From a virus, in the IMG/VR virus record IMGVR_UViG_3300046798_000124, positions 1 through 64,000 of that record: a DNA stretch of 64,000 bases. One strand, 5' to 3'. Every line of letters starts with the position of its first letter. Position 1 is the first letter of the stretch. The translations under genes and the position numbers were made by a program. The notes under the pieces were generated by a model. The model ran no database searches, had not been told where the DNA came from, and worked only from the letters and a program-made list of their open reading frames with translations. This document shows positions 1-64,000 of this stretch, one piece after another.

Positions 1-1064
1 GGTGGTTGGGGGGCGGGCGCCCCCCCCCGACGGGTACCGGTCGCGGTGTCGGAGACCGTGCCGCCGGTGTTGCCCGCCAGGTTGTTCAGGCCGATGTAGG
101 CGTTGGTGCCAGCCGAGACGTTGATGCCGTACGAGCCATTGCCGGTTGAGAGGTTGTCGACGACGCAGCAGTTCGACGCGGGGCTTGCCAGGGTGATCCC
201 GGAGTTGGTGTTACTGACGCACTGGTTGCCGACGGCCAGGACGTTGGTGCCCGTCAGGTACAGCCCCTCAGTCAGATTGGCGAAGATGATGCAGTTCGCG
301 ACCGTGATGTTCGGACCAGCGGCCACCAGCCCGACGAACGCCGCTGAGGTGACCAAGCAGTTGAGGACGCGGGTGCGAGCGGACCCCGACGCGATGTCGC
401 AGCCGTTGCCTGCCGATTGGCTCGCCCAGACGTTCTCGACAAGGCCGTCCGAGCCGGTGACCGTCCAGTTCCGATGCGTTGTCGTCCCGCTGTTCTGGGT
501 CTTATTGCCGTCCAGTGTCAGATCGCGCAGGCAACAGGTGTTGTGCGCCAGGTTGACCATCGGTCCGGTGGCAGCACCAGCGGCGTAGGTCAGGATGGTC
601 GCCGCCCGGCCCTGGCCTGCCAGTGTCGACCCGACCACGCTCGTCGTGATACCGGAGGTCAGGCTGAAGGCGCCTTCCGAGAGTTGGACCCAGCCACCGC
701 CCGACGGCAAGGCGGCTAAGGCGGCGTTGATCTCGACTTGATCGGCCGTGCCATCACACAGGTAATCGGCCTGCTTGCGCACCAGGGCTGATGCGCCGGC
801 CGCCGCGACCAGCAGGGTCGGGCCACGTCCGGTGACCGCCTGGGCTGCGATGTCGCCGCCGGCGATCTGGCCACCAACGTTGCTCGTACCGTTCGACCGC
901 AGGACGTTGCCCGACCCGACGTGGGCGACCTTGGCCAGGGCGATGGACGCTGCCGTGTTGACGTCGACGTCCATGATGGTGCCGTCGGTGATCTTGGCGC
1001 CACTGACGGTCCCGTCGAGCAGCTGGGCACCGTTGCGCTTGGCCTGGTACATCTTCTCGGTCAT
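1..1064 (-). CDS. Tail fibre/spike with right-handed beta-helix (partial)
   Basis: The frame is open from an ATG at 1064 to the left edge, so the C-terminus is missing. About 350 residues are visible. After an N-terminal ~100 residues with linker-like repeats come a DGTADQVEINAAL block and a long stretch of short strands with repeated N-x-C/L-x-V turns (for example VLNCLVTSAAF, VANCIIFAN, VVDNLSTGN). This is the pattern of pectate-lyase-like parallel beta-helices used in phage tailspikes. The start overlaps the stop of the upstream gene as ATGA, indicating coupled translation. A receptor-binding or depolymerase role is inference; catalytic residues cannot be judged. Confidence 0.75.
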   Translation of the reverse strand, partial: MTEKMYQAKRNGAQLLDGTVSGAKITDGTIMDVDVNTAASIALAKVAHVGSGNVLRSNGTSNVGGQIAGGDIAAQAVTGRGPTLLVAAAGASALVRKQADYLCDGTADQVEINAALAALPSGGGWVQLSEGAFSLTSGITTSVVGSTLAGQGRAATILTYAAGAATGPMVNLAHNTCCLRDLTLDGNKTQNSGTTTHRNWTVTGSDGLVENVWASQSAGNGCDIASGSARTRVLNCLVTSAAFVGLVAAGPNITVANCIIFANLTEGLYLTGTNVLAVGNQCVSNTNSGITLASPASNCCVVDNLSTGNGSYGINVSAGTNAYIGLNNLAGNTGGTVSDTATGTRRGGAPAPQP

Positions 1065-2107
1065 GACCGCAACACCACGATGAAGTCGGTGTTGCCGGTC
1101 TGGGCGGTCGCACATTCCAGCTTGATGAACCGCCAGGCCATGACTTCGCCCGGCACGTCGTAGGCGCGCCCGATCGTCACGGGCTGTGGCAACTCAACCC
1201 GCACGCCCGTGATGTCGTACAGCCCCAGGTAGGTCCCTCCAAGGGTGTCGCAGACATCGAAGCGCACGACCGTGCCGTCGAACGTGCCGGGGACGATCAG
1301 CCCCCAGTTGCCATAGCCCGCCGTGTCGAAGGCGTTCGACAGGTTGGCACCGCTCAGACAGGTCACGGTCATGACCGCCTCGCGCCGCAGCCCGACCCAG
1401 GTCAGAAACGTCGCCTGGGTCAGTGCGGCAGCCAACGCGGCGTTGGCTGTTGTCAGGTGGACGGCGAGGCGTTGCAGCCGCCCATTCAGCCCTGATGCGA
1501 GCGTGTCAGTCCCTGGTGGCGTCTCATTTGTGGCGCCGATCCGTGTTGCATCGTTCGCTTCGAGGACCAGGGCTGACGTGTTCAGGTTGGTGCCGGCGTT
1601 GGCGGTCACGGTCCCCGAGACCGGCAGCGGCGTCCCGGACCCGTCCACCTTCAGCCCACCGCTGGCCCCCAGCGCCGTCGGCAGCAGGGCGATCAGCGAG
1701 GTCAGGCGTTGGGCGATCCGTTGTAAGCGACCGTGGACCGTGGCGGTCGCCGTGTCACTTGCGGCTGCCAGGTCCGTCGTCTGGCCGTTGTTGGCCTGGA
1801 AAAACGATTCCGTCAGCAGGGTCGTCAGGTGCCCATCCAGGGTCGTCAGGCGCTGGGCCAGCCGCTGGAGACGGCCGTTCAGCCCTGAGGCCCCGGTGTC
1901 CGTCGACGGCGCGGTCTCCGTGGGCAACCCGATCTGCGCACCGCCGATCGGCAGACGCAAGCCATCGGTGTCGGTCGTCTCTTGCCAGGTCCCGTCAGAA
2001 CCCCAGCCGGCCTTGATCTTCTGGTAGTGAATCCCGCCGATGTCGTCGGTTGCGACCGGCGGATCGGTGACACCAGCGGATGGAACAACTTTGATGTTAT
2101 CGGCCAT
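1061..2107 (-). CDS. Tail/fibre-associated protein with internal repeats
   Basis: 348 residues starting at an ATG preceded by TAGGAG. Three copies of a G-L-N/H-GRLQR-(L/I)-A motif occur at roughly residues 75, 125 and 235. Each is followed by a Leu/Thr-rich helix (for example GRLQRLAQRLTTL), suggesting repeated helical hairpins or a trimerising shaft. The C-terminal third (TGYGNWGLIVPG-type and VRFDVCDTLGGTYLGL segments) looks beta-rich, like a phage fibre head. It lies between the tail chaperone region and the beta-helix fibre, so a structural tail role is likely, but no named family is recognised. Confidence 0.6.
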   Translation of the reverse strand: MADNIKVVPSAGVTDPPVATDDIGGIHYQKIKAGWGSDGTWQETTDTDGLRLPIGGAQIGLPTETAPSTDTGASGLNGRLQRLAQRLTTLDGHLTTLLTESFFQANNGQTTDLAAASDTATATVHGRLQRIAQRLTSLIALLPTALGASGGLKVDGSGTPLPVSGTVTANAGTNLNTSALVLEANDATRIGATNETPPGTDTLASGLNGRLQRLAVHLTTANAALAAALTQATFLTWVGLRREAVMTVTCLSGANLSNAFDTAGYGNWGLIVPGTFDGTVVRFDVCDTLGGTYLGLYDITGVRVELPQPVTIGRAYDVPGEVMAWRFIKLECATAQTGNTDFIVVLRS

Positions 2108-2118
2108 CGCTGCGACTC

Positions 2119-2751
2119 CTAGTCTAGGGTCATGGTGGCCGTTGTAACTGTATGTGTCCCCTGTGCCCCGAACACCTCTTCGACCAGGCGCTGGAGAAAG
2201 CCAGAGCCCGTGGCGGTCAGGTCGATGGCCGATCCACCGGAGGTTGCCGACAGCTGGAGGGCGTCGGTCGTCAGGCCGGTCGCGATCACCCAGTACACGG
2301 TGCCTTCCACCAGGGGGGCCGGCAGCGAGGCCCCGGGGACCGCCCAGACCACGACGCTGTTCCCCGCCGCGAAGCCGTGCGCTGGCGCGTCTAGCGTGTT
2401 CGATGTGACACCGGTGGCGTTGACCGAGAAGTCTTCTGGGATGCCGCCGCCGTTCGGCACCATGCCGAGAAAGTTGCCGGCCGACAGGGCGTCCCAGAAC
2501 CCGCACCAGCGGACGGTGGTGCCGGCCGGGACATCGAACACCATGCTGGCGGTGGTCGCCTTGGACCGCGCCGCCGCCGCCCCCCAGGTCGCAGCTTTCC
2601 TGGCGTAGGCTGGTGCTCCGCCCGAGACCTCATTGGCGCCGGCGCTGCTGTAGGCCGCGTGCAGCGACCCGTGGGTGGCGCCGACGCCGGCCCCGCCCGA
2701 TTCGTCCAGGACATTCAGCATGCGCTGGACCGCGATGTCAGAAAAACGCAT
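2119..2751 (-). CDS. Putative tail/fibre structural protein
   Basis: 210 residues. The ATG at 2751 lies just after the upstream gene, whose last codons carry the GGAG ribosome binding site. The N-terminus, MRFSDIAVQRMLNVLDE, resembles the start of phage minor structural proteins that carry a 'set of small strands plus VNATGVTSNTLDAPAHGFAAG' segment. The Gly/Ala/Thr-rich composition and lack of signal peptide suggest a virion component. No enzyme motif is seen. Confidence 0.55.
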   Translation of the reverse strand: MRFSDIAVQRMLNVLDESGGAGVGATHGSLHAAYSSAGANEVSGGAPAYARKAATWGAAAARSKATTASMVFDVPAGTTVRWCGFWDALSAGNFLGMVPNGGGIPEDFSVNATGVTSNTLDAPAHGFAAGNSVVVWAVPGASLPAPLVEGTVYWVIATGLTTDALQLSATSGGSAIDLTATGSGFLQRLVEEVFGAQGTHTVTTATMTLD

Positions 2752-2753
2752 CG

Positions 2754-2993
2754 TCAGTCTCCTATCGGTGAAGGATTCGCCGTCTTCAAGCAGGTCATGG
2801 CGGCGGCTTTGGCGTAGCAGCGGACGCCATCGGCGTCGAATCCGGTCGCGCTGACCGACGACAGGGCCAGCCACAGCACGAAGACCAGGGCGGTCAGGGC
2901 GAGCAGCACGGCGCCGCTTCCGATCAGCAGCCAGCCCAGGTCATGCGCCTTCGCGCCGCGGGTGTGCTCGTGGGCAACGACGGGGACGGTCAT
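2754..2993 (-). CDS. Small single-pass membrane protein
   Basis: 79 residues with one clear hydrophobic segment at about residues 20-45 (LGWLLIGSGAVLLALTALVF). A short N-terminal tail and a polar C-terminus with two Cys flank it. GGAG lies 5 nt before the ATG. It sits immediately downstream of the tail assembly chaperone reading frames. Function unknown; membrane proteins in this place can be tail-associated or superinfection-exclusion factors, which is only a guess. Confidence 0.5.
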   Translation of the reverse strand: MTVPVVAHEHTRGAKAHDLGWLLIGSGAVLLALTALVFVLWLALSSVSATGFDADGVRCYAKAAAMTCLKTANPSPIGD

Positions 2994-3002
2994 GGCGACT
3001 CC

Positions 3003-3892
3003 CTACGACGACGACGGCTCGCCCGGCGGCGCCGCACTGACCATCGGCACCCCGAAGGTCACGGACATCCAGCGGGCCAGACCGGCTTTGTCAACGCCCT
3101 GGCCGTTGACGGTGAACAGGGGAGCGCCGGGACCACCAATGACGGAGCTTGCGACCGCACGTCGAGCCGTCCGCCTGGAGATCGCGCGGTACCAGCCCTT
3201 GTGCCCATCCTTGGAGAGGTGGGGCACCGAGGCGGCTTGCGCCGCGTCCAGCGACCGCTCGGCTCGCAGACGGTCGAGGTTGTCGTGGTAGGCCAGCAAC
3301 AGACACTCCGGCATCGCTAGGAGCTGCTCGGGTCCGAGTCCGTAGAAGGCGGTGAGATCGGCGAGGAGAGCGCCATAGTCGGTTGGCTCACCTCGCCCAC
3401 CACTTCCGGGGGTGCGTCCTCAGGCCGGCCCGCCGTGTTCCAGACCCCCAGCATCCGCAGGAGGTCAGTGGCTGGCCCCTCATCCCCCGGTGCGACAGCC
3501 GCCAGCACGTCAGCCTCGGCGGTCGTCAGCCCCGGGACCAGGACGCAGATCGTCTCGCGCAGGAAGGTGTGCCAGGCGACGATGAAGAGCGAGGTGTCCC
3601 GAGGGGCGGCCCCAGCCTCGACATCGCTCACCTGACTGCTCATCTCACCGAGCGCCTTCATGTAGGCGGCTTCAATCGACGCAAGCTCAGCCTTGATCAC
3701 CCCGGGACACCGCGGGCCAAACACGTAGGCCTGGAGCACTACGTCGACCAACTCCGGGGTCTGGTCACGACGCGGATCGTCCTCAGCCAGCGCCAACCAG
3801 AGCGGGTTGGTTCGGGAGATGACGACCGGATGCCGCTCGGGCACGAGGTGCCCGAGCCGAACCGGCAGAGCAGATGAGACCGGCATCGGCAA
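3003..3892 (-). CDS. Tail assembly chaperone GT-type fusion (predicted -1 frameshift product)
   Basis: The upstream frame (start 3892) and the downstream frame (ending 3003) fit a lambda G/GT arrangement. In the -1 frame, after a TGA near 3423, the sequence is open through a Pro/Gly linker into DYGALLADLTAFYGLGPEQL and then the 3003-3314 reading frame. That reads as a continuous chaperone tail domain. The shift must occur in the window after the -1 TGA. The most likely site is the CCCCCG run near 3406-3412, where CCG can slip to CCC. The exact slip site is inference. The product would act in tail assembly with the tape measure protein, which is not in the window. Confidence 0.6.
3317..3892 (-). 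CDS. Tail assembly chaperone, short (G-like) form
   Basis: 191 residues starting MPMPVSSALPVRLGHLV. It lies directly downstream of the tail-tube genes, the place of lambda gpG-like chaperones. The body is helical, and the last ~40 residues are low-complexity Ser/Pro, as expected where the 0-frame runs into sequence under selection in the -1 frame. It ends at a TAG just before the ATG-proximal part of the T frame. It would be made without frameshifting and in excess over the GT form. No sequence-level family signature beyond context is claimed. Confidence 0.55.
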   Translation of the reverse strand: MPMPVSSALPVRLGHLVPERHPVVISRTNPLWLALAEDDPRRDQTPELVDVVLQAYVFGPRCPGVIKAELASIEAAYMKALGEMSSQVSDVEAGAAPRDTSLFIVAWHTFLRETICVLVPGLTTAEADVLAAVAPGDEGPATDLLRMLGVWNTAGRPEDAPPEVVGEVSQPTMALSSPISPPSTDSDPSSS

Positions 3893-3897
3893 CTCCC

Positions 3898-4494
3898 TTA
3901 CGGCAAGGCGGGCACGACATCGCGGATCTTCGCCACGCGCGCCGGTGAGACCGAGGTATCGGGCAGCAGCGTCGCTTCGATCGGGACCATCGCCTTCGCG
4001 TCAACGGTGAAGTCGACGGCCATAGATCCCGACATCTGGCAGCGATAGCCGATGATCCGGAAGGCCTGGAGGTCCTGGGTCTGGATGTCGAAGCCAATGC
4101 TCACGAACACGTCGGTGATCAGCGAGCCGATGGCGAGGTCGTTGTGACCCTTCACCCCGGAGATCGGCGCCGTGGTCGTCAGGGTCCCCTGGCCCGAGGC
4201 CAGCTGGATCTTGGCCGGCGACATCTCGGCCAGGTTGAAGCTCATCGTGGCTGACCGAGCGGTCGCAGGCCGCATGACCGGGTCGAGCGACTGGTCCACC
4301 GAGACGTCGGCACGGGTGATGTCGGTGCCGAAGTGCAACCCGCCGTCGGTGTACCCCTGAAGGACCCATGGGGTCAGCCAGGGGTCGCCCCAGATCAGGG
4401 TATCGAGCGGCAGATCGTTGGTGGTGGCGTAGGCGGCGGTGTAGGCCCAGAAGTTTCTGGTTTGCAGAACTTGAAGGGCATCTGGTTCGGCCAT
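3898..4494 (-). CDS. Major tail (tube) protein, second copy
   Basis: 198 residues, starting MAEPDALQVLQTRNFWAYT. It is a close paralogue of the gene immediately upstream, sharing long blocks such as WVLQGYTDGGLHFGTDITR and VSIGFDIQTQDL. Size, beta-rich composition and position before the tail chaperones match siphovirus tail-tube proteins. The copies differ mainly near residues 20-45 and 115-125. Two adjacent tube-like genes suggest a duplicated tube or tube plus a decorated or terminal-ring variant. Confidence 0.7.
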   Translation of the reverse strand: MAEPDALQVLQTRNFWAYTAAYATTNDLPLDTLIWGDPWLTPWVLQGYTDGGLHFGTDITRADVSVDQSLDPVMRPATARSATMSFNLAEMSPAKIQLASGQGTLTTTAPISGVKGHNDLAIGSLITDVFVSIGFDIQTQDLQAFRIIGYRCQMSGSMAVDFTVDAKAMVPIEATLLPDTSVSPARVAKIRDVVPALP

Positions 4495-4503
4495 CAGGCC
4501 CTC

Positions 4504-5115
4504 CTATGGCAGTGCTGGTATGACATCGCGGATCTTCGCGACACGGGCCGGCGAGACCGACGTGTCAGGCAGCAGCGTCGCCTCGATCGGCACCATCGCC
4601 TTGGCGTCGACCGTGAAGTCGATGGCCATCGAGCCCGACATCTGACAGCGGTAGCCGATGATGCGGAACGGTTCGAGATCCTGCGTCTGGATGTCGAAGC
4701 CAATGCTCACGAACACGTCGGTGATCAAGGAGCCAATCGCCAGGTCGTCGTGACCTCGGGTGCCAACGATCGGGGCGAGACTGGTCAAGGTGCCCTGGCC
4801 TGAGGCCAGCTGGATCTTGGACGGCGACATCTCAGCCAGGTTGAACGACATGGTTGCTGACCGAGCGGTGGCTGGTCGCATCACCGGGTCGAGCGATTGA
4901 TCCACCGAGACGTCGGCGCGCGTAATATCGGTGCCGAAGTGGAGGCCACCGTCGGTGTACCCCTGAAGCACCCATGGCTTCGGCATCCCGGCGACCGTCC
5001 AGGCCGCGCCCCAGGCGATGGTGTCGGCCGGCAGATCGTTGGCGGTGTTGAAGTCGACGGTATAGGCCCAGAAGTTACGCGTCTGGAGTACTTGCAGGGC
5101 ATCCGGTTCAGCCAT
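4504..5115 (-). CDS. Major tail (tube) protein, first copy
   Basis: 203 residues, with an AGGAGG-type ribosome binding site before the ATG. The length and the domain pattern (N-terminal strand block, VSVDQSLDPVMRPATARS segment, then SGSMAIDFTVDAKAM near the C-terminus) fit a single-domain tail-tube protein. It is paralogous to the next gene along its entire length. Neighbours are head-tail completion genes upstream and chaperones downstream, the standard siphovirus order. Confidence 0.7.
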   Translation of the reverse strand: MAEPDALQVLQTRNFWAYTVDFNTANDLPADTIAWGAAWTVAGMPKPWVLQGYTDGGLHFGTDITRADVSVDQSLDPVMRPATARSATMSFNLAEMSPSKIQLASGQGTLTSLAPIVGTRGHDDLAIGSLITDVFVSIGFDIQTQDLEPFRIIGYRCQMSGSMAIDFTVDAKAMVPIEATLLPDTSVSPARVAKIRDVIPALP

Positions 5116-5148
5116 CAGACCCTCCTTTCGGCACGCAGATGCACGGGA

Positions 5149-5421
5149 CTACTTCGGTGGGGCTGGTGGCGGTGGCGGCGGCTGCTGGGCATCGACCCCC
5201 AGACCACTGGCGGCTGCCTGCTGTTCAGCGGTCGTGCCCTCTTCGGCCAGGTTCTCGGAGGCCGACTGCGGGGCGTTGGTCGGGACCGTGTCGCTGAAGT
5301 AGTGGCCGCTGTCTTCGAGCGCCTTCTGGGTCGCTGCATCGACGGTGCAGTCGTCGCCCGGCTTCACGACGGTGCCATCGGCCAGGGTGAGCTCCTGGGC
5401 TGGTCCGAGATAGGTGGGCAT
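5149..5421 (-). CDS. Small acidic virion-associated protein
   Basis: 90 residues, ATG with AAGGAG 7 nt upstream. It contains LADGTVVKPGDDCTVDAATQKAL, which resembles short phage structural adaptors of the 'KPGD' type. The C-terminus is a run of Gln/Ala followed by a poly-proline tail. It sits between a head-tail protein and the tail-tube genes. Function unknown. Confidence 0.5.
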   Translation of the reverse strand: MPTYLGPAQELTLADGTVVKPGDDCTVDAATQKALEDSGHYFSDTVPTNAPQSASENLAEEGTTAEQQAAASGLGVDAQQPPPPPPAPPK

Positions 5422-5431
5422 CCGAGGCTCC

Positions 5432-6031
5432 TTACTGAGGGCTCTTGAGGCCGGGCACCACGAGCGGTGGCGCTCCGTAGGCGGTGGCCCGCACGTTGAT
5501 GCGGTCGAGCTGCTTCTGGGCGTCGTAGACCTCGATCCGCTCGAGCAAGCCGAGGCTGACCATGCCGACGTCGAGGTCAACGCCCCCGTCGGTTCCGCCG
5601 GCGCCGAGTTGATGCGCCAGTCCCGGATGTGAGTCAGCGAGATCCGGCAGGCCATAGGTGCCCGAGAAGAGGCGCTGGATCCGGTCGACCCGGTTGACCG
5701 CCTCGGGCGGCAGTCGGCCGGCAGCTAAGGCACCCTGCACGGTCATCACAAAGCCGTAGAGGCCGCCGTAGAGCCCACTGAACGGGCGGTCCAGGCAGTA
5801 GCGGGTCAGTCGGGTGTGCTTGCCGTTGCAGCGTCCACAGCGGAAGATCTCGCCGACATCGCCGAGCGACATGTTGACCAGGAAGAACTGACCGGTCAGC
5901 AGGCGTGTGCGCTCACGCTGCTGCTGCTCGGAGAGCAGGAGGCGGGCGATCCCCGGCAGGGCGATCTTCCGTCCACGACGGACCGCCAGCAGCGGCGTCT
6001 CCATGTCGACGTGGCCGTTCGTCGGTCCCAT
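5432..6031 (-). CDS. Head-tail region protein with a CxxC motif
   Basis: 199 residues. Its ATG overlaps the upstream stop as TGATG, which selects this start over an upstream in-frame ATG. A FRCGRCNG segment near residue 60 gives one CxxC pair, with two further polar positions nearby. The C-terminus (LGLLERIEVYDAQKQLDRINVRA) is helical. It follows the tail-terminator-like gene. No family recognised. Confidence 0.5.
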   Translation of the reverse strand: MGPTNGHVDMETPLLAVRRGRKIALPGIARLLLSEQQQRERTRLLTGQFFLVNMSLGDVGEIFRCGRCNGKHTRLTRYCLDRPFSGLYGGLYGFVMTVQGALAAGRLPPEAVNRVDRIQRLFSGTYGLPDLADSHPGLAHQLGAGGTDGGVDLDVGMVSLGLLERIEVYDAQKQLDRINVRATAYGAPPLVVPGLKSPQ

Positions 6032-6501
6032 CAGCCCCCCAGCTCGGAGAGCGGGATCGCGCAGTAGCGGACCTGATAGGTCGCCCAGGTGCGCGGCCAG
6101 CCGGTCGGCGCGTCGGGAGATCGGTAGGGGCCGGTCTCGTGGACCACACCGCTGATCAAGGTGTTCGCAGCGCGGATCGTGCTTGGCCGCTGACGCTTCA
6201 CGTCGATCAGGTAGGCGTCCAGGAGGCGCCAGAGGGCGTGGGCCTGCTCCTCGGTTGGGCCGAGGCACGACAGATCGACCCGCTCCGTGAGGTACGGCGC
6301 CTCGGGATCCGGCGCCCCACCACGGCCACTCTCAATCAGGATCGCGGAGAGGTAAGGCGGCACCTTGATGCGCAGCGAGCCGTCCGGGCTTCTGGGCCAG
6401 CCGATCCAGACCCGGTCGCTGACGATGTCGGTGATCGGGGAGATGGATCTGAGGTACGCTCGCAGTGCCCCGGCCAGGTCCGGCAGCGTGGAGATGACCA
6501 T
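6031..6501 (-). CDS. Tail terminator-like protein
   Basis: 156 residues. The N-terminal helix LPDLAGALRAYLRSISPITDIV is followed by IWIGWP-type and SAILIESG strands and a C-terminal YQVRYCAIPLSE. That is the alpha-beta layout and length of phage tail-completion proteins of the gpU/DUF3168 type. It lies one gene before the tube genes after the HK97-gp10-like gene, the usual slot. It overlaps the neighbouring gene as TGATG. Confidence 0.6.
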   Translation of the reverse strand: MVISTLPDLAGALRAYLRSISPITDIVSDRVWIGWPRSPDGSLRIKVPPYLSAILIESGRGGAPDPEAPYLTERVDLSCLGPTEEQAHALWRLLDAYLIDVKRQRPSTIRAANTLISGVVHETGPYRSPDAPTGWPRTWATYQVRYCAIPLSELGG

Positions 6502-6956
6502 CAGCCGCCCCCTCGGGCGTTCGCTTCGGCCTGGAGGGTGCGTGGGACCAACGCCGCTAACATATCCAAAGTTGGTCGTATAAAAGGTTGGGCGCGATGT
6601 CGCGAAGTCCCTAATTCCTGGTAGATGGCGTGATCGGCTTCGGCGCCCAGGTTGAGCTGATACCGACCGGCGGCTTCGAAGATCTCGACGAAGGTCGAGG
6701 CCACCAACTCGCCGGTGTCAACCGGCGTCCTGGCCCGCATGTAGTCGAGGCCTCGGCGTCCGAGCGTGCTGAACGTCGCCTCGAGCACGTCCTCCGAGAA
6801 CTGGGTCACGCCCTCGCCGGCCCAGACCAACTCGGTGCCGGGCTCGTCCATCAGCAGCACCCGCCGGCCACCGTAGTAGAAGCCCTTGCCGGACCGGGAG
6901 GTACCGGTCAGCAGCTGCCCACGGCCGCGAGACTTCTGCCCAGGCCAGTCGGCCAT
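6501..6956 (-). CDS. HK97-gp10-like head-tail (neck/tail completion) protein
   Basis: 151 residues starting MADWPGQKSRGRGQ. The upstream in-frame codons overlap the preceding gene and are discarded. The signature TPVDTGELVASTFVEI followed by LNLGAEADHAIYQELGTSRHRAQPFI is typical of the HK97 gp10 family: 'VDTGxLRxS...YxxxxExGT...xPFLxPA'. The protein acts in joining head and tail. It is translationally coupled to its neighbours. Confidence 0.75.
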   Translation of the reverse strand: MADWPGQKSRGRGQLLTGTSRSGKGFYYGGRRVLLMDEPGTELVWAGEGVTQFSEDVLEATFSTLGRRGLDYMRARTPVDTGELVASTFVEIFEAAGRYQLNLGAEADHAIYQELGTSRHRAQPFIRPTLDMLAALVPRTLQAEANARGGG

Positions 6957-6957
6957 A

Positions 6958-7404
6958 TCAGGCCTCCCCCGGCGCCGGCAGCGGGATCGCCTCGGCGCCC
7001 TCAAGCTCGACGGCCGTCGTCACGGTGCCGGGACCAACGGGCGTGGCCTCGACCCGGACGACCGCCGCAGCGGCGAGAAGCAGCCGCCCTTCGCCGTCTC
7101 GGACGTCACGGACCAGGTCGCCAACGGCGATCGGGTCGTCGTGGCGCACCCAGAGAAAGGGCCGGCGGATCAGCAGGGCGCCACGGTCGTCACGGGAGAC
7201 CGTCTCGACGGTCCGCAGCTTGCAGGACCCGCCGGTGACCGGTGTCCCAGACGCCGTCAACTGCTGGCCCCAGTCATCGAGGACCGGGGCCAGCACGCCA
7301 TCCACGACGGGGACGATCGGCACCCGGGTGTAGGTCTCGTCGAGCGCCGACCCGAACAGGTGGCGCAACGTCTTGACCATGCCGGCCGTCACCAGGACCG
7401 GCAT
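6958..7404 (-). CDS. Head completion / stopper-like protein
   Basis: 148 residues, beta-rich. TLRHLFGSALDETYTRVPI is followed by SGTPVTGGSCKLRTVE and a DPIAVGDLVRDVRDGEG strand pair. The position between an adaptor-like gene and an HK97-gp10-like gene is that of SPP1 gp16-type stoppers. Assignment is by context and size; the sequence alone is not diagnostic. The ATG overlaps the upstream stop as TGATG. Confidence 0.5.
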   Translation of the reverse strand: MPVLVTAGMVKTLRHLFGSALDETYTRVPIVPVVDGVLAPVLDDWGQQLTASGTPVTGGSCKLRTVETVSRDDRGALLIRRPFLWVRHDDPIAVGDLVRDVRDGEGRLLLAAAAVVRVEATPVGPGTVTTAVELEGAEAIPLPAPGEA

Positions 7405-7913
7405 CAGTCCGTCACCTCATCGGGTGGCGACCAGGGCTCTGCTGGCACCATCGTGCCGCCGTAGCGCATGGCGTTGGGGTCGGGCGGCCAGGGAGCCGTG
7501 ACCGGCGCCTTCGTCGTCAGACGAGCGCCGGTGTACGCTGACGTACCGGCGACGGTACCGGAGGCCCCGGCCTTGCGCGCGCAGGCGATGTCGGCCGTCA
7601 CCGTCTCGAGCATCTGCTGGTAGCTGTCGACCAGCTGGTGTGCCCGGATGCTGAGGCCGGCGCGGGTGTCGCTGGAGTCGAATCGGCGGGGAGCTAAGAC
7701 ACCAAGGACGAGGCGGATCGCGGACTGTCGGCAATGCAGCTCGCGCAGGCCAACGCGGACCTGGTCCCAGGCAGCGTGCCGCTCCCAGAGGTAATCGATC
7801 CGCTGGGCGATGATGCCGGCCGAGGCCGGCGCTGGCGGATCCCCGGTCTGGGGATCGACATCACCGACCTCGAGCACGATCTGTTGTTTGACCTCAAGCT
7901 CGGTCACGGGCAC
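7404..7913 (-). CDS. Head-tail adaptor-like protein
   Basis: 169 residues, largely helical in the first 120 (IIAQRIDYLWERHAAWDQVRVGLRELHCRQ, then LRAHQLVDSYQQMLETV-like helix), with a Pro-rich C-terminus. Connector adaptors of siphoviruses are helical proteins of this size encoded just after capsid genes. Function is inferred from position. Confidence 0.45.
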   Translation of the reverse strand: MPVTELEVKQQIVLEVGDVDPQTGDPPAPASAGIIAQRIDYLWERHAAWDQVRVGLRELHCRQSAIRLVLGVLAPRRFDSSDTRAGLSIRAHQLVDSYQQMLETVTADIACARKAGASGTVAGTSAYTGARLTTKAPVTAPWPPDPNAMRYGGTMVPAEPWSPPDEVTD

Positions 7914-7925
7914 GGGCGGGGACTC

Positions 7926-8396
7926 CTACCGGTGAGCCTGACCGCCGGTCGGGCGGCTGGGTGGCGCCGGCGCCTGGACGGGTGTCGCCTTTGGCGCGTC
8001 ATCCGCCTTGGCCGTCTCCACTGTCTGGGCCGGTGTCGGCTCGACGGCCTCGGCGTCAGCCTTGGTCTTCGCCTCGGCCTGCGCTTCGGCCTCCTCCGGG
8101 GTCAGTGGGATCTCACTTGCGGCGTAGCCCGGGTACGCTTTGGCCTTCTCGGCTGCCGCCTTCTCGGCCTCGGCTGCGGCCTTCGGATCCCACTCCGGGT
8201 GGGCCTTCTGGTACTCCTCGACGGTGACGACCTTGCCGCTTGCTACGGCCGCGTCCACGTCGTACGGGCAGTCGGCGGGGATCATCTGCCCCTCGCTGTA
8301 CTGGGGCGCCGCGCCCCAGGTCTGGACGTTACAGACGTAGGTGTCGGCCGGCACCCGCCGCTGGCGCTGCTGTGGCTGCTGCTCTGGCTGGGTCAT
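7926..8396 (-). CDS. Head-region protein with Ala/Glu coiled coil
   Basis: 156 residues, AAGGAG 7 nt before the ATG. The N-terminal ~60 residues include a YVCNVQTWGAAPQY segment. Residues ~65-150 are an Ala/Glu/Lys heptad-like region ending in Pro-rich sequence. It lies between the HNH gene and the adaptor-like gene. It may be a minor head protein; no family recognised. Confidence 0.45.
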   Translation of the reverse strand: MTQPEQQPQQRQRRVPADTYVCNVQTWGAAPQYSEGQMIPADCPYDVDAAVASGKVVTVEEYQKAHPEWDPKAAAEAEKAAAEKAKAYPGYAASEIPLTPEEAEAQAEAKTKADAEAVEPTPAQTVETAKADDAPKATPVQAPAPPSRPTGGQAHR

Positions 8397-8417
8397 CCCA
8401 GGCTCCTTAAATGCAGA

Positions 8418-8466
8418 CCGCCCGACCGTCGTCCTGTGTTGGGAGGACCAGGAGACGGTCGGGCGG
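8418..8466 (-). terminator. Long GC-rich hairpin downstream of the HNH gene
   Basis: A perfect 13-bp stem (8418-8430 with 8454-8466) encloses a loop that can itself form a GTCCT/AGGAC stem. It begins 18 nt after the HNH stop. There is no uridine run, so it may act as a processing site or partial attenuator between the endonuclease gene and the rest of the late operon. Confidence 0.5.
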
Positions 8467-8484
8467 CGTCAGGGAGAGTGACGA

Positions 8485-9264
8485 CTACGAGGGGCGTTCG
8501 GCGGCGAGCCGCTCCCTTGCAGCTGGACGAAGATCGAGTATCTGTGTGTGCTTGCGGCTGTTGCACGATTTGCACAGCGGCTGAAGATTCGAAATGTCGT
8601 TCGACCCGCCAATGTCGACTGGGACGATGTGGTCGACGTGCAGTTCGATCTCGGGCTCCTGGCGCCAGCAGAACAGGCAGCGATGGTCGAACTCGGCCTC
8701 CAGCGCCTGCCACTCCTCGGCCGTCCAGTGCCCGCCGTTCAGGACGATCTTGTGCCGACGCCGATGGGTCGCGGCGTTCACGAGATCCTTGTTGGCCGAC
8801 TTCCACTTGGCGTGGATTGCTCGGTTGATCTCGGGGTGCTCCTCGCGATACCGCTTCAGGTTGGCGAGTCGCGTGGCGCGGTTCTCGGTGTAGTAGACGC
8901 GACCGGCTGCGCGAACTTGTTCCCGATTGGCCGCCTTGTGCTCTCGGGTAGCCCTGTTGTGACAGGGCGTACAGATCGACCGACGATTGTTCGTCGCCGG
9001 GCGCTTCAAGAAAAACTGCTCGATCGGCAACGTCTGGCCACACGCCGTACAGGTTTTCTCGGTCGCGTCGCGGTCGATGTAGTAGTGCGACGGCACCTTG
9101 TTCGGCCGGTCGCCCTTCTCTCGGTAGTAGCGCGCGGTCGACGCCGCAACGTGACACGGCTTGCAGCGGGACTGTCGCTCTCCCGTGTGCTTCCGCTTGA
9201 TGTAGAAGTCGTCGACCGATTTGGTCTCGCCACACGCTACACAGACCTTCATTTCCATTCCCAC
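8485..9264 (-). CDS. HNH homing-type endonuclease with multiple zinc ribbons
   Basis: 259 residues from a GTG. Two to three zinc-binding units at the N-terminus (CVACGETKSVDDFY..CKPCH, then CTACGQTLPIEQFF..CTPCH) precede a basic linker. A C-terminal HNH nuclease follows: CLFCWRQ..ELHVDHIVPVDIGGSND..NLQPLCKSCNSRKH. The architecture fits free-standing phage homing endonucleases inserted next to essential genes, here between major capsid and the next head gene. Its start codon and ribosome binding site are enclosed in a hairpin (separate entry). Confidence 0.9.
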   Translation of the reverse strand: MGMEMKVCVACGETKSVDDFYIKRKHTGERQSRCKPCHVAASTARYYREKGDRPNKVPSHYYIDRDATEKTCTACGQTLPIEQFFLKRPATNNRRSICTPCHNRATREHKAANREQVRAAGRVYYTENRATRLANLKRYREEHPEINRAIHAKWKSANKDLVNAATHRRRHKIVLNGGHWTAEEWQALEAEFDHRCLFCWRQEPEIELHVDHIVPVDIGGSNDISNLQPLCKSCNSRKHTQILDLRPAARERLAAERPS

Positions 9265-9286
9265 GAGAATCTCCTCTCGTGGGAAT
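9257..9286 (-). promoter_or_regulatory. Hairpin sequestering the HNH ribosome binding site and start
   Basis: A perfect 12-bp stem with a 6-nt loop (GGAGAT) lies on the mRNA strand. The loop holds most of the Shine-Dalgarno AGGAG and the 3' arm contains the GTG start codon. Read-through late mRNA from the capsid gene would fold this way and limit translation of the endonuclease, as is known for several T4-phage homing endonucleases. The structure is seen directly; the regulatory effect is inferred. Confidence 0.75.
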
Positions 9287-9316
9287 CATATCACAGGACC
9301 AACCATCCTACCAGGA

Positions 9317-10342
9317 TTAGCTCACATCCATGATGCAGATGGCGGAGGGAAACGTTAGCACCGGGCCGCCACTATGCCCGTCGTGTACGGTCAGCGTCCT
9401 CGGAATAACATCCGGGTCATCGACGACCTTCATGTAGGGGCCGGGGGCAGCACCCGGGTTGTTGGCGTTGCGGGTCATCCGGTACTGACCGATGCTCTCG
9501 CCGTTGCGGCGCCGGCCGACCACCACGACCCGGTTGTCAGGGAGGAAGGTGGTGAAGGTGCCGGAGGGCTCGGCCAGGTATCCCTCGTCGTAGGGCACGA
9601 TGGTCGGCAGTCCGTCGGCGGTCAGCAACTGCTGGACCCCGTCGGCGCTGTTGATCGTGGCGAGCCCCGGGCCTCGACGCCCGCCGATATCGTTCGGATT
9701 GGTGTTGCTCAACATGTTGTTGAGCGTGACCTGGTTCATGTACGCCTTGGCACCCGAGCCAAAGCTGACGCCGTAGCCGCGCCCCTTCAGGCGTACCGCC
9801 CGGAAGTCGGCCAGCGGGGTCGACGTCGCAGGGGTGCCCCAGCCGACGCCAGAGTCGAAGCTCTGCATCGTGTACTGGTCGGTGTAGATGACGGCGTTGT
9901 TCGGGGCCGGCACCGTGACGGTCCCGTTGAGCATCAACGTCCAGACGATCCACTCCTGGCGATCCAGGCGCCGCTGGAGCAGCTGGTTCTGACACTCCAG
10001 CACCAGATCGGTCACATTGATCGGCGTGTCGTCAGAGGCGCCCCACGGGCGGCGGATCGTCAGCTCGCGCTCGTCGATCGCCGCATACTCGCCGTAGACG
10101 CCCGGCTCGACCATGTACCGCTTGCCGCCGAGGCGCTGGATGCGCGCCGGCTGGCCGTTCAGGCCTCGCCCCTGCTGGAGCCCGATCACGTCATCCAGTT
10201 GTTCCCACTCGAGGTTGTGCTGATCGACGTTGACGATCGGGAAGAGATCGGGACCGAACGGCACCCGCTGCGCCGCCAACCGTGGCCCAAGCACCTGGGC
10301 GATCTGCTGGAGGTGCATAATCGAGGGGTAGATAAATGCCAT
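9317..10342 (-). CDS. Major capsid protein (lambda gpE family)
   Basis: 341 residues. It contains the hallmarks of 'phage major capsid protein E': N-terminal PSIMHLQQIAQVLGPRLAAQRVPF, a YGEYAAIDERELTIRRPWG block near residue 105, and a C-terminal VVDDPDVIPRTLTVHDG. It follows the decoration protein and precedes head completion genes, as in lambda-like heads. The homing endonuclease lies 52 bp downstream of its stop. Confidence 0.85.
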   Translation of the reverse strand: MAFIYPSIMHLQQIAQVLGPRLAAQRVPFGPDLFPIVNVDQHNLEWEQLDDVIGLQQGRGLNGQPARIQRLGGKRYMVEPGVYGEYAAIDERELTIRRPWGASDDTPINVTDLVLECQNQLLQRRLDRQEWIVWTLMLNGTVTVPAPNNAVIYTDQYTMQSFDSGVGWGTPATSTPLADFRAVRLKGRGYGVSFGSGAKAYMNQVTLNNMLSNTNPNDIGGRRGPGLATINSADGVQQLLTADGLPTIVPYDEGYLAEPSGTFTTFLPDNRVVVVGRRRNGESIGQYRMTRNANNPGAAPGPYMKVVDDPDVIPRTLTVHDGHSGGPVLTFPSAICIMDVS

Positions 10343-10357
10343 CTCACATCGCCTTTC

Positions 10358-10795
10358 TTAGACGCCTGGGAAGGCGATGATGCCGGCCGCGAGGTTGCCA
10401 CTGATGTAGTGGGCGCCCATCACGGTCACGGCGTTGGCGTCCAGTCCGACCAGGTCACCGGTCTTGAAGATCCCCGAGTAGAAGGCATCGACGGAGCGGG
10501 TCTTCTCGCCAGGATGCTCGCTTGTGCCGGCCGGTCCCCCGCCGAGGGTGGCGAACCCCAACGCGTCGGTGACGCAGTCGTAGCGGAGGACACACTTCGG
10601 CACCTGGGACCCGTCGGCGTTGCCCGAGGCGTACGCCTTGTAGGTGCCAGGGGTAGCGGTCAACTCCCCGAGGATCGTGCCCTTCAGGAAGGTGGTATTG
10701 GCGATCAGGTTGACGGCCTGTTCGGCGGCTTCGCTGTTCTCGAGGAACGGGTCGAGCCGACCCATGCCCCAGGTCTGAATCGGGGTCGTTGGCAT
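10358..10795 (-). CDS. Head decoration protein (lambda gpD-like)
   Basis: 145 residues with the decoration-protein pattern: ANTTFLKGTILGELT near residue 32, then YKAYASGNADGSQ, a CVLRYD strand and a C-terminal VTVMGAHYISGNL. The position between the S49 protease and the capsid gene is diagnostic for the lambda C-D-E order. It trimerises on the capsid surface in the known family. Confidence 0.8.
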   Translation of the reverse strand: MPTTPIQTWGMGRLDPFLENSEAAEQAVNLIANTTFLKGTILGELTATPGTYKAYASGNADGSQVPKCVLRYDCVTDALGFATLGGGPAGTSEHPGEKTRSVDAFYSGIFKTGDLVGLDANAVTVMGAHYISGNLAAGIIAFPGV

Positions 10796-10805
10796 AATCG
10801 GCTCC

Positions 10806-12434
10806 TTACCGGTTCACACTGGCGATGCCGGCCAGCACCGTGCGACCAGTGGCGGTCTGCTGGAGGTAGGCCGCGATCTGGGCCTCATCGGCCACGGCAT
10901 TCGGATCGACCTTCGGCGTCTGCCGCTCGGCCATCACGAACTTGGTCACCCCGTCGAACATGTCGGCGGTCAACTCGCGCCGGCCCTCTCGGGCCGCCAG
11001 CAGGTTCTCCAGGTGCGCGACGCGGGTCGTGGTCTTGCCCTGGCCCAGCTGGACTGGCCCGTGCGTCTCGTCGTCGGAGGCCAACAGGCAGTAGAGCGCC
11101 ATCAGATGCGGTCGCTCGGGCGCCAGTGACTTCATCTCATCCTCGCGCTCGCGGCAGAACGCCTCGGCGCGGATCTGGATCTGCTGGAACCGCAGGCGGG
11201 TGTTCTCGGCCTCGGCGGCGACCAGGCGCTGACGGAGGGTGGCATCACCCGTCAGGTCGGCCGGCGGTGGCGACGTGGGGACGATGTGGGCGGGAGTGGC
11301 AGTCGTGGTGCCCGTACCGTTCGTGGCGGACGCGTTCAGGCTCATGATCTGGGCCTCCTGATCAGCCGAGGCCGGCGCCTCGGCGGCGGCGACAAGCTGC
11401 CGCAGGCCATCCAGCAAATTGCCCATGGGGGCTCCTCCAACAGACGCGGCAGCCGGCGCCGGCACAGACCTCGGACGGTCCGGCAGGACATCCAGCAACT
11501 CGTCGTCATCGGGCGTCGGGGCGGGTCCGGCCGGACCCTTCCTCCGCGTGTCCTTGCCCTCGGTCCTCCCGAGATCGGCGAGGACCTCCTCAAATGACCC
11601 CAGGCGGTCAGCCATACCGCTTGCGACGGCATCAGCCCCGACCTTGAGGCCTCCAGCGCCAAACTCCTCGAGGACGGTCTCGCGAGAAACGACTCGATTG
11701 GCAGCGACGTCGTCCACGAACAGATCGCCCAGCACGTCGACCAGGGCTTGCAGCTGGGCCGCCCCGGCCTTGCTCTTCGGGTCTGGCCGCTTCTGAGGTG
11801 AGGCCGAGGAGACGAACTCGACGTAGCCCTCACGCTCCTGGCCATCCGGGACGGCCATCACCACGCCAATCGACCCGACCGCCGCCGTCTTGTTGACGAC
11901 GACCTCGGCAGCAGCCGACGCCAGCCAGTAGGCGGCACTGGCAGCCAGATCGCCGACGTAGGCCGTGATCGACTTGGCGGATCTGCCGTCGCGGATGATC
12001 GACGCAAGCTCGGAGATCCCGGCCGCTTCGCCACCCGGGCTGTCGACGTCGAGCACGATCGACGTAAAGCTGTCGTCCTCGAGGGCTCGGGTGAAGTCCT
12101 TCGCCAGGAGCTCGACCGACGTCATCGGCCCACCCGAGAGCGAGGACATCAGGTTGCCCCGGCGGATGATCGGCCCGGTGATCGGCAGGATCGCGGTCTG
12201 TCCCCGGCGATAGAGCGCCGCCGACCCATTAACCAGGACCGAGGTCTGCTGGTGGACGGCGTACCGATTCCAGCGCGCAGCCTGGGCTGCCTCCTGGACA
12301 CTCGGGTCAAAGTGGAAGGCTCGAGCGAGCATCTCCGGGCTGGTCTCATGCCGCTCGACGTACCGCAAGACAGCGGAGAGGACCTCGGGGCGGACAGCCC
12401 AGGCAGAGGCGTACAACTCGGCAAGGAGCGTCAT
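10806..12434 (-). CDS. Capsid maturation protease (S49/SppA type) with scaffold-like C-terminus
   Basis: 542 residues. The N-terminal half is an S49 peptidase. LPITGPIIRRGN marks the first strand, VLDVDSPGGEAAGISEL the conserved SPGG region, and DLAASAAYWLAS carries the expected nucleophilic Ser, followed by TAAVGSIGVV. After a Pro-rich linker (~residues 300-370) the C-terminal part is helical with a coiled-coil-like LRQRLVAAEAENTRLRFQQI segment, the place of a fused scaffold as in lambda gpC/Nu3. The start overlaps the portal stop as ATGA. Confidence 0.85.
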   Translation of the reverse strand: MTLLAELYASAWAVRPEVLSAVLRYVERHETSPEMLARAFHFDPSVQEAAQAARWNRYAVHQQTSVLVNGSAALYRRGQTAILPITGPIIRRGNLMSSLSGGPMTSVELLAKDFTRALEDDSFTSIVLDVDSPGGEAAGISELASIIRDGRSAKSITAYVGDLAASAAYWLASAAAEVVVNKTAAVGSIGVVMAVPDGQEREGYVEFVSSASPQKRPDPKSKAGAAQLQALVDVLGDLFVDDVAANRVVSRETVLEEFGAGGLKVGADAVASGMADRLGSFEEVLADLGRTEGKDTRRKGPAGPAPTPDDDELLDVLPDRPRSVPAPAAASVGGAPMGNLLDGLRQLVAAAEAPASADQEAQIMSLNASATNGTGTTTATPAHIVPTSPPPADLTGDATLRQRLVAAEAENTRLRFQQIQIRAEAFCREREDEMKSLAPERPHLMALYCLLASDDETHGPVQLGQGKTTTRVAHLENLLAAREGRRELTADMFDGVTKFVMAERQTPKVDPNAVADEAQIAAYLQQTATGRTVLAGIASVNR

Positions 12435-14005
12435 GGTTGGTCCCTCCGTGGAGGCCTGGGTGCCGGCTGCCGGCCGCGGCCGCCGCGCTGGGCCGGCCCG
12501 GAGGGCGCACCCGGATCCGGTTCACCGGTGTCGGCCCCGCCGTTGCCCATCTCGCCGCCGTCGGGGGCCGACGGTTCACCGGGAGCCGGCGAGGCCGGCG
12601 GCTGCAAGAGGTTCGGTTGGCTCCAGTCACGGACCGGCAGACCCAGCTGGGCATCGAGGTCGGTGAGTTGGCTCGAATGCAGGTACGAGGCGCGCATCAG
12701 GGCGGCGACCGCCGACATCAGCGCCGGCACGTCCTGGTGTTCGGTCGTCCCCAGCGTGGGGATCGGCACCAGCGTCTCCGCAGCCACCTCACCCCAGTTG
12801 CGTCGGACCCACGGCAGCAGGATCTGGTTCGAGACCATCTCGAGGACCGACTGCTTGCCCTGACGGACGATGGTGTCGAGGACGTCCTGGTGGACCGAGG
12901 CTGCCGACCGGGCCTGGTGCTCACCTTCCTCGGTCGCCAGCTGCTGGGTCAGGATCGCCTTGATGATCTGGGAGGAGTACATCCCGAGGGCGGTCTTGAA
13001 GGCCTGGCCGTCGCCCGTCAATTCGATCGGGTGGACGTCGGTCCCGTACGGCAGCGCCAGGGCGTAGCCGTTGCGCAGACCGAGCAGCGAGGCCAGCAGG
13101 TTCTCCTGCGGCGTCGGGAGGTCGGCTGCCACCGTCTCGTCGTCGTCAGGCGGCGACGACCCAAACGGATCGGTCTCAGGCACCGACTCGGCGTACTCGG
13201 GCGTGGTCGCCCAGACCGACGGCGAGGCGAACTGGCTGAGGTAGCGCAGGTACTCCGGGCTGACCTGGCGCTTCTTCCACCACGGGTCATAGGCCGGTCG
13301 CAACAGCGACGTGCCCCGGGGGTCGCAGTCCTCCGGCCGGTTCGTCAGAATGCAGAACTTGTCCGGCGGGATGATCCGAGCCGTCTCCGGATTGAGCAGC
13401 GCCCCGCTCGTCAGGACCGGATCGCCGGGTGCGGCTCCGAGCAGGCCGACCAGGTTCATATAGGGATCGACCACGAACGCGACCTGCGTCCCCGGCTTCG
13501 GCTTGATCGAGGTCAGCATCAGCAGCCGCTCGGAGCCGTGGGTCTGCCACTCGGAGACCTGTTCGGCGACCTTGTTGCCGTAGGCCAGGGCGTCGAGCAG
13601 GTTCCACAGCACCGAGTTGATCGGTAGGGTCATCCGCTCGAACATCTGCTGGGCCAGGTCGCGGACCTTGACGGCGCGCTTGTAGGCTGGCTTCTTCTGG
13701 TCGTCGATCGCGGGAGCTAACTGGAGGCCGTCTTCGAGGATCGAGGCCTTCAGGATGTTGATCGCCGCGTTGACGTCCGGGTCGCGGAGCATCTGGACGT
13801 AGACATCGGCCCCGAAGTCGGCCGTCAGATCGTCAATCGGATGCGGCAGCGCGACCGGCTTCGTCGCTCCATAGCCCGAGGGCGGGCCACCACCCGAGAC
13901 GAACTCCTTCCGGAGACGACGCGTCTCGGCACGCGTCAGGGCGGGGCCTGACGGCTGGATGACGCGGAGTGGGGGCTGACCTGGGGGTCTCGGCGAGACG
14001 GCCAC
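12431..14005 (-). CDS. Portal protein
   Basis: 524 residues from a GTG. Conserved portal features include DPDVNAAINILKASILEDG near residue 75, LPINSVLWNLLDALAYG, a FCILTNRPEDCDPRGTSLLR block, and a C-terminal QILLPWVRRNWGE region followed by a Pro/Gly-rich tail. It lies between the terminase cluster and the S49 protease. The family resembles DUF935/Mu gp29-like portals, but the exact family is uncertain. Confidence 0.8.
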   Translation of the reverse strand: MAVSPRPPGQPPLRVIQPSGPALTRAETRRLRKEFVSGGGPPSGYGATKPVALPHPIDDLTADFGADVYVQMLRDPDVNAAINILKASILEDGLQLAPAIDDQKKPAYKRAVKVRDLAQQMFERMTLPINSVLWNLLDALAYGNKVAEQVSEWQTHGSERLLMLTSIKPKPGTQVAFVVDPYMNLVGLLGAAPGDPVLTSGALLNPETARIIPPDKFCILTNRPEDCDPRGTSLLRPAYDPWWKKRQVSPEYLRYLSQFASPSVWATTPEYAESVPETDPFGSSPPDDDETVAADLPTPQENLLASLLGLRNGYALALPYGTDVHPIELTGDGQAFKTALGMYSSQIIKAILTQQLATEEGEHQARSAASVHQDVLDTIVRQGKQSVLEMVSNQILLPWVRRNWGEVAAETLVPIPTLGTTEHQDVPALMSAVAALMRASYLHSSQLTDLDAQLGLPVRDWSQPNLLQPPASPAPGEPSAPDGGEMGNGGADTGEPDPGAPSGPAQRGGRGRQPAPRPPRRDQP

Positions 14006-14119
14006 TGAACGGAGGTCCTCGTCTGTGAGGACCTGGCGCCCATCTCAGGTCAGTGGCGGCCCTGAATGTCCGCCCAGCATGTCACGTTTCGGGAAGAGTA
14101 CCACGCAACCTCTAACCGG

Positions 14120-14359
14120 TCAACAGGATTTCACCGGTGTCCAGGTCCATTTGCCGTCACACCCAGGCTCGAGGCAGTACAGCGTCACGAGACGCGTCAC
14201 GGTACACGTCACGAGGTAGAGACGGGACCCGTCAGTCTCACCCATGACGCGTCGACACCCGTCACGGGGACACCGGACCTCGGCCCGCTCAGCCGTTGGG
14301 ACGCGTACCGACGACGGTACGACGTGCATGGTCCCCTCGTTGCCGTCGCTCAAGCTCAT
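14120..14359 (-). CDS. Small zinc-ribbon protein
   Basis: 79 residues. Four cysteines in CPRDGC near residue 30 and YCLEPGC near residue 61 form a Cx4C..Cx4C zinc ribbon. The start overlaps the upstream stop as ATGA, the last of a chain of four coupled genes. The gene also contains an 18-bp copy of the palindrome family at 14304-14321. Function unknown. Confidence 0.55.
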   Translation of the reverse strand: MSLSDGNEGTMHVVPSSVRVPTAERAEVRCPRDGCRRVMGETDGSRLYLVTCTVTRLVTLYCLEPGCDGKWTWTPVKSC

Positions 14360-14610
14360 GCTCGGGGCAGGCCACATCTCCCCCCAAGCTCGCCGCGATC
14401 CACCGCCTCGACCACCAGACGGACCAGCTCCGAGATCGCCCGAGCGAACTCCGGCGGCATCTGGCCCTGGCCGTAGGCCCCGTGGATCGTCACCTCGACC
14501 GACTCGACGTGGCAGGCGCACACACAGGCACCACCACGCGGCAAGGGACAGGAATCCCGCACGTCGTTCCAACAGCACGCCTCGTCGTAGCCCGTCGTGT
14601 CCTGGCTCAT
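14356..14610 (-). CDS. Small Cys-rich protein
   Basis: 84 residues with CCWNDVRDSCPLP and ACVCACHVES in the first half and a helical C-terminus (FARAISELVRLVVEAVDRG). Overlaps both neighbours as ATGA, so it belongs to the small-gene chain between large terminase and portal. No family recognised. Confidence 0.5.
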   Translation of the reverse strand: MSQDTTGYDEACCWNDVRDSCPLPRGGACVCACHVESVEVTIHGAYGQGQMPPEFARAISELVRLVVEAVDRGELGGRCGLPRA

Positions 14611-14951
14611 GCCAACCCTCCCGGACCACGGGCGGCGCGCCGCCGGCGCTGGCGTTCTCGCTGCGCCGCAGCGGCCCCCTCGCGGCACTTCGTGGCCAGG
14701 GCTCCGGCGACGCGTCCCGTCCTCGGCGAGAACCGCTCGGCGGGCTCCCAGGCGCGGTGGTAGCTGCACCAGTGCTCGCCCTGCTCGCAATGCTCCAGGT
14801 ACACCTGGAGCGGGATCCCGAGGAGGGTCGCCCCGTGCCGCATCCGAGCGAGGTGCGTCTGGGGTGGCGTCGTCCACAAGGGGGGTCCCTCGACTTCCGC
14901 CCAGCGCAGCGTCTCGAGCCCGTCGCGCTCGAGGTAGTCGTACTCACTCAT
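14607..14951 (-). CDS. Hypothetical protein of the terminase-portal interval
   Basis: 114 residues. HCEQGEHWCSYHRAWEPAERF offers two Cys and three His that could bind zinc, and the C-terminus is Arg-rich (RERQRRRRAARG). It resembles small phage zinc proteins with a 'CRKCHxxxPxxxFSPRxG' pattern. Coupled to both neighbours by ATGA overlaps. Confidence 0.5.
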   Translation of the reverse strand: MSEYDYLERDGLETLRWAEVEGPPLWTTPPQTHLARMRHGATLLGIPLQVYLEHCEQGEHWCSYHRAWEPAERFSPRTGRVAGALATKCREGAAAAQRERQRRRRAARGPGGLA

Positions 14952-15136
14952 GGCCTCCCCTCCCCCTGAACCCGCTCACCACGCTCGGCCGGCGACCAGG
15001 CCAGCACGGATTCCAGCAGGCCGTCACAGAGCCGTCCAACCTCAAGCAGCATGTCGCAGTGGTGGAGCCCGTCACGGTCGACCATCGCTGTCGGCCGGCG
15101 GCCATGCACCGAGCACCAGTATTCGAGCACCAGCAT
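14948..15136 (-). CDS. Hypothetical small protein
   Basis: 62 residues starting MLVLEYWCSVHGRRP. The ATG lies directly after the upstream stop. One possible zinc pair (C..H) is at the N-terminus, and the rest is helical. Overlaps the next gene as ATGA. Nothing more can be said. Confidence 0.45.
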   Translation of the reverse strand: MLVLEYWCSVHGRRPTAMVDRDGLHHCDMLLEVGRLCDGLLESVLAWSPAERGERVQGEGRP

Positions 15137-15137
15137 C

Positions 15138-15473
15138 TCAGACCTCCACTGGGACCAGGGTCGTGTACCGCTCGGCCGAGTCAATCGGGTCGGCGTCCGA
15201 GCAGAGGAGCACCAGCTCCCAGACCGGCTCACCCCGCAGCCGGCAGAGCCGCCAGTCCCGAGCGATCACCCGCAGCCGGGTCGTCTGAAAGGCCGGGTGG
15301 ACGCAGAGCCCCGGCGGGATCTCCAGCAAGTCGCCACGATGGAACGCGTTGGCGTCGACCCCGGAGATCTCAAACTGCGGCACCAGGAACGGTGCGTCGT
15401 CGCCCGTGCGCTGGCGCAAGGCCATCGGTCCGAGCAGGCACCCGCCGGCGATCACCCTGGTCAGCATGGCCAA
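15138..15473 (-). CDS. Hypothetical beta-rich protein
   Basis: 111 residues. Alternating hydrophobic strands (FLVPQFEISGVD, RLRVIARDWRLCRL, VWELVLLCSDAD) suggest a small beta-barrel. It lies 4 bp downstream of the large terminase gene. No family recognised. Confidence 0.45.
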   Translation of the reverse strand: MAMLTRVIAGGCLLGPMALRQRTGDDAPFLVPQFEISGVDANAFHRGDLLEIPPGLCVHPAFQTTRLRVIARDWRLCRLRGEPVWELVLLCSDADPIDSAERYTTLVPVEV

Positions 15474-15476
15474 CTC

Positions 15477-17450
15477 CTAGATGACGTACTCGCGGCGACC
15501 GCCTCGACGGAGCGGACGGTCGGGATTCCCATAGGACCGGCGAATATCCGCGCCGGCGGCACGCTCGATGACCGCGCGCACCTGCGCGCGACGACTCGGA
15601 CCGGCCGGCTGTGCGGGTCGACTGCCGTACCCGGCCGCCGGCTGCACGAGATCGCTGCGGTTACCACCGACCGCCGCCGCGAACGTCGCCCCCGACGACG
15701 GCAGGGTCTCACGAGCGACCATGTCGTACACGCACGCATGCATCAAATGGTCTGGGCCGGAGTGCAGCCAGACCGAGACCGGCTGCCCTCGGGTGTCGGG
15801 CATCGTCGTCCGCGTCGGGCTCTGGAGATGGGCCTGGAACTCGGGGTCATTGACGACATCAGCCGGCGCCGGCTGGGCGATCTTGACGATCATGGCGCGG
15901 ACCCGGTCGAGCGCCATCGTCCGATTGATCGTGATCACGTCAACCTTGAGGCGTTCCAGCAGCCGGCGGTTCCGCAGCTTCTTCAGATCGAGGCCGTCCA
16001 TATGCCACAGCTGCCCTTTGAGGGCGCTCGGCCCGGGGTAGAAGGCGCGCAGCACGCGCCCTGGCCAGCGGGCGGCGAACTCCTTTGCCGAGTCAAGGTC
16101 CGGCTGGGCATCCACGATGCAGCGGCGAATCCTGAAGGTCCGCATCAAGCCATCGAGGTCGGCCCACTCATCGACACTGCCCACCGCCAGGATGTAGCGC
16201 CGACCGTCGGCGGCGTTGGTGGCCGAGGTAACCCAGTGCTTCTTGAAGCCGACGTCAACACCAAGGGTCGGGTCCGTCCATCGCCCCTTCGGCAGTTGCC
16301 CGTTCTCGAGCGGGGATGCCAGCTGGAGGATCTGCTCGAGGGTGACCTTGCTGCCGGCCACGGTGTACGGCAGGCCCAGGTCCGACTGGAAAAACTGCTG
16401 GCGCTCGAACGGGTCGGGGTTCACAGCAGCTGCGGCCAGTCGCAGCAAATCGACAGAAGGAAAGGCCATCGGCGGCACCCAGTACCCCCGCAGGCCCTGG
16501 ACCTCGGGCGCCTGCGAGACCCAGCGGCCCTCAGAGATCCGCTCCTCGTCGGTGACGAGGTCGCCGCACTCCGGGCAGTGCAGGGTGACACGGTGGCGCC
16601 GGATCTCCTCGGAGGGCCACTCGCCCCAGGCATCATGACCCTGGCCACGGACCCGCACGTCGCGGAGGAAGTCGTACAGCACCCAGGCGCCGCATCGGTG
16701 ACGCTGCTCGTAGCGGTGCTGATCGGAGTCGAGGAACATCCGGTGAATCCCAAAGCCGGGCACCGAGGGTGTCGAGATGTCGATCTCGCGGCGCACCATC
16801 GAGGCGTTCAGGCGGCGTCGCGCCAGCGCGACAGCCGAGCCGGCCATCTCATCGAACTCGTCCAGAATCAGGACGTCGGCCGGGAAGCTCTTGAGCGCCG
16901 AGGTCGACCAGCCGCCACGCAGATAGAGGAAGCTCTCGCGGACCTGTTTGAAGGTCACGGCATTGAAGGCGTCGTCGCCGCCGCCGAACAACTGCGAGAG
17001 ATAGGGACTTTCTCTCGCCAGTGAGGAGAGACGCTCCTTCGAGAAGTCCCCGAGGGCCTCTTTCTTGGGGAAAATATAGGCGACGTTCAGACCATCCTTG
17101 TCGTCGTCGGTCCAGACGGTCGCGCCCCGATCCAGGGCAAAGCCGGTGACGTTGATAGCGTACTCGGAGACGCCCCGCTGGGCCGGCTTGATGATCGCGA
17201 TGTGCTGGTGCGGGTCAGCGTAGATCTGTTTAAGCGGGCGGTGGCGCTCTAAGCTGAACGCTCTACCCTCCAGCTTACGGTGGAGGATCGCCCACTCCAG
17301 GGCATTGGTCGGGCCGGTGGCTGCGTGCTTCGCGAACTCGCGCACGACAGACGGCGCCTGCGCTCGGGCCGCCTCGGCCTGGCCCTGCAACTGCCGTGAG
17401 AGGGACGAGAGGAGTGAGCCTCGGAGACGTGACCCGGATGGACTGGACAT
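15477..17450 (-). CDS. Terminase large subunit, GpA family
   Basis: 657 residues, close to lambda gpA in length. The ATPase domain has a deviant Walker A (IIKPAQRGVSEYA near residue 96), the FPKKEALGDFSKERL block and Walker B VLILDEFDEM near residue 195. A zinc-like CGAW..CPECGDL insertion is at ~residues 252-290. The nuclease domain includes GVDVGFKKHWV near residue 393 and CIVDAQPDLDSAKEFA. It cuts and translocates phage DNA into proheads with the small subunit encoded upstream. Confidence 0.9.
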   Translation of the reverse strand: MSSPSGSRLRGSLLSSLSRQLQGQAEAARAQAPSVVREFAKHAATGPTNALEWAILHRKLEGRAFSLERHRPLKQIYADPHQHIAIIKPAQRGVSEYAINVTGFALDRGATVWTDDDKDGLNVAYIFPKKEALGDFSKERLSSLARESPYLSQLFGGGDDAFNAVTFKQVRESFLYLRGGWSTSALKSFPADVLILDEFDEMAGSAVALARRRLNASMVRREIDISTPSVPGFGIHRMFLDSDQHRYEQRHRCGAWVLYDFLRDVRVRGQGHDAWGEWPSEEIRRHRVTLHCPECGDLVTDEERISEGRWVSQAPEVQGLRGYWVPPMAFPSVDLLRLAAAAVNPDPFERQQFFQSDLGLPYTVAGSKVTLEQILQLASPLENGQLPKGRWTDPTLGVDVGFKKHWVTSATNAADGRRYILAVGSVDEWADLDGLMRTFRIRRCIVDAQPDLDSAKEFAARWPGRVLRAFYPGPSALKGQLWHMDGLDLKKLRNRRLLERLKVDVITINRTMALDRVRAMIVKIAQPAPADVVNDPEFQAHLQSPTRTTMPDTRGQPVSVWLHSGPDHLMHACVYDMVARETLPSSGATFAAAVGGNRSDLVQPAAGYGSRPAQPAGPSRRAQVRAVIERAAGADIRRSYGNPDRPLRRGGRREYVI

Positions 17451-17470
17451 GCCCCCTCCTCCGGGAGTGT

Positions 17471-18199
17471 CTACCGACGCTTGCGCGACCGCGCGGCGAG
17501 CGGGACGGCGTCGATCTGGACCAGCTGCTCAAGATCGGCGCCGATGGCCGATAACGTGTCAGGGTCGGTGACGTGGCGCCGCAACACATCGAGGACGGTT
17601 CCGAGCAGACCCAGCGCCTCATCCACCGTCAACGTCGCCTGGAGCTTCTCCAGGCGCTTGGCCTCCTGGTCCGCGAGTCTGGCTCTCCGATCCAGTTGCA
17701 GACCCAACTCTTCCCACGCCGCGTGATCAGCGAGACCCTGCTCGAGGGGCTCGGCCAGAAGCTCCAGCGCCTCCTGCATCTTGACGACGTTGCCAGCCGC
17801 ACGATGGCGACGGAACTCACGCCAGAGTCGACCCAGCTGCTTCCAGGCAGCACCGGACTCACCACTCGTGACGCGCTCCAGGAGGCCGTTAATCCGCTCA
17901 GTAATCAGGGTGACATCGGCCTGGAGGCTGAGCAGCTCAGGGTCATCGTGGGTGGCCATGAACCGCTCACCGAGTGGCGCCGGCAGGTATTTGCTGTAGC
18001 GGCCATGTCGGTAGCCCGGCGCCTGTGAGCCCCTGAGGTTACGACCCCCATGGTGGTAGCAGCGTGTACGCCCAATCATCGGCGGCAAGGGACAGAAGCG
18101 GCCGAACCGGTTCAGTGAGTTGCACTTCCCCTCAACCTGCTCGAGGTTGCCCGTTACGGGGATCGGGGTGCCCCTTGGGACGCCAACGGCTCTGCTCAT
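17471..18199 (-). CDS. Terminase small subunit-like protein with HGG zinc motif
   Basis: 242 residues. The N-terminus has a C-x8-C-x9-C-x3-HGG pattern (CNSLNRFGRFCPLPP..RCYHHGG), a motif common in phage packaging-associated proteins of high-GC hosts. A long helical region follows, and the basic tail is SRKRR. It precedes the large terminase, the usual small-subunit slot. DNA recognition by the N-terminal motif is inference. Confidence 0.65.
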   Translation of the reverse strand: MSRAVGVPRGTPIPVTGNLEQVEGKCNSLNRFGRFCPLPPMIGRTRCYHHGGRNLRGSQAPGYRHGRYSKYLPAPLGERFMATHDDPELLSLQADVTLITERINGLLERVTSGESGAAWKQLGRLWREFRRHRAAGNVVKMQEALELLAEPLEQGLADHAAWEELGLQLDRRARLADQEAKRLEKLQATLTVDEALGLLGTVLDVLRRHVTDPDTLSAIGADLEQLVQIDAVPLAARSRKRR

Positions 18200-18214
18200 A
18201 GGCCTATCCAGCGC

Positions 18215-19888
18215 TCATGTTCGCGATCCAAAAATCGAGCCGGCCTGTTTGAACCATGGCTCACGGGAGGGTGACACCGAACGCCCTCCACCATAAGACG
18301 CGTAGCGCGGCTTCCGCTTGAGCGGGAACGGCCGCGTTGCCCAGGCCACGAAGTCGGTCGGTACGACGGCACAGACACAGGTCCACCCGAGCGGCATCCC
18401 CATCAGCCACTCGACGAACAGCGCCGAGAGTTGCGGGCGCAAGATCCGGCCGCCGAGCGAGGATGGCAGCCCAGCCGCCTCGGTCGTCGGGTCGGGGTGG
18501 CCAGGCAGGAAGCCGCCCGTCATCGACCGGGTGACCTGTTCCGTCAGCGGGCGACTGTTCCTGTGGGCGACCTCCTCCGAGGCCTCGCCCGACCGGAAGT
18601 CCGACTGCCTCGGCGTCATCCACTGGTGACGGACCTGATTCGGCAGCTGCTGCCCTCGGGTCTCGTTCCCCTTGCGCCGCTCCTGAGAGTCCTCCGAATT
18701 CGGCATCCGGTAGTCGCGCGCTGCCGGCGTCGCCCAGTCCTTCGTCATCCCCGTCAGGGAGTCCTGCGCCCCCGGATGGTTGCCGGCCGACTCCGCGTCC
18801 TCGGCCCGACTGGTCGGCCAGAGCCGGATCGCGTCCGTCAGCGTCGTCCCCGGATGCATGCGGCCAGTGGTTGTCGTATGTCGGCCAGCGGAGGCTGCCT
18901 CCTTGGTGTTGGCCGTCGGCCAGTTCGCCTGCGCCTCCTGCGACTCCTGGGCCACGATCGAGAGCGGCACCCCCGCCCCGTTGCCGTTGTAGCCCTTCTC
19001 CTTTAAGAGTGCCTGTCGCTTCCGCCAGGTCTCCGGCCCCTCGCCGTCGTTCGCCACCGACGCGTTCGGGGTCGGCCAGGTCGTCCTGGTCACTTCCTGG
19101 GCCTGACCGTACAGGAGCGGCTCGTCGGAACGCTCCCCACCACGGTAGGCGTTCCTGCCCCCCGACTTCTGGGTCTGCCCATTCTGATTGGCTTCCCAGA
19201 TCCGCCGGTCCTGCGGCGTCAATTCCGTCTCGTCGTGGTACTCGCGCGGCAGGATCCCCTGGCTCAACTCGGCCATCTGACCCAGTGAGGGCTCCGACCA
19301 GTGGCAGTCTACCGTCAACGAGCCCTGGCTCGCCCGATCCGCCGCCACCCGCGGCGTCGACCAGGGCTCGGTCCCAGGCGAGGCACCACCAGCGGTTTCG
19401 GCCATGGGGAGCGCCAACATCGCTCGCTCGGAGACAGCCCCATTCCGCATCGAACCCGCTTTCGGAAAGGCCCCCGAGAACAACGTCGAGTCCTCGTCCG
19501 GTGAGCTGGGCAACGTTCTCCAGGTAGACGTAGCGGGGTCGAACCTCGCGAAGGACGCGGAGGACCTCGAACCAGAGGCCGGAGCGCTCACCGTAGATGC
19601 CGGCGCCACGTCCGGCCAGGGAGATGTCCTGGCAGGGGAAGCCGGCAACGACAAGATCCACGACGCCACGCCACGCTCGGCCGTCGAAGGTTTCGAGATC
19701 GTCCCAGATAGGGAAATGAGGTAGGGTGCCGTCAGACATGCGCGCCGCGAGAACGGCCACAGCAGGGGCTTCGTTCTCAACCGCAGCGACAGTTCGGTAC
19801 CCGGGGAGAGCGCGTCCGACGCCGAGTCCAAGCCCGCCGATGCCGGCGCAGAGCTCAAGACCGTTGAGGGGACGTAGACCCACCCCAT
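18215..19888 (-). CDS. Overlapping-frame product of the methyltransferase locus
   Basis: 557 residues in a different frame of the same strand as the C5-methyltransferase. The ATG has GGAGGT 5 nt upstream and overlaps the preceding stop as TGATG. This is a better initiation site than that of the methyltransferase frame. After a Ser/Pro-rich start, residues ~115-185 (FARFDPATSTWRTL, FSGAFPKAGSMRNGAV) and repeated WPTPN/WATPAARD units lead to LSALFVEWLMGMPLGWT. As I recall, this pattern occurs in many phage and metagenome proteins annotated as DNA-methylase-like. Function unknown. Both frames look selected. Confidence 0.55.
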   Translation of the reverse strand: MGWVYVPSTVLSSAPASAGLDSASDALSPGTELSLRLRTKPLLWPFSRRACLTAPYLISLSGTISKPSTAERGVASWILSLPASPARTSPWPDVAPASTVSAPASGSRSSASFARFDPATSTWRTLPSSPDEDSTLFSGAFPKAGSMRNGAVSERAMLALPMAETAGGASPGTEPWSTPRVAADRASQGSLTVDCHWSEPSLGQMAELSQGILPREYHDETELTPQDRRIWEANQNGQTQKSGGRNAYRGGERSDEPLLYGQAQEVTRTTWPTPNASVANDGEGPETWRKRQALLKEKGYNGNGAGVPLSIVAQESQEAQANWPTANTKEAASAGRHTTTTGRMHPGTTLTDAIRLWPTSRAEDAESAGNHPGAQDSLTGMTKDWATPAARDYRMPNSEDSQERRKGNETRGQQLPNQVRHQWMTPRQSDFRSGEASEEVAHRNSRPLTEQVTRSMTGGFLPGHPDPTTEAAGLPSSLGGRILRPQLSALFVEWLMGMPLGWTCVCAVVPTDFVAWATRPFPLKRKPRYASYGGGRSVSPSREPWFKQAGSIFGSRT

Positions 19889-19895
19889 CAGTCAC
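18261..19895 (-). CDS. DNA (cytosine-5-)-methyltransferase
   Basis: About 544 residues. Motif I LELCAGIGGLGLGVG, motif IV with the catalytic Cys GFPCQDISLAGRGAGI, motif VI YVYLENVAQL and motif VIII GRNRWWCLAW are in the first 210 residues. Motif X LRGLGNAAVPAQAEAAL is at the C-terminus. The central ~280 residues are Gly/Asp-rich with LADPE-like repeats, the variable target-recognition zone. The start is uncertain: GTG at 19895 or 19883. It may protect phage DNA from host restriction. Almost the whole gene is also open in the frame of the neighbouring entry. Confidence 0.85.
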   Translation of the reverse strand: MTDGVGLRPLNGLELCAGIGGLGLGVGRALPGYRTVAAVENEAPAVAVLAARMSDGTLPHFPIWDDLETFDGRAWRGVVDLVVAGFPCQDISLAGRGAGIYGERSGLWFEVLRVLREVRPRYVYLENVAQLTGRGLDVVLGGLSESGFDAEWGCLRASDVGAPHGRNRWWCLAWDRALVDAAGGGGSGEPGLVDGRLPLVGALTGSDGRVEPGDPAARVPRRDGIDAAGPADLGSQSEWADPEVGGQERLPWWGAFRRAAPVRSGPGSDQDDLADPERVGGERRRGAGDLAEATGTLKGEGLQRQRGGGAALDRGPGVAGGAGELADGQHQGGSLRWPTYDNHWPHASGDDADGRDPALADQSGRGRGVGRQPSGGAGLPDGDDEGLGDAGSARLPDAEFGGLSGAAQGERDPRAAAAESGPSPVDDAEAVGLPVGRGLGGGRPQEQSPADGTGHPVDDGRLPAWPPRPDDRGGWAAILARRPDLAPATLGAVRRVADGDAARVDLCLCRRTDRLRGLGNAAVPAQAEAALRVLWWRAFGVTLP

Positions 19896-20358
19896 CTCCC
19901 ACCTCAAAGCTCGACAGCACCGTGGCGGTATGCAGAAGCTCCGGCTCGCCGTCAAGCTGGCGACGGGCCTGTTCGGCCACGTAGGCGTCGAAGCCCGGAT
20001 CACGGTTCTGCTCGGCGCGGCGGGCGGTCTCTAGCTTCGCTCCAGGACAGCGTGGTCCCGCGTGGATAGCCCGTCCGTACGGCAGGACGTGCCGCAGCGC
20101 CTCGAGGCGGGTCGGGCCGAGCCTGGGGATCGACCGCAACAGCCAGTCCGGGCAGGGGATGAGCACCCGGTAACAGGTGATACCTGCCCGCCTGATGGCC
20201 ATGATGGTGTCCCGATCCAGACCCAGCCCCGACCACTCGGCCTCGGCGATCTCATCGTCGTACGGGTCGTGCCAGTAGATCCGGTGCGCCTCCCAGAAGG
20301 GAGCCAGATGGGCGGTGCTGGTGCGGTAGCGGCGCTCGGGCGGCACGATCATGACCAT
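19888..20358 (-). CDS. Hypothetical protein with helix-hairpin-helix-like segment
   Basis: 156 residues. LLRSIPRLGPTRLEALRHVLPYG near residue 75 looks like a helix-hairpin-helix DNA contact (I-P-x-L-G-P-x-R). Upstream is an IMAIRRAGITCYRVL segment of similar type, so two HhH units are possible. The stop overlaps the start of the overlapping-frame gene (TGATG). It may act on DNA with the methyltransferase; this is inferred only from context. Confidence 0.5.
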   Translation of the reverse strand: MVMIVPPERRYRTSTAHLAPFWEAHRIYWHDPYDDEIAEAEWSGLGLDRDTIMAIRRAGITCYRVLIPCPDWLLRSIPRLGPTRLEALRHVLPYGRAIHAGPRCPGAKLETARRAEQNRDPGFDAYVAEQARRQLDGEPELLHTATVLSSFEVGGD

Positions 20359-20361
20359 GGC

Positions 20362-21162
20362 TCAACCCCCAAGCCCACTCGGTGAGGCCGGCAGCAGGTA
20401 GGCTCGGACACCGGCATCCTCGAAGACCTCGGCAAGCTCCTCCAGGAGCTCCTCGGCCTCGGTCTCACTCCGGCACTCGACCACGAGCGGGTGGACGAGA
20501 TCATCGACGGCCCCGAGGTGACCCCCGCGACCGCCACCCTGTGGACCGAAGGCCGCGCCGACAACCCGCCCCTCAGGCGCATCATCCACAGGCTCACGCT
20601 TCGAACGGGCCGCAAGTCCCGCCAGCATCACCTTCAGGGGATCGGCCTGGACCTGGGCCTTCGCAGCCAGTTCCGCCAGCTTCTGTCGGTCGGCGGTCGC
20701 CATGGCGCCAATCGGGTCATGGGTCGCCAGAATCGCGGCCTCATCCTCGTCGCTCTGGCAGTCGATCCAGCCCACCGGCACCACCGCCTGGCCGGTCCGG
20801 ATCGCCTCAGCGACCCTGAGGTGGCCGTCGAGGATGCGTCCGGAGCGCCGGCTCACCAGGACCTCGCCGACGAAGCCCACCTCCTCGATCGCCGCTTCGA
20901 GCGCCTCACGCTGGGCGACGGGGTGGCCCCGAAAGTTATCGGGGTGGTTGATCAGGTCCGAGGGGTCGACGAGGTCGTGGGCGACGACGCGGAGGTGCCA
21001 TGCTGGGGTGGCGGCTCGGCGATCATCAGTGCCAACAGGACCGCCAGCCCCTGAAACTGCCGATGCTGTCGTGGCAGGGGTGGCGTCGGCACCCTCAGGC
21101 GAGAGTCGCGGGTCGGCTCGATCCGCTGATGAGGACGCGGTGCTCCGTCTGCCATCAGACAT
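20362..21162 (-). CDS. ParB-like N-terminal (ParB/Srx) domain protein
   Basis: 266 residues from MSDGRRSTASS. The N-terminal ~45 residues are disordered. The core is ParB-like: VDPSDLINHPDNFRGHP, then EEVGFVGEVLVSRRSGRILDGHLRVAEAI (the box with DGH) and VPVGWIDCQSDEDEAAIL. This fold occurs in partition proteins and in phage proteins next to methyltransferases. The C-terminal half lacks a clear helix-turn-helix. Either chromosome/plasmid partition or a methylase-associated role is possible. Confidence 0.75.
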   Translation of the reverse strand: MSDGRRSTASSSADRADPRLSPEGADATPATTASAVSGAGGPVGTDDRRAATPAWHLRVVAHDLVDPSDLINHPDNFRGHPVAQREALEAAIEEVGFVGEVLVSRRSGRILDGHLRVAEAIRTGQAVVPVGWIDCQSDEDEAAILATHDPIGAMATADRQKLAELAAKAQVQADPLKVMLAGLAARSKREPVDDAPEGRVVGAAFGPQGGGRGGHLGAVDDLVHPLVVECRSETEAEELLEELAEVFEDAGVRAYLLPASPSGLGG

Positions 21163-21319
21163 GTGCCCGGGCCAGCGCATGGCAGACGACGAGACCAGCA
21201 GCGAGGAACGCGAGGGCCAGGTCCGAGAGACCAAACGGCCCCAACTGGCCAACGCCGATCGAAGCCAGGAGCGCCAGGACACCGGCGATGGCGTAGAGCG
21301 CGGTCGCACCAACCAGCAT
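21155..21319 (-). CDS. Small two-segment membrane protein
   Basis: 54 residues, almost entirely hydrophobic (ATALYAIAGVLALLASIGVG and LALAFLAAGLVVCHAL). GAGGGGGA precedes the ATG. It is the first gene of the minus-strand late operon and overlaps the ParB-like start by 8 bp. Function unknown. Confidence 0.5.
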   Translation of the reverse strand: MLVGATALYAIAGVLALLASIGVGQLGPFGLSDLALAFLAAGLVVCHALARAHV

Positions 21320-21344
21320 GACGTCCCCCTCGCTGTGGTGATAT

Positions 21345-21367
21345 TCCTCAACGGATTTCGTTGAGGA
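21345..21367. promoter_or_regulatory. Dyad in the divergent intergenic region
   Basis: A perfect 9-bp inverted repeat (TCCTCAACG / CGTTGAGGA, 5-nt spacer) lies 26 bp upstream of the first late-operon gene, between divergent gene clusters. It could be an operator or a leader hairpin controlling the leftward operon. The rest of 21320-21518 shows no gene. Confidence 0.45.
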
Positions 21368-21518
21368 TACTGCACACTCCAGGGTCCATGATACCGCACG
21401 GGTACCCAAAGTCCACCCAAACGGCCCAGGAATGGGTACTCCCTGGTCGGCTTGACTGGCTGACCATGAGTGAGGACTGTGACCGCACGTCTGCGGTCGG
21501 CGACTGAGGAGATGGAAC

Positions 21519-21704
21519 ATGCTTGAACAACGCCAGTGGTGCGAGGACATCGAGACGCTGCTGGGGTATGACGCGCGACCCGAGCCGCATTCCCGCTGCC
21601 GTCGCTGCGGGAGGGTCTACAGATGGTCCGGGTTCGTGTCGATCAAGATCGGCCCGTGTATCGCTGAGCGCTGGCCGTGTCTGGAATCGTCGGCCGGCGA
21701 CTGA
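21519..21704 (+). CDS. Small Cys-rich protein
   Basis: 61 residues with GAGGAG upstream of the ATG. SRCRRCGRVYRW followed by CIAERWPC gives a plausible four-Cys zinc site. First gene of a short plus-strand cluster. No family recognised. Confidence 0.5.
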   Translation: MLEQRQWCEDIETLLGYDARPEPHSRCRRCGRVYRWSGFVSIKIGPCIAERWPCLESSAGD

Positions 21705-21717
21705 GGAGGTGCGGGGG

Positions 21718-22008
21718 ATGGACAAGACAAGACTGGCTGAGATCAGACGCATCGCTCAGCATGCCGTCGATTATCCGTCAGTGACGGTTGGTGGCAGCAT
21801 GTCGATGCCGTCATGGACGACGCAGCTCGGCGGCGCGGTGCTCGACCTCTTGGTCGAGCGGGCAGCTATGCGGGCGGCGGGTGATGGGATGGCGCAGTGG
21901 TTGGAGACGTTGACGGAGCTTCACCCGGAGGCGCACTACAGCCGCGCGGCACTCCAGGCATGGCGGGCGCTCGCCGGCCAGGACGCGGCGACTGAGGAGG
22001 GGTCTTGA
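21718..22008 (+). CDS. Hypothetical helical protein
   Basis: 96 residues from an ATG with GAGGAGGTG upstream. It has a mostly helical composition (KTRLAEIRRIAQHAVDY; MAQWLETLTELHPEAHY) and a conserved-looking WTTQLGGAVLDLL. The stop overlaps the next start (TTGA). Function unknown. Confidence 0.5.
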   Translation: MDKTRLAEIRRIAQHAVDYPSVTVGGSMSMPSWTTQLGGAVLDLLVERAAMRAAGDGMAQWLETLTELHPEAHYSRAALQAWRALAGQDAATEEGS

Positions 22009-22532
22009 CAGGATATTGTCCAGATTGCGGTGGAACCGCGTGCATCTGCCCGGTGCCGTCTGCCGCGACGGATGACCATGAGCCGTGGGTGTACGGCGAC
22101 CCAATGACGCCAGCACGCCTCGCCCGCATTCGTCAGGCAGCGAACGGCCCGTACGGCGTCACTGACGAGATGGCGGACGACCTGCTGGCCGAGGTCGCTC
22201 GCCTGCGATCCGAGCTCCACGATGCCAACGTTGCGGCGGTCGGCGCGGCCATGCTCCGTCAGAACACGCTCAAGGAGCGGGACGCGCTGCGGGAGGCGAT
22301 GGAGCGCATCGCGTACGGACCATGCGAACCCGGTTGCTATTCGGAGCGCGGATCGCCGTGCATATGCTGGCTAGACGTTGCGAGGCGGGCGCTCGCCGGG
22401 CGTGGCGAGGCAGTCCTACCCGACCCGCTCGACGGTGAAGTGGCACCATCTGAGCCACAGGATCGTCGGGACATCCCAGGTGGAGATACTGAGCGCGGCG
22501 TAGCGAATCTCGGCCAGGCCCCTGGCGGTTAG
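22005..22532 (+). CDS. Hypothetical Cys-rich protein
   Basis: 175 residues from a TTG with GAGGAGGGG upstream; TTGA overlap with the previous gene. Cysteines in YCPDCGGTACICP at the N-terminus and CEPGCYSERGSPCICW near residue 115 flank a helical middle (MADDLLAEVARLRSEL). The last ~40 residues overlap a convergent gene and look low-complexity, so the natural end may have been lost. Confidence 0.45.
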   Translation: MTGYCPDCGGTACICPVPSAATDDHEPWVYGDPMTPARLARIRQAANGPYGVTDEMADDLLAEVARLRSELHDANVAAVGAAMLRQNTLKERDALREAMERIAYGPCEPGCYSERGSPCICWLDVARRALAGRGEAVLPDPLDGEVAPSEPQDRRDIPGGDTERGVANLGQAPGG

Positions 22533-22889
22533 GTACACGGCGTCGTAGACCTCGGCCAGTTGCTCGAAGTCAATGGTCGGATCCGACCATTGGTCCGGCA
22601 TCCAACGGTAGGGGCGATCCGCCACCGCAAGTTGAAAGCCGAGCCAGCTGTCGATCTCATAGACGAGCGGGTTCTCGGCCGTCACCCGCCAGAGCGCCCC
22701 GTCCTTCAGAAAGCCGGGATTGTCCGTCCCGAGGCACCAGTCCATCCAGAGCGACGGCAGTCCAGGGACCTCCGGACAGGTCCAGAGTCCACCCGAGGGC
22801 TTGCCCAGTGGTCCGGCGTCCTTCATCGAGATCGGATTCCAGCGCTCCGGCACCGGCTCATCGCCAACGAAGATGCTGCTGAGCGCCAC
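22416..22889 (-). CDS. Hypothetical protein
   Basis: 157 residues from a GTG, last gene of a leftward operon. A Trp-rich beta pattern (GGLWTCPEVPGLPSLWMDW, GALWRVTAENPLVYEIDSWLGF) suggests a small mixed fold. Overlaps the tail of the convergent plus-strand gene by 117 bp. No family recognised. Confidence 0.5.
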   Translation of the reverse strand: MALSSIFVGDEPVPERWNPISMKDAGPLGKPSGGLWTCPEVPGLPSLWMDWCLGTDNPGFLKDGALWRVTAENPLVYEIDSWLGFQLAVADRPYRWMPDQWSDPTIDFEQLAEVYDAVYLTARGLAEIRYAALSISTWDVPTILWLRWCHFTVERVG

Positions 22890-22892
22890 CGG

Positions 22893-23198
22893 CTACTCCC
22901 ACGGCCCATGGGTGCGCTCCGGGTTCAGCACGACCGCGACCATCCAGATGTCGAGGATCGGGATGAGCTTCTGCCACTCGTCCTGGTCATCGAGATCGCT
23001 CCAGCGGTGCTCAACCGCGGTGACGCGCGCCTGAAGTGGCGGACCAACTGGACGGTCAAGATCCTGGATAGGCCAGGGCAGGCACAGAAGCTCACCAACA
23101 CGGGGAACGGCCTCAACCTCAAGCTCGATCTGATGCGACTCCGTGAGACGACGGTCATCAGGATGCCCGCTGGGGTGCAGCTCGACCCAGACCCGCAT
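22893..23198 (-). CDS. Hypothetical beta-rich protein
   Basis: 101 residues; long alternating strands (RVWVELHPSGH, HQIELEVEAVPRVGELLCL, WMVAVVLNPE). The start lies 2 bp after the upstream gene. Resembles small phage proteins of single beta-barrel type; function unknown. Confidence 0.45.
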   Translation of the reverse strand: MRVWVELHPSGHPDDRRLTESHQIELEVEAVPRVGELLCLPWPIQDLDRPVGPPLQARVTAVEHRWSDLDDQDEWQKLIPILDIWMVAVVLNPERTHGPWE

Positions 23199-23199
23199 G

Positions 23200-23463
23200 T
23201 CAGGCCTCGGTCTCGGTCTGGCCGGTGTCCTCCAGGTCGGCGATGGTGCCGATGGGCGCGAAGTCCTTGACACCCAGGAGGACGCGGTCGCCGTGGCGCA
23301 GGTAGATGATGTCGTAGGGACCGTGTTCTGGCGGCCAGCAGACCAGCGCCGTCGCCCGCCAGGGGGCACCTGGACGGCTGAGGTAGACGGCGGCGTACTC
23401 CTGGCCACGGAAGCGGTAGATGCCACCCTCACGGAGCGGGCTCACGGTGTCAGGTGCCGCCAT
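23200..23463 (-). CDS. Hypothetical protein
   Basis: About 87 residues. The ATG at 23463 is chosen because GGGGTGG lies just upstream, though an ATG 12 nt earlier is possible. GGIYRFRGQEYAAVYLS and RVLLGVKDFAPIG suggest a beta-barrel. Part of the leftward operon. Confidence 0.45.
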   Translation of the reverse strand: MAAPDTVSPLREGGIYRFRGQEYAAVYLSRPGAPWRATALVCWPPEHGPYDIIYLRHGDRVLLGVKDFAPIGTIADLEDTGQTETEA

Positions 23464-23887
23464 AGTCCACCCCATAGATCGCCCGCAGGTAGGTCTCCTC
23501 CGAGACCAGCGGCCGGAGCGCCGCCATCAGCCGCTCGGCGCGCGCGGCCAGGCGCTTCGGACAATCGTGGTGGACCTCGACGCGGCCGAACCTCGGCTGA
23601 AGACAGGTGGAGTAGTGCTCGATCGTCTGGTGGCCGTCGTAGGTGCCAGAGGTCGTACAGGTTGGACAGGCATGGATGGCCTCGGTATCGAAGCCGTCGG
23701 CAGCGAGCAGCACCCAGCCCTCCTCACCCACAAAGACACCCTTATGCCAGCCGGGCTTGACGCCATCGACCGTGGCGTAGAGCGTGGTCCCACAGGCGTC
23801 GTAGTCGTGGTAGCTCGGGTCGTCTCGACGGAACGCCGGCACCATGTCAGGCCGGCAGTTCAAACAGCCATGCACGTGCTCCGTCAT
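23450..23887 (-). CDS. Hypothetical Cys/His-rich protein
   Basis: 145 residues. CLNCRPDMVP at the N-terminus, CPTCTTSGTYDGHQTIEHYSTC in the middle and HHDCPKRL further on give several candidate zinc ligands. VLLAADGFDTEAIHACP resembles small phage zinc ribbons. Coupled by overlap to both neighbours. Confidence 0.45.
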   Translation of the reverse strand: MTEHVHGCLNCRPDMVPAFRRDDPSYHDYDACGTTLYATVDGVKPGWHKGVFVGEEGWVLLAADGFDTEAIHACPTCTTSGTYDGHQTIEHYSTCLQPRFGRVEVHHDCPKRLAARAERLMAALRPLVSEETYLRAIYGVDYGGT

Positions 23888-24045
23888 GTCGGACTCCCGT
23901 CCTGCTTCCAGGCGGTGAGACAGGCGAAGCCACAGAACACCAGGTCACCGGTCTGGGCTCGGGGCAGTGTGATCCGGGTGTAGGTCGGCAGGCGCTTCCC
24001 ACAGCCCGTGCAGTGGGTCGACTCAGCGGGCTTCGTGGCGGCCAT
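23884..24045 (-). CDS. Small zinc-ribbon protein
   Basis: 53 residues, start chosen by GGAGGT 5 nt upstream. CTGCGKRLP followed by FCGFACL gives CxxC..CxxxC. Promoter-like TACCAT lies just upstream on the minus strand (separate entry). Confidence 0.5.
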   Translation of the reverse strand: MAATKPAESTHCTGCGKRLPTYTRITLPRAQTGDLVFCGFACLTAWKQDGSPT

Positions 24046-24061
24046 CGTACACCTCCCCCCA

Positions 24062-24125
24062 CGGCATGGTACACCGACCACTGGCCGGCCAAAGACGGCT
24101 GTTTTCGACGGGTTTCGGCCGTCTT
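24062..24125 (-). promoter_or_regulatory. Hairpin and promoter-like site before the 24.0-22.4 kb operon
   Basis: On the minus strand a GACGGC/GCCGTC-type hairpin (24092-24125, uridine-rich loop) precedes TTTGGC, 16 nt, then TACCAT inside GGTGTACCAT. GGTGTACC is half of the operator seen in the plus-strand promoters at 26.45, 29.58 and 33.96 kb. The remaining part of 24126-24233 shows no gene. Confidence 0.35.
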
Positions 24126-24233
24126 ACGGCGCATATGCGGCGGCGTATGACCAGAATCGGCGCGTTGGTGCGACGCGCGTGGGGATCTCTCGAAGGGGGC
24201 GCCGAGTGGCGAACATATTGATTCATAGCTCCG

Positions 24234-24698
24234 TCACTCGGGATCGTGGACCGGCGGCAGGGCCTCGTCGGCGGCCTGAAAGGCGTCGAGGGCAGCCGAG
24301 GTTGCTTCGGCGGCGGCGGTTAGCATGCGCCTCCGGGTCTCCTCCGGCGCCTGGTGGTGGTTGTAGTAGGTGGTCAGCAGGAGATCAGCGGAGGCGAGGA
24401 CGACGCGGGCGAGTGCCAGGCGCGTCCAGACGTAGCGCAGCTGCTGGCGCTGATGCTCGGCCTCAGCCGAGGCGTAGAGCGCCATCGCGGCCGCGGCCTG
24501 ACCTGGGGGGTAGCGCGGCGGCTCTTCGGGAGTACCGACGCCTGGGCGCACGTGCTCCTCCATCAGGGCCGCGGCATAGACCAGGTGGCTCACGATCTCC
24601 TGTGCCACGCGCGGGGACAGATCCTGGCCGGCGGTATGCACGACGTCGAAGCTGGTCCTGACGGCCTCCAGCACCACCGCCGCTACCTTCGGGTCCAT
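24234..24698 (-). CDS. Hypothetical helical protein
   Basis: 154 residues from an ATG that overlaps the upstream stop (TGATG). Entirely helical, including QRQQLRYVWTRLALARVVLASADLL. No domain recognised; it may be a small four-helix-bundle protein. Confidence 0.5.
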   Translation of the reverse strand: MDPKVAAVVLEAVRTSFDVVHTAGQDLSPRVAQEIVSHLVYAAALMEEHVRPGVGTPEEPPRYPPGQAAAAMALYASAEAEHQRQQLRYVWTRLALARVVLASADLLLTTYYNHHQAPEETRRRMLTAAAEATSAALDAFQAADEALPPVHDPE

Positions 24699-25021
24699 CA
24701 GCGGGGCGCGTCCCACCGCGAGCGGGGCCTCGGGACACCAGGATTCCCGCGACTGGGATGCTGCGAGCTGTCAGCGCAGCGGGTACAGACCAGCGCCGAG
24801 CACGAGAGTCGCACCAGGAAGTCACCGGCCGATCCCAGACCGAGGTTGTTACACCAGAACCAGATCGAAACCCAGGCCTCACCGCCACGACGGACCTCAC
24901 TCACCTCACGGACGTAGTGAACCCGACCGGTGGTCCGGATCCGAAAGTAGGACGGTGGGTCCGGCAGGACGGTGACGCCCCGATCAGGCATAGCCCGCTC
25001 GTACTCGGGCAGGCGCACCAC
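24698..25021 (-). CDS. Hypothetical protein
   Basis: 107 residues from a GTG. A beta-rich N-terminus (SYFRIRTTGRVHYVREVSEV, AWVSIWFWCNN) is followed by a CSALVCTRCADSS cysteine cluster. Coupled to both neighbours; function unknown. Confidence 0.45.
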   Translation of the reverse strand: MVRLPEYERAMPDRGVTVLPDPPSYFRIRTTGRVHYVREVSEVRRGGEAWVSIWFWCNNLGLGSAGDFLVRLSCSALVCTRCADSSQHPSRGNPGVPRPRSRWDAPR

Positions 25022-25023
25022 GG

Positions 25024-25323
25024 CTAGCCACGGCCAGGTCGAGCTGCCGCAACCGTGGGGACGATGGAGGCCTGCTCGCGCTCAGTGAACGGGGCCTCGG
25101 CCATCACGACCCCGAGCGCCTTCGCCAGGTCCTCCCCCACCGCTCGGGCGGAATCCCGCACGGCAAGGCCAATCGTCTTCTCCAACCCCGGCGGGCCATC
25201 GGCCACCTTCACGTCGATGTCAACGGCGATCCCCACCTGCGTGGTCACCACTGTCACCTGGATCCCGACAGCCAGCAACCCAGCATTGGGAAGCTGCAAC
25301 GGCGGGCGCTTCTTCCTGGTCAT
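25024..25323 (-). CDS. Hypothetical protein
   Basis: 99 residues. Basic N-terminus MTRKKRPPLQLP, then VGIQVTVVTTQVGIAVDIDV strands and a helical end (LEKTIGLAVRDSARAVGEDLAKAL). TGATG overlap with the upstream gene. No family recognised. Confidence 0.45.
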   Translation of the reverse strand: MTRKKRPPLQLPNAGLLAVGIQVTVVTTQVGIAVDIDVKVADGPPGLEKTIGLAVRDSARAVGEDLAKALGVVMAEAPFTEREQASIVPTVAAARPGRG

Positions 25324-25640
25324 CAGACGGCATCCTCGGGCGGGGCGGCGGCGTCCTGGACCGCCCCAGCATAGTCAGCCAGGGTCAGCAGCAGCGTCCG
25401 GAGGGTCGGAGTGATGGCATCAGCCCCGAGGGTCAGACCCGGGACGAACGGCTCGGTCTGTTCGGCACTGTGCAGCGCAGCTTCCATCAGCAGCATGGCG
25501 ACGTCGTGATCAGAGGCGTCGACGCGGTGGTAGACGATCTCGAAGAGCGCGGCGAGGTGCAGGCTGAGATCATAGAACCACTCCAGGCGGGCAGCGACGG
25601 CGGCCGCGCGGTCAGAGAGGAGCGCGGGATCCTGCGTCAT
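25323..25640 (-). CDS. Hypothetical helical protein, first gene of the leftward operon
   Basis: 105 residues, ATG with AGGAGG upstream. Helical (AAVAARLEWFYDLSLHLAALFEIVYHRV). An 18-bp palindrome of the dispersed family lies 13 bp upstream of the start (25653-25670), where an operator would sit. Confidence 0.5.
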   Translation of the reverse strand: MTQDPALLSDRAAAVAARLEWFYDLSLHLAALFEIVYHRVDASDHDVAMLLMEAALHSAEQTEPFVPGLTLGADAITPTLRTLLLTLADYAGAVQDAAAPPEDAV

Positions 25641-25652
25641 CAGGCCTCCTGG

Positions 25653-25670
25653 CGTACCGACGACGGTACG
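25653..25670. promoter_or_regulatory. 18-bp palindrome (CGTACCGACGACGGTACG)
   Basis: Near-perfect palindrome directly upstream of the 25640 gene start. The same sequence occurs identically at 14304 and, with small changes, at six further places. Candidate operator. Confidence 0.5.
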
Positions 25671-26269
25671 GGCCACTCATGTCTCCAGGATAGCACCAGA
25701 ACGGCCGTGCTGAAAATCCGGAGCAAAAAAATACCCGGACCCCTGACAGCCAGCCAAAGCCCGGGATCCGGGTACCGCATGGAGGGACGGCGTACGGTGG
25801 CCAGCACGCCGATACCCGAGGATAGCAGAACACCCGGTCAGTAGGGACGCACCCCCGGGACCGGGTGTCCATAGGCGAGGGGCTAAGACTCGCCCACCGC
25901 AGCATAGCAGAGAGATCCGGACCCAGAAAAGAGATGGCCCCATAGCGGAGGGAAAAACAGGAGGGATGGTCGGTACAGCGCAGAGAAGTGAGATAGAGCA
26001 AGGGGTTGGGTGGGGACCATGAGCGGTACAGCCGTCCCGGGTTGGCGGCACGTTGCGCTCCCGGCTGCGCTGGACTCCGCGCTGGTACCGGTACCGAGCT
26101 ATCGCCAGCACCTGACCTGGTTGTCAGTACTCGAGCATCATGCCTCGGGTGTCGGTAGAGCTGTGTCCTGTCGTCGATATCCGTACGGCCGGCCGGTAGC
26201 AGTAGCACCGGGCCTAGGCCGGTCGCGCGTACACACACGAGAACAACACGGCACACGGATGAGCGCTGG
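25671..26269. other. Long region without a supported gene
   Basis: No reading frame here has a convincing start, codon pattern or ribosome binding site. The stretch holds an inverted repeat ACACCCGGTC/GACCGGGTGT at 25830-25868 and several GGATAGCA and GTACCGGTACC-like fragments. It leads into the 46-bp array. It may carry divergent promoters for the flanking operons. Confidence 0.4.
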
Positions 26270-26433
26270 CCGGTAGCACGCCTATCTACTCGGTATGTGG
26301 CCCGGTGCCAGCAGCCCGGTAGTCGCCCGTTCTACTCGATAGGCCATGCGCCACCAGTACGCCGGTAGCCTTCACTGCTACTCGAAGTAACCCATACCCT
26401 ACGCTCGCCGGCTACCACCCGGCCTACTCGGTA
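26270..26433. repeat. Array of four 46-bp dyad units
   Basis: CTACTCG(G/A) occurs at 26286, 26332, 26378 and 26424, exactly 46 bp apart. Each is preceded, after 9 bp, by CCGGTAG at 26270, 26316 and 26362, and by a degenerate CCGGCTA at 26408. The halves are inverted relative to each other, so each unit is a CCGGTAG-N9-CTACTCGG dyad. The sequence between dyads is not conserved, which indicates protein-binding sites and not a simple tandem duplication. The array abuts the promoter at 26446-26475. Confidence 0.75.
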
Positions 26434-26445
26434 CCGGGCCTACCC

Positions 26446-26475
26446 TTGACACTGGGGTATACCGTGGTGTACCGT
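26446..26475 (+). promoter_or_regulatory. Promoter with palindromic operator in the spacer
   Basis: TTGACA (26446-26451), 18-bp spacer, TACCGT (26470-26475). The spacer and -10 carry GGTATACCGTGGTGTACC (26456-26473), an operator-like dyad shared with two other promoters. It should drive the 26506-28472 genes. Confidence 0.75.
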
Positions 26476-26505
26476 TAGGCCACCTTGACAACGGAGCGGC
26501 TAAGC

Positions 26506-26850
26506 ATGTCTTACACGCCACGCAATCCCGGCCTTCACAACCTGAGCGCACTACCGAGTGTTTTGCCACTGCCTACCCCATACGTCGAACGTGCCTATCC
26601 CATGGCAGACGATAGCCCGGCTACCGGCGAGTGCTACTGCTCGGCCGACTGCGTGCGTGGCGAGCCCGGCGACACGTGCGACTGTACTGAGTGCCATGAT
26701 GCCGAGTGGCTCACCATGACACCAGTACAGCGTATGTACTGCATGGATCATGCGGCCGGCCGTCACCGGCTACTCGCCCGGTCCGGGTGCCCGATGGCCG
26801 AATGTGCCGAACGTATCGCACGTAACCCGTACGTGAATGGGCATAGGTAA
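26506..26850 (+). CDS. Cys-rich hypothetical protein
   Basis: 114 residues from an ATG downstream of the promoter. A central cluster ECYCSADCVRGE..TCDCTECHDAEW and a later GCPMAECAERI supply nine cysteines, probably two zinc sites. Base use is less GC-rich than in flanking genes, hinting at separate origin of the 26.5-28.5 kb island. Confidence 0.5.
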   Translation: MSYTPRNPGLHNLSALPSVLPLPTPYVERAYPMADDSPATGECYCSADCVRGEPGDTCDCTECHDAEWLTMTPVQRMYCMDHAAGRHRLLARSGCPMAECAERIARNPYVNGHR

Positions 26851-26854
26851 CCCT

Positions 26855-27334
26855 ATGGATACGATGCCAGACACCACATGTCTACGCTGTGGTGGCGCCA
26901 TGACATACCGTAACGATGCGTACCAGTATTGCCGTACATGTTTCTTCACTGGTAATGCGCATCATCGGGATATGTATGCTCCACTCATGGCACAGTTTCA
27001 GATGCTTCCACAGGTTGCCAGTGTGTATGTGAATCACACTGGCGGAGGATGTTTCGGTCTAGCAGTACAGCTGTCCGATAGTCGGTACGCCTTTATGACC
27101 GATGCGTACTACGATGAAACTACCGGCGCGCTAGAGTACGATGCTACGCTGGACAACGGCCCGGATGGCCTACACTGCATGGTGCTGTATCCATCTGAGG
27201 ATTCGTTCTACGATGACAACGACAGTACCGTATTGGAGTACGGTACCGGCCCGCATCTAGTCGAGTGGCTAGCCGGCCATATCTTCCTTGCTCATGAGAT
27301 GAAGCTTCAAGATGAAGGATGGGCGCCGTCATGA
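26855..27334 (+). CDS. Hypothetical protein with N-terminal zinc ribbon
   Basis: 159 residues starting MDTMPDTT. TCLRCGGAMTYRNDAYQYCRTC is a CxxC..CxxC ribbon. The following ~130 residues are a mixed domain rich in Tyr/Asp (FMTDAYYDETTGALEYDATL). The stop overlaps the next start (ATGA). Function unknown. Confidence 0.55.
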   Translation: MDTMPDTTCLRCGGAMTYRNDAYQYCRTCFFTGNAHHRDMYAPLMAQFQMLPQVASVYVNHTGGGCFGLAVQLSDSRYAFMTDAYYDETTGALEYDATLDNGPDGLHCMVLYPSEDSFYDDNDSTVLEYGTGPHLVEWLAGHIFLAHEMKLQDEGWAPS

Positions 27335-27546
27335 AGTGGCAGATTCGTTACTCGTATGCGGAACGGCCGAACGATTCACAGCTGTACGATGCGTACACCA
27401 CCCGGACGCGCGCGCGTGCAACACTGGCCCGGCTCGCGGCCCGGTATGCATCCCAGTACGGCGACCGGCATGTCCGGTATCTCACGCCGGACAACATCGT
27501 CATAGCCGGCCGTACCGGATTCGACATCGTCAAGCGCTCGTCCTAG
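27331..27546 (+). CDS. Small basic hypothetical protein
   Basis: 71 residues from the overlapping ATG (MKWQIRYSYAERPND). RTRARATLARLAARYASQYG is a basic helix between two strands. It resembles small alpha-beta phage proteins; function unknown. Confidence 0.5.
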   Translation: MKWQIRYSYAERPNDSQLYDAYTTRTRARATLARLAARYASQYGDRHVRYLTPDNIVIAGRTGFDIVKRSS

Positions 27547-27629
27547 GATCGATCCGGCCGATAGCCGGCGAGTAACTCGCCGGCCTTCGAGTGGACCTAT
27601 CCACTAGATCTCACAGCGGAGTAGACCCC

Positions 27630-28472
27630 ATGGCAACGTATAGCGCGCGTACCCTGAAGGCATCCCTAGGCTTTACCAGTCTCACGACGCCGGACGGCTA
27701 TAACCCGAAACTGAAGAAAGGCCGGGCACAAGGGTACTCTTCGCTCATTCTGCATTTGGCCCCGGCGAAGCTGTCCGGCTATGACGTGTGCCAGTACGCG
27801 TCGGACCGGTGCCGGGCCGTTTGCCTTAACACGGCCGGCCATGGCGGGATCATCCGTCGAGGCGAAACCACCAACGCTATCCAGACGGCCCGGATCGCCC
27901 GGACGCGTTGGCTGTTCGAAGATCGGCCGTCCTTTATGGCCCAGCTGGCCCATGAGATCACAACGCATATCCGGCGAGCCCGGGCGCATGGTATGACGCC
28001 GGCCGTGCGTTTGAACGGTACCAGTGATCTTCCATGGGAAAAGATCACTGGCCCGGATGGCCGGACCATCCTGGACAGCTTCGAGCGTGTCCAATTCTAC
28101 GATTACACGAAAAGCGCCGGCCGCGCGCTTGCCTTCGCGGCCGGGCTTATGCCTTCGAACTACCACCTAACCTTTAGTCGCTCCGAGTCCAATGCGCTGG
28201 ACGTGTCGGCCGTTCTCCGGGCCGGCGTCAACGTGGCAGCCGTGTTTGCCACGGCCGAACTACCGGCCGAGTGGAACGGCTCGCCGGTCATATCCGGCGA
28301 CCATGATGATCTGCGATTCCTGGATCGCCGGCCGGCCATCGTTGGGCTAAAGGCAAAGGGAAAGGCCCGGCGCGACATCTCCGGATTCGTCATCCGTCCG
28401 GAGGATGCCCGGCCGGCTCTTGTCCTGCCGATGTTCGCTCAGGGTATGGCGCGCCCATCTATCGCCATCTAG
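27630..28472 (+). CDS. Conserved phage protein (gp88/DUF7227-like)
   Basis: 280 residues. It contains the family-like blocks CQYASDRCRAVCLNTAGHGG, a FMAQLAHEITTHIRRA helix, LNGTSDLPWEKI, and YHLTFSRSESNALDV..AGVNVAAVFATAELPAEWNGSPVISGDHDDLRFLDR ending in IVGLKAKGKARRD (seen in pieces). This layout recurs in actinobacterial and other phages as an uncharacterised, possibly nucleic-acid-processing protein. Three Cys near residue 50-60 may bind a metal. A strong terminator follows. Confidence 0.7.
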   Translation: MATYSARTLKASLGFTSLTTPDGYNPKLKKGRAQGYSSLILHLAPAKLSGYDVCQYASDRCRAVCLNTAGHGGIIRRGETTNAIQTARIARTRWLFEDRPSFMAQLAHEITTHIRRARAHGMTPAVRLNGTSDLPWEKITGPDGRTILDSFERVQFYDYTKSAGRALAFAAGLMPSNYHLTFSRSESNALDVSAVLRAGVNVAAVFATAELPAEWNGSPVISGDHDDLRFLDRRPAIVGLKAKGKARRDISGFVIRPEDARPALVLPMFAQGMARPSIAI

Positions 28473-28481
28473 ACCCCACAG

Positions 28482-28510
28482 GCCCGGCCTATCACAGGCC
28501 GGGCTGTTTT
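28482..28510 (+). terminator. Rho-independent terminator
   Basis: 9-bp GC stem (28482-28490 with 28496-28504), 5-nt loop, followed by TGTTTTCGTT. Ends the 26.5-28.5 kb transcription unit. Confidence 0.8.
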
Positions 28511-28527
28511 CGTTAAGGGAGTTGCTC

Positions 28528-28614
28528 ATGTCCAGACTCACAGCCGTTGTCGTGGTGTACGTGTCGACGTTGGCAAGCGTCACAGCTGTTGCCGTGGCCT
28601 ACCTGTCGCACTAG
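28528..28614 (+). CDS. 28-residue hydrophobic peptide between two terminators
   Basis: ATG with GGGAG 7 nt upstream; the peptide is nearly all Val/Ala/Thr/Leu, with a single membrane span (TAVVVVYVSTLASVTAVAVA) and no charged residues except Arg3. It is bounded by strong hairpin terminators on both sides, so it is its own transcription unit or depends on read-through. Size and composition recall type I toxin peptides or small phage membrane effectors, which is inference. Confidence 0.45.
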   Translation: MSRLTAVVVVYVSTLASVTAVAVAYLSH

Positions 28615-28621
28615 CCTAGCC

Positions 28622-28660
28622 AAACGAGCCCGGCCCATCATGGGCCGGGCTCGTTTGCTT
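28622..28660. terminator. Strong bidirectional terminator
   Basis: Perfect 16-bp stem (28622-28637 with 28641-28656), 3-nt loop, AAAC on the left and GTTTGCTTT on the right, so it can stop transcription in both directions. Confidence 0.85.
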
Positions 28661-28664
28661 TAAC

Positions 28665-28692
28665 ACGCGTCCTAGGCCGGCCTAGGACGCGT
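28665..28692. repeat. Perfect 28-bp palindrome
   Basis: Two arms of 14 bp (ACGCGTCCTAGGCC and its complement) without a spacer. The ACGCGTCC and CCTAGG words recur nearby (28825, 28880-28900). Confidence 0.7.
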
Positions 28693-28900
28693 CCACAGCC
28701 CGGATCGGCCGATAGTCGACCTATCGGCCGTGTTTGCTTTAAGCGAGCCTACAGCGTTGCCACTGTCCACCGGTCCGATACCCCACAGCACCCGGCGAGC
28801 CGTCAACGGCTCGCCGGCGCGTTCTGACGCGTCCGGCGCGCCTAGGCCGGTGCTGTGGCCACCATTGGCCATAGCTACCCTGTGGACGCGTCCTAGGACG

Positions 28901-28924
28901 GCCGGTACCGTCGACGGTACCGGC
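28901..28924. repeat. Perfect 24-bp palindrome
   Basis: Arms GCCGGTACCGTC and its complement. Its centre is the GTACCGNCGNCGGTAC family motif, here fully symmetrical. Confidence 0.7.
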
Positions 28925-29315
28925 GAGCCTATCCCGGCCGATGGTAGGCCCGGAACGCTCGCCGGCCGTAGCGTTACGTTACGCGTTACGATAGGCCCGG
29001 CCGACGGTACCCTGACTCGATTGTCCGTTGTCCGGTGTCAGGACGTGCGCGGCCAGGCCGCCGTGTCAGCTGACCCCGGTGTCAGGTCTCGGATGTCGCG
29101 ACGACGACGGCCTGGCCTGGATGTCATAGGTCGGCCGACGCCGGCCGTCCGGAGCGGCCGGGAGCTCGGTCCGAAACGTCCTGACGCCGATGTCATGGCG
29201 ACAGCGACCAGCTCGAGCCGTCACGCCAGCTGGAGCATGACCTCGGCGCCTGGCCGCCCCTGTCAGGACCGCCCCGCCAGGTCGAGCTGGTCACGACCTC
29301 GACGACCTGACCGAA

Positions 29316-29460
29316 ATGTCATGACCCCCGGGTCGAGACGAGGGGGTCGGGACGGGGGCGTCAGGACCATCCGAGCAGGGGGCGGGAGGGGCGATTCCCT
29401 GTTAAGCAAGAACGGCCAGGGAATTTTTGATTTTCAGTTTCAGTCCGGCCGTTTTTCGGA
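29316..29460 (+). repeat. Dispersed intergenic leader element, copy 1
   Basis: Begins with the dyad CCTGAC-N6-GTCATG and ends with the core CAAGAACGGCCAGGGAAT followed by GATTTTCAG and a CCG-GTTTTT-CGG mini-hairpin. Related copies lie at 32.43, 33.37, 39.08 and 52.31 kb, each just before a gene start. Confidence 0.6.
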
Positions 29461-29578
29461 TTCTACCATCTCGATCCAGACCTGGAGCTACCAGGATCGC
29501 CAGCCCGCTGGAGATTCCGCTCACTCGAAGGGATTCTCACCAGTTTTCACCAGTTTCTCGGATTCCCTCCGAAACCCC

Positions 29579-29607
29579 TTGACAGACGGTATACCGTGGT
29601 GTACCAT
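29579..29607 (+). promoter_or_regulatory. Promoter with palindromic operator in the spacer
   Basis: TTGACA (29579-29584), 17-bp spacer, TACCAT (29602-29607). GGTATACCGTGGTGTACC (29588-29605) fills the spacer and overlaps the -10, identical to the 26.45 kb site. Drives the 29637 operon. Confidence 0.8.
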
Positions 29608-29636
29608 TGCCGTACACCCCAGAGGAGACACCCCTG

Positions 29637-30161
29637 ATGGACCCGATGACCCCAGAAACCTACCGTGCCCATGTCGCGGACATGGCTGATCTGATGCTCC
29701 AGTATCGCGCAGAAGACCCGTCCCTGGTGGGCGAGAAGCTCACCAGCGAGATCCACGAGTGGCTGAGCGCAGCCGACTCGTTCTTCCACTGGCACGACGG
29801 CGGCGAGCAGGGCACCGAGAACATTGCCCTGGACGTGCTGCGCTTCTCGGGCCACCGCCACGCTGCCGTGGAGGACGGACGCCCCGTCGCCGGCATCATC
29901 GCCCCCGACGAGGTGAACTTCGAGTACCTCGCCGCCCACGCCTTTGTGGCTGACGTGCTCGACCTCCTGGACCGCCGGGCCGTCCTGGATGCGACCCCCG
30001 ACCTGACCGACCGCGACGCCATCATCGCGTGGCTCGTCCTGAACGATCCGAACGGCTGCCACAGCGACGAGGACACCCTCGAAGAGGTGGGCGAGGTTCA
30101 CACCCTGGAGTCGGCGCTCGCCTGCTACCGCGACCAGATGGGCCTGGAGCAGGTCTCCTGA
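29637..30161 (+). CDS. Hypothetical acidic helical protein
   Basis: 174 residues; the ATG follows GAGGAG and lies 24 nt after the promoter's expected start point. Rich in Asp/Glu/Ala helices (AHVADMADLMLQYRAEDPSL; FVADVLDLLDRRAVLDA). Resembles small acidic phage proteins of unknown or DNA-mimic type; no motif proves that. TGATG overlap with the next gene. Confidence 0.55.
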   Translation: MDPMTPETYRAHVADMADLMLQYRAEDPSLVGEKLTSEIHEWLSAADSFFHWHDGGEQGTENIALDVLRFSGHRHAAVEDGRPVAGIIAPDEVNFEYLAAHAFVADVLDLLDRRAVLDATPDLTDRDAIIAWLVLNDPNGCHSDEDTLEEVGEVHTLESALACYRDQMGLEQVS

Positions 30162-30469
30162 TGACCACCGTAACCAACGACCTGACCACCCCGGAGCGCG
30201 CGGTTGCGCTCCTCCAGGCGCAGGGGATCCCCTGCCACTACGAGTCCTTCATGGGATCGATTTTCATCGAGGACGACGGCGCCGAGTGGCACTTCGGCAC
30301 CGTCAACGACACGTGGTGCGCCGACATCATGCACGACGCTGCTGTGGGCGACTCCTTCGGCTGCTGCGACACCGGGGTGCCCTCTGACACCCTCGACGCG
30401 CAGGCTCTTGCTTCCGCCATCGTCGCCGCCCTCATGCAGGGCACCGGCGTCGAAATCTGGAGGGACTGA
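30161..30469 (+). CDS. Hypothetical protein
   Basis: 102 residues. TTPERAVALLQAQGIPCHYESF followed by IFIEDDGAEWHFGT resembles a small alpha-beta fold also seen in the 31775 gene, which has a LLREQGIAAEEA..YHVSFELPDGGYVLAD layout. The two may be distant paralogues. Function unknown. Confidence 0.55.
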   Translation: MTTVTNDLTTPERAVALLQAQGIPCHYESFMGSIFIEDDGAEWHFGTVNDTWCADIMHDAAVGDSFGCCDTGVPSDTLDAQALASAIVAALMQGTGVEIWRD

Positions 30470-30471
30470 CC

Positions 30472-30726
30472 ATGGACCGTTGCGAGTACGACGACGCCCC
30501 GACGCCTGAGCGACCGACGAAGGTCTGGCACACCAACCCGGACGGCCGTCGAGGGTACCTCTGGCAGTGGATCTGCCCGGACTGCGGCGTCGCCCACATC
30601 ACCATCGTCAGCCCCACCATGTACGCCGGTCGCATGCCGTGCAGCCCCTGTCAGTGGAAGCGACAGGGCGGCACGTCTGCACCGCTCCCGCCCACCACCA
30701 AGAAGCCCAGGAGGGCACCCCGATGA
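30472..30726 (+). CDS. Small zinc-ribbon protein
   Basis: 84 residues. ICPDCGVAHITIV and MPCSPCQW give a CxxC..CxxC ribbon; the C-terminus is Lys/Arg/Pro-rich. ATGA overlap with the next gene. Function unknown. Confidence 0.5.
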   Translation: MDRCEYDDAPTPERPTKVWHTNPDGRRGYLWQWICPDCGVAHITIVSPTMYAGRMPCSPCQWKRQGGTSAPLPPTTKKPRRAPR

Positions 30727-31130
30727 CGACCCTGAAGCGTTCCGTGGCCGAGGCCACCAGTGTCGAAGCCCACGAGGTCTACAGCCTCATCCTGAGCGAG
30801 GGCGAGCCGGCTGGCTACGCCTACGCCATCATCCTGGACGGTCTGGGCGAGGAGATTGACCGCCTGTTTGTCGAGCCGCCGCCACCGCTTAAGGATCGCT
30901 GCCACGACGAGGACATCTGGTGGGGCGACCACCCCGAATCGGACCTCCTGGGGTTCTCGTCCGACCAGTTCTCGCCCACCGCCATGCCCGGCGCTGGCTT
31001 CTACAACAACGTGGACGACATGTGGGGCTGCCCCGACTACCCGACGGCCATCGCGGCGCTCTTCCTGGAGCACGCCATCCGGGTGGACCAGGACTGGTAC
31101 TTCGAGAACTCGGAGGCGTACTGGTCATGA
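30723..31130 (+). CDS. Hypothetical acidic protein
   Basis: 135 residues. It has a VYSLILSEGEPAGYAYAIIL strand pair, then an acidic loop and a helical end (YPTAIAALFLEHAIRVDQDW). Overlaps both neighbours by ATGA. No family recognised. Confidence 0.5.
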   Translation: MTTLKRSVAEATSVEAHEVYSLILSEGEPAGYAYAIILDGLGEEIDRLFVEPPPPLKDRCHDEDIWWGDHPESDLLGFSSDQFSPTAMPGAGFYNNVDDMWGCPDYPTAIAALFLEHAIRVDQDWYFENSEAYWS

Positions 31131-31333
31131 ATGCCCGATGCGCCCTGCTCGCCAACCCCTACCGTAACGCCCCCGTGATGCAGTGCCCGACCGACATGCA
31201 CCGCTTCCACTACCACGGCCACGACCCGGCCGGCCCGTTCCGCCCGATGGTGCCGGGCCGGCCCTGCCCTCACCGCCACAAGAGCGTGCAGGCAGCACTC
31301 GCCTGCACCGCCCGCCTGGAGGTCCCCCGATGA
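31127..31333 (+). CDS. Small His/Cys-rich protein
   Basis: 68 residues with MQCPTDMHRFHYHGHD and PCPHRHKSVQAALACTARL, providing several possible zinc ligands. ATGA overlaps on both sides. Function unknown. Confidence 0.5.
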   Translation: MNARCALLANPYRNAPVMQCPTDMHRFHYHGHDPAGPFRPMVPGRPCPHRHKSVQAALACTARLEVPR

Positions 31334-31698
31334 CCGCCGCCAATACCACCGATGTCGTGCTCGTGATCCGTGAGGGCGAGGTGCTCCTCCGTCGCGCCAC
31401 CCCCGGGATCCGGGTGACCATCCTCAACTACGACATGGCCGAGGACTTGCTCCGCTCCGGTGCCATCACCGACGACGGCACCGAGTGGGACGGTATCGGT
31501 ACTCTCCACCACGACGAGCGCGGCACCCCCTACCTCATGACCAGCCCGGCCGTGACCTGTGCGGTGTGCTTCGACTGGATCGGGGACGACGAGCCGCGCA
31601 CCAGCGTCGGCACCATGGACCGCGCCGCAAGCTTCTGCCGCCCCTGCACCATGGGGATGTCGCACGCGGACCTCATGACGGCACTCGCCACGGTCTGA
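31330..31698 (+). CDS. Hypothetical protein with C-terminal zinc ribbon
   Basis: 122 residues. The N-terminal half is beta-rich (DVVLVIREGEVLLRRATPG). CAVCFDWIG and FCRPCTMGMSH near the end form a CxxC..CxxC ribbon. Last gene of the first accessory operon. Confidence 0.5.
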   Translation: MTAANTTDVVLVIREGEVLLRRATPGIRVTILNYDMAEDLLRSGAITDDGTEWDGIGTLHHDERGTPYLMTSPAVTCAVCFDWIGDDEPRTSVGTMDRAASFCRPCTMGMSHADLMTALATV

Positions 31699-31709
31699 CT
31701 CGGCTGGTA

Positions 31710-31732
31710 GCCGTGCAGCTTTCCTGCACGGC
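31710..31732 (+). promoter_or_regulatory. GCCGTGCAG/CTGCACGGC leader hairpin
   Basis: Perfect 9-bp stem with 5-nt loop in the 76-bp gap before the 31775 gene. A hairpin with almost the same arms stands before the 41700 gene. Confidence 0.5.
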
Positions 31733-31774
31733 CTCCAAGCGGGCCACCCGCTACCACCCCTGAGGAGATCTCAC

Positions 31775-32065
31775 ATGACCACCGAGATAGCTCGCCATGC
31801 CCCCGTGATAGCCCTGCTCCGCGAGCAGGGGATCGCCGCTGAGGAAGCGGCGAGCGGCGGCAACTTCTACCACGTGAGTTTTGAGCTTCCGGACGGCGGC
31901 TACGTGCTGGCCGACGCCAATGAAGGCTGGTGGCTCGTCGGCCTCTATCGGCCGACTGACGACCCGTACTGGCGGATGGCTGAGGGCGAGATGCACGACG
32001 CCGACCTCCAGGAGGACGCTGACCCCGCCCTGGTCGCCGCGTGGCTGCTGGACGTCGCCCGATGA
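31775..32065 (+). CDS. Hypothetical protein, possible paralogue of the 30161 product
   Basis: 96 residues, GAGGAG before the ATG. The PVIALLREQGIAAEEA helix is followed by YHVSFELPDGGYVLADANEGWWLVGLY strands and an acidic helix. Fold-like order matches the 30161 gene. ATGA overlap with the next gene. Confidence 0.5.
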   Translation: MTTEIARHAPVIALLREQGIAAEEAASGGNFYHVSFELPDGGYVLADANEGWWLVGLYRPTDDPYWRMAEGEMHDADLQEDADPALVAAWLLDVAR

Positions 32066-32349
32066 CGGCCGGACGATGTCAACGCTGCGGTTTCGCCGCC
32101 GCCGCCTACGATGAGTCGCTGTACAGGCAGTATGACGAGATGGTCTGCTGGGAGTGCTTCGAAGCTGAGCGACAGGCGCACCGGACCGCGTGCGAGATCT
32201 GCCATCAGCCGATCCCGCCCGACGACCCGCCACTCGGCGGCAGTGGCGCCCATGCCGCCTGCTACCGCCGCGCCGCCGCCGCCGACATGGACCGCCGTGC
32301 CCGCACGTACCGACGGGCGAACGGCATCCCCGACGCCGGCCGACCCTGA
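32062..32349 (+). CDS. Double zinc-ribbon small protein
   Basis: 95 residues. CQRCGFAA..VCWECFEAE and CEICHQPIPP..AHAACYRR form two four-ligand zinc sites, like phage 'treble clef' mini-proteins. The Arg-rich C-terminus may contact nucleic acid. Confidence 0.55.
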   Translation: MTAGRCQRCGFAAAAYDESLYRQYDEMVCWECFEAERQAHRTACEICHQPIPPDDPPLGGSGAHAACYRRAAAADMDRRARTYRRANGIPDAGRP

Positions 32350-32428
32350 CCCGTCGGCCTGGTCGCCGCCGCCAGGCCGCCGACGCCACGACCGCGGCCT
32401 CGAGAGCTCCAGCTCGTGACCCAGAGAC

Positions 32429-32585
32429 CCTGACCCAGATGTCAGGTCGAGGGCGTCGGGATGGGAGGGTCGGGACCGAGGGGGCACGACCGCCAGGTCA
32501 GGTGCCATGGGCGGTGGCCGGAGGACAAGAACCGCCAGGGAATATTCGATTTTCACTTCGACGCCGACCGATTTTCAGGCTGGGC
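32429..32585 (+). repeat. Dispersed intergenic leader element, copy 2
   Basis: Starts with CCTGACCCAGATGTCAGG (32429-32446). The core CAAGAACCGCCAGGGAAT begins at 32526 and is followed by GATTTTCACTTC and GACCGATTTTC. A GGCGACTTCACCGCC-type leader and GAGAGGAG then lead into the 32621 gene. Confidence 0.7.
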
Positions 32586-32620
32586 GACTTCACCGCCCCC
32601 GCCACCGAGAGGAGACGCTG

Positions 32621-32845
32621 ATGCTGTACGCCACCTTCCGCCGAGGATCCCACGATGAGACCACCCGGGTCCACCGGATCCCGTCCGTGACTGGTGAGCC
32701 GGGCTACTCCGACTACCGCCCCGCGCTCTGCGGCGCCACGGCGGCCCACCGCCTGTGGGCACCGGTCGAGACGCTGCCGCCGGCCGACGCCACCCCGCCC
32801 CGCGCCTATCTCTGCCCGCGCTGCTTCCCGGAGGGAGCCTCGTGA
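32621..32845 (+). CDS. Small hypothetical protein with CxxC
   Basis: 74 residues, GAGAGGAG before the ATG. TRVHRIPSVTGEPGYSDYRPALCG and a C-terminal YLCPRCFPEG resemble small phage zinc proteins. GTGA overlap with the next gene. Confidence 0.5.
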   Translation: MLYATFRRGSHDETTRVHRIPSVTGEPGYSDYRPALCGATAAHRLWAPVETLPPADATPPRAYLCPRCFPEGAS

Positions 32846-33057
32846 CCACTGGTACCTGCGCCCGCTGTGACACGAGCTTCGAGCTTCACGGCTACCACTG
32901 GTGTCATCAGGTCTGCCCCGCCTGTATCCAGCCGCAGTGGATCGGGACCGATGGCACCATGCGCGCGGATGGCTTCTTCTGGCCCGCTGACCGCGAGCGG
33001 CTCGCCCGGCAGATCGCGGCCGATGGTGGCCGCTACATCCCCCGTTTCAAGGACTGA
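32842..33057 (+). CDS. Small zinc-finger-like protein
   Basis: 71 residues from a GTG in a GTGA overlap. CARCDTSFELHGYHWCHQVCPAC supplies five Cys and two His. A helical C-terminus follows (DRERLARQIAADGG). Confidence 0.5.
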   Translation: MTTGTCARCDTSFELHGYHWCHQVCPACIQPQWIGTDGTMRADGFFWPADRERLARQIAADGGRYIPRFKD

Positions 33058-33059
33058 CC

Positions 33060-33329
33060 ATGTGGAGCATCTCCGATTCCCCGCCGCCAAGCTGGTACGA
33101 GCCGCCGGACGACATTGAGGAGGACGAACCCATGACAACGATCTATCGTCTGGCCGAGGGGCAGGGCTACGCGCTGGCCTTGCTCCAGACCGCCCCACAG
33201 GCCACCCCGTTCATGCGTATCCCGTGGGCCTCCCGCGTCATCAACGGCCCCCTGAAGCGCAGCGACGCTGCCCGCACCCTGTGGCAGGCGCGGCGACTCG
33301 GACGCATCGAGTCCATCACACGCACCTGA
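33060..33329 (+). CDS. Hypothetical protein
   Basis: 89 residues, no clear ribosome binding site. An internal ATG at about residue 25 with GAGGAGGA upstream (start near 33132) may be the true start, giving MTTIYRLAEGQGYAL. Basic helical C-terminus. Function unknown. Confidence 0.45.
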   Translation: MWSISDSPPPSWYEPPDDIEEDEPMTTIYRLAEGQGYALALLQTAPQATPFMRIPWASRVINGPLKRSDAARTLWQARRLGRIESITRT

Positions 33330-33366
33330 CCCGCCCGACCAGGCCGGGAGCTCCTGTCGCTCCGAC

Positions 33367-33515
33367 CCTGACCCAGATGTCAGGTCGAGGGCGTCGGGAC
33401 CGCGGCGACCAGGCCCCCAGGTCAGGCCCAGGCCGGCGCCGGCGCCGGCCTCCAGAACACAAGAACCGCCAGGGAATCCGGGATTTTCAGTTCGGGTCCG
33501 TCCGATTTTTGGACC
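33367..33515 (+). repeat. Dispersed intergenic leader element, copy 3
   Basis: CCTGACCCAGATGTCAGG (33367-33384) is identical to copy 2. The core CAAGAACCGCCAGGGAAT starts at 33460, followed by GGGATTTTCAG and a GGTCC..GGACC hairpin containing GATTTTT. Ends 21 bp before the 33536 gene. Confidence 0.7.
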
Positions 33516-33535
33516 GCCCCAGAAAGGAGGAATCC

Positions 33536-33712
33536 ATGACGGACGCGTGCAGCTGCCCCGAGCCGTTCACGGAGGACAGCTACCTCTGTCACCCGTGCGA
33601 GCAGCGGTGGATCGACGGCCTGATCGCCCAGGACGCCGACCGCGTACCCCCGGACGAGGTCGACAACGACCTCGACGCGGCGTTCCCCGAGAACGCCTTG
33701 ACTCCCCGCTAG
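33536..33712 (+). CDS. Small acidic Cys-containing protein
   Basis: 58 residues with AAAGGAGG upstream. CSCPEPF..LCHPCEQRW gives four Cys; the C-terminal half is acidic. Function unknown. Confidence 0.5.
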   Translation: MTDACSCPEPFTEDSYLCHPCEQRWIDGLIAQDADRVPPDEVDNDLDAAFPENALTPR

Positions 33713-33721
33713 GGAGGCGTT

Positions 33722-33756
33722 GGCGCCGGCGGCGATCTCACCCAACCGCCGGCGCC
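33722..33756 (+). promoter_or_regulatory. Intergenic GC hairpin
   Basis: Perfect 11-bp stem (33722-33732 with 33746-33756) between two short genes; no uridine run. Possible processing or attenuation site. Confidence 0.4.
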
Positions 33757-33781
33757 GACCACAGGAAAGCTGGGCACCCCC

Positions 33782-33949
33782 GTGGCGAACACAGCATACG
33801 CGACCGACCCCGTCGAGTACCGCGACATCCACGTCACAGTCTGCCGCTACCGCCGCCAGGGCCTCGTGTGCAGTACCTGCACCGCCGTCATCGAGCGCGC
33901 CGAGCGGGCACGCTCGACCGTCCAGATCCCCGAGAAACTCGTCTCCTGA
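33782..33949 (+). CDS. Small basic protein with CxxC
   Basis: 55 residues from a GTG with AGGAAAG upstream. VEYRDIHVTVCRYRRQGLVC and STCTAVIERAERARS suggest one zinc-like site and a basic helix. Ends 5 bp before the next promoter. Confidence 0.45.
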   Translation: MANTAYATDPVEYRDIHVTVCRYRRQGLVCSTCTAVIERAERARSTVQIPEKLVS

Positions 33950-33954
33950 TCCTC

Positions 33955-33984
33955 TTGACAGACTGGTATACCACGGTGTACCAT
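33955..33984 (+). promoter_or_regulatory. Promoter with palindromic operator in the spacer
   Basis: TTGACA (33955-33960), 18-bp spacer, TACCAT (33979-33984). GGTATACCACGGTGTACC (33965-33982) is the same operator family as at 26456 and 29588. Drives the 34012 gene. Confidence 0.8.
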
Positions 33985-34011
33985 CCTCATACACCCACGA
34001 AGGAGCACCCG

Positions 34012-34278
34012 ATGAGCATCGTCTACACGACCGTGACCGAGCGCGCCGACTACGACGGGATCGTCCTCTCCAGCACGCCCGTGGTCGTCTCGGCGACCGC
34101 CGGCCGCACCGATCCTGTGACCTTCCGCCGCGTCGAGCTGGATGACAGCTCAGACGGCTACTTCAGCCGCTATCAGGTCGAGCGGTACCACAGCTTCGGC
34201 TGCCTCGTCCTGTCGGAGGAGCAGTTCGAGCAGGAGGTCGACCAGGGCTTCATCGTCCTGGGCGAGCTACCGGCCTAG
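34012..34278 (+). CDS. Hypothetical beta-rich protein
   Basis: 88 residues, AAGGAG before the ATG. YDGIVLSSTPVVVSATAG and FRRVELDDSSDGYFSRYQVERY suggest a small beta-sheet protein. First gene after its own promoter. Function unknown. Confidence 0.5.
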   Translation: MSIVYTTVTERADYDGIVLSSTPVVVSATAGRTDPVTFRRVELDDSSDGYFSRYQVERYHSFGCLVLSEEQFEQEVDQGFIVLGELPA

Positions 34279-34329
34279 TCGCAGCACGCCGGGGCGGCGG
34301 TTGTCCCGCCCACGTTCGCCCATGGCTCC

Positions 34330-34347
34330 GGTACCGTCGGCGGTACC
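34330..34347. promoter_or_regulatory. 18-bp palindrome (GGTACCGTCGGCGGTACC)
   Basis: Member of the GTACCGNCGNCGGTAC family, 31 bp before the 34378 gene start in a short gap. Confidence 0.45.
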
Positions 34348-34377
34348 GGAGCCCACCACCACCCGAGAGGCACGAGC

Positions 34378-34608
34378 TTGGACTTCCAGACCTCGACCGA
34401 GACCACCGACTACGCTGCCGCAGCCAGGATCCACGTTCAGGGATCCTGTGGGCACCTCTTCTGGTGCTGGGTCAACGACCGCGACCAGAAGGTCGTGGAC
34501 GCGATCCTCGATCAGGTCTGCGGCGCGCCGTGCCCGAGGGCCTCCTGCACCACCGGCGGCGCGTTTGTGCCGGTCCCGCACCCCGAAGTGCGCCACTTCA
34601 CCCGCTAA
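34378..34608 (+). CDS. Small Cys-rich protein
   Basis: 76 residues from a TTG with CCCGAGAGG upstream. SCGHLFWCW, VCGAPCPRASC and C-terminal His residues offer zinc ligands. Function unknown. Confidence 0.45.
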   Translation: MDFQTSTETTDYAAAARIHVQGSCGHLFWCWVNDRDQKVVDAILDQVCGAPCPRASCTTGGAFVPVPHPEVRHFTR

Positions 34609-34633
34609 CCCACCACCCGAGAGGATCCGACCC

Positions 34634-34801
34634 ATGCTCCTGATCAACACCGCGACCTGCTGCTGCGGCGACCTCGAATGGGCGCACGACGAGCACGGCT
34701 GCACGCGGGCCTTCTGCCCCTGCGCCACCTTTCGTCGCCACGTCGAGTGCGCGGCGTCACAGTCCGTGGCGCCATCCACCGGACACCGGGAGGCACCCTG
34801 A
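34634..34801 (+). CDS. Small Cys-rich protein
   Basis: 55 residues; GAGAGGA upstream of the ATG. CCCGDLEWAHDEHGCTRAFCPCATF is a compact Cys/His cluster of the kind found in small phage zinc proteins. TGATG overlap with the next gene. Confidence 0.5.
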   Translation: MLLINTATCCCGDLEWAHDEHGCTRAFCPCATFRRHVECAASQSVAPSTGHREAP

Positions 34802-34989
34802 TGACCTACCCCCCGCAGCCCCAGCCAGGACCGACCACGCGACCCCGCACCGTCCCCGAGTACGTCGGTTTCGGGTGCCTGGGCTGCCTGGGACTCGTCG
34901 CCGTCCTGATCGGCGGCTACCTCTCCCTGACCGTGCTGAGCGTCATCCTGGTCCTGATCTTCGCCGCGCTCAACACCACGCCCCACTGA
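34801..34989 (+). CDS. Small membrane protein
   Basis: 62 residues: a proline-rich N-terminal tail, then one long hydrophobic segment (CLGLVAVLIGGYLSLTVLSV continuing to IFAAL). Probably a single-pass or hairpin membrane protein. Function unknown. Confidence 0.5.
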   Translation: MTYPPQPQPGPTTRPRTVPEYVGFGCLGCLGLVAVLIGGYLSLTVLSVILVLIFAALNTTPH

Positions 34990-35009
34990 CACGCCACGTG
35001 CCACAGCAG

Positions 35010-35027
35010 GGTATACTGAGGTATACC
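35010..35027. promoter_or_regulatory. GGTATAC-N4-GTATACC operator-like dyad
   Basis: Perfect 7-bp inverted repeat before the 35093 operon, related to the GGTATACC half of the promoter operators. TATACT within it can serve as a -10, but a clear -35 is not seen. Confidence 0.5.
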
Positions 35028-35092
35028 TCTGTGATGGTGGGTGGGGATCTGCACCCCACCCACCGGCCGGCCACCCGAAGGAGTCGACTTCA

Positions 35093-35596
35093 ATGCCCGA
35101 CCGTGAGCAGTGTATCCCACGTGAGCTTCTCTGGAGCGATGACATGTCGACACCCGCACCGCGCCCTGGCCCGATCCAGTTCCGTTCTGTCGAGCTTGAG
35201 CCCCATCTTGAAGCGCGCTCTGATGGCAGTCTGGGTCAGGTCGCCGTCCGCGACCTTGGTCGTTACTACGAAGCCCTGAATCGAGCCCGTCCCACCTTCA
35301 GTCGTGATGAGGCACTGGCGATCATCGAGGTCTGCAACGGCACCCTCTGGGAGCCCTGGAGCATCCCCCTGCTCTGGGCGAGCGTCTCTGACGCGAAGGG
35401 CCTGGGCGAGCGCTGGTCCATCGACCAGGCCGCGCTGGTTGACCGCCTCCGCGCCCTCACCTACATCGAGATCCTCGCCATCATCGACTCAGCCGAGCGC
35501 GTCTGGCGTCAGGGCACCACCACCGGGCCGGCGCTCATCCAGACTCTTGAGGCGTCTGGCCTCATCGCTCCCACCCCCCAGGAGACCCGACCATGA
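35093..35596 (+). CDS. Hypothetical helical protein
   Basis: 167 residues, CGAAGGAG before the ATG. FSRDEALAIIEVCNGTLWEP and ALTYIEILAIIDSAERVWRQ are conserved-looking helices of a two-helix repeat. Often such proteins sit in phage accessory operons; no function known. ATGA overlap with the next gene. Confidence 0.55.
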   Translation: MPDREQCIPRELLWSDDMSTPAPRPGPIQFRSVELEPHLEARSDGSLGQVAVRDLGRYYEALNRARPTFSRDEALAIIEVCNGTLWEPWSIPLLWASVSDAKGLGERWSIDQAALVDRLRALTYIEILAIIDSAERVWRQGTTTGPALIQTLEASGLIAPTPQETRP

Positions 35597-35973
35597 CCAC
35601 GAAGTACTTCTTCCACAGCCCGAGAGGTTTCTCGAATGAGGCAGACGTGTACGCCGTGCCGGCCGAGATCGCAGAGCAGTGGCTCGAAACGTTCGAGGCC
35701 CGTCTCGGGTCGAGCGCCGACTACGCCGCGACCGCCGTCGAGCCGATCACGCGGAGGGTGGCCGAGACACTGATCCGTCAGCCCGGCGTCGGCCTCCAGA
35801 TCGACGGCGACGACTACAACTACGAGGACTGCACCACGAAGCAGCTGACCCCCGCCTCGCTGAGGTCGGCCCGCCGTGCGGCGACCGCGATGATCGCAGA
35901 GATCAAGCGGGAGATGGACTTCGAGGCCGAGATGGCCGACGCCTATCCCGAGTTCGCGGTGCAACCGCGATGA
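35593..35973 (+). CDS. Hypothetical alpha-beta protein
   Basis: 126 residues. YFFHSPRGFSNEADVYAVPAE, a central DYNYEDCTTKQL, and a C-terminal helix RSARRAATAMIAEIKREMDF. No family recognised; coupled to both neighbours by ATGA overlap. Confidence 0.5.
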   Translation: MTTKYFFHSPRGFSNEADVYAVPAEIAEQWLETFEARLGSSADYAATAVEPITRRVAETLIRQPGVGLQIDGDDYNYEDCTTKQLTPASLRSARRAATAMIAEIKREMDFEAEMADAYPEFAVQPR

Positions 35974-36476
35974 CGATCCTGACGATCAGTCCCTACCAGA
36001 AGCCACCCTACACCCACGCCACGAACACCGGACGGCTGTTCCGCAGTCTGGGGGATGCCGAGGCGTACGTCGCGGGACGGGACGCCTACTGGGCGGTGTT
36101 TGCCTCCATCCCCACGGATCAGGTCGGCAACTGGCAGGTACCGTTCCCGATGTCCAGGCAGCAGTACGAGGACTGGGCTGAGCGGGTCGGCGTCGACGCC
36201 TGGGCCGACACCGTGATCCGCCAGAACGCCTACGCCTGCCAGTACTACGAACCCCAGACATTGACGCGTGAGACGGGCCTCCAGACGCTCAGGCTGCGAC
36301 TCGCCAACCGCCGGCTGGCCCAGCTTGAATGGGATGACCGGCAGCGCCCCGTGGTCTTGCCGATGGAGGTGCTCCAGACCTGTGCGGCGTGTGGCACCAC
36401 GCACCCTCCGCGCATGCTGCTGACCTCGCCAGTCGGAGTCGTATGCCCGGATTGTTATGACGAGGTGGAAGGATGA
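35970..36476 (+). CDS. Hypothetical protein with C-terminal zinc ribbon
   Basis: 168 residues. A helical middle (YEDWAERVGVDAWADTVIRQN; LQTLRLRLANRRLAQLEWDD) precedes TCAACGTTHPPRM..VVCPDCYDE, a CxxC..CxxC ribbon. Function unknown. Confidence 0.55.
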   Translation: MTILTISPYQKPPYTHATNTGRLFRSLGDAEAYVAGRDAYWAVFASIPTDQVGNWQVPFPMSRQQYEDWAERVGVDAWADTVIRQNAYACQYYEPQTLTRETGLQTLRLRLANRRLAQLEWDDRQRPVVLPMEVLQTCAACGTTHPPRMLLTSPVGVVCPDCYDEVEG

Positions 36477-36700
36477 CCCGCACCATCAATCGCTGCGAGT
36501 ACGTGACCCGACGCGCCGGCCAGTCCGTCACCGGCCAGTCCATCCCCCTGGACGGCCACGGCGATATGACGCAGATCTGCGGTCGGTTCGGCAGCCCTGT
36601 ACCGCACACGTTCCACGTCAAGCGGCCGGGCACCACGAGCGTCTACGACCCACGGGAAGGCACGGTCATTCGGTGTGCTGAGCACGCCGACACTGCGTGA
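36473..36700 (+). CDS. Small hypothetical protein
   Basis: 75 residues, ATGA overlap with the gene before. NRCEYVTRRAG and VIRCAEHADTA give isolated Cys/His; QICGRFGSPVPHTFHVKRPG could add zinc ligands. Function unknown. Confidence 0.45.
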   Translation: MTRTINRCEYVTRRAGQSVTGQSIPLDGHGDMTQICGRFGSPVPHTFHVKRPGTTSVYDPREGTVIRCAEHADTA

Positions 36701-36743
36701 GCTACTCAGCCTTCAATCCGCTACTTTCGAGAGGAGCACCTCA

Positions 36744-37310
36744 ATGACCGTACGAGATTGGCGAGCTGCGGAGTCGATCGTTACCCTGCCGATGGTCCCG
36801 ATGCAGTTCGCCAACTTACTCCCGCATCAAGAGGGCCTGTACATCGCGGTGATCGGTCACTGCTATGTGGGGTACGTGGGCATGTCCTGGACCTCGATCC
36901 TTTGGCGTTGGTATCAGCACCGTGCGATGCGTGGTACGGCCGGGAAGGCGGCTGCCCTGATCGAACTGGCGCATCGTTTCAGGCTCGATGGCATACAGAC
37001 ACCGGTCCTGATCCACTATCTGGTCGATGCGTGGGAGCACAAGAAGGATCTCCTCGCTGATGAGCGGAGCATCCGGGACATCTGGAATCCGCCGCTCAAC
37101 GCGCCGCGCTATGGCAAGGATGGGTCGCCGTGGTTGATCCGAGAGCATTGGGTGGCGCCACCAGAAGAAGGGGTCTACCGACCCAACATCGGATGGGACT
37201 ATGTGACAGCTGAGCATGGTCCAACATACTGGACACCGCCCGAGACAGCGTTGACGAGCACGGTTGGGATGTCCCTCATGCCTCCTGGCACGACAGCTTC
37301 GAGTGTCTGA
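36744..37310 (+). CDS. GIY-YIG-like nuclease
   Basis: 188 residues, GAGAGGAG before the ATG. EGLYIAVIGHCYVGYVGMSW matches the GIY..YIG core with the following (S/T)..RW..H and, further on, LLADERSIRDIWNPPLN carrying the expected Glu and Asn. GIY-YIG proteins cut DNA as homing or repair enzymes. Base composition is lower in GC than its surroundings, in line with recent transfer. No separate DNA-binding domain is visible. Confidence 0.65.
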   Translation: MTVRDWRAAESIVTLPMVPMQFANLLPHQEGLYIAVIGHCYVGYVGMSWTSILWRWYQHRAMRGTAGKAAALIELAHRFRLDGIQTPVLIHYLVDAWEHKKDLLADERSIRDIWNPPLNAPRYGKDGSPWLIREHWVAPPEEGVYRPNIGWDYVTAEHGPTYWTPPETALTSTVGMSLMPPGTTASSV

Positions 37311-37346
37311 CCTCGTCAGCCTTATGACGGCCACTCAGGAGAAACG

Positions 37347-37523
37347 ATGCCAGGGACAGGTGGCGGCGACCCGCTTCCGAGGCGGATTCGTTGCGGCTGG
37401 TGTAACGACTACGAGACGCCAGTCATGCGGTCGCACGTGGCTGCCCTGGCTCGATTGGAGAGTCACGTCAAGGAGTCGCATCCAGTCAGATACGAAGCGG
37501 CGATCAAACGGTCTGCCGAGTGA
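37347..37523 (+). CDS. Small zinc-finger protein (C2H2-like)
   Basis: 58 residues, AGGAG 6 nt before the ATG. RCGWCNDYETPVM followed by LARLESHVKESHP gives C-x2-C..H-x4-H, a classical zinc finger. It overlaps no other supported gene. Function probably DNA or RNA binding. Confidence 0.55.
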   Translation: MPGTGGGDPLPRRIRCGWCNDYETPVMRSHVAALARLESHVKESHPVRYEAAIKRSAE

Positions 37524-37563
37524 CGACGATAAGCACGATTTCGTCGGGCGTACAGGAGGGACC

Positions 37564-37827
37564 GTGCCAAGAACTACGGCCGATGTCGAGGCTGAGTTAC
37601 TGCAAGACTACTACGGCGATCTACCCTGGCTCGACCTTCCGCCCACGTCGGGCTGGTACTGGTTCCGGGTCGTGCCATCGGTAGCGATCCACGGTCCAAC
37701 CCGCGTACGCCTAATCGGAGGGCGCCTCGTCGGTCAGGTCCACGACGGCGGGAACGGCGAGAAGCCGGTGGAACACTTTCAGCGGCAGTGGGCTGGACCG
37801 CTGGCCCGGCCCGTCCCCGCTGAGTGA
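37564..37827 (+). CDS. Hypothetical protein
   Basis: 87 residues from a GTG with AGGAGGG upstream. LDLPPTSGWYWFRVVPSV and RVRLIGGRLVGQVHDG suggest a small beta domain. First gene of a series separated by similar leaders. Confidence 0.45.
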   Translation: MPRTTADVEAELLQDYYGDLPWLDLPPTSGWYWFRVVPSVAIHGPTRVRLIGGRLVGQVHDGGNGEKPVEHFQRQWAGPLARPVPAE

Positions 37828-37872
37828 CTGACCTATCGAGTTTTTCGTTCGACACACTCCGGAGGACTGCTC

Positions 37873-37992
37873 ATGTTCATCGCTGGAAACACCCACCCGC
37901 TGGTGCTCTTGATCGCCTACCTCGTCTTCGCGGTGCTCTGGATTCACCGGTGGCGGCAGGCCAGGCGCGACGGGCGCTGGCTGCTGATCTGA
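37873..37992 (+). CDS. Small membrane protein
   Basis: 39 residues, GGAGG before the ATG. One membrane span (HPLVLLIAYLVFAVLWIHRW) followed by a basic tail (RQARRDGR). Function unknown. Confidence 0.5.
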   Translation: MFIAGNTHPLVLLIAYLVFAVLWIHRWRQARRDGRWLLI

Positions 37993-38039
37993 GTGGCCGA
38001 TCTCTCTACTCTGTGCATACCTACGCCCTGGAGGGGATC

Positions 38040-38240
38040 ATGACGACCCGAGGCCGGCTCTACCACCGCGCGTTCCGCTGCGGCGACTGCTGCGCGCTGC
38101 AAGTCGGTGAGAGCGACCTGTGCGCCGGAGCGTACGAGGGGATCTGTCACAAGGTCTGGTTCGAGACCTACGGGACGAAGCCGTGGGAGGATGACCGATC
38201 CTGGGAGTTGACCCAGGATCTCAGCAACACGCCATTCTGA
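38040..38240 (+). CDS. Small Cys-rich protein
   Basis: 66 residues, GGAGGGG before the ATG. FRCGDCCALQVGESDLCAG and ICHKVW provide five Cys and a His. Function unknown. Confidence 0.5.
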   Translation: MTTRGRLYHRAFRCGDCCALQVGESDLCAGAYEGICHKVWFETYGTKPWEDDRSWELTQDLSNTPF

Positions 38241-38286
38241 GTGACCGACCTACGCAGATTTTCGTCTGGCCTGCACTGGAGGCGTC

Positions 38287-38511
38287 TTGGAGAGGATCAG
38301 AGACCAACTGTTCGGTAGCATGCGGCTCGCTGTCGAAGCCGGACACACCTCTGGTCGAGCAGTCGCCCAGAACGGCGACGAGTGGGTCTGTGTCTCCTGG
38401 TCGCCGTTGCCGTCCGGTCAGACGGCCGTCTCGATAGCCATCGGCATTTCCGAATACCGTGCGCGGATGCTCGCTGACCAGCGTCTTGCGGCTGAGGTTG
38501 CGAAGCACTGA
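38287..38511 (+). CDS. Hypothetical protein
   Basis: 74 residues from a TTG with GGAGG upstream. SMRLAVEAGHTSGRAVAQNG..VCVSWSPLPS and an EYRARMLADQRLAAEVAKH helix; compact alpha-beta. Function unknown. Confidence 0.45.
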   Translation: MERIRDQLFGSMRLAVEAGHTSGRAVAQNGDEWVCVSWSPLPSGQTAVSIAIGISEYRARMLADQRLAAEVAKH

Positions 38512-38553
38512 GAGCCGACCTATGCAGCTTTTTCTTCCCCGCAAGGAGGTCAC

Positions 38554-38706
38554 ATGAGGCCAGACGCACCGTTTTGCTCCCGCTGTGAACATGACGAGCG
38601 GCAACATCGCGTCTGGGCTGAGGGCTGCACCGCCATCATCACGATTGACGACAACGACGACGATGTCTACTGCGACTGCGAGCGGCTGTTTCTCGCAGTC
38701 GAGTGA
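38554..38706 (+). CDS. Small acidic Cys-rich protein
   Basis: 50 residues, AAGGAGG before the ATG. FCSRCEHDERQH and a C-terminal VYCDCERLF form a likely zinc site; the middle is Asp-rich. Function unknown. Confidence 0.5.
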   Translation: MRPDAPFCSRCEHDERQHRVWAEGCTAIITIDDNDDDVYCDCERLFLAVE

Positions 38707-38774
38707 CGGAGATATCTAGCCTTTTTGGCCCCACCCGGCGACTTCACCGCCGGCCACCACCGAGAGGAGACCCC

Positions 38775-39083
38775 ATGGACCCTGAGCTTCACGCCCGACT
38801 CACCCGGAGCGGCATCGACCCGGATCTGGCCCGTCTCTGCCGCCGCTGTCGGCACCCACGCCGCATCACCGGCTACGAGCAGGGGCGGCTCTCCTGGGTC
38901 TGCCAGACCCCATCCTGCCTCGCCGTCGGCTCGCCCCACCTCGTCTCCAGCATCACGATCCAGGCGACGTGCGCCCCCTGTGGCGACCCCGGTGAGCACC
39001 GCCTGGCCGAACTGTCGAACGGCGAGATGGTCGCCACCTGCCACGGCTGTCACACCGTGACGATCATGTCCCCCCTACCCTGA
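38775..39083 (+). CDS. Hypothetical protein with several zinc motifs
   Basis: 102 residues after a GACTTCACCGCC leader also seen before the 32621 gene, with GAGAGGAG at the ribosome binding site. CRRCRHPRR, CQTPSC, CAPCGDPGEH and CHGCH supply eight Cys, probably two zinc ribbons. Function unknown. Confidence 0.5.
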   Translation: MDPELHARLTRSGIDPDLARLCRRCRHPRRITGYEQGRLSWVCQTPSCLAVGSPHLVSSITIQATCAPCGDPGEHRLAELSNGEMVATCHGCHTVTIMSPLP

Positions 39084-39222
39084 CATCTGTGTCAGGTCGG
39101 ATGGGTCGAGGCGTGGGGGTCGGGACGCCGAGGGCAGGGACCAGGCGGCGGCGATCCCCACGTCACCGACCACAAGGACAGCCAGGGAATCCGGGATTTT
39201 CGGAATGCCCTGACCGAATTTT
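39079..39222 (+). repeat. Dispersed intergenic leader element, copy 4
   Basis: CCTGACATCTGTGTCAGG (39079-39096), then the core CAAGGACAGCCAGGGAAT (39173) followed by GGGATTTTCGG and GACCGAATTTTCC. 38 bp before the 39260 gene. Confidence 0.65.
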
Positions 39223-39259
39223 CCGCGCACCGCATCACCACCCGAAAGGAGCTCAGGCT

Positions 39260-39766
39260 GTGGTGTCCATCGCCAGAGACCCTGACGAATCGGCCGACGC
39301 GTTCCTGCTGCGCTACCTCACCACCGTCACCGAAGAGATGGTCGTGACCCAGCTGCCCACGCTGTCATACGCCTGCTACGAGCATCTTGTCCTGACGCTG
39401 GGGCGGCCCTACACGGCCCAGCCGCTGTCACCCCTCGCCACCTACGGCGAGCCGAAGAAGTGCTACGCCAACACCCTCCAGTTGGTCCGTGAACTGCCCA
39501 CGATCCAGTACGTCGAAGGCTTCGCCTACCACGCCGGAACCGGTATCGCCTACCTCCACGCCTGGGGCGCGGACACCCTCGGCCTGGTCTGGGACCGGAC
39601 CTGGGAGGACACGGCCGGGTGTGCGTACTACGGGATCCCCTTCCCTCGAGCCGACCTCGAGCGGTTCGACGCCCTCGGTCCTGACTACCTCGGGATCATC
39701 GAGAGTCACTACCTGCTCGGCTCACCCCTGATGAAGACCGGCCGACTCTTCCCACCCGGTGCGTGA
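39260..39766 (+). CDS. Hypothetical conserved protein
   Basis: 168 residues from one of two adjacent GTG codons, AAAGGAG upstream. TYGEPKKCYANTLQLVRELPT, YVEGFAYHAGTGIAYLHAWG and LGIIESHYLLGSPLM form a pattern found in bacterial and phage proteins of unknown function (papain-like or 'C-Y-x-N' proteins). Cys, His and Asn placed in that order make an enzyme possible. Not more can be claimed. Confidence 0.55.
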   Translation: MVSIARDPDESADAFLLRYLTTVTEEMVVTQLPTLSYACYEHLVLTLGRPYTAQPLSPLATYGEPKKCYANTLQLVRELPTIQYVEGFAYHAGTGIAYLHAWGADTLGLVWDRTWEDTAGCAYYGIPFPRADLERFDALGPDYLGIIESHYLLGSPLMKTGRLFPPGA

Positions 39767-39808
39767 CACCAGCGTGTCACGCCGCCGACCGCGCCCAAGG
39801 AGGCTCCC

Positions 39809-40180
39809 ATGTCCCGTCCCAGCCACCCGTCACTCCCCACGTTCGCTCCCGAGATCGTGCTCCTCGACCGCCCCAGTGTGATCCTGAGGATCAGTCTGGC
39901 GCTCCGTGCGCGGAGTGGCCGACCCTGGCGCGTCGTCGGCGGCCAGGTCGGCTCAGACTACGGACGCCTCGTCGTGAGCGCCCCAGCTGGCCGACGCACG
40001 ACCGATGGCACGATGACCGACGAGGATCGTGTCGAGCTTGCCCACCTGCTCGCCATCCCGGAGCCGCTCGACCCGACCGGCTACGTGATCCCCGACAGCT
40101 ACGACCACTACCGCGCCGCCATCGACCGCGCCGAAGGTCGGCCACCACGCGTCGTCCCCCAGGAGCACCCGTGGGACTGA
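39809..40180 (+). CDS. Hypothetical protein
   Basis: 123 residues, AAGGAGG before the ATG. FAPEIVLLDRPSVILRISLAL, PWRVVGGQVGSDYGRLVV, then an acidic C-terminal part (YVIPDSYDHYRAAIDRAEG). Function unknown. Confidence 0.45.
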   Translation: MSRPSHPSLPTFAPEIVLLDRPSVILRISLALRARSGRPWRVVGGQVGSDYGRLVVSAPAGRRTTDGTMTDEDRVELAHLLAIPEPLDPTGYVIPDSYDHYRAAIDRAEGRPPRVVPQEHPWD

Positions 40181-40290
40181 CACCGAGGTGTTGAGACTCT
40201 TCATCAAACCCGTTGAACTCCGGTATCCTGGTACGGGGCACCTGGGCGCGAGGAGTACCCACTGCCCCAAGAACGAGCAGGGAGCGCGTG

Positions 40291-41004
40291 GTGCAGGCGT
40301 TGAACGAACGACACGGTGTGACCATGATCGACACAGCTGACCTGTCCGAGCGGGAGCGGGCACTGCTGACGCCGGCGGTGATTGCCCGCTGGACGGACGG
40401 GCTGGCCCCCGACGACGAGATCGACCCGACCGAGATCGTCGGCCTGGAGAAGCGGCGCCTCCAGGCGCTCCAGACGCTCCGGAAGGGCGCAGACCTCTCG
40501 GACCAGGAGTGGAAGCTGCTGCGCTTCCTCCAGCGCAACGAGGGGCGGACCTGTACCTACTTGCAGATCGCGCGGCACCTCTGGCAGACGCCATCCCACC
40601 GCGTCACCGCCCAGAGCCTGATCAGTATCAATGCCAGCCGACAGGGCCTCGGCGGGGTCGTCACCACCATCCACGTCCTGGTTCACGGCATCCGCTACAA
40701 GCTCGAGATCGACCCATTACGCCCACAGCACCTGTGCAATATCCGAGGCGTTGGGTATCGCTTTTACTCGCTGCCGCCATCGCTCAACGATGGCGAGAAC
40801 TACGAGCGGAGGGCCACCGAGTCCGCGGTCCTGCGCGAGCAGCTGTACCAGCAGCTGGGCCTGCTGGAGGGTGACTACGTGGCCGTCGAAGACCGCACCG
40901 GCACGCCCTACGAGACCCGTATTCGGCCCGGGCCAGAGCACCCGGATCACCCTGTCGCCATCGACGCCGACGTGATGACCGCTGCGTCCGAGCGACGGCC
41001 ATGA
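40291..41004 (+). CDS. OmpR/PhoB-type winged-helix regulator without receiver domain
   Basis: 237 residues from a GTG with GGGAG upstream (earlier in-frame starts exist). Residues ~70-165 are a winged helix: LSDQEWKLLRFLQRNEGRTC, TYLQIARHLW, SLISINASRQ, VHGIRYKLEID and CNIRGVGYRF, the closing strand pair typical of the family. No Asp-phosphorylation domain precedes it. Probably an early or middle regulator. ATGA overlap with the next gene. Confidence 0.7.
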   Translation: MQALNERHGVTMIDTADLSERERALLTPAVIARWTDGLAPDDEIDPTEIVGLEKRRLQALQTLRKGADLSDQEWKLLRFLQRNEGRTCTYLQIARHLWQTPSHRVTAQSLISINASRQGLGGVVTTIHVLVHGIRYKLEIDPLRPQHLCNIRGVGYRFYSLPPSLNDGENYERRATESAVLREQLYQQLGLLEGDYVAVEDRTGTPYETRIRPGPEHPDHPVAIDADVMTAASERRP

Positions 41005-41210
41005 ACGACGACAGGCTGGATCCCGCCCTGCTAGAGCGCCTCAGGTGCTCGACCTGTGGGGACGTGCGTCTGGTCCGTTCCGCCACCGTCGAAGAGGTGG
41101 AGCGTCGGGGTATCCCCACGACGTACGACGCCCTCTTCATCGTCCCGGCGCGGTGCCCTACCTGCGACGGGCCGCCATCACTCCATGAGGAGACACCGTG
41201 CCCGAGTTGA
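41001..41210 (+). CDS. Small zinc-ribbon protein
   Basis: 69 residues. CSTCGDVRLV and ARCPTCDGPP form a CxxC..CxxC ribbon. Overlaps the regulator before it (ATGA) and the next gene by 13 bp. Confidence 0.5.
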   Translation: MNDDRLDPALLERLRCSTCGDVRLVRSATVEEVERRGIPTTYDALFIVPARCPTCDGPPSLHEETPCPS

Positions 41211-41575
41211 CCATCACCGTCAGCGACGACGACCTGGCCCGCCTCTGTGACGCCGGCGCCCAGCTGGGCACGACCGTTGAGCAGTTGGGCGCGGCGTTCA
41301 TCCACCGTGGCCTCATGTACCAGCGCGCTGGTCCGCGCCCCAACACCCAGGCCCAGGCCGCTGCCCGTGCGCTGCGCCAGTTGGAGCTCGCACGGGTGCT
41401 GCGCGCACGGGGCGAGACGCCCATGACCTGGGCAGAGAAGCAGCGGCTGGCCCAGCACTTCGGCGTCACCGAACGGACGCTCTACCGTGATCTCCTGGAG
41501 GTCACACGAGACCTCGGTCTGGTGCCCCCGGACGCCAGACGCACCCGCCCCACCCCGCAGACCCGCACCGCATAA
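41198..41575 (+). CDS. Putative DNA-binding protein (RHH-like N-terminus, HTH-like C-terminus)
   Basis: 125 residues from a GTG with GAGGAG upstream. LTITVSDDDLARLCDAGAQLG has the strand-helix start of ribbon-helix-helix proteins. WAEKQRLAQHFGVTERTLYRDLLEV is a helix-turn-helix. Probably binds the perfect palindrome just downstream; inference. Confidence 0.55.
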   Translation: MPELTITVSDDDLARLCDAGAQLGTTVEQLGAAFIHRGLMYQRAGPRPNTQAQAAARALRQLELARVLRARGETPMTWAEKQRLAQHFGVTERTLYRDLLEVTRDLGLVPPDARRTRPTPQTRTA

Positions 41576-41587
41576 CCCACGCAGACG

Positions 41588-41624
41588 ACGGTACTTGACA
41601 TGATCATGTCAAGTACCGTACACT
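41588..41624 (+). promoter_or_regulatory. Promoter buried in a perfect 32-bp palindrome
   Basis: TTGACA (41595-41600), 18-bp spacer, TACACT (41619-41624). A perfect palindrome (41588-41619, halves ACGGTACTTGACATGA and its complement) covers the -35 and spacer, so a dimeric repressor would block RNA polymerase. Drives the 41700 gene. Confidence 0.75.
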
Positions 41625-41641
41625 CTGGTGGACAGGAAAAT

Positions 41642-41671
41642 GGCCGTGCAAGACTTCACCCTTGCACGGCC
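41642..41671 (+). promoter_or_regulatory. GGCCGTGCAA/TTGCACGGCC leader hairpin
   Basis: Perfect 10-bp stem, 10-nt loop, in the 5' leader of the 41700 gene. Arms match the hairpin at 31710-31732. Confidence 0.5.
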
Positions 41672-41699
41672 GATGCGCCACCCGAGAGGAGACCCCGAC

Positions 41700-42407
41700 A
41701 TGGTCGCTCCAGCAGTCTACCAGACCAAGCTCGCGAAGACGGAGGCCACGATCGCGGCCCGCGCCGTTGAGGTATTCGCACAGTACCGCAGCTGGCGATT
41801 CGCCCACCGCAAGGCCGATGGCCACCCGTTCTTCATCATGGACGGCAGTCCGGTCAAGCAGTCGGACGGCACGATGGACCAGCCGGTCTATTACGTCGAC
41901 CTCCACGACTGCACCTGCCCGTCCCACCGTGATGGGCACATGGCCTGCAAGCACATGCGGGCGGTTCGACTCTGGTTCAACGCCGTGAAGGCGGGTGAGA
42001 TCACGATCCCTCGCCGGATGACGGCGAGGGATCGTGACGTGATGGAAGCCGCCCACGCCGAGAACGAGGCGATGGATGTGGCCGAGTCGGCCGACGCCCT
42101 GCTCGACGCCTACCACCGCGAGCAAGCACGGCGCCGTGCAGCGGCGTACGCCGAGCCCGAGCAGGACTGGTGGCAGACCGCCGACGGCGGCATCGTCTGG
42201 CTCCAGCCCGGCGACAGCTACGGCCCGGACACCGAGGGTCTCTCCGAGGTCGGTCAGCCGGCGCCGGCGGCGCCCACGGTACCGACGTCGGTACGCATGG
42301 CTGGCCTCAGTGAGGTCTGGCCCGCCTGTCAGGCTGCTGGATGCACCGACGACACGGAACCCCATGAGCGCTTCTGTCGACGCCACGTCCTTGTCGACGC
42401 ATTCTGA
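41700..42407 (+). CDS. SWIM-type zinc-finger protein
   Basis: 235 residues, GAGAGGAG before the ATG. YYVDLHDCTCPSHRDGHMACKHMRAV is a SWIM motif (CxCx..CxH). A helical, acidic middle follows, and a C-terminal CQAAGCTDDTEPHERFCRRH may bind a second zinc. SWIM proteins bind DNA or partners in recombination. The gene contains a perfect 16-bp hairpin (42001-42037) and a palindrome at 42278. Confidence 0.6.
   Translation: MVAPAVYQTKLAKTEATIAARAVEVFAQYRSWRFAHRKADGHPFFIMDGSPVKQSDGTMDQPVYYVDLHDCTCPSHRDGHMACKHMRAVRLWFNAVKAGEITIPRRMTARDRDVMEAAHAENEAMDVAESADALLDAYHREQARRRAAAYAEPEQDWWQTADGGIVWLQPGDSYGPDTEGLSEVGQPAPAAPTVPTSVRMAGLSEVWPACQAAGCTDDTEPHERFCRRHVLVDAF
42001..42037. repeat. Perfect 16-bp hairpin inside the SWIM gene
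   Basis: Arms 42001-42016 and 42022-42037, with the 5-nt loop GATGA. Unusually long for coding DNA. Confidence 0.7.
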
Positions 42408-42424
42408 GAATCCAAGGAGAGCCC

Positions 42425-42778
42425 GTGACCACCATCGCCGGATGTGACCATCACGATCAGACCGGGCTGGTCCCGGACAACCGCAGCCGAGCCCGTATGC
42501 TCGACCAGTTCGCGGCGGCCAGCGCCTTCGGGCGGGCCTTCTTTCAGATGGTGCTGGGCGCCGACCTGGACCTCTCCGTCGTGACGCCCACGGGCGTCCT
42601 GCGTCCACAGCCGACGATCACCATCGAGACCGAGAAGTTCCTGACCGCCTGGACCGCCTACATGGCGTGGCGCGAGCAGGAGCCGAGAGGCGACGATCTG
42701 CTGCCACCCTTTACCCGTGGCAGCGAGATCCGGGTTCCTCCCGACGAGATCGCGGACCCCCCTGAAGGAAGCGACTGA
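42425..42778 (+). CDS. Hypothetical protein
   Basis: 117 residues from a GTG with AAGGAGAG upstream. RARMLDQFAAASAFGRAFFQMVLG and LTAWTAYMAWREQEP are helices around a short beta part. Last gene of the plus operon before the repressor. Function unknown. Confidence 0.45.
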   Translation: MTTIAGCDHHDQTGLVPDNRSRARMLDQFAAASAFGRAFFQMVLGADLDLSVVTPTGVLRPQPTITIETEKFLTAWTAYMAWREQEPRGDDLLPPFTRGSEIRVPPDEIADPPEGSD

Positions 42779-42834
42779 GAAGGGCGTCTCAGGCGCTGGT
42801 GTGGGGTCAACTGACCTCAAGGGTAGCGAGGGAC

Positions 42835-43494
42835 TCAGGGAGCGTGAAACGGCGGGGGAGCGCGCATGATGTAGACGATCGTCCCGGCCACCTTGACCTG
42901 GTCGGGGCGTAGCGTGCTCCCATCCGATAAGCCGTAACTGTGGTGTCCGCCACGGATGAACCGCCAGGCCGTCAACGTCGCCGCGCCGTGGAGGAGCAGG
43001 ACCAACTGCTCGCTCGTGGCGCGCGCGTCGGGGTCGAACAGGACTTGATCGCCGGGGAGGACGTGCGGCGTCATCCCGCCACCGTCGACGGTGGCCACGT
43101 AGACGCGAGCGCGTCCATCAAGCTGGGAGGCCGCGACGGTCAGGGTCCGTCCGGTCGGCACCAGCACGCCATCCGGGCCGAGCGTGACCTCCGGCGCGAG
43201 TGTCACACCTTCGATACCTAGCAGCGCCGTATCCCGCAGGCCCGGCATCCGGGTCTGCTTCTGGACACTGCCGATCAGGGTTGATTCCGGCACCTCCAGG
43301 GCCGTGCAGATGTCGCGAATGGTCGAGATACGTGGGGACTGGATCCGACCCCGCGTCAGGAGTGAGAGCTGGGAGACCGACACACCGGAGCGTGCCGACA
43401 GCCGGTGCAGTGATACCCCCCTTCTGCGCAGGAGCGTCCGCAGGCGCTGACCTATCGTCGTCTCGTCGTTCGGGGTGTGCGCGAGTGCCTGCAC
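42835..43494 (-). CDS. CI-like repressor (HTH plus S24-like domain)
   Basis: 219 residues from a GTG with GAGGAGG upstream. The N-terminal XRE helix-turn-helix is RGVSLHRLSARSGVSVSQLS. The C-terminal domain has the S24/LexA fold pattern (VATVDGGGMTPHVLPGDQVLFDP; TLTAWRFIRG). The catalytic Ser (usually GDSM) is Gly and the catalytic Lys is not in place, so self-cleavage should not occur. It is divergent from the 43618 gene with an operator between them. Confidence 0.8.
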   Translation of the reverse strand: MQALAHTPNDETTIGQRLRTLLRRRGVSLHRLSARSGVSVSQLSLLTRGRIQSPRISTIRDICTALEVPESTLIGSVQKQTRMPGLRDTALLGIEGVTLAPEVTLGPDGVLVPTGRTLTVAASQLDGRARVYVATVDGGGMTPHVLPGDQVLFDPDARATSEQLVLLLHGAATLTAWRFIRGGHHSYGLSDGSTLRPDQVKVAGTIVYIMRAPPPFHAP

Positions 43495-43568
43495 GAGTGT
43501 TGAACCTCCTCATCAGCCAGTGTACAAGAGCCGGCGTTGAAATGCATGCTGGGTCTTGTGGTCTGGCT

Positions 43569-43598
43569 GTTGACTTCCGTCAACGAGGCGTGTACCGT
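43569..43598 (+). promoter_or_regulatory. Rightward promoter and operator of the switch region
   Basis: TTGACT (43570-43575), 17-bp spacer, TACCGT (43593-43598). GTTGAC-N4-GTCAAC (43569-43584) overlaps the -35. It should drive the Cro-like gene and be a target of the CI-like repressor. A TACACT-like -10 faces the repressor on the other strand. Confidence 0.65.
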
Positions 43599-43617
43599 TC
43601 CAGAGCACTGCCCTGAC

Positions 43618-44001
43618 ATGACCGCCTGGGAGGCCCCACCGATGGCGCTGGACCCTGGCACCTTTCGACGCCGTGAGCGCACCATCGCCGATCCCGTTCC
43701 TGAGCTGACCCTGGTCGAGCAGCTGGAGGCCCAGTCGAAGGCTGAGTCGATCAGCGCCCGTGCGCTGATGCGGGCGATTGGCGTCGACCAGGGGCACTGG
43801 TCGAAGGTCCGACGGGGCCAGGAGCGGTTCGGCGTCCAGAGTTGCACCAAGATCGTCGCCGCCTACCCGGCGATGCGGGCCGCTGCTGCCCGCTACCTGA
43901 CCGCAAGCTACGGCCGGCCCTGTCTGAGCTTGCTCGAAGACGCCAGCCACCTCGTCCAGGCTGGGAGGGACGCCGACCGTCGTCGCACCGCCCACCGCTA
44001 A
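43618..44001 (+). CDS. Cro-like helix-turn-helix regulator
   Basis: 127 residues starting MTAWEAPPMALD, chosen because the promoter's start point lies after the upstream ATG. The ISARALMRAIGVDQGHWSKVRRGQERFG segment is a helix-turn-helix, followed by helices. Divergent partner of the CI-like repressor in a lysis/lysogeny-type switch. Confidence 0.65.
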   Translation: MTAWEAPPMALDPGTFRRRERTIADPVPELTLVEQLEAQSKAESISARALMRAIGVDQGHWSKVRRGQERFGVQSCTKIVAAYPAMRAAAARYLTASYGRPCLSLLEDASHLVQAGRDADRRRTAHR

Positions 44002-44012
44002 CCCCCAGCACA

Positions 44013-44044
44013 CCAACAGCCCGGCCTGGTGGCCGGGCTGTTGG
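44013..44044 (+). terminator. GC-rich hairpin after the Cro-like gene
   Basis: Perfect 14-bp stem (44013-44026 with 44031-44044), TGGT loop, no uridine run. Likely an attenuator or weak terminator, or an antitermination target. Confidence 0.5.
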
Positions 44045-44127
44045 TTGAGGAGATCCGAGCGTGGTGCCGCCGCGCTCCCTGTCATCGTACCGCACCCGTC
44101 GTAGTCCGGGAAGTTGAGGAGGTCGTG

Positions 44128-44364
44128 ATGCAGAGCCAGCGCAACGGTGCCCAGAGGCCAGTCTCGCTCGACACCTTCAAGCTGATGCGCGGCGAACAGC
44201 TGCACCACCGCGAGCGCCAGGACGCCCACGACGACGGGGTGATGCAGGGGTTCTTCCTCGGCCTGTGTGCAGCGGTGCTCGGCTGGTTCGTGATCTCGGG
44301 CCATCTGGTGCGCCTGCTCTACGCCCTCGTCAGATCCATGCTGGCGCTGGACGGTGGAGCGTGA
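44128..44364 (+). CDS. Small membrane protein
   Basis: 78 residues, GAGGAGG before the ATG. A polar N-terminal half is followed by a membrane segment (GFFLGLCAAVLGWFVISGHL). GTGA overlap with the TcmP-like gene, so it is in the same operon. Confidence 0.5.
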   Translation: MQSQRNGAQRPVSLDTFKLMRGEQLHHRERQDAHDDGVMQGFFLGLCAAVLGWFVISGHLVRLLYALVRSMLALDGGA

Positions 44365-45505
44365 GTGCGCCTGCCCATCGACCGGAGAAAACAAGCCCGG
44401 CGACCCGGCCGAAACTGGAGCATTTCGGTGCGATCATCAACGAGTTCATCTCGATCTGGAAAACGCCGGGCAAGATGATCTCAGCGCCATGGGCACACCC
44501 GCGCGTTCTCCACTTCGACTTGCACGCGGCCACCGGTCATGGCGTTGAGGGGCGGGACGGCAGTGCGTTGATCGCACTCCGCAACATGCTCGCCCGAGAT
44601 CTCTCTTTCGAGTCGTTTCTCTTCGAGCAGAAGCGGTACAAGTGCGACGCGCTCCGAGAGAACATCGTGGCGATGCTTCAAGAGCATCGCGAGGCGGTGG
44701 TGGAGGGTCCGTTTCGCTCGTATCTCGGCCACACCGCGAGACGCACACCCTGTATCGAAGTGTGCCCGGTCTGTCACCCGTCGGATCTCGCTGCCTGGAT
44801 CGACGACCACGCCCACATCATCATCGGCGACCACAATGAGACCATCGATGGTGTCCTGGCCGATCTCCGTGGACGACTGAGGAAGCGCGCCTACGGCCTG
44901 GTCGTGGCCGACCCGTACGGGATCAGTGATCTCGGTCAGGAGCCGCTCATCAAACTATCGCGGGAGCCACTTCTCCAGCGCGTCGATCAACTCGTCAACG
45001 TGGCGACGACAGCCGCGAAGCGCGGCGGCTACCAGCCGGCCTACGACCTCCTCGCGCCCATCCAGAAGACACGCCGCCTCGTGCGCGAGACGTTGCCAGG
45101 CGGCGTCGATCACGGCTGGAACTGGACGATGTTTCTGTTCTCAAACTGGCGTGCCGTGCCGGCGTTCATCCGCCTCGGATTCCACGACACGCAATCACCG
45201 GAGGGGAAGCAGCTGCTGGACCGCTTCGGCCTCACCGAGCGCCAGCGCAGAGGTGTGACCTCAGCCCCTTTCGCGATGACGCGGGGTACCGGAGCTACGC
45301 CGAGTACCTCGCCCACCCCCGGTTTCGGGCCGTGCGAGCCGATGTCTTCGCCCGCTGCGGCGGCCTCTGTGAACGGTTCGACCGCACCCGAGCCTCAGAG
45401 GTCCATCACGTGAGATACCCGCCGTGGGGCACATTCGACACCGAAGAGAACCTGCTTGCAGTCTGCCGCCGTTGCCACTGCGAGATCCATGGGAAGGACG
45501 CATGA
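44361..45505 (+). CDS. TcmP-like protein joined to an HNH domain by predicted -1 frameshift
   Basis: The 0 frame starts at a GTG and carries a three-Cys-motif-partner (TcmP)-like domain: LEHFGAIINEFISIW, VLHFDLHAATGHG..GSALIAL, IIIGDHNETIDGVL and GLVVADPYGIS. After LTERQRRG the 0 frame turns into Pro/Ser low complexity and stops at 45413. At 45266-45272 stands the slippery heptamer C CCT TTC. The -1 frame after it reads SYAEYLAHPRFRAVRADVFA, then RCGGLC..VHHVRYPPWG..ENLLAVCRRCHCEIHG, an HNH nuclease. Its TGA overlaps the next start (ATGA). A 9-bp stem 8 nt downstream supports programmed frameshifting. Confidence 0.75.
45266..45312 (+). promoter_or_regulatory. Predicted -1 ribosomal frameshift signal
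   Basis: Heptamer C CCT TTC (45266-45272; P-site CCU to CCC, A-site UUC to UUU), 8-nt spacer, then stem GCGGGGTAC (45281-45289) with GTACCTCGC (45304-45312). The stem has nine pairs including one G-U, with a 14-nt loop. This is the standard slippery site/spacer/stem arrangement. Confidence 0.7.
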
Positions 45506-46926
45506 CGGTACAGCTCGCGGTGCTCAACAGCCAGGTCATGACGGTCGAGGATCAACTTGCTGAGAGCGAGGCGATCATGGAGCGGGGGCTCTCGAGTTTC
45601 CTTGAAGTCGGCCGTGAGTTGATGAAGATCAGGGCTCACGAACTCTACAAGACGAGCGGCTACCGGAGTTTCTCCGACTACCTGATGGCCCGCTGGCCCG
45701 ACTTAGGGCGGGCCTACGCTGATCGTGTCATTGCTGCAACAAGGGTCGTAGACAACCTCGCGCCAATTGGCGGCACATTACCCGTAAGCGAGTCGCAAGT
45801 CCGACCACTGACGGTTCTTGAAGCACCTGAGCAGCTTGAAGCGTGGCAGCGTGTTTTGGAGAAGACCGGCAAGAAACCCGTCACCGCCAAGCTGGTCGAG
45901 CAGACGGTCGAGGAGTTGAAAGCCGAGATCGCCGCCCGCATCGAACCCGAAGAGGACGAAGCGGAAGAAGAGACACCGGACCTCGATCACCCGCCGATCT
46001 ACCACGACGATGAAGAGGACGATGAAGAGGACGAGGAGGGTGTCCCTGAGCCTGATGCCCCGGACGCCGAGCCCGAACCCGAAGAGACGCCGTTGCTGGT
46101 CCTCCAGGTTGTTGCCGAGCAGGCTCCAACTATTCGTCCCTACTACGACCTTCCCGCCTGGGAGGCGCTCTCGGCCGATGAGCAGCAGTGGGTGATTGCA
46201 CACGCCGCCGACAAGAGCGGCGCAGGATTCAATCGGACGAACGATAACGTCGAGTGGGCGCTCTGGACCTGGAATCCCGTCACCGGCTGCAATCATGGGT
46301 GCGACTACTGCTACGCCCGCGACATCGCCAATCGCTTCTATGAGGATCTGCCGGAGGGTGAGCGATTCGCGCCGGTCTTCCGCCCGAATCGACTCCACGC
46401 GCCCCGTCGGATGAAGGTGCCGGCCGCCGCCGCGCGGAATGTCGGCGAGAAGAACGTCTTTACGGGGTCGATGACCGACCTCTTCGGCAAGTGGGTGCCG
46501 CAGGACTGGATCGACGCCGTCTTTCATGAGGTCGTCCGTGCCGAGGAGTGGAACTTCCTCTTCCTGACGAAGTTCCCGCAGCGCCTTGCCGAACAGCAGT
46601 GGCCCGAGAACGCCTGGGTGGGCACGACCGTCGACCGTCAGGCGCGGGTCGCCACCGCCGAGCGGGCGTTCCGAGGTGTCACAGCCGGCATCAAGTGGCT
46701 CTCGGTCGAGCCGATGCTCGAGCGGCTGACCTTCTCGTCGCTGGAGATGTTCGACTGGGTCGTGATCGGCGGCGCCTCCGAGAGCAGCCAGACGCCGGCG
46801 TCGCAGCCACCGACGGAATGGGTCGAGCACCTCGTCCGTCAGGCCCGCGCCGCCGGCTGCCAGGTCTATTTCAAGACCAACCTCGGCTATCGGCCTCGCG
46901 AGTACCCACAGGGAGTGACACGATGA
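45502..46926 (+). CDS. DUF5131 / three-Cys-motif radical-SAM-like protein with N-terminal phage domain
   Basis: 474 residues. Residues ~1-125 are a helical domain found in plasmid and phage proteins (GLSSFLEVGRELMKIRAHEL; SESQVRPLTVLEAPEQLEAW). A highly acidic linker (~150-205) follows. The C-terminal ~250 residues are the DUF5131 (Gp37/Gp68) family: WTWNPVTGCNHGCDYCYARD, whose CxxxCxxC would bind a 4Fe-4S cluster, then FTGSMTDLFGKWVP, NFLFLTKFPQRL, WVGTTVDRQ and WVVIGGASES. The family is genetically linked to TcmP. Its reaction is unknown. Confidence 0.85.
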   Translation: MTVQLAVLNSQVMTVEDQLAESEAIMERGLSSFLEVGRELMKIRAHELYKTSGYRSFSDYLMARWPDLGRAYADRVIAATRVVDNLAPIGGTLPVSESQVRPLTVLEAPEQLEAWQRVLEKTGKKPVTAKLVEQTVEELKAEIAARIEPEEDEAEEETPDLDHPPIYHDDEEDDEEDEEGVPEPDAPDAEPEPEETPLLVLQVVAEQAPTIRPYYDLPAWEALSADEQQWVIAHAADKSGAGFNRTNDNVEWALWTWNPVTGCNHGCDYCYARDIANRFYEDLPEGERFAPVFRPNRLHAPRRMKVPAAAARNVGEKNVFTGSMTDLFGKWVPQDWIDAVFHEVVRAEEWNFLFLTKFPQRLAEQQWPENAWVGTTVDRQARVATAERAFRGVTAGIKWLSVEPMLERLTFSSLEMFDWVVIGGASESSQTPASQPPTEWVEHLVRQARAAGCQVYFKTNLGYRPREYPQGVTR

Positions 46927-47174
46927 ACAGCACGGCGCAGCTTCCCGAGATCGTTGGCATATTCTGGGCGTGTCGTGGCTGCGGCGACGCAGTCTATCCG
47001 CAACGCTGCGAGCACGGAGACAGCGTGCCACTCAACCGGGATGGGACCTGTCACTGGGAGACGTGCCCGGCAGCCGGCCCGGATGGACCACCGGGGAGCG
47101 TGCTGCTCGTGCGACGCTCCGATGGCACATTCCGTCCGTACGCAGCACTCTCGCAGGAGCGGACTCCATCGTGA
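46923..47174 (+). CDS. Small zinc-ribbon protein
   Basis: 83 residues, ATGA overlap with the gene before. ACRGCGDAVYPQRCEHG and CHWETCPAAG give two Cys pairs. The C-terminus is beta (SVLLVRRSDGTFRPY). Part of the TcmP/DUF5131 operon. Confidence 0.5.
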   Translation: MNSTAQLPEIVGIFWACRGCGDAVYPQRCEHGDSVPLNRDGTCHWETCPAAGPDGPPGSVLLVRRSDGTFRPYAALSQERTPS

Positions 47175-47536
47175 CGGCGGTCCTGCTCGCGGCGTGGATC
47201 GCCCTGGCCTCAGCCGCCGGCTCCCCGGAGCCGGCGCCGGCCTGGTGCAGCGAGATGAACGTCACGGGGTACGTCCGCTCGGAATATGGGCCGCTGACCT
47301 ACGACGAAACCCCGATCTGGGTCGAGGGTATCGCCGCCGCCAGCTGGAACATCCCGCTGGGGTGGTATGTCGAGGTTGAAGGGGTAGGCATGTTCCGCGT
47401 GGCCGACCGCGGCATGCTCGGCAATTCGGGCTGGGTCGATATCGCCGTCTGGAGCCGCCAGGAAGCCTATGCCTTGACAGGGCGGAAGAACGTCTGTGTG
47501 TTCTCGCCCGACCAGCTGGGGACGCAGGCACCATGA
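47171..47536 (+). CDS. Secreted 3D-domain protein
   Basis: 121 residues from a GTG in a GTGA overlap. N-terminal hydrophobic signal segment (AVLLAAWIALASAAGSP). The remainder has the 3D (MltA-type) pattern MFRVADRGMLGNSGWVDIAVWS with three Asp, followed by EAYALTGRKNVCVF. Such domains bind or cut peptidoglycan. Its place in an early-type operon suggests a cell-wall modification during entry or spread, not the main endolysin. Confidence 0.6.
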   Translation: MTAVLLAAWIALASAAGSPEPAPAWCSEMNVTGYVRSEYGPLTYDETPIWVEGIAAASWNIPLGWYVEVEGVGMFRVADRGMLGNSGWVDIAVWSRQEAYALTGRKNVCVFSPDQLGTQAP

Positions 47537-47598
47537 AGCCGGCGGCCGGCTGCCCATCCCCGTGGCGCCGGCCGCCGGTCCTCTCGGCCCATCGCTGG

Positions 47599-47760
47599 TC
47601 AGGCCGCGACGCGCTCCGAATGTCGCCACTCGCGCAGCGCACGGCGCAGCAAGTGAACGATGAGGCTGTTGACACTCCGATCGTCTTCAGCCGCCCATTC
47701 GGTCAGTTCAGCCAGCACGTCAGCCGGCAAGCGCAGCAGCTTGTTCGCCATTTCAGCCAT
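47599..47760 (-). CDS. Arc-type ribbon-helix-helix repressor
   Basis: 53 residues on the opposite strand to its neighbours. NKLLRLPADVLAELTEWAAEDDRSVNSLIVHLLRRALREW is an Arc/MetJ fold with the RHH strand and two helices. It faces the 47842 promoter region and could control the recombination/replication operon. Confidence 0.65.
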   Translation of the reverse strand: MAEMANKLLRLPADVLAELTEWAAEDDRSVNSLIVHLLRRALREWRHSERVAA

Positions 47761-47792
47761 GTATCTAGTGTAGACCACCTTGCCATCTCCTT

Positions 47793-47819
47793 GCACGGGT
47801 GTGATATCATGACTGTACC
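47793..47819 (+). promoter_or_regulatory. Promoter-like site for the recombination/replication operon
   Basis: TTGCAC (47793-47798) and TGTACC about 17 nt downstream, or an overlapping TGATAT, lie between the divergent RHH repressor and the 47842 gene. Weak match; function by position. Confidence 0.35.
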
Positions 47820-47841
47820 ACATTCGTATGGAGTCTGAATC

Positions 47842-48636
47842 ATGATCACCGAAGAGCGCGCCAACGAGATCCTCGACGACACTGAGGACGAGGACGAGAC
47901 CCTGGTGGTCACGCCACTCTCGACCTACGAGAAGCTGGCGCTGCCGTTCGACCTGGCCGACCACGCCCGCGTCAACAAGGGGGGCATGGATCAGACGTTC
48001 GCGCCGTGGACGGTGTACGTCGAGCGGCTGAACAGCGTCCTCGGCGTCGAGAACTGGTCGTACCGGATCCCACGCGAGGGGTTCACCGAGACCGAGTGCT
48101 GGGTGCTCGCGGAGATCACCGCCTTCATCGACGGCGCCGAGATCGTGCGCCAGCAGTACGGCTCGGAGCCGATCGTCAAGGGTCGGGACGCCAAGCCGAC
48201 CACCGACCTGTTGAAGTCAACGGCGTCGGACGCGCTCAAGAAAGCCGCGTCTCTGCTCGGCGTCGGCCTCTACCTCTCGATCAAGGAGGAGCGCCTCGCC
48301 ATCGAGCAGGCGATGCGTGAGGCGGTCATGGAGGCTGCCGGGCAGATGCGCGGCGCTGGAGGCCCCCAGAGGGCGCCACAGGGTCAGGATCGGCCTGCCC
48401 CCGCCCCGACCCCGATGCGGCCACCACAGGCCGCTCAGCCGGCGCCGGCGCCGCTCGCAACTGGCGAGCGCGCCAGCCTGGAGAACAAGTACGAGGCGCT
48501 TCGCGAACAGGCTCGCCACACGGGCTTCCAGGCATCCTGGGCCACCGGTGGTCCCGAGCAGTTCAACGACATCCAACTGCCCAAGTACATCAACCTGCTG
48601 GAGCAGCACGTCGCTCGTCAGCGAGTGTCCGCGTGA
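47842..48636 (+). CDS. Rad52-family single-strand annealing protein
   Basis: 264 residues. Core features of the Rad52/DdrA-like group are visible: FAPWTVYVERLNSVLGVENWSYRI, CWVLAEITAFIDGAEIVRQQ, and PTTDLLKSTASDALKKAASLLGVGLYL, which carries the conserved Lys/Asp helix. A proline-rich linker and a helical C-terminus follow, likely for partner binding. It anneals complementary DNA during phage recombination. Confidence 0.8.
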   Translation: MITEERANEILDDTEDEDETLVVTPLSTYEKLALPFDLADHARVNKGGMDQTFAPWTVYVERLNSVLGVENWSYRIPREGFTETECWVLAEITAFIDGAEIVRQQYGSEPIVKGRDAKPTTDLLKSTASDALKKAASLLGVGLYLSIKEERLAIEQAMREAVMEAAGQMRGAGGPQRAPQGQDRPAPAPTPMRPPQAAQPAPAPLATGERASLENKYEALREQARHTGFQASWATGGPEQFNDIQLPKYINLLEQHVARQRVSA

Positions 48637-48827
48637 CAGCCGCTGAGAGCCCTGGACGCACTGAAGGCGCCCCTGCGAGGACGCCCTCAGCCGCGCAGTC
48701 TTCGACGCCTCACCGAGCGCAGAAGAAACCCGTCACGGTCATTCTACCAGGTGAGACGTCCCACGTCGACCAGTGGGAGGTCGCGATGTCCGATCAATGC
48801 GCGCTCTGGCAGCAGGGGGGCAACTGA
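48633..48827 (+). CDS. Small Pro/Ala-rich protein
   Basis: 64 residues from a GTG in a GTGA overlap; stop overlaps the next start (TGATG). Low complexity, so it may be mainly a coupling frame, but overlaps on both ends favour a real gene. Confidence 0.4.
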   Translation: MTAAESPGRTEGAPARTPSAAQSSTPHRAQKKPVTVILPGETSHVDQWEVAMSDQCALWQQGGN

Positions 48828-49801
48828 TGTTGGCGCACGAGTACCAGACGGTTCTGCCCCGCCCGTCGGATCGGTTCTCTGCGATGGGGCACCCACTGAC
48901 CGCTGACACCGACGTCTCCGATGCCGAATTCCGCTTGATCGCCGCGATCAAGCGCTACGACTGGCGCGATGGCGTCTGCCGTGCCTCGCAGGCCGTGCTC
49001 GGCGTGGACTGCGGCAAGGACGAGCGGACCGTGCGCCGGCTCGTCCTCGAACTCAAACGGAAGGATCTCCTGGTCGAAGAGAACGACCCTCGCCGCCCCG
49101 GGCGGTCCCGCGTCTATCGCCTCATCGGCGCAGCAACGACACACCCGCAAACTGGCCAACTTTGGCCAGTTTATGATCGAGACGCAGGCACCCAAACCGG
49201 CCAGAAACGGCCAGTTAAAGCGGACGATCCTGGCCAGTTAAAGCGGCCAAATCCGGCCGGGTTAAAGAAGACTCCGGAAGACCGGTTAACACCGGATACG
49301 GCTGCTACGCAGCCGGGCGCCGTCGATGACCCCATCGTGGTGTGTGCTCCACCGACGCAGGCGCCTCAACCAGCGCCGGCGCCGAAGCCGCTCCTGCCAG
49401 TCCCAAAGCCACGCGCCAGACCCGATCCGGTGACGAATCGTCTGGCCTGCGTCATCGACCGTATCCGCGCAGCTGGCCTCAATGTCGCTGTCAGCGGCCG
49501 TGACGGCGCGGCGCTGAAGGACTGCACGGCCGCGCCCGAGGAGATCGCCAACTGCTACATCGCCATCGCCCGGGGAGAGTACGGCGACGCCTACATGCGG
49601 CGCCGGCTGGCGATCCACTACGTCGCCACGGACGCCGTCAACGGCTGGCTGGTGCGTGATCAGGCCCCCACCACACCCACCAGCCCCAGGCCGATACCCG
49701 GCCGCGACGTGAACGCCGCCAGGACCGGCTACAGCGGAAGTCGAAACGGGCCGATTGATCCAACCATCGCTGAGATCTTCGAACGGACCATGGAGACGTG
49801 A
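48827..49801 (+). CDS. Replication initiator / replisome organiser
   Basis: 324 residues. N-terminal winged helix: FRLIAAIKRYDWRDGVCRASQAVLGVDCGKDERTVRRLVLELKRKD (in parts). A Pro/Lys-rich middle encoded by 23-bp DNA repeats follows, and the C-terminal helical domain is ADAVNGWLV-like. It precedes a DnaC-like loader, the lambda O/P or phage 18/19 order. It should open the origin that lies inside its own gene. Confidence 0.75.
   Translation: MLAHEYQTVLPRPSDRFSAMGHPLTADTDVSDAEFRLIAAIKRYDWRDGVCRASQAVLGVDCGKDERTVRRLVLELKRKDLLVEENDPRRPGRSRVYRLIGAATTHPQTGQLWPVYDRDAGTQTGQKRPVKADDPGQLKRPNPAGLKKTPEDRLTPDTAATQPGAVDDPIVVCAPPTQAPQPAPAPKPLLPVPKPRARPDPVTNRLACVIDRIRAAGLNVAVSGRDGAALKDCTAAPEEIANCYIAIARGEYGDAYMRRRLAIHYVATDAVNGWLVRDQAPTTPTSPRPIPGRDVNAARTGYSGSRNGPIDPTIAEIFERTMET
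49150..49267. repeat. Iteron-like repeats, candidate origin
   Basis: GGCCAGTTAAAGCGG at 49209 and 49232 and GGCCGGGTTAAAG at 49255 are exactly 23 bp apart. Further GGCCAG copies lie at 49164 and 49199, and an AACTGGCC..GGCCAGTT inverted repeat starts the set. Because 23 is not a multiple of three, the repeats are DNA signals and not a protein repeat. Confidence 0.7.
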
Positions 49802-50931
49802 CGATGGCAGTGGAACTGACCCTCGTCAGCCAGTCCTTCGCGGAGGTTATCGCCCAGGCACGCTTGACCCCGGAGCAACTGGCTGAGGTCAAAGCTGCTG
49901 CGGCCAACGCCATCGACCCATCCGACCTGTTCGCCGCCGGCCCTACCTCCCACAGCGAGGGTCGCGTCTTCCGCTGCGAGCAGGCCCTCGCAGAGTATGC
50001 GGCTCTCGGCAAGAAGCCACCGAAGGCAACCCTGGTCGAGCACCGGGACTGGCAACGACGCCTTGCTGTCGCCCGTCGGCGCGATCAACTCCACGCCGAG
50101 CGGCAAGCCGTGTTCCCTGGCTGTCTCTGTCTGGGGTTCGGCGGGCGCTATCCGCAGGGCGGACTGACCGTCCAGACCGCCGATGGACGCACCGTCAGTG
50201 ACCCAACCTGGGCCGGCTTCCGCGACCCCTGCCCCTGTCCACTCGGGGTCGAACACGAGGCTCGCACACGGGCACGAGCCACCGAGCTACGAGCCGAAGA
50301 CCAGCAACGGCGCGTCAAGAAACTGGGCTTCGACCTGAAGCTGCCGGAGGGGCTGGGTGACACGCGCACCTTCGAGACCCATCCGGACCAGGAGAAGATG
50401 GACTGGATCAGGCACTGGTATGACGGCCACGGCAAACGTGGTCTGCTGCTCCATGGCCTGAACCAGCGCGGGAAAACCACCACCGCCTACCTCCTGGCGC
50501 TCCAGGCGATTCACGACGGCGTGGGCGTCGTCGGGCTGACCACGGTCGATCTGATGGAGATGCTGACCGACACCTACGACCACGATCACCGCCTGAAGGG
50601 CGACCCCGATCAGCCACCCCAGTACACCCACCAGACCCTCATCAAGTCGCTCCAGGTTATCCCGTTCCTGCTGCTCGATGATCTCGGTGTCGAGCCGTGG
50701 TCCGACCACACCGAACGGTCGCTGTACCAGATCCTGAACGTCAGGGATCTTCCCGGTTTATGGACGGTGATCACGACGAACCTCACCGGGCGGGAAGTCC
50801 TGAATCGCTACGGCAATCGTCTGGCGTCGCGCATCGGCGCCCTATGCGAGAACACGCGCTTCGGCGGGGCGGTCGTTGGACCGCTGGCCGATGCCCCGAT
50901 GCGCATGGACCCACAAGAGCCACCGTTCTGA
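49798..50931 (+). CDS. DnaC/IstB-like replicative helicase loader
   Basis: 377 residues from GTG or the ATG two codons on. The N-terminal ~200 residues include a zinc-like CLCLGFGGRYPQGG..CPCPLG segment. The AAA+ part has Walker A HGLNQRGKTTTAY, Walker B FLLLDDLGVEPW, sensor VITTNLTG and box VII NRLASRIGAL. It would load the host helicase at the origin in the preceding gene. Confidence 0.85.
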   Translation: MTMAVELTLVSQSFAEVIAQARLTPEQLAEVKAAAANAIDPSDLFAAGPTSHSEGRVFRCEQALAEYAALGKKPPKATLVEHRDWQRRLAVARRRDQLHAERQAVFPGCLCLGFGGRYPQGGLTVQTADGRTVSDPTWAGFRDPCPCPLGVEHEARTRARATELRAEDQQRRVKKLGFDLKLPEGLGDTRTFETHPDQEKMDWIRHWYDGHGKRGLLLHGLNQRGKTTTAYLLALQAIHDGVGVVGLTTVDLMEMLTDTYDHDHRLKGDPDQPPQYTHQTLIKSLQVIPFLLLDDLGVEPWSDHTERSLYQILNVRDLPGLWTVITTNLTGREVLNRYGNRLASRIGALCENTRFGGAVVGPLADAPMRMDPQEPPF

Positions 50932-50942
50932 CTGGAGATCGC

Positions 50943-52241
50943 ATGACGACATCGCTGGCCCCGTACACCACCCCACCCACCGGCCTCGCCGCCGCCGACC
51001 AGCTGGGCCTGAGTGGCCGGCTGGTCGGTGACCACTACACCCTGCCGGCCGACACCCCGGTCGAGGCCTGGCTGCTGGATGGCGAGGTCCTCCAGTCCAT
51101 CGAGAAGCGGGTCGGGTTCTGGATCGGGGACTGGCTCAGGGCCGGCGAGGACCGCTACGGCAACGCCCGCTACACCCAGGCGCTGCAAGCCACCGGCCAT
51201 GCGTTCCAGACCCTGAAGAACGCCAAGAGCGTGGCCGGCAAGTTTCCCGTCGAGGACAGGGTTCACGAGGGCCTCGCGTTCGGCCACTACTCGGCCGCGT
51301 CGGGTCTGCCACAGGCCGATGCCCATGAGCTTCTCGAAGAAGCGGCCGAGCTGAAGCTCTCGACCAAAGATCTCCGAGACCGCGTCCGGCACCGCCAGGA
51401 TCAGATCAGAGCGGCTGAGCATGCCCAGAAGCCGGTCCCGAGGACGGAGATCGGCGGCTGCGACCTCTGGGTCGGGGACGCCTTGAGTCTGACGCTGGAC
51501 GATGGGGTGGTGGATCTCATCGTCACCAGCCCTCCCTACGCCCTGAAGAAGGCGTACGACGGCGCCGGCGACCTCCAGCCGCACTCCTGGTTCGATTTCA
51601 TCACCGCAAGCTGCGCCGAGGCCTACCGCGTGACGAAACCGGGTGGCCGCTTTGCCTTGAACATCCCACTCGACACGACCATCGGCGGGTGCCGGCCGAC
51701 CTACGCCGAGGCGGTCGCCGCTGGCCTCGCTTCTGGTTGGAAGTACCGCTCCTCCATCGTCTGGATCGATGGGCACCTCGGCAAGTCGACGGCCCGTGGC
51801 TCGTTCGACCAGGAGCACCAGGCCGGTACCGCAGCCTCCCCGTCGATCATCGCGCCGTCTGAGATGATCATCCTGTTCTCCAAGGGGGCCTGGTGGCGCG
51901 AGACGCCGCCGGACCGACCCTCGTACATCGACAAGGACGACTGGATCTCGTGGACCAACGGCTGCTGGTACTTCTGGGGTGAGAAGACCCCATGGGAAGA
52001 GCACCCGGCCCCGTTCCCCGAAGAGCTTCCCACCCGCCTGATCCATCTGCTCTCGTTCCCCGGCGACCTCGTTCTCGATCCATTCCTGGGAAGTGGAACG
52101 ACGGCAGTCGCCGCCATGAAAGCCGGCCGACGGATCGTCGGGACCGACATCAGCCAGACCTACATCAACAGCAGCCTGCGCCGCGTCGCCACTCTCCTGG
52201 AGACCCACCCTGGCCTGGACACCATGACCGATATGTCATGA
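50943..52241 (+). CDS. DNA amino-methyltransferase (N4-cytosine/N6-adenine type)
   Basis: 432 residues. The first ~165 are helical, with YGNARYTQALQATGHAFQTLKNAKSVAG. The catalytic domain begins with CDLWVGDALSL and the TSPPYALKKAYDG motif IV (SPPY type), followed later by VLDPFLGSGTTAVAAMKAGRR (motif I) and IVGTDISQTYI. This beta-class order is typical of phage orphan methyltransferases. A SPPY motif favours N4-cytosine but does not exclude adenine. Confidence 0.85.
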   Translation: MTTSLAPYTTPPTGLAAADQLGLSGRLVGDHYTLPADTPVEAWLLDGEVLQSIEKRVGFWIGDWLRAGEDRYGNARYTQALQATGHAFQTLKNAKSVAGKFPVEDRVHEGLAFGHYSAASGLPQADAHELLEEAAELKLSTKDLRDRVRHRQDQIRAAEHAQKPVPRTEIGGCDLWVGDALSLTLDDGVVDLIVTSPPYALKKAYDGAGDLQPHSWFDFITASCAEAYRVTKPGGRFALNIPLDTTIGGCRPTYAEAVAAGLASGWKYRSSIVWIDGHLGKSTARGSFDQEHQAGTAASPSIIAPSEMIILFSKGAWWRETPPDRPSYIDKDDWISWTNGCWYFWGEKTPWEEHPAPFPEELPTRLIHLLSFPGDLVLDPFLGSGTTAVAAMKAGRRIVGTDISQTYINSSLRRVATLLETHPGLDTMTDMS

Positions 52242-52282
52242 GGAGATCGACGAGGCCCGAGTGACAGGTTGGGTCGGTCAGG

Positions 52283-52300
52283 GGTACCGACGACGGTACG
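52283..52300. promoter_or_regulatory. 18-bp palindrome (GGTACCGACGACGGTACG)
   Basis: Member of the GTACCGNCGNCGGTAC family in the 137-bp gap before the 52379 gene, beside leader-element copy 5. Confidence 0.5.
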
Positions 52301-52307
52301 CGGCGCA

Positions 52308-52371
52308 TCACAAGCAGCGCCAGGGGTCCGGGAATTTTCAGCCCGGCCCCGGTGAAATTTCAGATTCGGAG
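52308..52371 (+). repeat. Dispersed intergenic leader element, copy 5 (diverged)
   Basis: CACAAGCAGCGCCAGGGGTC, then GGGAATTTTCAG and GGTGAAATTTC, matches the core of the other copies with changes. It ends next to the CGGAGGA ribosome binding site of the 52379 gene. Confidence 0.55.
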
Positions 52372-52378
52372 GACCACC

Positions 52379-52516
52379 ATGGCTCGACTCGACAGGCAGT
52401 TTGCGGAGTATCGCCGCCAGGCCCTCGCGTTCCCCGTCACGCGCGCAAACCAGCCGATCCTCCCGAAGATCGAGTTGCCCGGGTTCATCGCACTCGCATT
52501 GTCGGTAAATCTCTGA
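52379..52516 (+). CDS. Small basic/hydrophobic protein
   Basis: 45 residues, CGGAGGA before the ATG. RQFAEYRRQALAFPVTRANQ then a hydrophobic end (LPGFIALALSVNL). Function unknown. Confidence 0.4.
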   Translation: MARLDRQFAEYRRQALAFPVTRANQPILPKIELPGFIALALSVNL

Positions 52517-52525
52517 ACGGACGCA

Positions 52526-53035
52526 ATGTCAGGCCAACCGGTCTGGCTGGCGAGCGTGTCTCGCCGTTCACCCCTCCACCCCAGCAAGGCGATCTCGACC
52601 CAGCTCTGGCCGAAGCAGGCCCGCGATGAGGCCGAAGGACATCTCCTGCGGCTCCTGGGTCCAGCCGGCAACCCCGAGCGCGAACGGCTGTTCCGCATGC
52701 AAGTGACGATGTGCCTGCACCGAGCGTTGACCGACGAGGAGGTCGACCGGGCCGGTCCCGCCCTGCGGACCGACCTCCCGACCGATCTGGCTGGCGGTCC
52801 TGTCGAGATCCTCCGCGAGACCGAGGAGGGGCTTCTGACGACGAAGCCCTGCCACAGTCCGAGCCGGGTCAGCCTCGACCCCAGAGACCCGCTGCTCTGG
52901 ATCCCCTTCGACTGTGCAACCTGTCCACCCTGCCTTGCGCGCAAGGCCTTGCAGGAGGAGCGTGACCAGCTGAGCGGGGCTTGCCCCGTCTACCTGGAGG
53001 ACACCATGCGCGAGCGAGGGCTGCTACACACCTAG
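52526..53035 (+). CDS. Hypothetical protein with CxxC motif
   Basis: 169 residues; no strong ribosome binding site at this ATG, so the start is uncertain. RMQVTMCLHRALTDEEVDRAG and DCATCPPCLARKALQEERDQL suggest a helical protein with a Cys pair. Function unknown. Confidence 0.45.
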   Translation: MSGQPVWLASVSRRSPLHPSKAISTQLWPKQARDEAEGHLLRLLGPAGNPERERLFRMQVTMCLHRALTDEEVDRAGPALRTDLPTDLAGGPVEILRETEEGLLTTKPCHSPSRVSLDPRDPLLWIPFDCATCPPCLARKALQEERDQLSGACPVYLEDTMRERGLLHT

Positions 53036-53043
53036 GAGGCGCC

Positions 53044-53313
53044 GTGGCTCGTCGGACACCACCACCAGCACCAGACCCGATCAGCGTCGGTGACGTGGTC
53101 GAGTATGCCGGCCACCAGTGGGAGGTCCTGGTCCGCACGGTCTCCGACGAGACAACCGCGCCGCCGACGGTCCAGCTCAGGCTCACCCGCCGTGAGGAGC
53201 AGAAGGCATCCACCCCGTACGGGAAACCGCAGCGCTACAAGACCGTGCCGGTCTACTGCCTCGCCGACGCCAGGCGGTGCCGGCTGGTCGCCCACCAGGA
53301 GGGGTTGTTCTGA
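53044..53313 (+). CDS. Hypothetical beta-barrel protein
   Basis: 89 residues from a GTG with AGGAGG upstream. ISVGDVVEYAGHQWEVLVRTV, VQLRLTRREEQ, KTVPVYCLADARRCRLV look like an SH3-like beta-barrel. TGATG overlap with the next gene. Confidence 0.5.
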   Translation: MARRTPPPAPDPISVGDVVEYAGHQWEVLVRTVSDETTAPPTVQLRLTRREEQKASTPYGKPQRYKTVPVYCLADARRCRLVAHQEGLF

Positions 53314-53597
53314 TGCCCAGGAAGGCCCACGCCCAAGGCCTGACCATACTGGCGACCAGGCGTGACACCCCGCGCCCCGCCTCGGTGCCCTGGTGGCTCG
53401 TGGTGGGCCTGTGCGCGCACGGGACGAGCCGGCAGAACGTCGCGGCGGCGTCGCCGGCGGCGATCCGCGCCCGCCTGGATGGGCTGACGGGCTGCCATCG
53501 TGTGCAGATGTCACCGCCGGCCGGGCTCTCGTCGCCCTGCCGCTGCTCGCTCGTGCGCCTGCTCGCCGACGAGGGGGAAGGAGCGAAGGATGCCTGA
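53313..53597 (+). CDS. Hypothetical protein
   Basis: 94 residues, TGATG start. PWWLVVGLCAHGTSRQNVAAASPAAIRARLDGLTGC followed by CRCSLVRLLAD; possible zinc site C..H..C..C. Overlaps the resolvase start. Function unknown. Confidence 0.45.
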   Translation: MPRKAHAQGLTILATRRDTPRPASVPWWLVVGLCAHGTSRQNVAAASPAAIRARLDGLTGCHRVQMSPPAGLSSPCRCSLVRLLADEGEGAKDA

Positions 53598-54153
53598 GCC
53601 CCGCTGCTGGCAGCTGATCTGGGACGGCCCGCCGCCACCGAACATGAACGGCTCGGACAGTCCGTTCCGCCGACGAGCCGCCCGCCGTCTCTGGCGCGCC
53701 AACGCGGCAGTGTTGGCCATCGCCGCCGGTCTGCCCCGGCGCGAGATCGTGCGCTATCTGGTCTCGGGGGTGATCAGCCGCCGCGCCCTGCTGGTGGCCG
53801 ATCAGGACGGCGACGTGAGTAGGTTCAAGAGCGTCATCGACGGACTGGTCGATGGCGACTACCTGCCCGGTGATAGCAGGCGGTACGTCGAGTGGGGACC
53901 GATCACCGAGCGTCGAGGTCCGGCCGGGTTCGTGCTGACGATCGAGGAGTTACCAGCCGATGACGCCGCCACGGTGCGTGCTCAGGCCCACTACACCCGC
54001 AACGACAGCCTGGATCTCATGTCGGCCGTCCGACGCGCGCACCGGAGAGCCCGTACGGCACCGCCGACACCACGACGGGTGCAGGTCCCTGGCGGTCCAG
54101 CTCGACGCGCCCTCAGGGTGACGCGCGTCATCGATCCTGGGCGTGGGAGGTAG
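53590..54153 (+). CDS. RusA-like Holliday junction resolvase
   Basis: 187 residues, GAAGGAG before the ATG. Family-like pattern: PPPPNMNGSDSPFRRRAARR near the N-terminus, then ADQDGDVSRFKSVIDGLVDGDYLPGDS carrying the Asp/Lys/Asp cluster (usual 'DxDN..K..lDaL..G.v..DD'), and a VLTIEEL strand. The C-terminus is longer and very basic. It would resolve branched DNA before packaging. Confidence 0.65.
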   Translation: MPEPRCWQLIWDGPPPPNMNGSDSPFRRRAARRLWRANAAVLAIAAGLPRREIVRYLVSGVISRRALLVADQDGDVSRFKSVIDGLVDGDYLPGDSRRYVEWGPITERRGPAGFVLTIEELPADDAATVRAQAHYTRNDSLDLMSAVRRAHRRARTAPPTPRRVQVPGGPARRALRVTRVIDPGRGR

Positions 54154-54156
54154 TCC

Positions 54157-54411
54157 GTGGACCGCAGGGAGATCCGGGCGCAGCTGAAGCTGCTGACGCT
54201 GATCAGCCAGTGCAGGACGCTGCTCCAGGCGACCCTGATCCTCAACGTCGGCGTCCTGGTGTTCGCGCTCTGGACCGGCGACCTCTGGGCGCTGGTCGGC
54301 ACCGGCGTCGTCAATCTGGCGATCCAGCACGCGGACGGACTGGCACTCCGCACCCACCAGCGCGTGCTCCGTGAGACCGGCGCCATGCTCGCAGCCTGGA
54401 GTGGCCGATGA
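54157..54411 (+). CDS. Membrane protein with two spans
   Basis: 84 residues from a GTG. LLQATLILNVGVLVFALWTG and LWALVGTGVVNLAIQ are probable membrane spans; short basic ends. ATGA overlap with the deaminase-like gene. Function unknown. Confidence 0.5.
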   Translation: MDRREIRAQLKLLTLISQCRTLLQATLILNVGVLVFALWTGDLWALVGTGVVNLAIQHADGLALRTHQRVLRETGAMLAAWSGR

Positions 54412-54989
54412 CCTTACTCTCCGACGGGACCCTGCTCTCGCGCCTGCGCGGCGACCCCTCCTGGGAGCCGTGGCAACGGATCCGTATCGAGCCGTTCGAG
54501 GACAGCATGCTCCAGCCGTCCAGTGTCGATGTCCACCTCGGAGCGCGACTTCAGGTCTACACCGGTGCCGTCACCGACACGCGACGTGACAACAGCCCCT
54601 GGTGGGAGACGCTCCAGCTCTCCCACCGGATGGACGAGGTGACCGCCTGGGTCCTCCAGCCCCAGCGCTTCTACCTGGCCGTGCTGGAGCAGTACATCCG
54701 GGTGCCGGAGGACTGCTGCGGTCAGGTCAACGGCATCTCCTCCCGCGCGCGTGATGGTGTGACGATCCACCAGCAGGCCGGGTTGCTTGACCCTGGTTGG
54801 GAGGGGTGGGCGACGCTAGAGATGACGGTCGAGAACCCGAACACCGTGCTCTACCCACACCAGCGGATCGGTCAGGTGACATTCCAGCTGCTCGACCAGC
54901 GCTGCATGACTCCGTATTCTGGGCGGTACCAGGGAGACCGGACCCCCCAGCCGGCCCGCGTGCTGTCAGGAAAGGAACGACAGTCATGA
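54408..54989 (+). CDS. dCTP deaminase-like protein
   Basis: 193 residues, close to Dcd in length. MLQPSSVDVHLGARL, GQVNGISSRARDGVTIHQQ and AGLLDPGWEGWATLEMTVEN, then RIGQVTFQLL, match the deaminase/dUTPase trimer fold, including the DPGWEG loop and the Glu of TLEM. It would supply dUMP for thymidylate, or remove dCTP. ATGA overlaps on both sides. Confidence 0.8.
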   Translation: MTLLSDGTLLSRLRGDPSWEPWQRIRIEPFEDSMLQPSSVDVHLGARLQVYTGAVTDTRRDNSPWWETLQLSHRMDEVTAWVLQPQRFYLAVLEQYIRVPEDCCGQVNGISSRARDGVTIHQQAGLLDPGWEGWATLEMTVENPNTVLYPHQRIGQVTFQLLDQRCMTPYSGRYQGDRTPQPARVLSGKERQS

Positions 54990-55237
54990 TTGGGTTCACC
55001 GATGCCCTGTTCTACCTCGTCGCCGGCGCGGCTGTCGGCTACCTGCTCTGCGATCTGCTCCGCTACCGGCGGCGACGCCGCGAGCGCCTCGAGCTGGACC
55101 GGGTGATCCACCGCGTCGTGGCGCTCCCTCACGACATCCAGACCGTCGACCCGCCGCCCATCACCACACCGACGGACACCGAGCCGCGGAATCGGATCTG
55201 TCGCCCCACCGCTGGAGCCGACGATGGTCGACGTTGA
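54986..55237 (+). CDS. Small membrane protein
   Basis: 83 residues. MIGFTDALFYLVAGAAVGYLLCDLL span, then an Arg-rich stop-transfer (RYRRRRRERLELD) and a polar tail. Function unknown. Confidence 0.5.
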   Translation: MIGFTDALFYLVAGAAVGYLLCDLLRYRRRRRERLELDRVIHRVVALPHDIQTVDPPPITTPTDTEPRNRICRPTAGADDGRR

Positions 55238-55622
55238 CGGCATCGAGATCCACCCCAGTGCCATCGATGGACGGACCCCCGACTACCAGGAGTTCTTGCG
55301 CACCTGGGGATCCCACTGCGGCGCGCCGAAGAGCGTCTTCCAGGGTCACCTCAACGCCCTGATCCACGCCGAGCAGGCCGAGATGGGCCGGTACGTGATC
55401 ACGCAAACCCAGGCGATGGTCGACCGCGCGGCGCCACGCCACCGCGCACTCGCTCGATTGCTCACCGACATCAGCGACCACCTGGAGGGTCACGACTGTT
55501 ACGTCGAGCACTGCCTCCAGACCATGGCACCGGACGCCACGATCTGTCCGGCCCGCGCCAGGCTGGTCGACCGCAGCCGCCGCGCCATCACCGTGCTCGG
55601 GCTCGGGGGCGAGGCTGCGTGA
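55224..55622 (+). CDS. Hypothetical helical protein
   Basis: 132 residues, overlapping its neighbours. CGAPKSVFQGHLNALIHAEQAEMG, then helices with HDCYVEHCLQTM and ICPARARLV. Two Cys and several His could bind metal. Function unknown. Confidence 0.5.
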   Translation: MVDVDGIEIHPSAIDGRTPDYQEFLRTWGSHCGAPKSVFQGHLNALIHAEQAEMGRYVITQTQAMVDRAAPRHRALARLLTDISDHLEGHDCYVEHCLQTMAPDATICPARARLVDRSRRAITVLGLGGEAA

Positions 55623-56080
55623 TGGCCGCCAACCCGCTCGACATCTCCCGTGACGCCCCACGCGACCTGGTCCGCCTGCCGGCCGAGATCAGCGCCCTGC
55701 CATCGGCCTTCGGGGCGCTGATGAAGACGTACCGCGTCCGCTGCGGCCTTTCCCAGAACAAGCTGGCGCGATCCGCCGGCTGCGATCCCGCCTATGTCAA
55801 CCGCCTCGAGCGCGCCCCGTCCACCACCACCTCACTCCCGAGTCGGCGGTTCGTGCTGGCCTTCTGGGAGGTCTTCATGGAGGCGACCACACACACCACC
55901 CGCCCGATCACCACCGATGACCGCGAGCGCCTGTTGGTTGCCGCCGGCCTCTGTCCTGAGACCATCCTGGCAGCCGGCGGCTGGGACGCCTTCGTCGGAC
56001 GGATTCGCCGTCAGGTCGTCATCGGCTTCGTGTCTACCATCGAGCAGCTTGACGAAAGCTTGAGTCCCGCCGACCTCTAG
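55622..56080 (+). CDS. XRE-family helix-turn-helix protein
   Basis: 152 residues (GTG one codon upstream also possible). ALMKTYRVRCGLSQNKLARSAGCDPAYVNRLERAPS is an XRE helix-turn-helix; the C-terminal helices (RERLLVAAGLCPETILAAGG) resemble transcription factors of the same class. Possible middle/late regulator. It is followed by the structured RNA element. Confidence 0.65.
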   Translation: MAANPLDISRDAPRDLVRLPAEISALPSAFGALMKTYRVRCGLSQNKLARSAGCDPAYVNRLERAPSTTTSLPSRRFVLAFWEVFMEATTHTTRPITTDDRERLLVAAGLCPETILAAGGWDAFVGRIRRQVVIGFVSTIEQLDESLSPADL

Positions 56081-56101
56081 GAGTCGGGTTGGCAAGGAGG
56101 T

Positions 56102-56470
56102 GATGACTCCGCCAGCTAAAGCAGGCGGCTTCTTGCGAAGCGTTCTGCATCAACAGCGGCTTCCGTATCTACGCACGGACCAGTGTCCCACGTTAGCGAT
56201 ACGAGGCTCCATCCAAGCCCTGTGCCAGTGTGACTGGCGGCATGCACCTGCATACGACCACTCAATCAGTTTTACCCAGGCTGAGAGTTCGAGCCTGGAA
56301 CCCACCGAACTGATTCTCTTGTCAAGGTGCGGGCTCCTGCCTGTCGACAGGACACCGCTAGCGATTGAAGCTGAGCGGCAAGAAGAACCATACGACCTGA
56401 CGGTTGAGAACGTGTATCTGAGCGGGCTGCGGCCCTGCCCCATTCCGCTGCCAGCTAAAGCAGGCAGTCC
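56102..56470 (+). ncRNA. Structured RNA element, IS605/HEARO (omega-RNA)-like, without a nuclease gene
   Basis: Bounded by near-identical blocks GCCAGCTAAAGCAGGCGG (56112) and GCCAGCTAAAGCAGGCAG (56452), each a CCGCC/GGCGG-type hairpin as at IS200/IS605 ends. Inside are many perfect stems: GCTTC-TTGC-GAAGC, GCCAGT-GTG-ACTGGC, AATCAGTT/AACTGATT enclosing CCAGGCT/AGCCTGG, CCTG-TCGA-CAGG, CCGCT/AGCGG and GGGC-TGCG-GCCC. The left end follows GGTGATGA; HEARO elements are reported to insert after ATGA/GTGA. No IscB or TnpB is in the window. A 128-codon frame across it is probably not a gene. Confidence 0.6.
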
Positions 56471-56485
56471 CCTGGAGCATTTCTG

Positions 56486-56824
56486 ATGGGCATGGCGAAC
56501 GAGCCACCGCGGTACCTGATCTGGATCGGTGACAACGCCTGGGTCGATCCCTTCGAGGTGATCGCGGTCGACGCCTACCTCGAGGAGGGCGACCCGTCAT
56601 GGGCCAGGTGCCGGGTGCTGTTGCGGTCTGGCCACATCCGCTTTGGACTGCGGTCTCCAGAGCGCGTCGTCGCCGCCGTCCGCCACCCGGAGCGCGAGAG
56701 CGAAGTCGCGGAGGCACGAGAGATCCACCCCGATCCGGAGACGCTCTCCTCGGAGCGGCATCGCGGCCAGGTCCACGACGTCTCGGCTCCCGAGCCGCTC
56801 CGTCCCAGATCCACCGAGGGGTAA
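56486..56824 (+). CDS. Hypothetical protein
   Basis: 112 residues, TGGAG 8 nt before the ATG. RYLIWIGDNAWVDPFEVIAVDAY, CRVLLRSGHIRFGLRSPERVVAAV indicates a small beta domain with an acidic tail. Lies immediately downstream of the RNA element. Confidence 0.5.
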   Translation: MGMANEPPRYLIWIGDNAWVDPFEVIAVDAYLEEGDPSWARCRVLLRSGHIRFGLRSPERVVAAVRHPERESEVAEAREIHPDPETLSSERHRGQVHDVSAPEPLRPRSTEG

Positions 56825-56832
56825 GAACGACG

Positions 56833-57051
56833 ATGCCTGCGACCGACGACATGCAGCTGCGGCTCCGGATCGAGAACGTCAGCACCTACCAGACCGCCAT
56901 CGATGCCAAGGCCCAGATCCATGTCCGCCTGGACAGCGTGATCATGGGTCCGGTCGACACCCTGGTCGGCCTCCTGGCCGCCCGCCGTGACGGGTATCCC
57001 ATCGTGACCGTGACCGTGGTCGAGATCGCTCCAGAGATCGACGATGCCTGA
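56833..57051 (+). CDS. Hypothetical protein
   Basis: 72 residues. Regular strands (LRLRIENVSTYQTAID, IHVRLDSVIMGPV, VTVTVVEIAPEI). Overlaps the next gene by 8 bp. Function unknown. Confidence 0.45.
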   Translation: MPATDDMQLRLRIENVSTYQTAIDAKAQIHVRLDSVIMGPVDTLVGLLAARRDGYPIVTVTVVEIAPEIDDA

Positions 57052-57280
57052 CATGAAGCACTCCGGACTGGTGATCCCCGCCAGCGTCAAGCAGGAGACC
57101 GGTAGTGCCCTCTGGCAGGCCTCCTGCTCGTGCGGCTGGTCCCACGAGCGCACCAACAGCCAGCGGAACAACGCGACGCGTGCCCTCTCGCGGCACCTTC
57201 GGGCAGTTCGGAGCGACTCACCAGGGACCGATCAGCCAGCGCCACCAGGACTGCGTCGAGGGCGTTGGTGCGGGCTCTGA
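57044..57280 (+). CDS. Small Cys/His protein
   Basis: 78 residues. QASCSCGWSHERTNSQRNNATRALSRHLRA has C-x-C and H..H, a possible zinc site. The last ~20 residues overlap the convergent 57218 gene and may not be natural. Confidence 0.45.
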   Translation: MPDMKHSGLVIPASVKQETGSALWQASCSCGWSHERTNSQRNNATRALSRHLRAVRSDSPGTDQPAPPGLRRGRWCGL

Positions 57281-57991
57281 CGCCTGGCGGGTCTCCAGCG
57301 CCAGCAGCGCGGCCTCCGCGACCAGGCGGCGATTCTCCGCGTACCGCACCGCCGCCTCCAGCTCGACACGCGTCGTGGTAGCCTCGGCCGTGACGCGTGC
57401 CGTCTCGCGTCGTGACGCGTCAAGATCGGTCTCGCTACGCTCGAGCTTCGCCCGCAACGCACCGATCATCTCGCTCCTCTCGACGAGCTGGGCGACCAGC
57501 TGCGGCACCACGCCTCCCGACACCTCCACGGACACGTCAGACGCGTGCTGATCGGTCTCTGACGTGTGGTGGTCCACCGGTGGCGGCGTCACTGACGCCT
57601 GCTGATCGCTGTCTGACGGCTGCCAATCTGGCGGCGACGTGTCAGGTTCTGTCAGGTTGTGTTGGGGTAGGGGTAGGTTAAGGGGAGGTTTGGGGTCTTC
57701 TGTCGAGGCCCCTTCGAGGGCAGCCGGCAGCTTGACCTGGAAGTAGCTGCCCTGAGGACGCTTCAACTGCTCGGCGATGACGGGTACCGTGGACCCGTCA
57801 TGAAGCGTCCAGGATGGCGCTCCAGCGCTGATCCGACGCCTGACCGTCGGCGTCGAGATTCCCAGCATCCTGGCGGCGTCCTCGACAGAATACCACTGCC
57901 ATCCGTCGTCGGTGACGTGTGCGTTGATCGGTCCCACCTCGGTCGGCGGCACGCGTCTGACGGATGGCCGACGCGTGGCATGATCGCACAT
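57218..57991 (-). CDS. DNA-binding coiled-coil protein (helix-turn-helix N-terminus)
   Basis: 257 residues. YSVEDAARMLGISTPTVRRRISAG is a MerR/excisionase-like helix-turn-helix. A Pro/Ser/Asp-rich linker follows, then a long coiled coil (QLVERSEMIGALRAKLERSE..LEAAVRYAENRRLVAEAAL) and a C-terminal WWRWLIGPW membrane-like patch. The architecture recalls KfrA-like and RacA-like partition or anchoring proteins. A partition role is inference. Confidence 0.6.
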   Translation of the reverse strand: MCDHATRRPSVRRVPPTEVGPINAHVTDDGWQWYSVEDAARMLGISTPTVRRRISAGAPSWTLHDGSTVPVIAEQLKRPQGSYFQVKLPAALEGASTEDPKPPLNLPLPQHNLTEPDTSPPDWQPSDSDQQASVTPPPVDHHTSETDQHASDVSVEVSGGVVPQLVAQLVERSEMIGALRAKLERSETDLDASRRETARVTAEATTTRVELEAAVRYAENRRLVAEAALLALETRQASEPAPTPSTQSWWRWLIGPW

Positions 57992-58071
57992 GACGGGTGG
58001 CGTGACGCGTACTCGGCGCTCGCACCGTGACCCATCGTGATGGAATCGTGATGGAGGCGGGCACCGACGTG

Positions 58072-58089
58072 CGTACCGTCGTCGGTACG
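58072..58089. promoter_or_regulatory. 18-bp palindrome (CGTACCGTCGTCGGTACG)
   Basis: Complement-form copy of the dispersed palindrome, 81 bp before the start of the 57218-57991 gene, in a long gap. Confidence 0.5.
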
Positions 58090-58491
58090 TCACTCGTGTG
58101 ACTCGACAGAACACCCCGACTGTTTACAGGTGACAGCGCGACGCGCTGAGGCGTACCATCGGAGATGTTGCTGAGCGGTGTCACCACCGCTCAGCACCGT
58201 GCGGGGTCGAGGGTCAGGTAAGGGCGTACCCGATCCCCGGCCTCGCGCCTTGCTAAGAGCAGTCCCCCCTGCTCTCGGCGTGCTCACGACGAAGGCCGCG
58301 CCTATGGGGATACGCGCGGCCCACCTTGCGTCGTCACTGCACACTCAACACTAAACCGGTTCTCCACCCGCTGACAAGGGAGAAACAGTCTATTTCATGA
58401 AAGTTCCAGGCTGTTCGTGTCACAACCGCGCCGACAGGAAAAGAGGGGAGGCTCCATCCTGCCAGCACGGTCGCCCCGTGGGGTGCGGGCA
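58090..58491. other. Intergenic region without a supported gene
   Basis: Contains a perfect 11-bp hairpin (58170-58195, GCTGAGCGGTG arms) and a GGCCGCG/CGCGGCC inverted repeat near 58292-58319. Either may end the leftward lysis transcripts. No reading frame is convincing. Confidence 0.5.
58170..58195 (-). terminator. Hairpin after the lysis operon
   Basis: Perfect 11-bp stem (58170-58180 with 58185-58195), TCAC loop, no uridine run. Position after the last lysis gene suggests a terminator or processing site. Confidence 0.4.
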
Positions 58492-58611
58492 TCATCCCAG
58501 GAGGTCAGGGGGTGGCAACGTGTCCTCGCCGTCGATCTCCTGTCGGACGAGGCTGACCATGACGACGCCACACGCGAGCAGCAGGAGCACCAGCAGTCCC
58601 ATGGTCCACAC
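58492..58611 (-). CDS. Small membrane peptide / possible lipoprotein of the lysis cassette
   Basis: 39 residues from a GTG with AGGAGG 5 nt upstream (an ATG three codons on is also possible). The LLVLLLLACGVVMVSLV hydrophobic segment with an LLAC lipobox-like site is followed by an acidic Pro-rich tail. It follows the endolysin gene, the usual place for spanin-type proteins. Function not shown. Confidence 0.45.
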   Translation of the reverse strand: MWTMGLLVLLLLACGVVMVSLVRQEIDGEDTLPPPDLLG

Positions 58612-58623
58612 GGTCGCCTCCTC

Positions 58624-60117
58624 TCAAGCCACGGGTGCGTACCGCTCGAGGCGGCCGACGGTGAGCAAATAGGTGTAGCTCACGCCGTTCTGACCGGTGG
58701 CCTGCTCGATGTCGTGAGGCGAGGGGGCGCCCAGCGGTAGCCAGGTCGAGCAGCGCACTGCCGGCAGCGTATTGTCCACCGCCATGGCGTCAAGAATTCC
58801 GGAGCCAATCTGTCCCCGCCACGGTCCATACGGATCGGTCGGATCCGGTGGCGAGATCGGCATCTCGGCCTCGGCGGCGGTATGGACCAGCCGCACGAGT
58901 GAGAAGCTCCCCAGGTACTCGAACTGCTCACGGTTCATGACCTGGCCAACCCCTTTCCACCCAAAAGCTGGGTTGGCGAGGAGCAGCTTGCCGTCAGCGG
59001 TCCCACGACAACCAGACCAGTGTCCCCAGGCCCTGCCGCCAATCAGCAGCGGGTGCTTCCGCGTCCTGGCTTCGGCTACGACGTCGTCGAACTCGACGTG
59101 GGCGTCCCACTCGCCGTGGTAACCGTTCTCGCCGTAGTGGCGCGTTGCCCAGGCAGCGAGGTTCTCGCCAGTCGCCAGCAAGAGGCCCTCGTCCATACTG
59201 ACGACACCCTCTGACAGCATGCTGTTCTCCAGCCACTGCTCGGTCGGTAGCCTGCCGTACGAAAAAAGTCCCCACCTCATACTCGTGCAAGAACACGACC
59301 AATTGTCGTTTTGACTAATGGCAGGGTAGGTCCAGTCGAAGGTTGGCAGCGGTATCTCGGCGGGTGGTGACACGGCGACTCCTCCTGGTGGACCGAGGTC
59401 GCGGCAGATGCCGGCGATCCGTGCTGCACCTTCTGGATCGCGCCCGCCGTAGACCAGCTGTCTGACCCAGCCCCAGTCCTGCTCCTCGCAGGCATTGATC
59501 AGGGAGTACCCCTGCGGGTAGCTGACACTGGGCAAGGCACGGGTGTCTCTGAACCAGAGCGCGATGATCGCCGCCGCCACGTCCGGATCGAGCGCCCCAT
59601 CCGGGTTGCTGACGAGGTCGATACTCCCAGGAGCGGCACCCCACAGCGACTCGACTTTCTGGCCATACGTCCGATAGTTATTCTCGTGCGTCAGTTGGAT
59701 TTCACCTCGCCCAAAAAATGGATAATAGTCGAGTGTTTTTCGATAAGATTCCGCAGGCTCGGGCTCCCCCAGGTAGCACCCCTCCCTGACAGGAGCAAAC
59801 TCCGAGGCTGACTCGATCGCGGTTGTACCCTGGACCCCTATCGCGACGTTGGGGGTCCAGATCCCACAGGCGTTCAGCTGCGCTGCAATGCGGGGCCAAT
59901 GCTCTCGAACATTGTCGAGCGGACACTCGCAGGCCAGGGCGATGCGGTCTGCTGGCCAGAAGCTCCACGGATCGATCATCGATGTCGCTCCAGACTGGCC
60001 GCCTTCCGCCAGTTCGCGCGTGTGCTGTACCGAGCGCCGAGGCGCTGGCTCGACGGCTTGCGCGGGCGCGTCGGTGGTCGGCGCTGGCGTGCTCCACGCA
60101 GCCGCCTCACGGCCCAA
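58624..60117 (-). CDS. Two-domain endolysin: GH19-like plus C39-like peptidase
   Basis: About 497 residues, with a TTG start and AAGGTGG 3 nt upstream; an internal start near 59979 would drop a low-complexity leader. Residues ~50-250 are GH19-like: TTAIESASEF holds the expected catalytic Glu and GRGEIQLTHENNYRTYG is the family motif. Residues ~270-430 resemble papain-like C39 peptidases: NWSCSCTSMRWGL (Cys), GRAWGHWSGC (His), LLLANPA (Asn/Asp). It would cut both glycan and peptide bonds of the host wall. Confidence 0.8.
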   Translation of the reverse strand: MGREAAAWSTPAPTTDAPAQAVEPAPRRSVQHTRELAEGGQSGATSMIDPWSFWPADRIALACECPLDNVREHWPRIAAQLNACGIWTPNVAIGVQGTTAIESASEFAPVREGCYLGEPEPAESYRKTLDYYPFFGRGEIQLTHENNYRTYGQKVESLWGAAPGSIDLVSNPDGALDPDVAAAIIALWFRDTRALPSVSYPQGYSLINACEEQDWGWVRQLVYGGRDPEGAARIAGICRDLGPPGGVAVSPPAEIPLPTFDWTYPAISQNDNWSCSCTSMRWGLFSYGRLPTEQWLENSMLSEGVVSMDEGLLLATGENLAAWATRHYGENGYHGEWDAHVEFDDVVAEARTRKHPLLIGGRAWGHWSGCRGTADGKLLLANPAFGWKGVGQVMNREQFEYLGSFSLVRLVHTAAEAEMPISPPDPTDPYGPWRGQIGSGILDAMAVDNTLPAVRCSTWLPLGAPSPHDIEQATGQNGVSYTYLLTVGRLERYAPVA

Positions 60118-60199
60118 GCACCACCTTCCAGAACGCCTGACCCCACAGCACCCAGGCGACCAGCAGCCCGATCAAGAGCAGCAGCAGGAAGAGCCCCAT
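60107..60199 (-). CDS. 30-residue membrane peptide (lysis cassette)
   Basis: ATG overlapping the holin-like gene's stop (TGATG). A single span GLFLLLLLIGLLVAWVLWGQ with a short basic end. Its end overlaps the endolysin start by 11 bp. Possibly a second holin or a holin regulator. Confidence 0.5.
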   Translation of the reverse strand: MGLFLLLLLIGLLVAWVLWGQAFWKVVLGP

Positions 60200-60411
60200 C
60201 AGTCGTCCCCTGGTGTGACGGTGCGGTTGACTGCAGTGGTGACGATCGTGTTCCAGGCGCCAAGCACTATTGCAAACCAGGATAACCCTAAGATGAATGG
60301 CGGTTCGGTTGAGGCCACGGTGAGTTGGCTGACAGGCCAGCCGATCAGCGACCCGATCAAAAGCACCCAGGCCAGGATCACCTGGGCACGCGGGCTCATG
60401 AGGGCGTTCAT
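60199..60411 (-). CDS. Holin-like protein with two membrane spans
   Basis: 70 residues. VILAWVLLIGSLIGWPVSQL and FILGLSWFAIVLGAWNTIV are two spans; termini are polar. Overlaps its upstream neighbour by ATGA. Position just before the endolysin supports a holin role. Confidence 0.65.
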   Translation of the reverse strand: MNALMSPRAQVILAWVLLIGSLIGWPVSQLTVASTEPPFILGLSWFAIVLGAWNTIVTTAVNRTVTPGDD

Positions 60412-60701
60412 CCGCCGTTCCGACTGACCAGGATCAGCCCAAGCTCCTGCTCGCCCGACCTGGGGTACCGAGCGTCAACCCGCTGGAGGTACTGCTCCAG
60501 CCGATCCAGCCGCCCCTCGATGGACCTCAGGTGCATCAGCATGAACGTCTCGGTCTCGACAGAACGCTGGAGCATCGCGGCCAGCTGAGCCATCCCCTGG
60601 CAGGCGTGGATCGCTTCCAGAGCTTGTAACTCCTCGACCGTGAGCTTCCTCCCCGGGTCAGTCAGGTCCGCTTCCCACATCCTCTGACTCTGCTGCGTCA
60701 C
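60408..60701 (-). CDS. Coiled-coil protein of the lysis/tail junction
   Basis: 97 residues. KLTVEELQALEAIHACQGMAQ and MLMHLRSIEGRLDRLEQYLQ are coiled-coil helices. It resembles small phage proteins upstream of holins. Function unknown. Confidence 0.5.
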   Translation of the reverse strand: MTQQSQRMWEADLTDPGRKLTVEELQALEAIHACQGMAQLAAMLQRSVETETFMLMHLRSIEGRLDRLEQYLQRVDARYPRSGEQELGLILVSRNGG

Positions 60702-60705
60702 TGAC

Positions 60706-61884
60706 TCACACCTTTCGTATAAACATCACGACCTGGTACGGTGGATAGCCGTTGTTCGGGCCGGCGGTCGGGCTGTTGTTGACTCCGGTGTTGGCCGGAG
60801 TCGATCCGTCGATCTGACCAGGACCACCGGTGTTGTCGCTGTTCCCACCGGTATTGCCCGTGCCCGCCTGGCCGGTGTTCCCAGCGATATCCATCGTGCC
60901 AGGGTCGTGGGTATGACTCCCATCACCACTGGTGTTGCCGGTCCCGCCGGTGGTGTTCTGGCCGCTTGGCCCTGACGTTTTTCCGCTGATACTCAGCGGA
61001 CTGCCGCTATGGCTGTGGTCAGGTCCACTGTGGACGTGGCCGGACATGCCGTGGAGGTGGGGCGCGACGCCGTGCTGGTGGCTGGCCATCAAGTGGGTAT
61101 GGCCGGCCGTCCCGCCGACCTGGGTCAGCGCGCCGATACCAGGATTCCCCGTGAAGCCCGGGACACTGTCATCGAACCCAATCGGCATCAGGTTGCGCAT
61201 CGTTGTCTCGATGACCCAGCCGGATGGCGGGGTGTTGGCGTTGCGCCACATCGCGATCACCCCAACCGGCACCTCGACCGAGGCGCCTGGGACTGACGCG
61301 GCGATGTCAGCCTTCGCCTGGGCGTAGGTCAGTCCGTTGAACAGGTCGGCGTCCAGTCCGGAGTTGACCCCGTCGTTCATGCTATGCCAGATCTTGGCCC
61401 AGCCTATCGTCCCGCCGTTGACAATCATCCGGATGTAACTGTTCTTCACGTCGGAGATGTCGAACGCCAGCTGGACCCGGTAGTCAACCCCCCAACTGGG
61501 GTGGCGGGACTGGATCAGGTGCCAGTCGGCTGGCACTGGCGTGACAGGTGGTGCATCACCCACGACGGGGAACGCGATCCGATAGAACCCTGACCCCGGC
61601 AGCGCGCCCGCAAATGAGTTGACGTTGGGATCGACGCTGACCTGATTAACCTTCTGCTCGATCATCGCCGCGCTCGGGATGGTCCCGTTCTGGTAGTCGC
61701 CGGCCTGCAACAGGCGCCAGAGGGCGCTGGTCGGCCCGTTCGCGATCAGCAGCCGACTGGCGGCCAGCGGGTCGCCACCGGTCCGACTGTCCAGCAGCGC
61801 GACGTTGGTCCCAACGGAGTTGCCCCAGTTGGAGGTGATGATGTTGCCCGGCGCCCAGGTGACCGGCAGGGGTATCAGTGGCAT
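60706..61884 (-). CDS. Tail fibre with collar-type (T4 gp12-like) receptor tip
   Basis: 392 residues. N-terminal VTWAPGNIITSNWGNSVGTNVALL is a tail-attachment start shared with phage fibre proteins. Residues ~200-390 contain VPVGVIAMWRNANTPPSGWV, then a His-rich GGTAGHTHLMASHQHGVA and a HSGPDHSHSG repeat (metal-binding HxH). NNGYPPYQVVMFIRKV closes the tip. These are hallmarks of phage collar/receptor-binding domains. Confidence 0.8.
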   Translation of the reverse strand: MPLIPLPVTWAPGNIITSNWGNSVGTNVALLDSRTGGDPLAASRLLIANGPTSALWRLLQAGDYQNGTIPSAAMIEQKVNQVSVDPNVNSFAGALPGSGFYRIAFPVVGDAPPVTPVPADWHLIQSRHPSWGVDYRVQLAFDISDVKNSYIRMIVNGGTIGWAKIWHSMNDGVNSGLDADLFNGLTYAQAKADIAASVPGASVEVPVGVIAMWRNANTPPSGWVIETTMRNLMPIGFDDSVPGFTGNPGIGALTQVGGTAGHTHLMASHQHGVAPHLHGMSGHVHSGPDHSHSGSPLSISGKTSGPSGQNTTGGTGNTSGDGSHTHDPGTMDIAGNTGQAGTGNTGGNSDNTGGPGQIDGSTPANTGVNNSPTAGPNNGYPPYQVVMFIRKV

Positions 61885-61887
61885 GAT

Positions 61888-62472
61888 TTACGTCCCCAGT
61901 CCACCCGGCGAGAAGCGTCCCACGAACGCCCGTGCTATCCAGTCGATGGAGCGCCCCGCCGCTCCCGTCACCGAGATCAGGGCGTCATTCCCACTGAAGG
62001 AGAAGCCGACCGTCCAGCTGGAGGCGGCTGGGTCCTGGTGTGTCACCAGGCTTGTCATCGCGCCAACCTGGACCGGTCCAGCAGCCAGACGCTTCACGGT
62101 CACGTCGACCTTGAGCTTCTTGACCGCGCCGTTCCCGGCGTCGACCCCCATGACCTTCGCCTCAATGTCGTAGCCTGTCATCGTCGAGAGTGGGAGACGG
62201 AGCAGTTCATGGGTGACACCGTCGGTGGTACGTATGACCCCGTCGGTCTCGGTCGCGGCGGCGAACTCGGTGACCAACGGTGGGGCCACATGGGCGTCGA
62301 CGACCGGTTCAGCCTCCGGCGGCAACGCAAGCTGCGTCCCGGTGTCGTCGTAGGTATGCAGGTTCGTCTGTTGCTGCTCGTCGAGAAACGTCCCCAGCCC
62401 CGGCACGATGATCGTGGCTGCCGCCAGCTCCTGCTGGAGCAGCGGGAGGTCGACGCGCTTCGTGATGATCAT
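61888..62472 (-). CDS. Distal tail / baseplate-like protein
   Basis: 194 residues. TKRVDLPLLQQELAAATIIV is a helical start; the rest is beta-rich, with VKKLKVDVTVKRLAAGPVQVG and SWTVGFSFSGNDALISVTG. Positioned between fibre genes. No family recognised; virion protein is likely. Confidence 0.5.
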   Translation of the reverse strand: MIITKRVDLPLLQQELAAATIIVPGLGTFLDEQQQTNLHTYDDTGTQLALPPEAEPVVDAHVAPPLVTEFAAATETDGVIRTTDGVTHELLRLPLSTMTGYDIEAKVMGVDAGNGAVKKLKVDVTVKRLAAGPVQVGAMTSLVTHQDPAASSWTVGFSFSGNDALISVTGAAGRSIDWIARAFVGRFSPGGLGT

Positions 62473-62476
62473 CGAC

Positions 62477-63223
62477 TCACCTCTTCAACTGGATCGCGTA
62501 GATGACGCCGTTCAGCATCTGGGCGGTCATGGACGCGTTCGACGTCCGCCAGCGCCAGTTCAGGGTGTGGGCAACGGCCGACGGGATCGAGAACCGTCCG
62601 CCGGCCACCAGCATCTGCTGGGCGTTGTTCGTCGCGACGATGATCGGCATATCGAAAAATTCCGAGCCACCGTCGAGGTTGAAGGCGAAGTAGATCGCGT
62701 TACCGGCGTTGAGCGAGGTGTAGACACTGCCGATCGCCCAGACCAGGATCTCGTCGTTGATCGCGGATACTGGTATCGACAGGGATCCACCCGTGACGTT
62801 CACATACGCAGGGTTCGCCGTTGACTGCCCAAGCACGGTGGCGCCGTAGCCCTGTGTGACGGCGTGGGCCTGGATGTTCAGGGCCGTCACGGAATTGTTG
62901 GCCATATTTGCGTTGTCGATCGTTTGACCGGCAATGTTGCCGCCCGCTCCGCCGATGATGGTGCCGACCGCGATGTCGCTGGTCGCACCGGGGCCGCCGA
63001 CGATCTGCCCCCAGGCCGACTGGCCGCTGGCGGTCCGTCGCAGCACTCCCGGGGTCGCCCCCGGGGCTGTTCCCCCCAGTCCCAGCTTGGTCGCCAGGTT
63101 CTCGATGTTCGTCAGCATCCGGTTGGTCCCCGCGACATGACCGAGGCCCCCGTGCATCGAGAACAGGGTCTCGGCGACGGTCGCGTCGGGGACGTCGGGG
63201 ATACCGGTGGGAAAATCAACCAT
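62477..63223 (-). CDS. Tail/fibre structural protein
   Basis: 248 residues. The N-terminal VPDATVAETLFSMHGGLGHVAGTNRML and repeated G-rich linkers are followed by IAGQTIDNANMANNSVTALNI (a motif common in phage fibre shafts) and a C-terminal jelly-roll-like part ending GVIYAIQLKR. Upstream neighbour is the distal tail gene at the right edge. Confidence 0.55.
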   Translation of the reverse strand: MVDFPTGIPDVPDATVAETLFSMHGGLGHVAGTNRMLTNIENLATKLGLGGTAPGATPGVLRRTASGQSAWGQIVGGPGATSDIAVGTIIGGAGGNIAGQTIDNANMANNSVTALNIQAHAVTQGYGATVLGQSTANPAYVNVTGGSLSIPVSAINDEILVWAIGSVYTSLNAGNAIYFAFNLDGGSEFFDMPIIVATNNAQQMLVAGGRFSIPSAVAHTLNWRWRTSNASMTAQMLNGVIYAIQLKR

Positions 63224-63234
63224 CGTCCCTCCTC

Positions 63235-64000
63235 CTATTCACCGAAGACGCCGGTGCCGCTGGGCGGTGGGCCGGCGCTGCCGAAGACGGCGGAATCGAA
63301 GCGTCCGCCGACCCGGTCAAAGACCCGTTCGACGCCCAGCGTCACGGTATGGAGACCGCCACCCGGGGCGATCTCGTGGGAGATCTGTTCGACCCAGTAC
63401 GGCTCGTTGATGGCGCCGTGCTGCTGGTACCAGCGGATCCGATCCGACACCCGGATGTGCATGATCGCGTTCATGTGCGCGGCGTCGACATTGACGATCC
63501 GCAGGGTCGCCTGCCGCCGTTCGGCCTGGTAGCGCAGGGCCATGCTGTTGACGATGTCCAGGGCCTGGCCGCGTTCGATCTCGGGCCAGGCGTCCATCGC
63601 GTGCTCTCGCGGCTGGTAACGGGCAGCGGCAACCGACGTATCGACCGTCGACCGGATCACCGATTCCGACCGCACGGGCAGGCTGACAGCGCGCAGCTGC
63701 GGGCCGTCGCTCCCACCAGCCCCGCCGAAGATCACCGCCCCGCCCGGTCCGGCGTTCCACTGGATCCGTACCAGGGTGCCCGACATCGACAGGAGCACCG
63801 GCGGCGCGACCAGCGTCCCGCTAAAGACGGTGTAATCCCCGCCCAGATCCAGCATATGCGCCTGCTTGTACGGCTCTTTCGTCACCCCTTCGATGACCGA
63901 GATGCCGGCTGGCAGGGCCAGCAACCCGCCATACTCCCAGACCCGTGCGACCTCCGGCGGATCGCCCGGCGGGTCCTGATCCGGGAACGGCGCACGATGG
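63235..64000 (-). CDS. Large tail protein, C-terminal part (runs off right edge)
   Basis: The frame is open from the right edge to 63235, at least 254 codons; the N-terminus is outside. Visible: PDQDPPGDPPEVARVWEYGG, YKQAHMLDLGGDYTVF, and EPYWVEQISHEIAPGGGLHTVTLGVERV near the end. The last resembles tail-hub/baseplate proteins of the gp27-like kind (ring protein that binds cell surface). Together with the left edge it shows that tail genes continue outside the window. Confidence 0.6.
   Translation of the reverse strand, partial: HRAPFPDQDPPGDPPEVARVWEYGGLLALPAGISVIEGVTKEPYKQAHMLDLGGDYTVFSGTLVAPPVLLSMSGTLVRIQWNAGPGGAVIFGGAGGSDGPQLRAVSLPVRSESVIRSTVDTSVAAARYQPREHAMDAWPEIERGQALDIVNSMALRYQAERRQATLRIVNVDAAHMNAIMHIRVSDRIRWYQQHGAINEPYWVEQISHEIAPGGGLHTVTLGVERVFDRVGGRFDSAVFGSAGPPPSGTGVFGE

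Follow-up and report, generated by a model that had tools for sequence, protein, structure and literature searches.

Organization of the locus

The window analyzed here (64,000 nucleotides, GC content of 66%) is part of a virus record of 74,167 bases, IMGVR_UViG_3300046798_000124. On its minus strand, the same 1.6 kb is open in two frames. Frame A extends from a GTG at 19883 to a stop at 18261 (positions 18261 to 19883, minus strand; 541 codons, stop included) and begins further upstream than this GTG if it is measured from stop to stop. It encodes the catalytic part of a C5-methyltransferase (alpha), as assigned from its matches to PF00145 and phrog_363 and from its alignment with 15 homologues. 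Frame B (beta), which is in the +1 frame relative to A, runs from an ATG at 19888 to a stop at 18215 (positions 18215 to 19888, minus strand; 557 amino acids); it was assigned from the alignment of its homologues and from its match to phrog_1008, and it is open in 166 of the 169 listed loci. The locus adjoins the gene encoding the terminase large subunit of the GpA family (15477 to 17450, minus strand) and a gene for a protein of 242 amino acids, and it lies downstream of a gene for one of 156 amino acids. A gene with a ParB-like domain is found upstream (20362 to 21420, minus strand) and matches phrog_620 and phrog_498. Antisense to the terminase gene, on the plus strand, there is an opening of 657 amino acids (15051 to 17024), which is probably a chance product of GC-rich DNA.

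The starts of the two frames are almost coincident. The segment at 19889 to 19901 (minus strand; GGAGGTGACTGATGGGGTGGG) comprises the end of the upstream gene and the GGAGGT common to both starts. In the window, this GGAGGT is found 5 nt before the ATG of B (GGAGGT-GACTG-ATG), the stop codon of the upstream gene shares one base with this ATG (TGATG), and the GTG of A follows 5 nt later. Among the 123 close loci, the usual start context is (A/G/T)TGAATGAG, where the start of A is followed 4 bases later by the ATG of B. The start codon of B is ATG in 121 of these loci, while that of A is ATG in 52, GTG in 37, and TTG in 20, with no usual start in 14. A Shine-Dalgarno-like sequence was found ahead of the start pair in 96 of the 123 loci.

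Frame A matched PF00145 at residues 8 to 172 (Pfam, E = 2e-30) and phrog_363 (E = 2.2e-54), the PF00145 match being confined to motifs I to VIII. All the motifs lie on the minus strand, in the order motifs I to VIII, a spacer, and motif X: motif I (CAGIGG, 19833 to 19850), motif IV with the catalytic PCQ (GFPCQD, 19626 to 19643), motif VI (ENV, 19506 to 19520), motif VIII (GAPHGRNR, 19392 to 19415), and motif X (GLGNAAVP, 18324 to 18347), the last of which also forms a conserved block of columns among the aligned homologues. The long middle part of A resembles nothing, and motif IX was not recognizable in frame A of the window; a IX-like segment sits in B. Among the features that define DNA cytosine-5 methyltransferases, motifs I, IV (PCQ), VI (ENV), VIII, and X are therefore present in A, while the recognition domain and the motif IX expected between VIII and X are found in B and not in A. 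The original prediction, made from the window alone, had described 1.6 kb open in two frames of the same strand, with motifs I, IV, VI, VIII, and X in one of them and a start with GGAGGT, a 5-nt spacing, and a TGATG overlap in the other, and each of these features was recovered, the motifs in A and the start at B.

Both frames are kept open in homologues

In the window, there are no frame-B stops, against 5.4 expected when the synonymous codons of A are shuffled. Since the DNA is GC-rich and other long overlapping open reading frames arise by chance near the locus, this is moderate evidence only, and it is the homologues that decide. When A and B were used as queries, the matches listed comprised more than 200 loci, found in viral contigs and in bacterial genomes (numbered here with the prefix L). 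Almost all close relatives had an open +1 frame over the full extent of A, whereas their third frame was full of stops.

We counted frame-B stops in a region bounded by A alone, from motif I to motif X, and the expectation was obtained by shuffling the synonymous codons of A within each gene. The 169 unique listed loci had 3 frame-B stops (638 expected) and 2,282 third-frame stops (1,963 expected), numbers that are inflated by shared descent, as the loci have common ancestry and the counts are not independent. No frame-B stop was found in the 56 listed loci with a GC content below 0.55, although 267 were expected. Stops in frame B do occur in 25 more distant methyltransferases (90 observed, 145 expected).

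In the reciprocal analysis, the synonymous codons of B were shuffled from motif VIII to the EWLMG segment of B in 171 listed loci, and this B-encoded region had 35 frame-A stops against 549 expected. All but one of the 35 were found in L005, L074, and L077, three loci with a short A that terminates shortly past motif VIII. Motif X is encoded in B instead of A in L074 and L077, so that A need not reach it and the tail of A fills with stops; this natural experiment says that the tail of A otherwise stays open so as to reach motif X. Each frame is thus free of stops beyond what the protein encoded by the other explains, and the double opening in homologues is far beyond chance. These counts support the view, put forward in the original prediction, that the overprinting is real and not accidental. 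The prediction had also named stops or absent constraint in one frame of close relatives as evidence against it; when we looked for these, both frames proved to be conserved.

Some individual loci have unusual structures. L039 and L126, on the same contig, represent a close relative with a broken frame B (B of 141 codons), possibly through a frameshift or decay. In L005 (3018 to 4133), A ends after motif VIII, B has repeats (see below) and the IX-like segment, and motif X is encoded by a separate A-frame open reading frame (3828 to 4133) with an ATG at 3876 preceded by AAAGG; to judge from this arrangement, a three-piece enzyme is possible. L272 (1501 to 2262; Escherichia coli PCP07014) is marked as a pseudogene for an internal stop in A, and B has a stop at about the same place.

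The frame under selection changes along the gene

The selection map was drawn from ungapped comparisons between homologous loci. The window has no close relative and was assigned to the family by homology, its identity with the homologues being 37 to 54% in A and 25 to 35% in B. In motifs I to VIII, 57 to 65% of the differences between homologues were at position 3 of the A codons. In the middle of the recognition region, 62 to 80% were at position 1 of A, which is position 3 of B, and the amino acid identity in the 70 to 90% identity bins was 0.84 to 0.91 for B, 0.45 to 0.57 for A, and 0.46 to 0.58 for the third frame. B is conserved there while A behaves like the meaningless third frame, which implies that the recognition region is coded by B. 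Near motif X, A was slightly above the meaningless frame and B was well above both. Hence, the constrained frame switches along the gene, from A in motifs I to VIII to B alone in the target-recognition region.

Freedom from stops holds in both frames throughout, whereas double constraint on amino acids is limited to a few islands, namely, the start of B, FDPxTSSWRT, PxxGxMRNG, and the zone of motifs IX and X. The original prediction, which had looked to constraint in both frames as a check, holds for stop freedom and for the islands, but at most positions strong constraint acts on a single frame. The raised conservation of the fourfold sites of A that we expected across motifs I to VIII was not found, the mean being no higher than that of the flanking genes. 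This indicates that the N-terminal stretch of B as a whole is weakly constrained, except at its islands. At these islands, the codons of A are almost fixed: GCC in 111 of 111 cases (27% gene-wide), GTG in 107 of 107 (21%), GGG in 129 of 130 (10%), ACT in 80 of 82 (11%), and CGA in 107 of 108. Most of the pairs in the fourfold-site comparison differ at 15 to 35% of A residues, and the island pattern is position specific.

One island of the window, SFARFDPATSTWRT (19514 to 19555, minus strand), lies over the motif VI region of A, where the matching fourfold sites of A are nearly invariant in homologues. Another, GAFPKAGSMRNG (19439 to 19474, minus strand), is just upstream of motif VIII of A and has the pattern (W/F/L)PxxGxMxxG, which is kept in 126 of 130 listed loci, against 2.7 in shuffles of the synonymous codons of A. 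Most loci encoding one-chain enzymes of the L220 type (see below) have frame-B stops in motifs I to VIII and have not kept the islands of B. The absence of the islands over motifs VI to VIII from one-chain enzymes suggests that they have a role in contact between subunits.

A probable recognition region and motif IX in frame B

Six W(P/S/A/M)T(P/A/S) repeats are found in B (18611 to 19363, minus strand), in a part that is constrained only in this frame in homologues, and they form the putative target-recognition region. The number of these WPTP-type repeats differs among homologues, and they could be modular recognition units giving a modular specificity. They are followed by the segment LRPQLSALFVEWLMGMPLGWT (18380 to 18442, minus strand), in which LNPxxVEWLMGxPxGWT reads as motif IX when it is aligned with single-frame and solved C5-methyltransferases. 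Pfam revealed no significant domain in B of the window or in the homologous B proteins, even in those with motif X. The cluster phrog_1008, labeled "DNA methyltransferase," matched B of the window (E = 2.9e-18). The AlphaFold model of beta alone was poor (pLDDT of 59).

That B provides motif IX and the recognition region is indicated by its relatives. In L220 and L227, both from Streptomyces, motifs I to VIII, the repeats, the IX-like segment, and motif X are all in one frame (in L220, motifs I to VIII, LPTP repeats, LSPAFVEWMMG, and motif X, in this order), and gp17 of Mycobacterium phage prophi104-2 also has B-type segments in one frame with motifs I to VIII and X. In L074, L077, L217, L264, and Streptomyces phage Lilbooboo, A is closed by a stop after motif VIII, and B has, in order, the repeats, the IX-like segment, and motif X. 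B-type proteins match phrog_1008 at 1e-25 (1.9e-36 for B of L074), and so does the C-terminal half of the single-frame L220 (2.7e-47). The predicted structure of L220 aligned with M.HhaI over almost the full length, with a Z score of 24.2 and an rmsd of 3.2 over 238 residues (model residues 10 to 415 against 11 to 327); the IX-X part of the model is confident and the repeats are not. A profile of the IX-X part also aligned at motif IX with solved DRM enzymes (LEPDEVEMLLGFP) and with solved Dcm-like enzymes (RLTPRECARLMGF), with marginal E values in the range of 0.004 to 0.04. Judging from these comparisons of sequences, the C-terminal half of B shares its ancestry with the half of single-frame methyltransferases that spans the recognition region and motifs IX and X. 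The IX-like segment is in the +1 frame and motif X in A in 145 listed loci. Among the matches listed, A is present in all the viral loci retrieved with B, with the exception of L007.

A probable two-subunit methyltransferase

The openness of both frames, the switch of the constrained frame, and the motif content were computed from the sequences, and from them we infer that A and B are translated separately, that they assemble into a heterodimer in which the islands have a role, and that the enzyme methylates DNA. With these elements, the locus very probably encodes a two-subunit C5-methyltransferase on two almost fully overlapping genes. The two protein patterns that had originally been recognized on the same bases would be complementary parts of one C5-methyltransferase and not unrelated proteins. 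A single Shine-Dalgarno site would serve the two start codons, the ATG of B and then, 5 nt later, the GTG of A. Translation from the start of A would give alpha, with motifs I to VIII (SAM binding and catalysis), a long stretch without detectable selection, and then motif X. Translation from the start of B would give beta, with an N-terminal stretch that mainly needs to stay open but has a few conserved islands, the WPTP-type repeats, and motif IX. The N-terminal islands of B may be the interface with alpha, and the repeats would form the target-recognition region. Alpha and beta would then join into one active enzyme, rebuilding a C5-methyltransferase.

Programmed frameshifting could instead produce one polypeptide, with motifs I to VIII read in A, the recognition region and motif IX read in B after a +1 shift, and, in loci of the window type, motif X reached by a shift back. 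This mechanism was named in 2015 as one option for mycobacteriophage pairs (PMC4351075), and it fits the change of the constrained frame from A to B along the gene and the order of domains in single-frame relatives (I to VIII, recognition, IX, X). Yet it requires neither the head of B nor the tail of A to be open, and both are; in all but two of the close loci, an ATG of its own starts B at a constant position, with conserved residues near the start; and two shifts would be needed in the window type, making this explanation improbable. We consider it more doubtful still, and indeed very unlikely, that the overprinted product of B is genuine but has another function, such as that of a regulator or an anti-restriction protein, instead of being a methyltransferase subunit. 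The lack of known Pfam domains in B and the lack of counterparts of its N-terminal islands in ordinary methyltransferases agree with such a function, but not the homology of its C-terminal half with the recognition-IX-X half of single-frame enzymes, nor the B proteins of L074, L217, and L264, which themselves bear motif X while A lacks it, nor the nearly constant presence of A in the viral loci retrieved with B. Finally, the idea that B is a chance opening shadowing a normal methyltransferase, with A as the sole gene, draws on the GC-rich window with its other long overlapping openings and on the unraised mean fourfold-site conservation in motifs I to VIII, but it is extremely improbable and already contradicted by the stop-free frame B of the loci with lower GC contents, by the recognition region where B is conserved and A is not, and by L074 and L077, which retain B where A is lost.

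The two-subunit enzyme of the window is probably one member of a class of phage and prophage C5-methyltransferases, widespread in several bacterial phyla, with two subunits encoded in near-complete overlap from near-coincident starts. In such a class, the selected frame would switch from the catalytic to the recognition part, and many of the C5-methyltransferases recorded in databases from one frame would be half enzymes, whose apparent recognition region would be unselected filler imposed by the partner frame.

Comparison with known two-part methyltransferases

Overlapping genes encode the subunits of M.EcoHK31I. This enzyme and M.AquI are natural C5-methyltransferases made of two polypeptides (PMC3404938). 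In M.EcoHK31I (YGGCCR), the larger subunit has motifs I to VIII and X, the smaller one has motif IX, and the recognition domain was predicted to be in the larger subunit (PMC3404938). The locus of the window is similar in having motifs I to VIII and X in one chain and motif IX only in the other. It differs in the recognition region, which is selected in frame B only, as seen in homologues, whereas its placement in M.EcoHK31I is a prediction. M.AquI (CYCGRG) is split near the recognition region, and its smaller, second subunit bears motifs IX and X (PMC3404938). The window shares with it the split near the recognition region and the presence of motif IX in the second subunit, but motif X is in A. 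In L074, L077, L217, and L264, where both IX and X are in B, the motif content is M.AquI-like.

Cluster O mycobacteriophages (genes 6 and 7 of Corndog; genes 5 and 6 of Firecracker) have overlapping N- and C-terminal halves of a cytosine methylase, for which the authors reported in 2015 that the overlap had coding potential, without deciding between two products, a frameshift, a hop, or an intron (PMC4351075). Firecracker, Kampy, and CloudWang3 each have a pair with a +1 overlap. In the Cluster O pairs, the overlap is partial and motif X is in the second gene, whereas the two genes of the window overlap almost entirely and motif X is in the first frame. On the question raised in 2015, our comparisons would favor two products. 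In Paenibacillus phage Jacopo, gp57 is annotated wholly within gp56, in the +1 frame, and both are called DNA methyltransferase. This is also a nested +1 pair, and gp57 ends in LNPDWVECLMGFPIGWTDINGQLD, but B starts inside A and not at the start of A. The passages retrieved from the paper on these phages have no comment on the overlap of gp56 and gp57 (PMC6070908). The cluster phrog_1008, which matches both B and the C-terminal halves of single-frame enzymes, is a label only and does not record the overlap with A. In the open-access literature, we found no description of such a full-length overlap, which is weak evidence of novelty. The present analysis adds a nearly complete overlap that begins at near-coincident starts, a map of selection per frame, the placement of the recognition region in B, and the wide occurrence of this arrangement.

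Distribution and annotation

Well over one hundred further viruses and bacteria share this arrangement, and databases usually list just one of the pair. Among the records examined, only A is annotated in E. coli PT62, Acinetobacter phage ABMM1, and Salmonella phage S9-5, and only B in Acidovorax phage Alfacinha3, Pseudomonas phage phPA-G, and Synechococcus phage Ssp-JY39, while both halves are annotated in Paenibacillus phage Jacopo. Many automatic annotations thus record one half only, and attempts to clone the enzyme from the annotation, or to predict its target from the variable region of frame A, would be likely to fail. If the two-subunit reading is true, these loci would be among the clearest long same-strand overlaps held in many unrelated genomes, with the two frames being parts of one enzyme.

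A B of the same kind as that of the window is also found in the +1 frame of L251, L248, L244, L254, L258, L259, and L263, which belong to further phyla, among them Bacteroidota and Bacillota. Several of these loci are AT-rich, and B is mostly shorter and nested inside A. L249, from Pseudomonas chlororaphis, encodes a distant type of methyltransferase and has a +1 opening of 265 amino acids with LSGSERLNMMGFASDWM, which looks like motif IX; the overlap arrangement may therefore extend beyond the family of the window locus.

What the first reader, a model, noticed from the sequence alone, without database searches (positions are those of the whole stretch)
44361..46926. TcmP-like protein fused to an HNH nuclease by -1 frameshifting, operonic with DUF5131
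Seen: TcmP-like domain in the 0 frame, then C CCT TTC (45266-45272), an 8-nt spacer and a 9-bp stem. An intact HNH domain follows in the -1 frame, and its TGA overlaps the DUF5131 start as ATGA. The 0-frame tail is low complexity. Known: TcmP and the CxxxCxxC DUF5131/Gp37 family are genetically linked and have no established reaction. Inference: ribosomes make TcmP alone and TcmP-HNH in a set ratio. The operon may be a nucleic-acid modification and cleavage system (anti-host or anti-phage).
Basis: partly seen in the sequence, partly recalled or inferred. Interest (0 to 1): 0.9.

Follow-up and report, generated by a model that had tools for sequence, protein, structure and literature searches.

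The report
Phage methyltransferase-nuclease fusion by ribosome slip
In this phage and at least four relatives, a methyltransferase-like protein appears to gain an HNH nuclease tail only when the ribosome slips back one base at a conserved CCCTTTC/T site, because the nuclease gene has lost its start codon but is still kept intact by selection.

Summary
A TcmP-like gene (44361-45413), an HNH domain in the -1 frame (to 45505) and a DUF5131 gene (45502-46926) overlap as described. The TcmP frame carries C CCT TTC at 45266-45272, the only in-frame CCCTTT[CT] counted in the window. I collected 86 distinct TcmP loci. In five (the window, three viral contigs, a complete Streptomyces phage-plasmid) the HNH lies in the -1 frame with no ATG, GTG or TTG to start it. 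All five carry in-frame C CCT TTY. None of 22 relatives whose -1-frame HNH has its own nearby start has such a heptamer at the junction; one other TcmP gene has it. The start-less HNHs are under purifying selection (dN/dS 0.08-0.18), and five relatives encode TcmP-HNH in one frame. Sequencing error and pseudogene are therefore unlikely; -1 frameshifting is the best explanation. TcmP is modelled as an RlmJ-like SAM methyltransferase; TcmP+DUF5131 resembles the PADLOC candidate defence pair PDC-M30. The slip site sits in a C-terminal short motif that in many homologues resembles a sliding-clamp-binding motif. Frameshifting itself, its efficiency and the biochemical function were not shown.

The parts
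44361..45413 (+). TcmP-like gene, 0 frame (GTG start, TGA stop); RlmJ-like class I SAM-methyltransferase fold over about residues 6-279, then C-terminal tail
   Evidence: TIGR04474 33.2 bits; RlmJ Z 14.8
45249..45255 (+). AGAGGTG, Shine-Dalgarno-like, 10 nt 5' of the heptamer (possible stimulator, weak evidence)
   Evidence: -7.1 kcal/mol with anti-SD; about 9% of random positions do as well
45261..45272 (+). codons for S-A-P-F, at the position where homologues carry LPF / QxSLF / QLSLL tail motifs (possible sliding-clamp-binding motif); contains the slip site
   Evidence: homologue tails; the window copy itself lacks the Q and L of the consensus
45266..45272 (+). slippery heptamer C CCT TTC in the TcmP frame; proposed -1 shift to CCC TTT
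45281..45312 (+). downstream stem-loop, 9-bp outer stem (one G-U), 8-nt spacer from the heptamer
   Evidence: MFE -20.0 kcal/mol over 45 nt, z -2.2; weaker in longer stretches
45266..45505 (+). HNH reading frame (-1), 79 aa from CCC TTT to TGA; no ATG/GTG/TTG start upstream of the domain
   Evidence: (PF01844 24.1 bits, cut-off 21.4)
45502..46926 (+). DUF5131 gene (CxxxCxxC protein), ATGA overlap with the HNH stop; DUF5131 domain about residues 249-466
   Evidence: PF07505 3e-43; PADLOC PDC-M41B / PDC-M30B

Best explanation
The region encodes a TcmP-like methyltransferase whose mRNA carries a -1 programmed ribosomal frameshift site. Most likely, ribosomes that stay in frame finish a TcmP with a short or low-complexity tail; ribosomes that slip -1 on C CCT TTC (Pro and Phe tRNAs re-pairing with CCC and TTT) read on into the HNH frame and make a TcmP-HNH fusion, then stop at the start of DUF5131. 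Shown by sequence: the anatomy, the loss of the HNH start, selection on the HNH, and the tight association of start loss with C CCT TTY. Inferred: that slippage occurs and at what rate, and that TcmP, HNH and DUF5131 work together on nucleic acid (a modification/cleavage system, possibly anti-phage or anti-superinfection, possibly targeted to replicating DNA through a clamp-binding motif in some members). The confidence below is for the frameshift; the functional reading is about 0.4.
For: (1) 5/5 loci with a start-less -1-frame HNH carry in-frame C CCT TTY; among the 22 loci with a nearby HNH start in the -1 frame none has a heptamer at the junction (one unrelated heptamer 330 nt before the stop, L046), and 1 of 81 other TcmP genes has CCCTTTC (L007, no HNH); Fisher p 1.2e-5 and 1.7e-7, not corrected for shared ancestry. 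(2) The HNH tree splits the five into two separate groups, W and L023/L028/L029/L127; the TcmP tree needs three changes. (3) dN/dS of HNH 0.08-0.18 with third-position excess. (4) Four of the five have no near-cognate ATN/CTG start either; W has only ATT/ATC without SD. (5) In-frame TcmP-HNH fusions exist (L018, L143, L044, L117, L111), and the L018 fusion is modelled at pLDDT 91. (6) Complete Streptomyces sp. NBC_01238 record NZ_CP130725.1 has the same layout, with no CDS listed over HNH. (7) Among tails with a PF motif, Pro is CCT in all five start-less loci but CCG in L015, L021, L030, L064 (p 0.024). (8) Hairpins with 7-8-nt spacers follow the heptamer in W, L028 and L029.
Against: No experimental evidence. 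Four of the five cases share one HNH clade, so the independent number is two to three. L023 and L127 show no stable stem just downstream, and L002, the nearest HNH relative of W, has an imperfect site (CCC CTT TTC) and only distant GTG starts. L007 has CCCTTTC with no HNH after it, so the heptamer can arise from coding of LPF alone. The -1 phase itself is no evidence, because ATGA-overlapped relatives share it.
Confidence: 0.85

Rival explanations
1. HNH is translated independently of TcmP: from an internal GTG (45335 in the window), from a non-standard codon, or by re-initiation after the TcmP stop.
For: Many relatives do exactly this with their own ATG/GTG near the TcmP stop, or upstream inside TcmP with a strong SD (L038, L039 TTG with SD -11.0; L104).
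Against: GTG 45335 would delete the conserved N-terminal Y..Y.EYL..HP part of the domain. In L028, L127 and L023 the position of the ancestral start reads GTA and in L029 ACA, and no ATN/CTG is available in these four. It does not explain the 5/5 heptamers.
Confidence: 0.08
2. Sequencing or assembly error, or a decaying pseudogene, breaks what is really an in-frame fusion or a dead gene in the window.
For: The junction is a C4/T3 run; in-frame fusions exist in relatives (L018 and others); L002 has C6/T4.
Against: The same phase relation recurs in independent contigs and in a complete cultured Streptomyces record, and HNH is under purifying selection.
Confidence: 0.04
3. The frame change is made by transcriptional slippage on the C/T runs, not by the ribosome.
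For: Short homopolymer runs at the junction; C6T4 in L002.
Against: Runs of 3-4 are shorter than usual transcriptional slippage sites (own knowledge); the conserved feature is the X XXY YYZ codon phase, not run length.
Confidence: 0.03

Closest known systems
TcmP (TIGR04474) paired with DUF5131/Gp37-Gp68 (PF07505); PADLOC candidate system PDC-M30 (A/B)
   Same: Gene order TcmP then DUF5131; window DUF5131 matches PDC-M30B and PDC-M41B strongly, TcmP matches PDC-M30A weakly
   Different: Extra HNH module between the two, joined by a frameshift; TcmP is below the TIGR04474 cut-off
E. coli RlmJ (23S rRNA A2030 N6-methyltransferase)
   Same: Best fold match of window TcmP and of the L018 fusion (Z 14.8; Foldseek 7e-6 and 7e-9); best sequence-profile match in PDB (0.0018)
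   Different: Only 12-17% identity; motif IV reads DP[YN]G rather than the DPPY of N6-adenine methyltransferases (motif form from own knowledge); substrate unknown
-1 programmed frameshift at C CCU UUU of West Nile virus
   Same: Same heptamer class; C_CCU_UUU is a working site in human cells (PMC11507841)
   Different: RNA virus with pseudoknot and eukaryotic ribosomes; here a phage DNA genome with at most a simple stem and an SD-like element
dnaX and phage tail G/GT frameshifts (own knowledge)
   Same: Bacterial -1 frameshifts giving two proteins with a common N-terminus; dnaX has an SD-like element about 10 nt upstream
   Different: Different genes, different heptamer; here the appended domain is a nuclease

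Membership tests
-1 programmed ribosomal frameshift site | X XXY YYZ heptamer in the 0 frame at the overlap | tested here: met
   C CCT TTC at 45266
-1 programmed ribosomal frameshift site | Conserved in homologues that need it and absent where not needed | tested here: met
   5/5 start-less vs 0/22 start-bearing
-1 programmed ribosomal frameshift site | Downstream structure or upstream SD stimulator | tested here: inconclusive
   Stem in W, L028, L029; none stable in L023, L127; SD-like in W, L028, L029
-1 programmed ribosomal frameshift site | Frameshift product demonstrated | not testable with these tools
   needs a reporter assay or mass spectrometry
TcmP, TIGR04474 | Score above curated cut-off (53 bits) | tested here: not met
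   33.2 bits; fusion L018 35.6: related, not a member by the curated rule
DUF5131, PF07505 | Score above gathering cut-off; CxxxCxxC | tested here: met
   148.5 bits vs 28.9; CNHGCDYC
HNH endonuclease, PF01844 | Score above gathering cut-off | tested here: met
   24.1 vs 21.4 bits
HNH endonuclease, PF01844 | His-His, Asn, His core and four Zn-binding Cys | tested here: inconclusive
   HH, N and CxxCH conserved, but the second Cys of CERC is Phe in the window; a Cys four residues before the first might substitute
RlmJ-type N6-adenine methyltransferase | Class I SAM-methyltransferase fold | tested here: met
RlmJ-type N6-adenine methyltransferase | Motif IV (D/N)PP(Y/F) | tested here: not met
   window DPYG, family consensus DPNG
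Beta-sliding-clamp-binding motif QLxLF (PMC4549789) | Q at position 1 and hydrophobic/aromatic at 4 and 5, near the C-terminus | tested here: not met
   Window has TSAPF. In the family QxxL[FL] occurs in 13/86 tails vs 2.1 in shuffles
PADLOC PDC-M30 | Both component models matched | tested here: inconclusive
   B strong (2e-38), A weak (1.7e-4, N-terminal part only)

The most novel reading that the evidence does not exclude
The slippery site is embedded in a C-terminal docking motif (LPF/SLF type, clamp-binding in some homologues), so the same codons both encode the address that targets a methyltransferase to the replication clamp and decide, by -1 slippage, whether a nuclease is appended: a translationally tuned, replication-targeted modification-cleavage system used by phages and phage-plasmids.
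Probability: 0.25. Interest if true: 0.8.

Novelty: new variant of a known kind. Interest (0 to 1): 0.64.

Why it matters
TcmP-DUF5131 is a recurrent pair of unknown function. This adds a nuclease partner, a fold-based activity (RlmJ-like methyltransferase) and a natural series of expression modes: separate genes, frameshift fusion and in-frame fusion. It also gives a -1 frameshift with built-in natural controls and a cultured Streptomyces host (NBC_01238, phage-plasmid NZ_CP130725.1) in which it can be tested. HNH genes of this kind can be missed by annotation because they lack a start.

Tried and rejected
Single-sequence TcmP searches gave no usable relatives in viral contigs (one spurious peptide match, L001), genome contigs, phages or plasmids; relatives came through DUF5131 and HNH. 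A scan of the window record with PF18741 was uninformative. The +1-frame class (L010, L038, L039, L047, L054 and others) was considered as +1 recoding, TTT TGA in L038/L039 resembling the RF2 site, but L038 and L039 have a TTG start with a very strong SD inside TcmP, so overlapping genes are simpler. L003 has GTG starts with a good SD and was not counted as frameshift. L002 was not counted because of its imperfect heptamer and distant GTGs. Searches of 395 family-level and 395 class-level genomes around Streptomyces sp. PH10-H1 found only that genome and one more. PMC searches found no paper with the word DUF5131 and only passing mentions of TcmP, one in a list with the Hna defence gene of Sinorhizobium. 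A search for Gp37/Gp68 papers failed on a term error and was not repeated. No downstream structure common to all five start-less loci was found.

Full report
WHAT IS THERE. The window lies in a virus record of 74,167 bases. At 44361 a GTG (overlapping the stop of the preceding ORF as GTGA) opens a TcmP-like gene that ends at 45413 in the 0 frame. An HNH domain is encoded in the -1 frame and ends at 45505, where its TGA overlaps the ATG of the DUF5131 gene, 45502-46926. The TcmP frame carries C CCT TTC at 45266-45272. The HNH frame has no ATG, GTG or TTG from the last upstream stop (about 44929) to GTG 45335, which is inside the domain. Among 15,749 codons of long ORFs in the window there are four in-frame X XXY YYZ heptamers and one CCCTTT[CT], this one. 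Upstream lie a phage-type repressor on the other strand and uncharacterised ORFs; downstream lie an Erf-like ssDNA-annealing protein and an O-like replication initiator, so the operon sits in the early/replication part of a phage.

RELATIVES. TcmP alone found no usable relatives. DUF5131 and HNH searches of IMG/VR gave more than 100 loci; a plasmid search added a complete Streptomyces record and a genome scan three actinobacterial contigs. HMM searches of their six-frame ORFs gave 86 non-redundant TcmP loci, about 50 with the HNH close by, nearly always between TcmP and DUF5131. The HNH is arranged in several ways: its own start near the TcmP stop in the -1 frame (22 loci, often ATGA/GTGA); in frame as one ORF (L018, L143, L044, L117, L111); before TcmP (L013, L016, L112); in the +1 frame, mostly with a start inside TcmP; in the -1 frame with a start away from the TcmP stop (5 loci); and in the -1 frame with no start at all (W, L023, L028, L029, L127).

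THE KEY TEST. All five start-less -1-frame loci carry in-frame C CCT TTY just before the HNH. None of the 22 loci with their own nearby start has a slippery heptamer at the junction, and only L007 (no HNH) among the remaining TcmP genes has CCCTTTC. Fisher p is 1.2e-5 against the 22 and 1.7e-7 against all others, without correction for shared ancestry. On the HNH tree the five form two separate groups, the window (with L002) and L023/L028/L029/L127; on the TcmP tree three changes are needed, so the pattern has probably arisen or moved more than once, but not five times. Where TcmP tails contain a PF motif, Pro is CCT in the start-less loci and CCG in L015, L021, L030 and L064. L030 is a natural control: its HNH begins at a GTG over the TcmP stop and its motif reads CTT CCG TTC. 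At the matching place L028, L127 and L023 read GTA and L029 reads ACA. Four of the five have no near-cognate start. HNH pairs among these loci have dN/dS 0.08-0.18, so the domain is most likely translated and useful. L127 is the complete 89,576-bp record NZ_CP130725.1 of Streptomyces sp. NBC_01238, with terminase, major capsid, tape-measure and ParA/ParB genes, that is, a phage-plasmid. PLSDB's gene table lists no CDS over the HNH; that table is incomplete by design, so this is suggestive only.

THE -1 PHASE. A phase of -1 is by itself no sign of programmed frameshifting here: an ATGA or GTGA overlap gives the same phase, and most relatives have it. The likely history (inference) is an ancestral TcmP/HNH pair with such an overlap, loss of the HNH start in some lineages, and takeover by the slip site. 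In the window and L029 the TcmP stop at the overlap is lost too, so the 0-frame product runs on into a meaningless tail.

STIMULATORS. The window has a 9-bp stem after an 8-nt spacer and an SD-like AGAGGTG 10 nt upstream; L028 and L029 have GCGGCG...CGCCGC hairpins after 7 nt and SD-like sequences upstream. L023 and L127 show neither clearly. The stimulator evidence is therefore partial.

WHAT THE PROTEINS ARE. The in-frame fusion L018 is predicted with high confidence (pLDDT 91.2), the window TcmP with 86.1. Both match E. coli RlmJ best, Z 14.8 for the window protein, and the TcmP profile finds RlmJ by sequence at E 0.0018. TcmP is thus most likely a SAM-dependent nucleic-acid methyltransferase; its DPYG/DPNG motif IV differs from the DPPY of N6-adenine enzymes, so the target base is open. 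DUF5131 has CxxxCxxC and a weak radical-SAM match. PADLOC holds matching models in the candidate defence pair PDC-M30, and in Sinorhizobium a TcmP gene is listed next to the Hna defence gene in a table of genes affected by NolR (PMC12445080). Many TcmP tails end in LF/LPF/QxSLF-like motifs (QxxL[FL] in 13 of 86 tails versus 2.1 in shuffles; LF/LPF-type 48 versus 14.7), reminiscent of the QLxLF clamp-binding consensus (PMC4549789). The window's own TSAPF does not meet that consensus.

MECHANISM AND CONFIDENCE. Best explanation (0.85): -1 programmed frameshifting makes TcmP and TcmP-HNH from one mRNA. C CCU UUU is a proven slippery site in West Nile virus (PMC11507841); its use by bacterial ribosomes here is inferred. 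Function as a nucleic-acid modification/cleavage system, perhaps anti-phage, is a reasoned guess (about 0.4). Replication targeting through the clamp is weaker (about 0.25).

CAUTIONS. Counts are not independent because related loci share history. The window's HNH lacks one zinc cysteine (CERF for CERC), which may weaken or alter its activity. The class 'start-less' depends on ATG/GTG/TTG being the starts used. No experiment was available.

Noticed in passing
window 45368-45379 (HNH CERF): The window HNH has Phe where relatives have the second zinc Cys (CERC); a Cys four residues before the first Cys occurs in W and L002 and might substitute.
   Followed up: partly
L038, L039: HNH in the +1 frame starting at TTG inside TcmP behind a very strong Shine-Dalgarno sequence (-11.0 kcal/mol): long overlapping genes rather than frameshift; TcmP ends QxSLF then TGA.
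   Followed up: partly
L043 2792-3061: HNH in the +1 frame with no standard start; possible +1 slip at TTT C or an assembly error.
   Followed up: no
L013, L016, L112: Reversed order, HNH gene before TcmP.
   Followed up: no
NZ_CP130725.1 (L127, L160, L161): Streptomyces sp. NBC_01238 plasmid unnamed3 carries terminase, capsid, tape measure and ParA/ParB genes: a phage-plasmid not labelled as such.
   Followed up: partly
window 47842-48636: Erf-like ssDNA-annealing protein downstream of the operon, followed by an O-like replication initiator at 48773-49801.
   Followed up: partly
window 45502-46245: The DUF5131 protein has a roughly 245-residue N-terminal extension with an acidic stretch; its first 70 residues weakly match phrog_6963.
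   Followed up: no
NZ_CP084473.1 106523-107323 (L159): Natrinema plasmid protein annotated HNH endonuclease aligns with the C-terminal half of the L018 TcmP-HNH fusion (26% identity), perhaps an archaeal relative.
   Followed up: no
window: Three other in-frame X XXY YYZ heptamers exist in long ORFs of the window; they were counted but not located.
   Followed up: no
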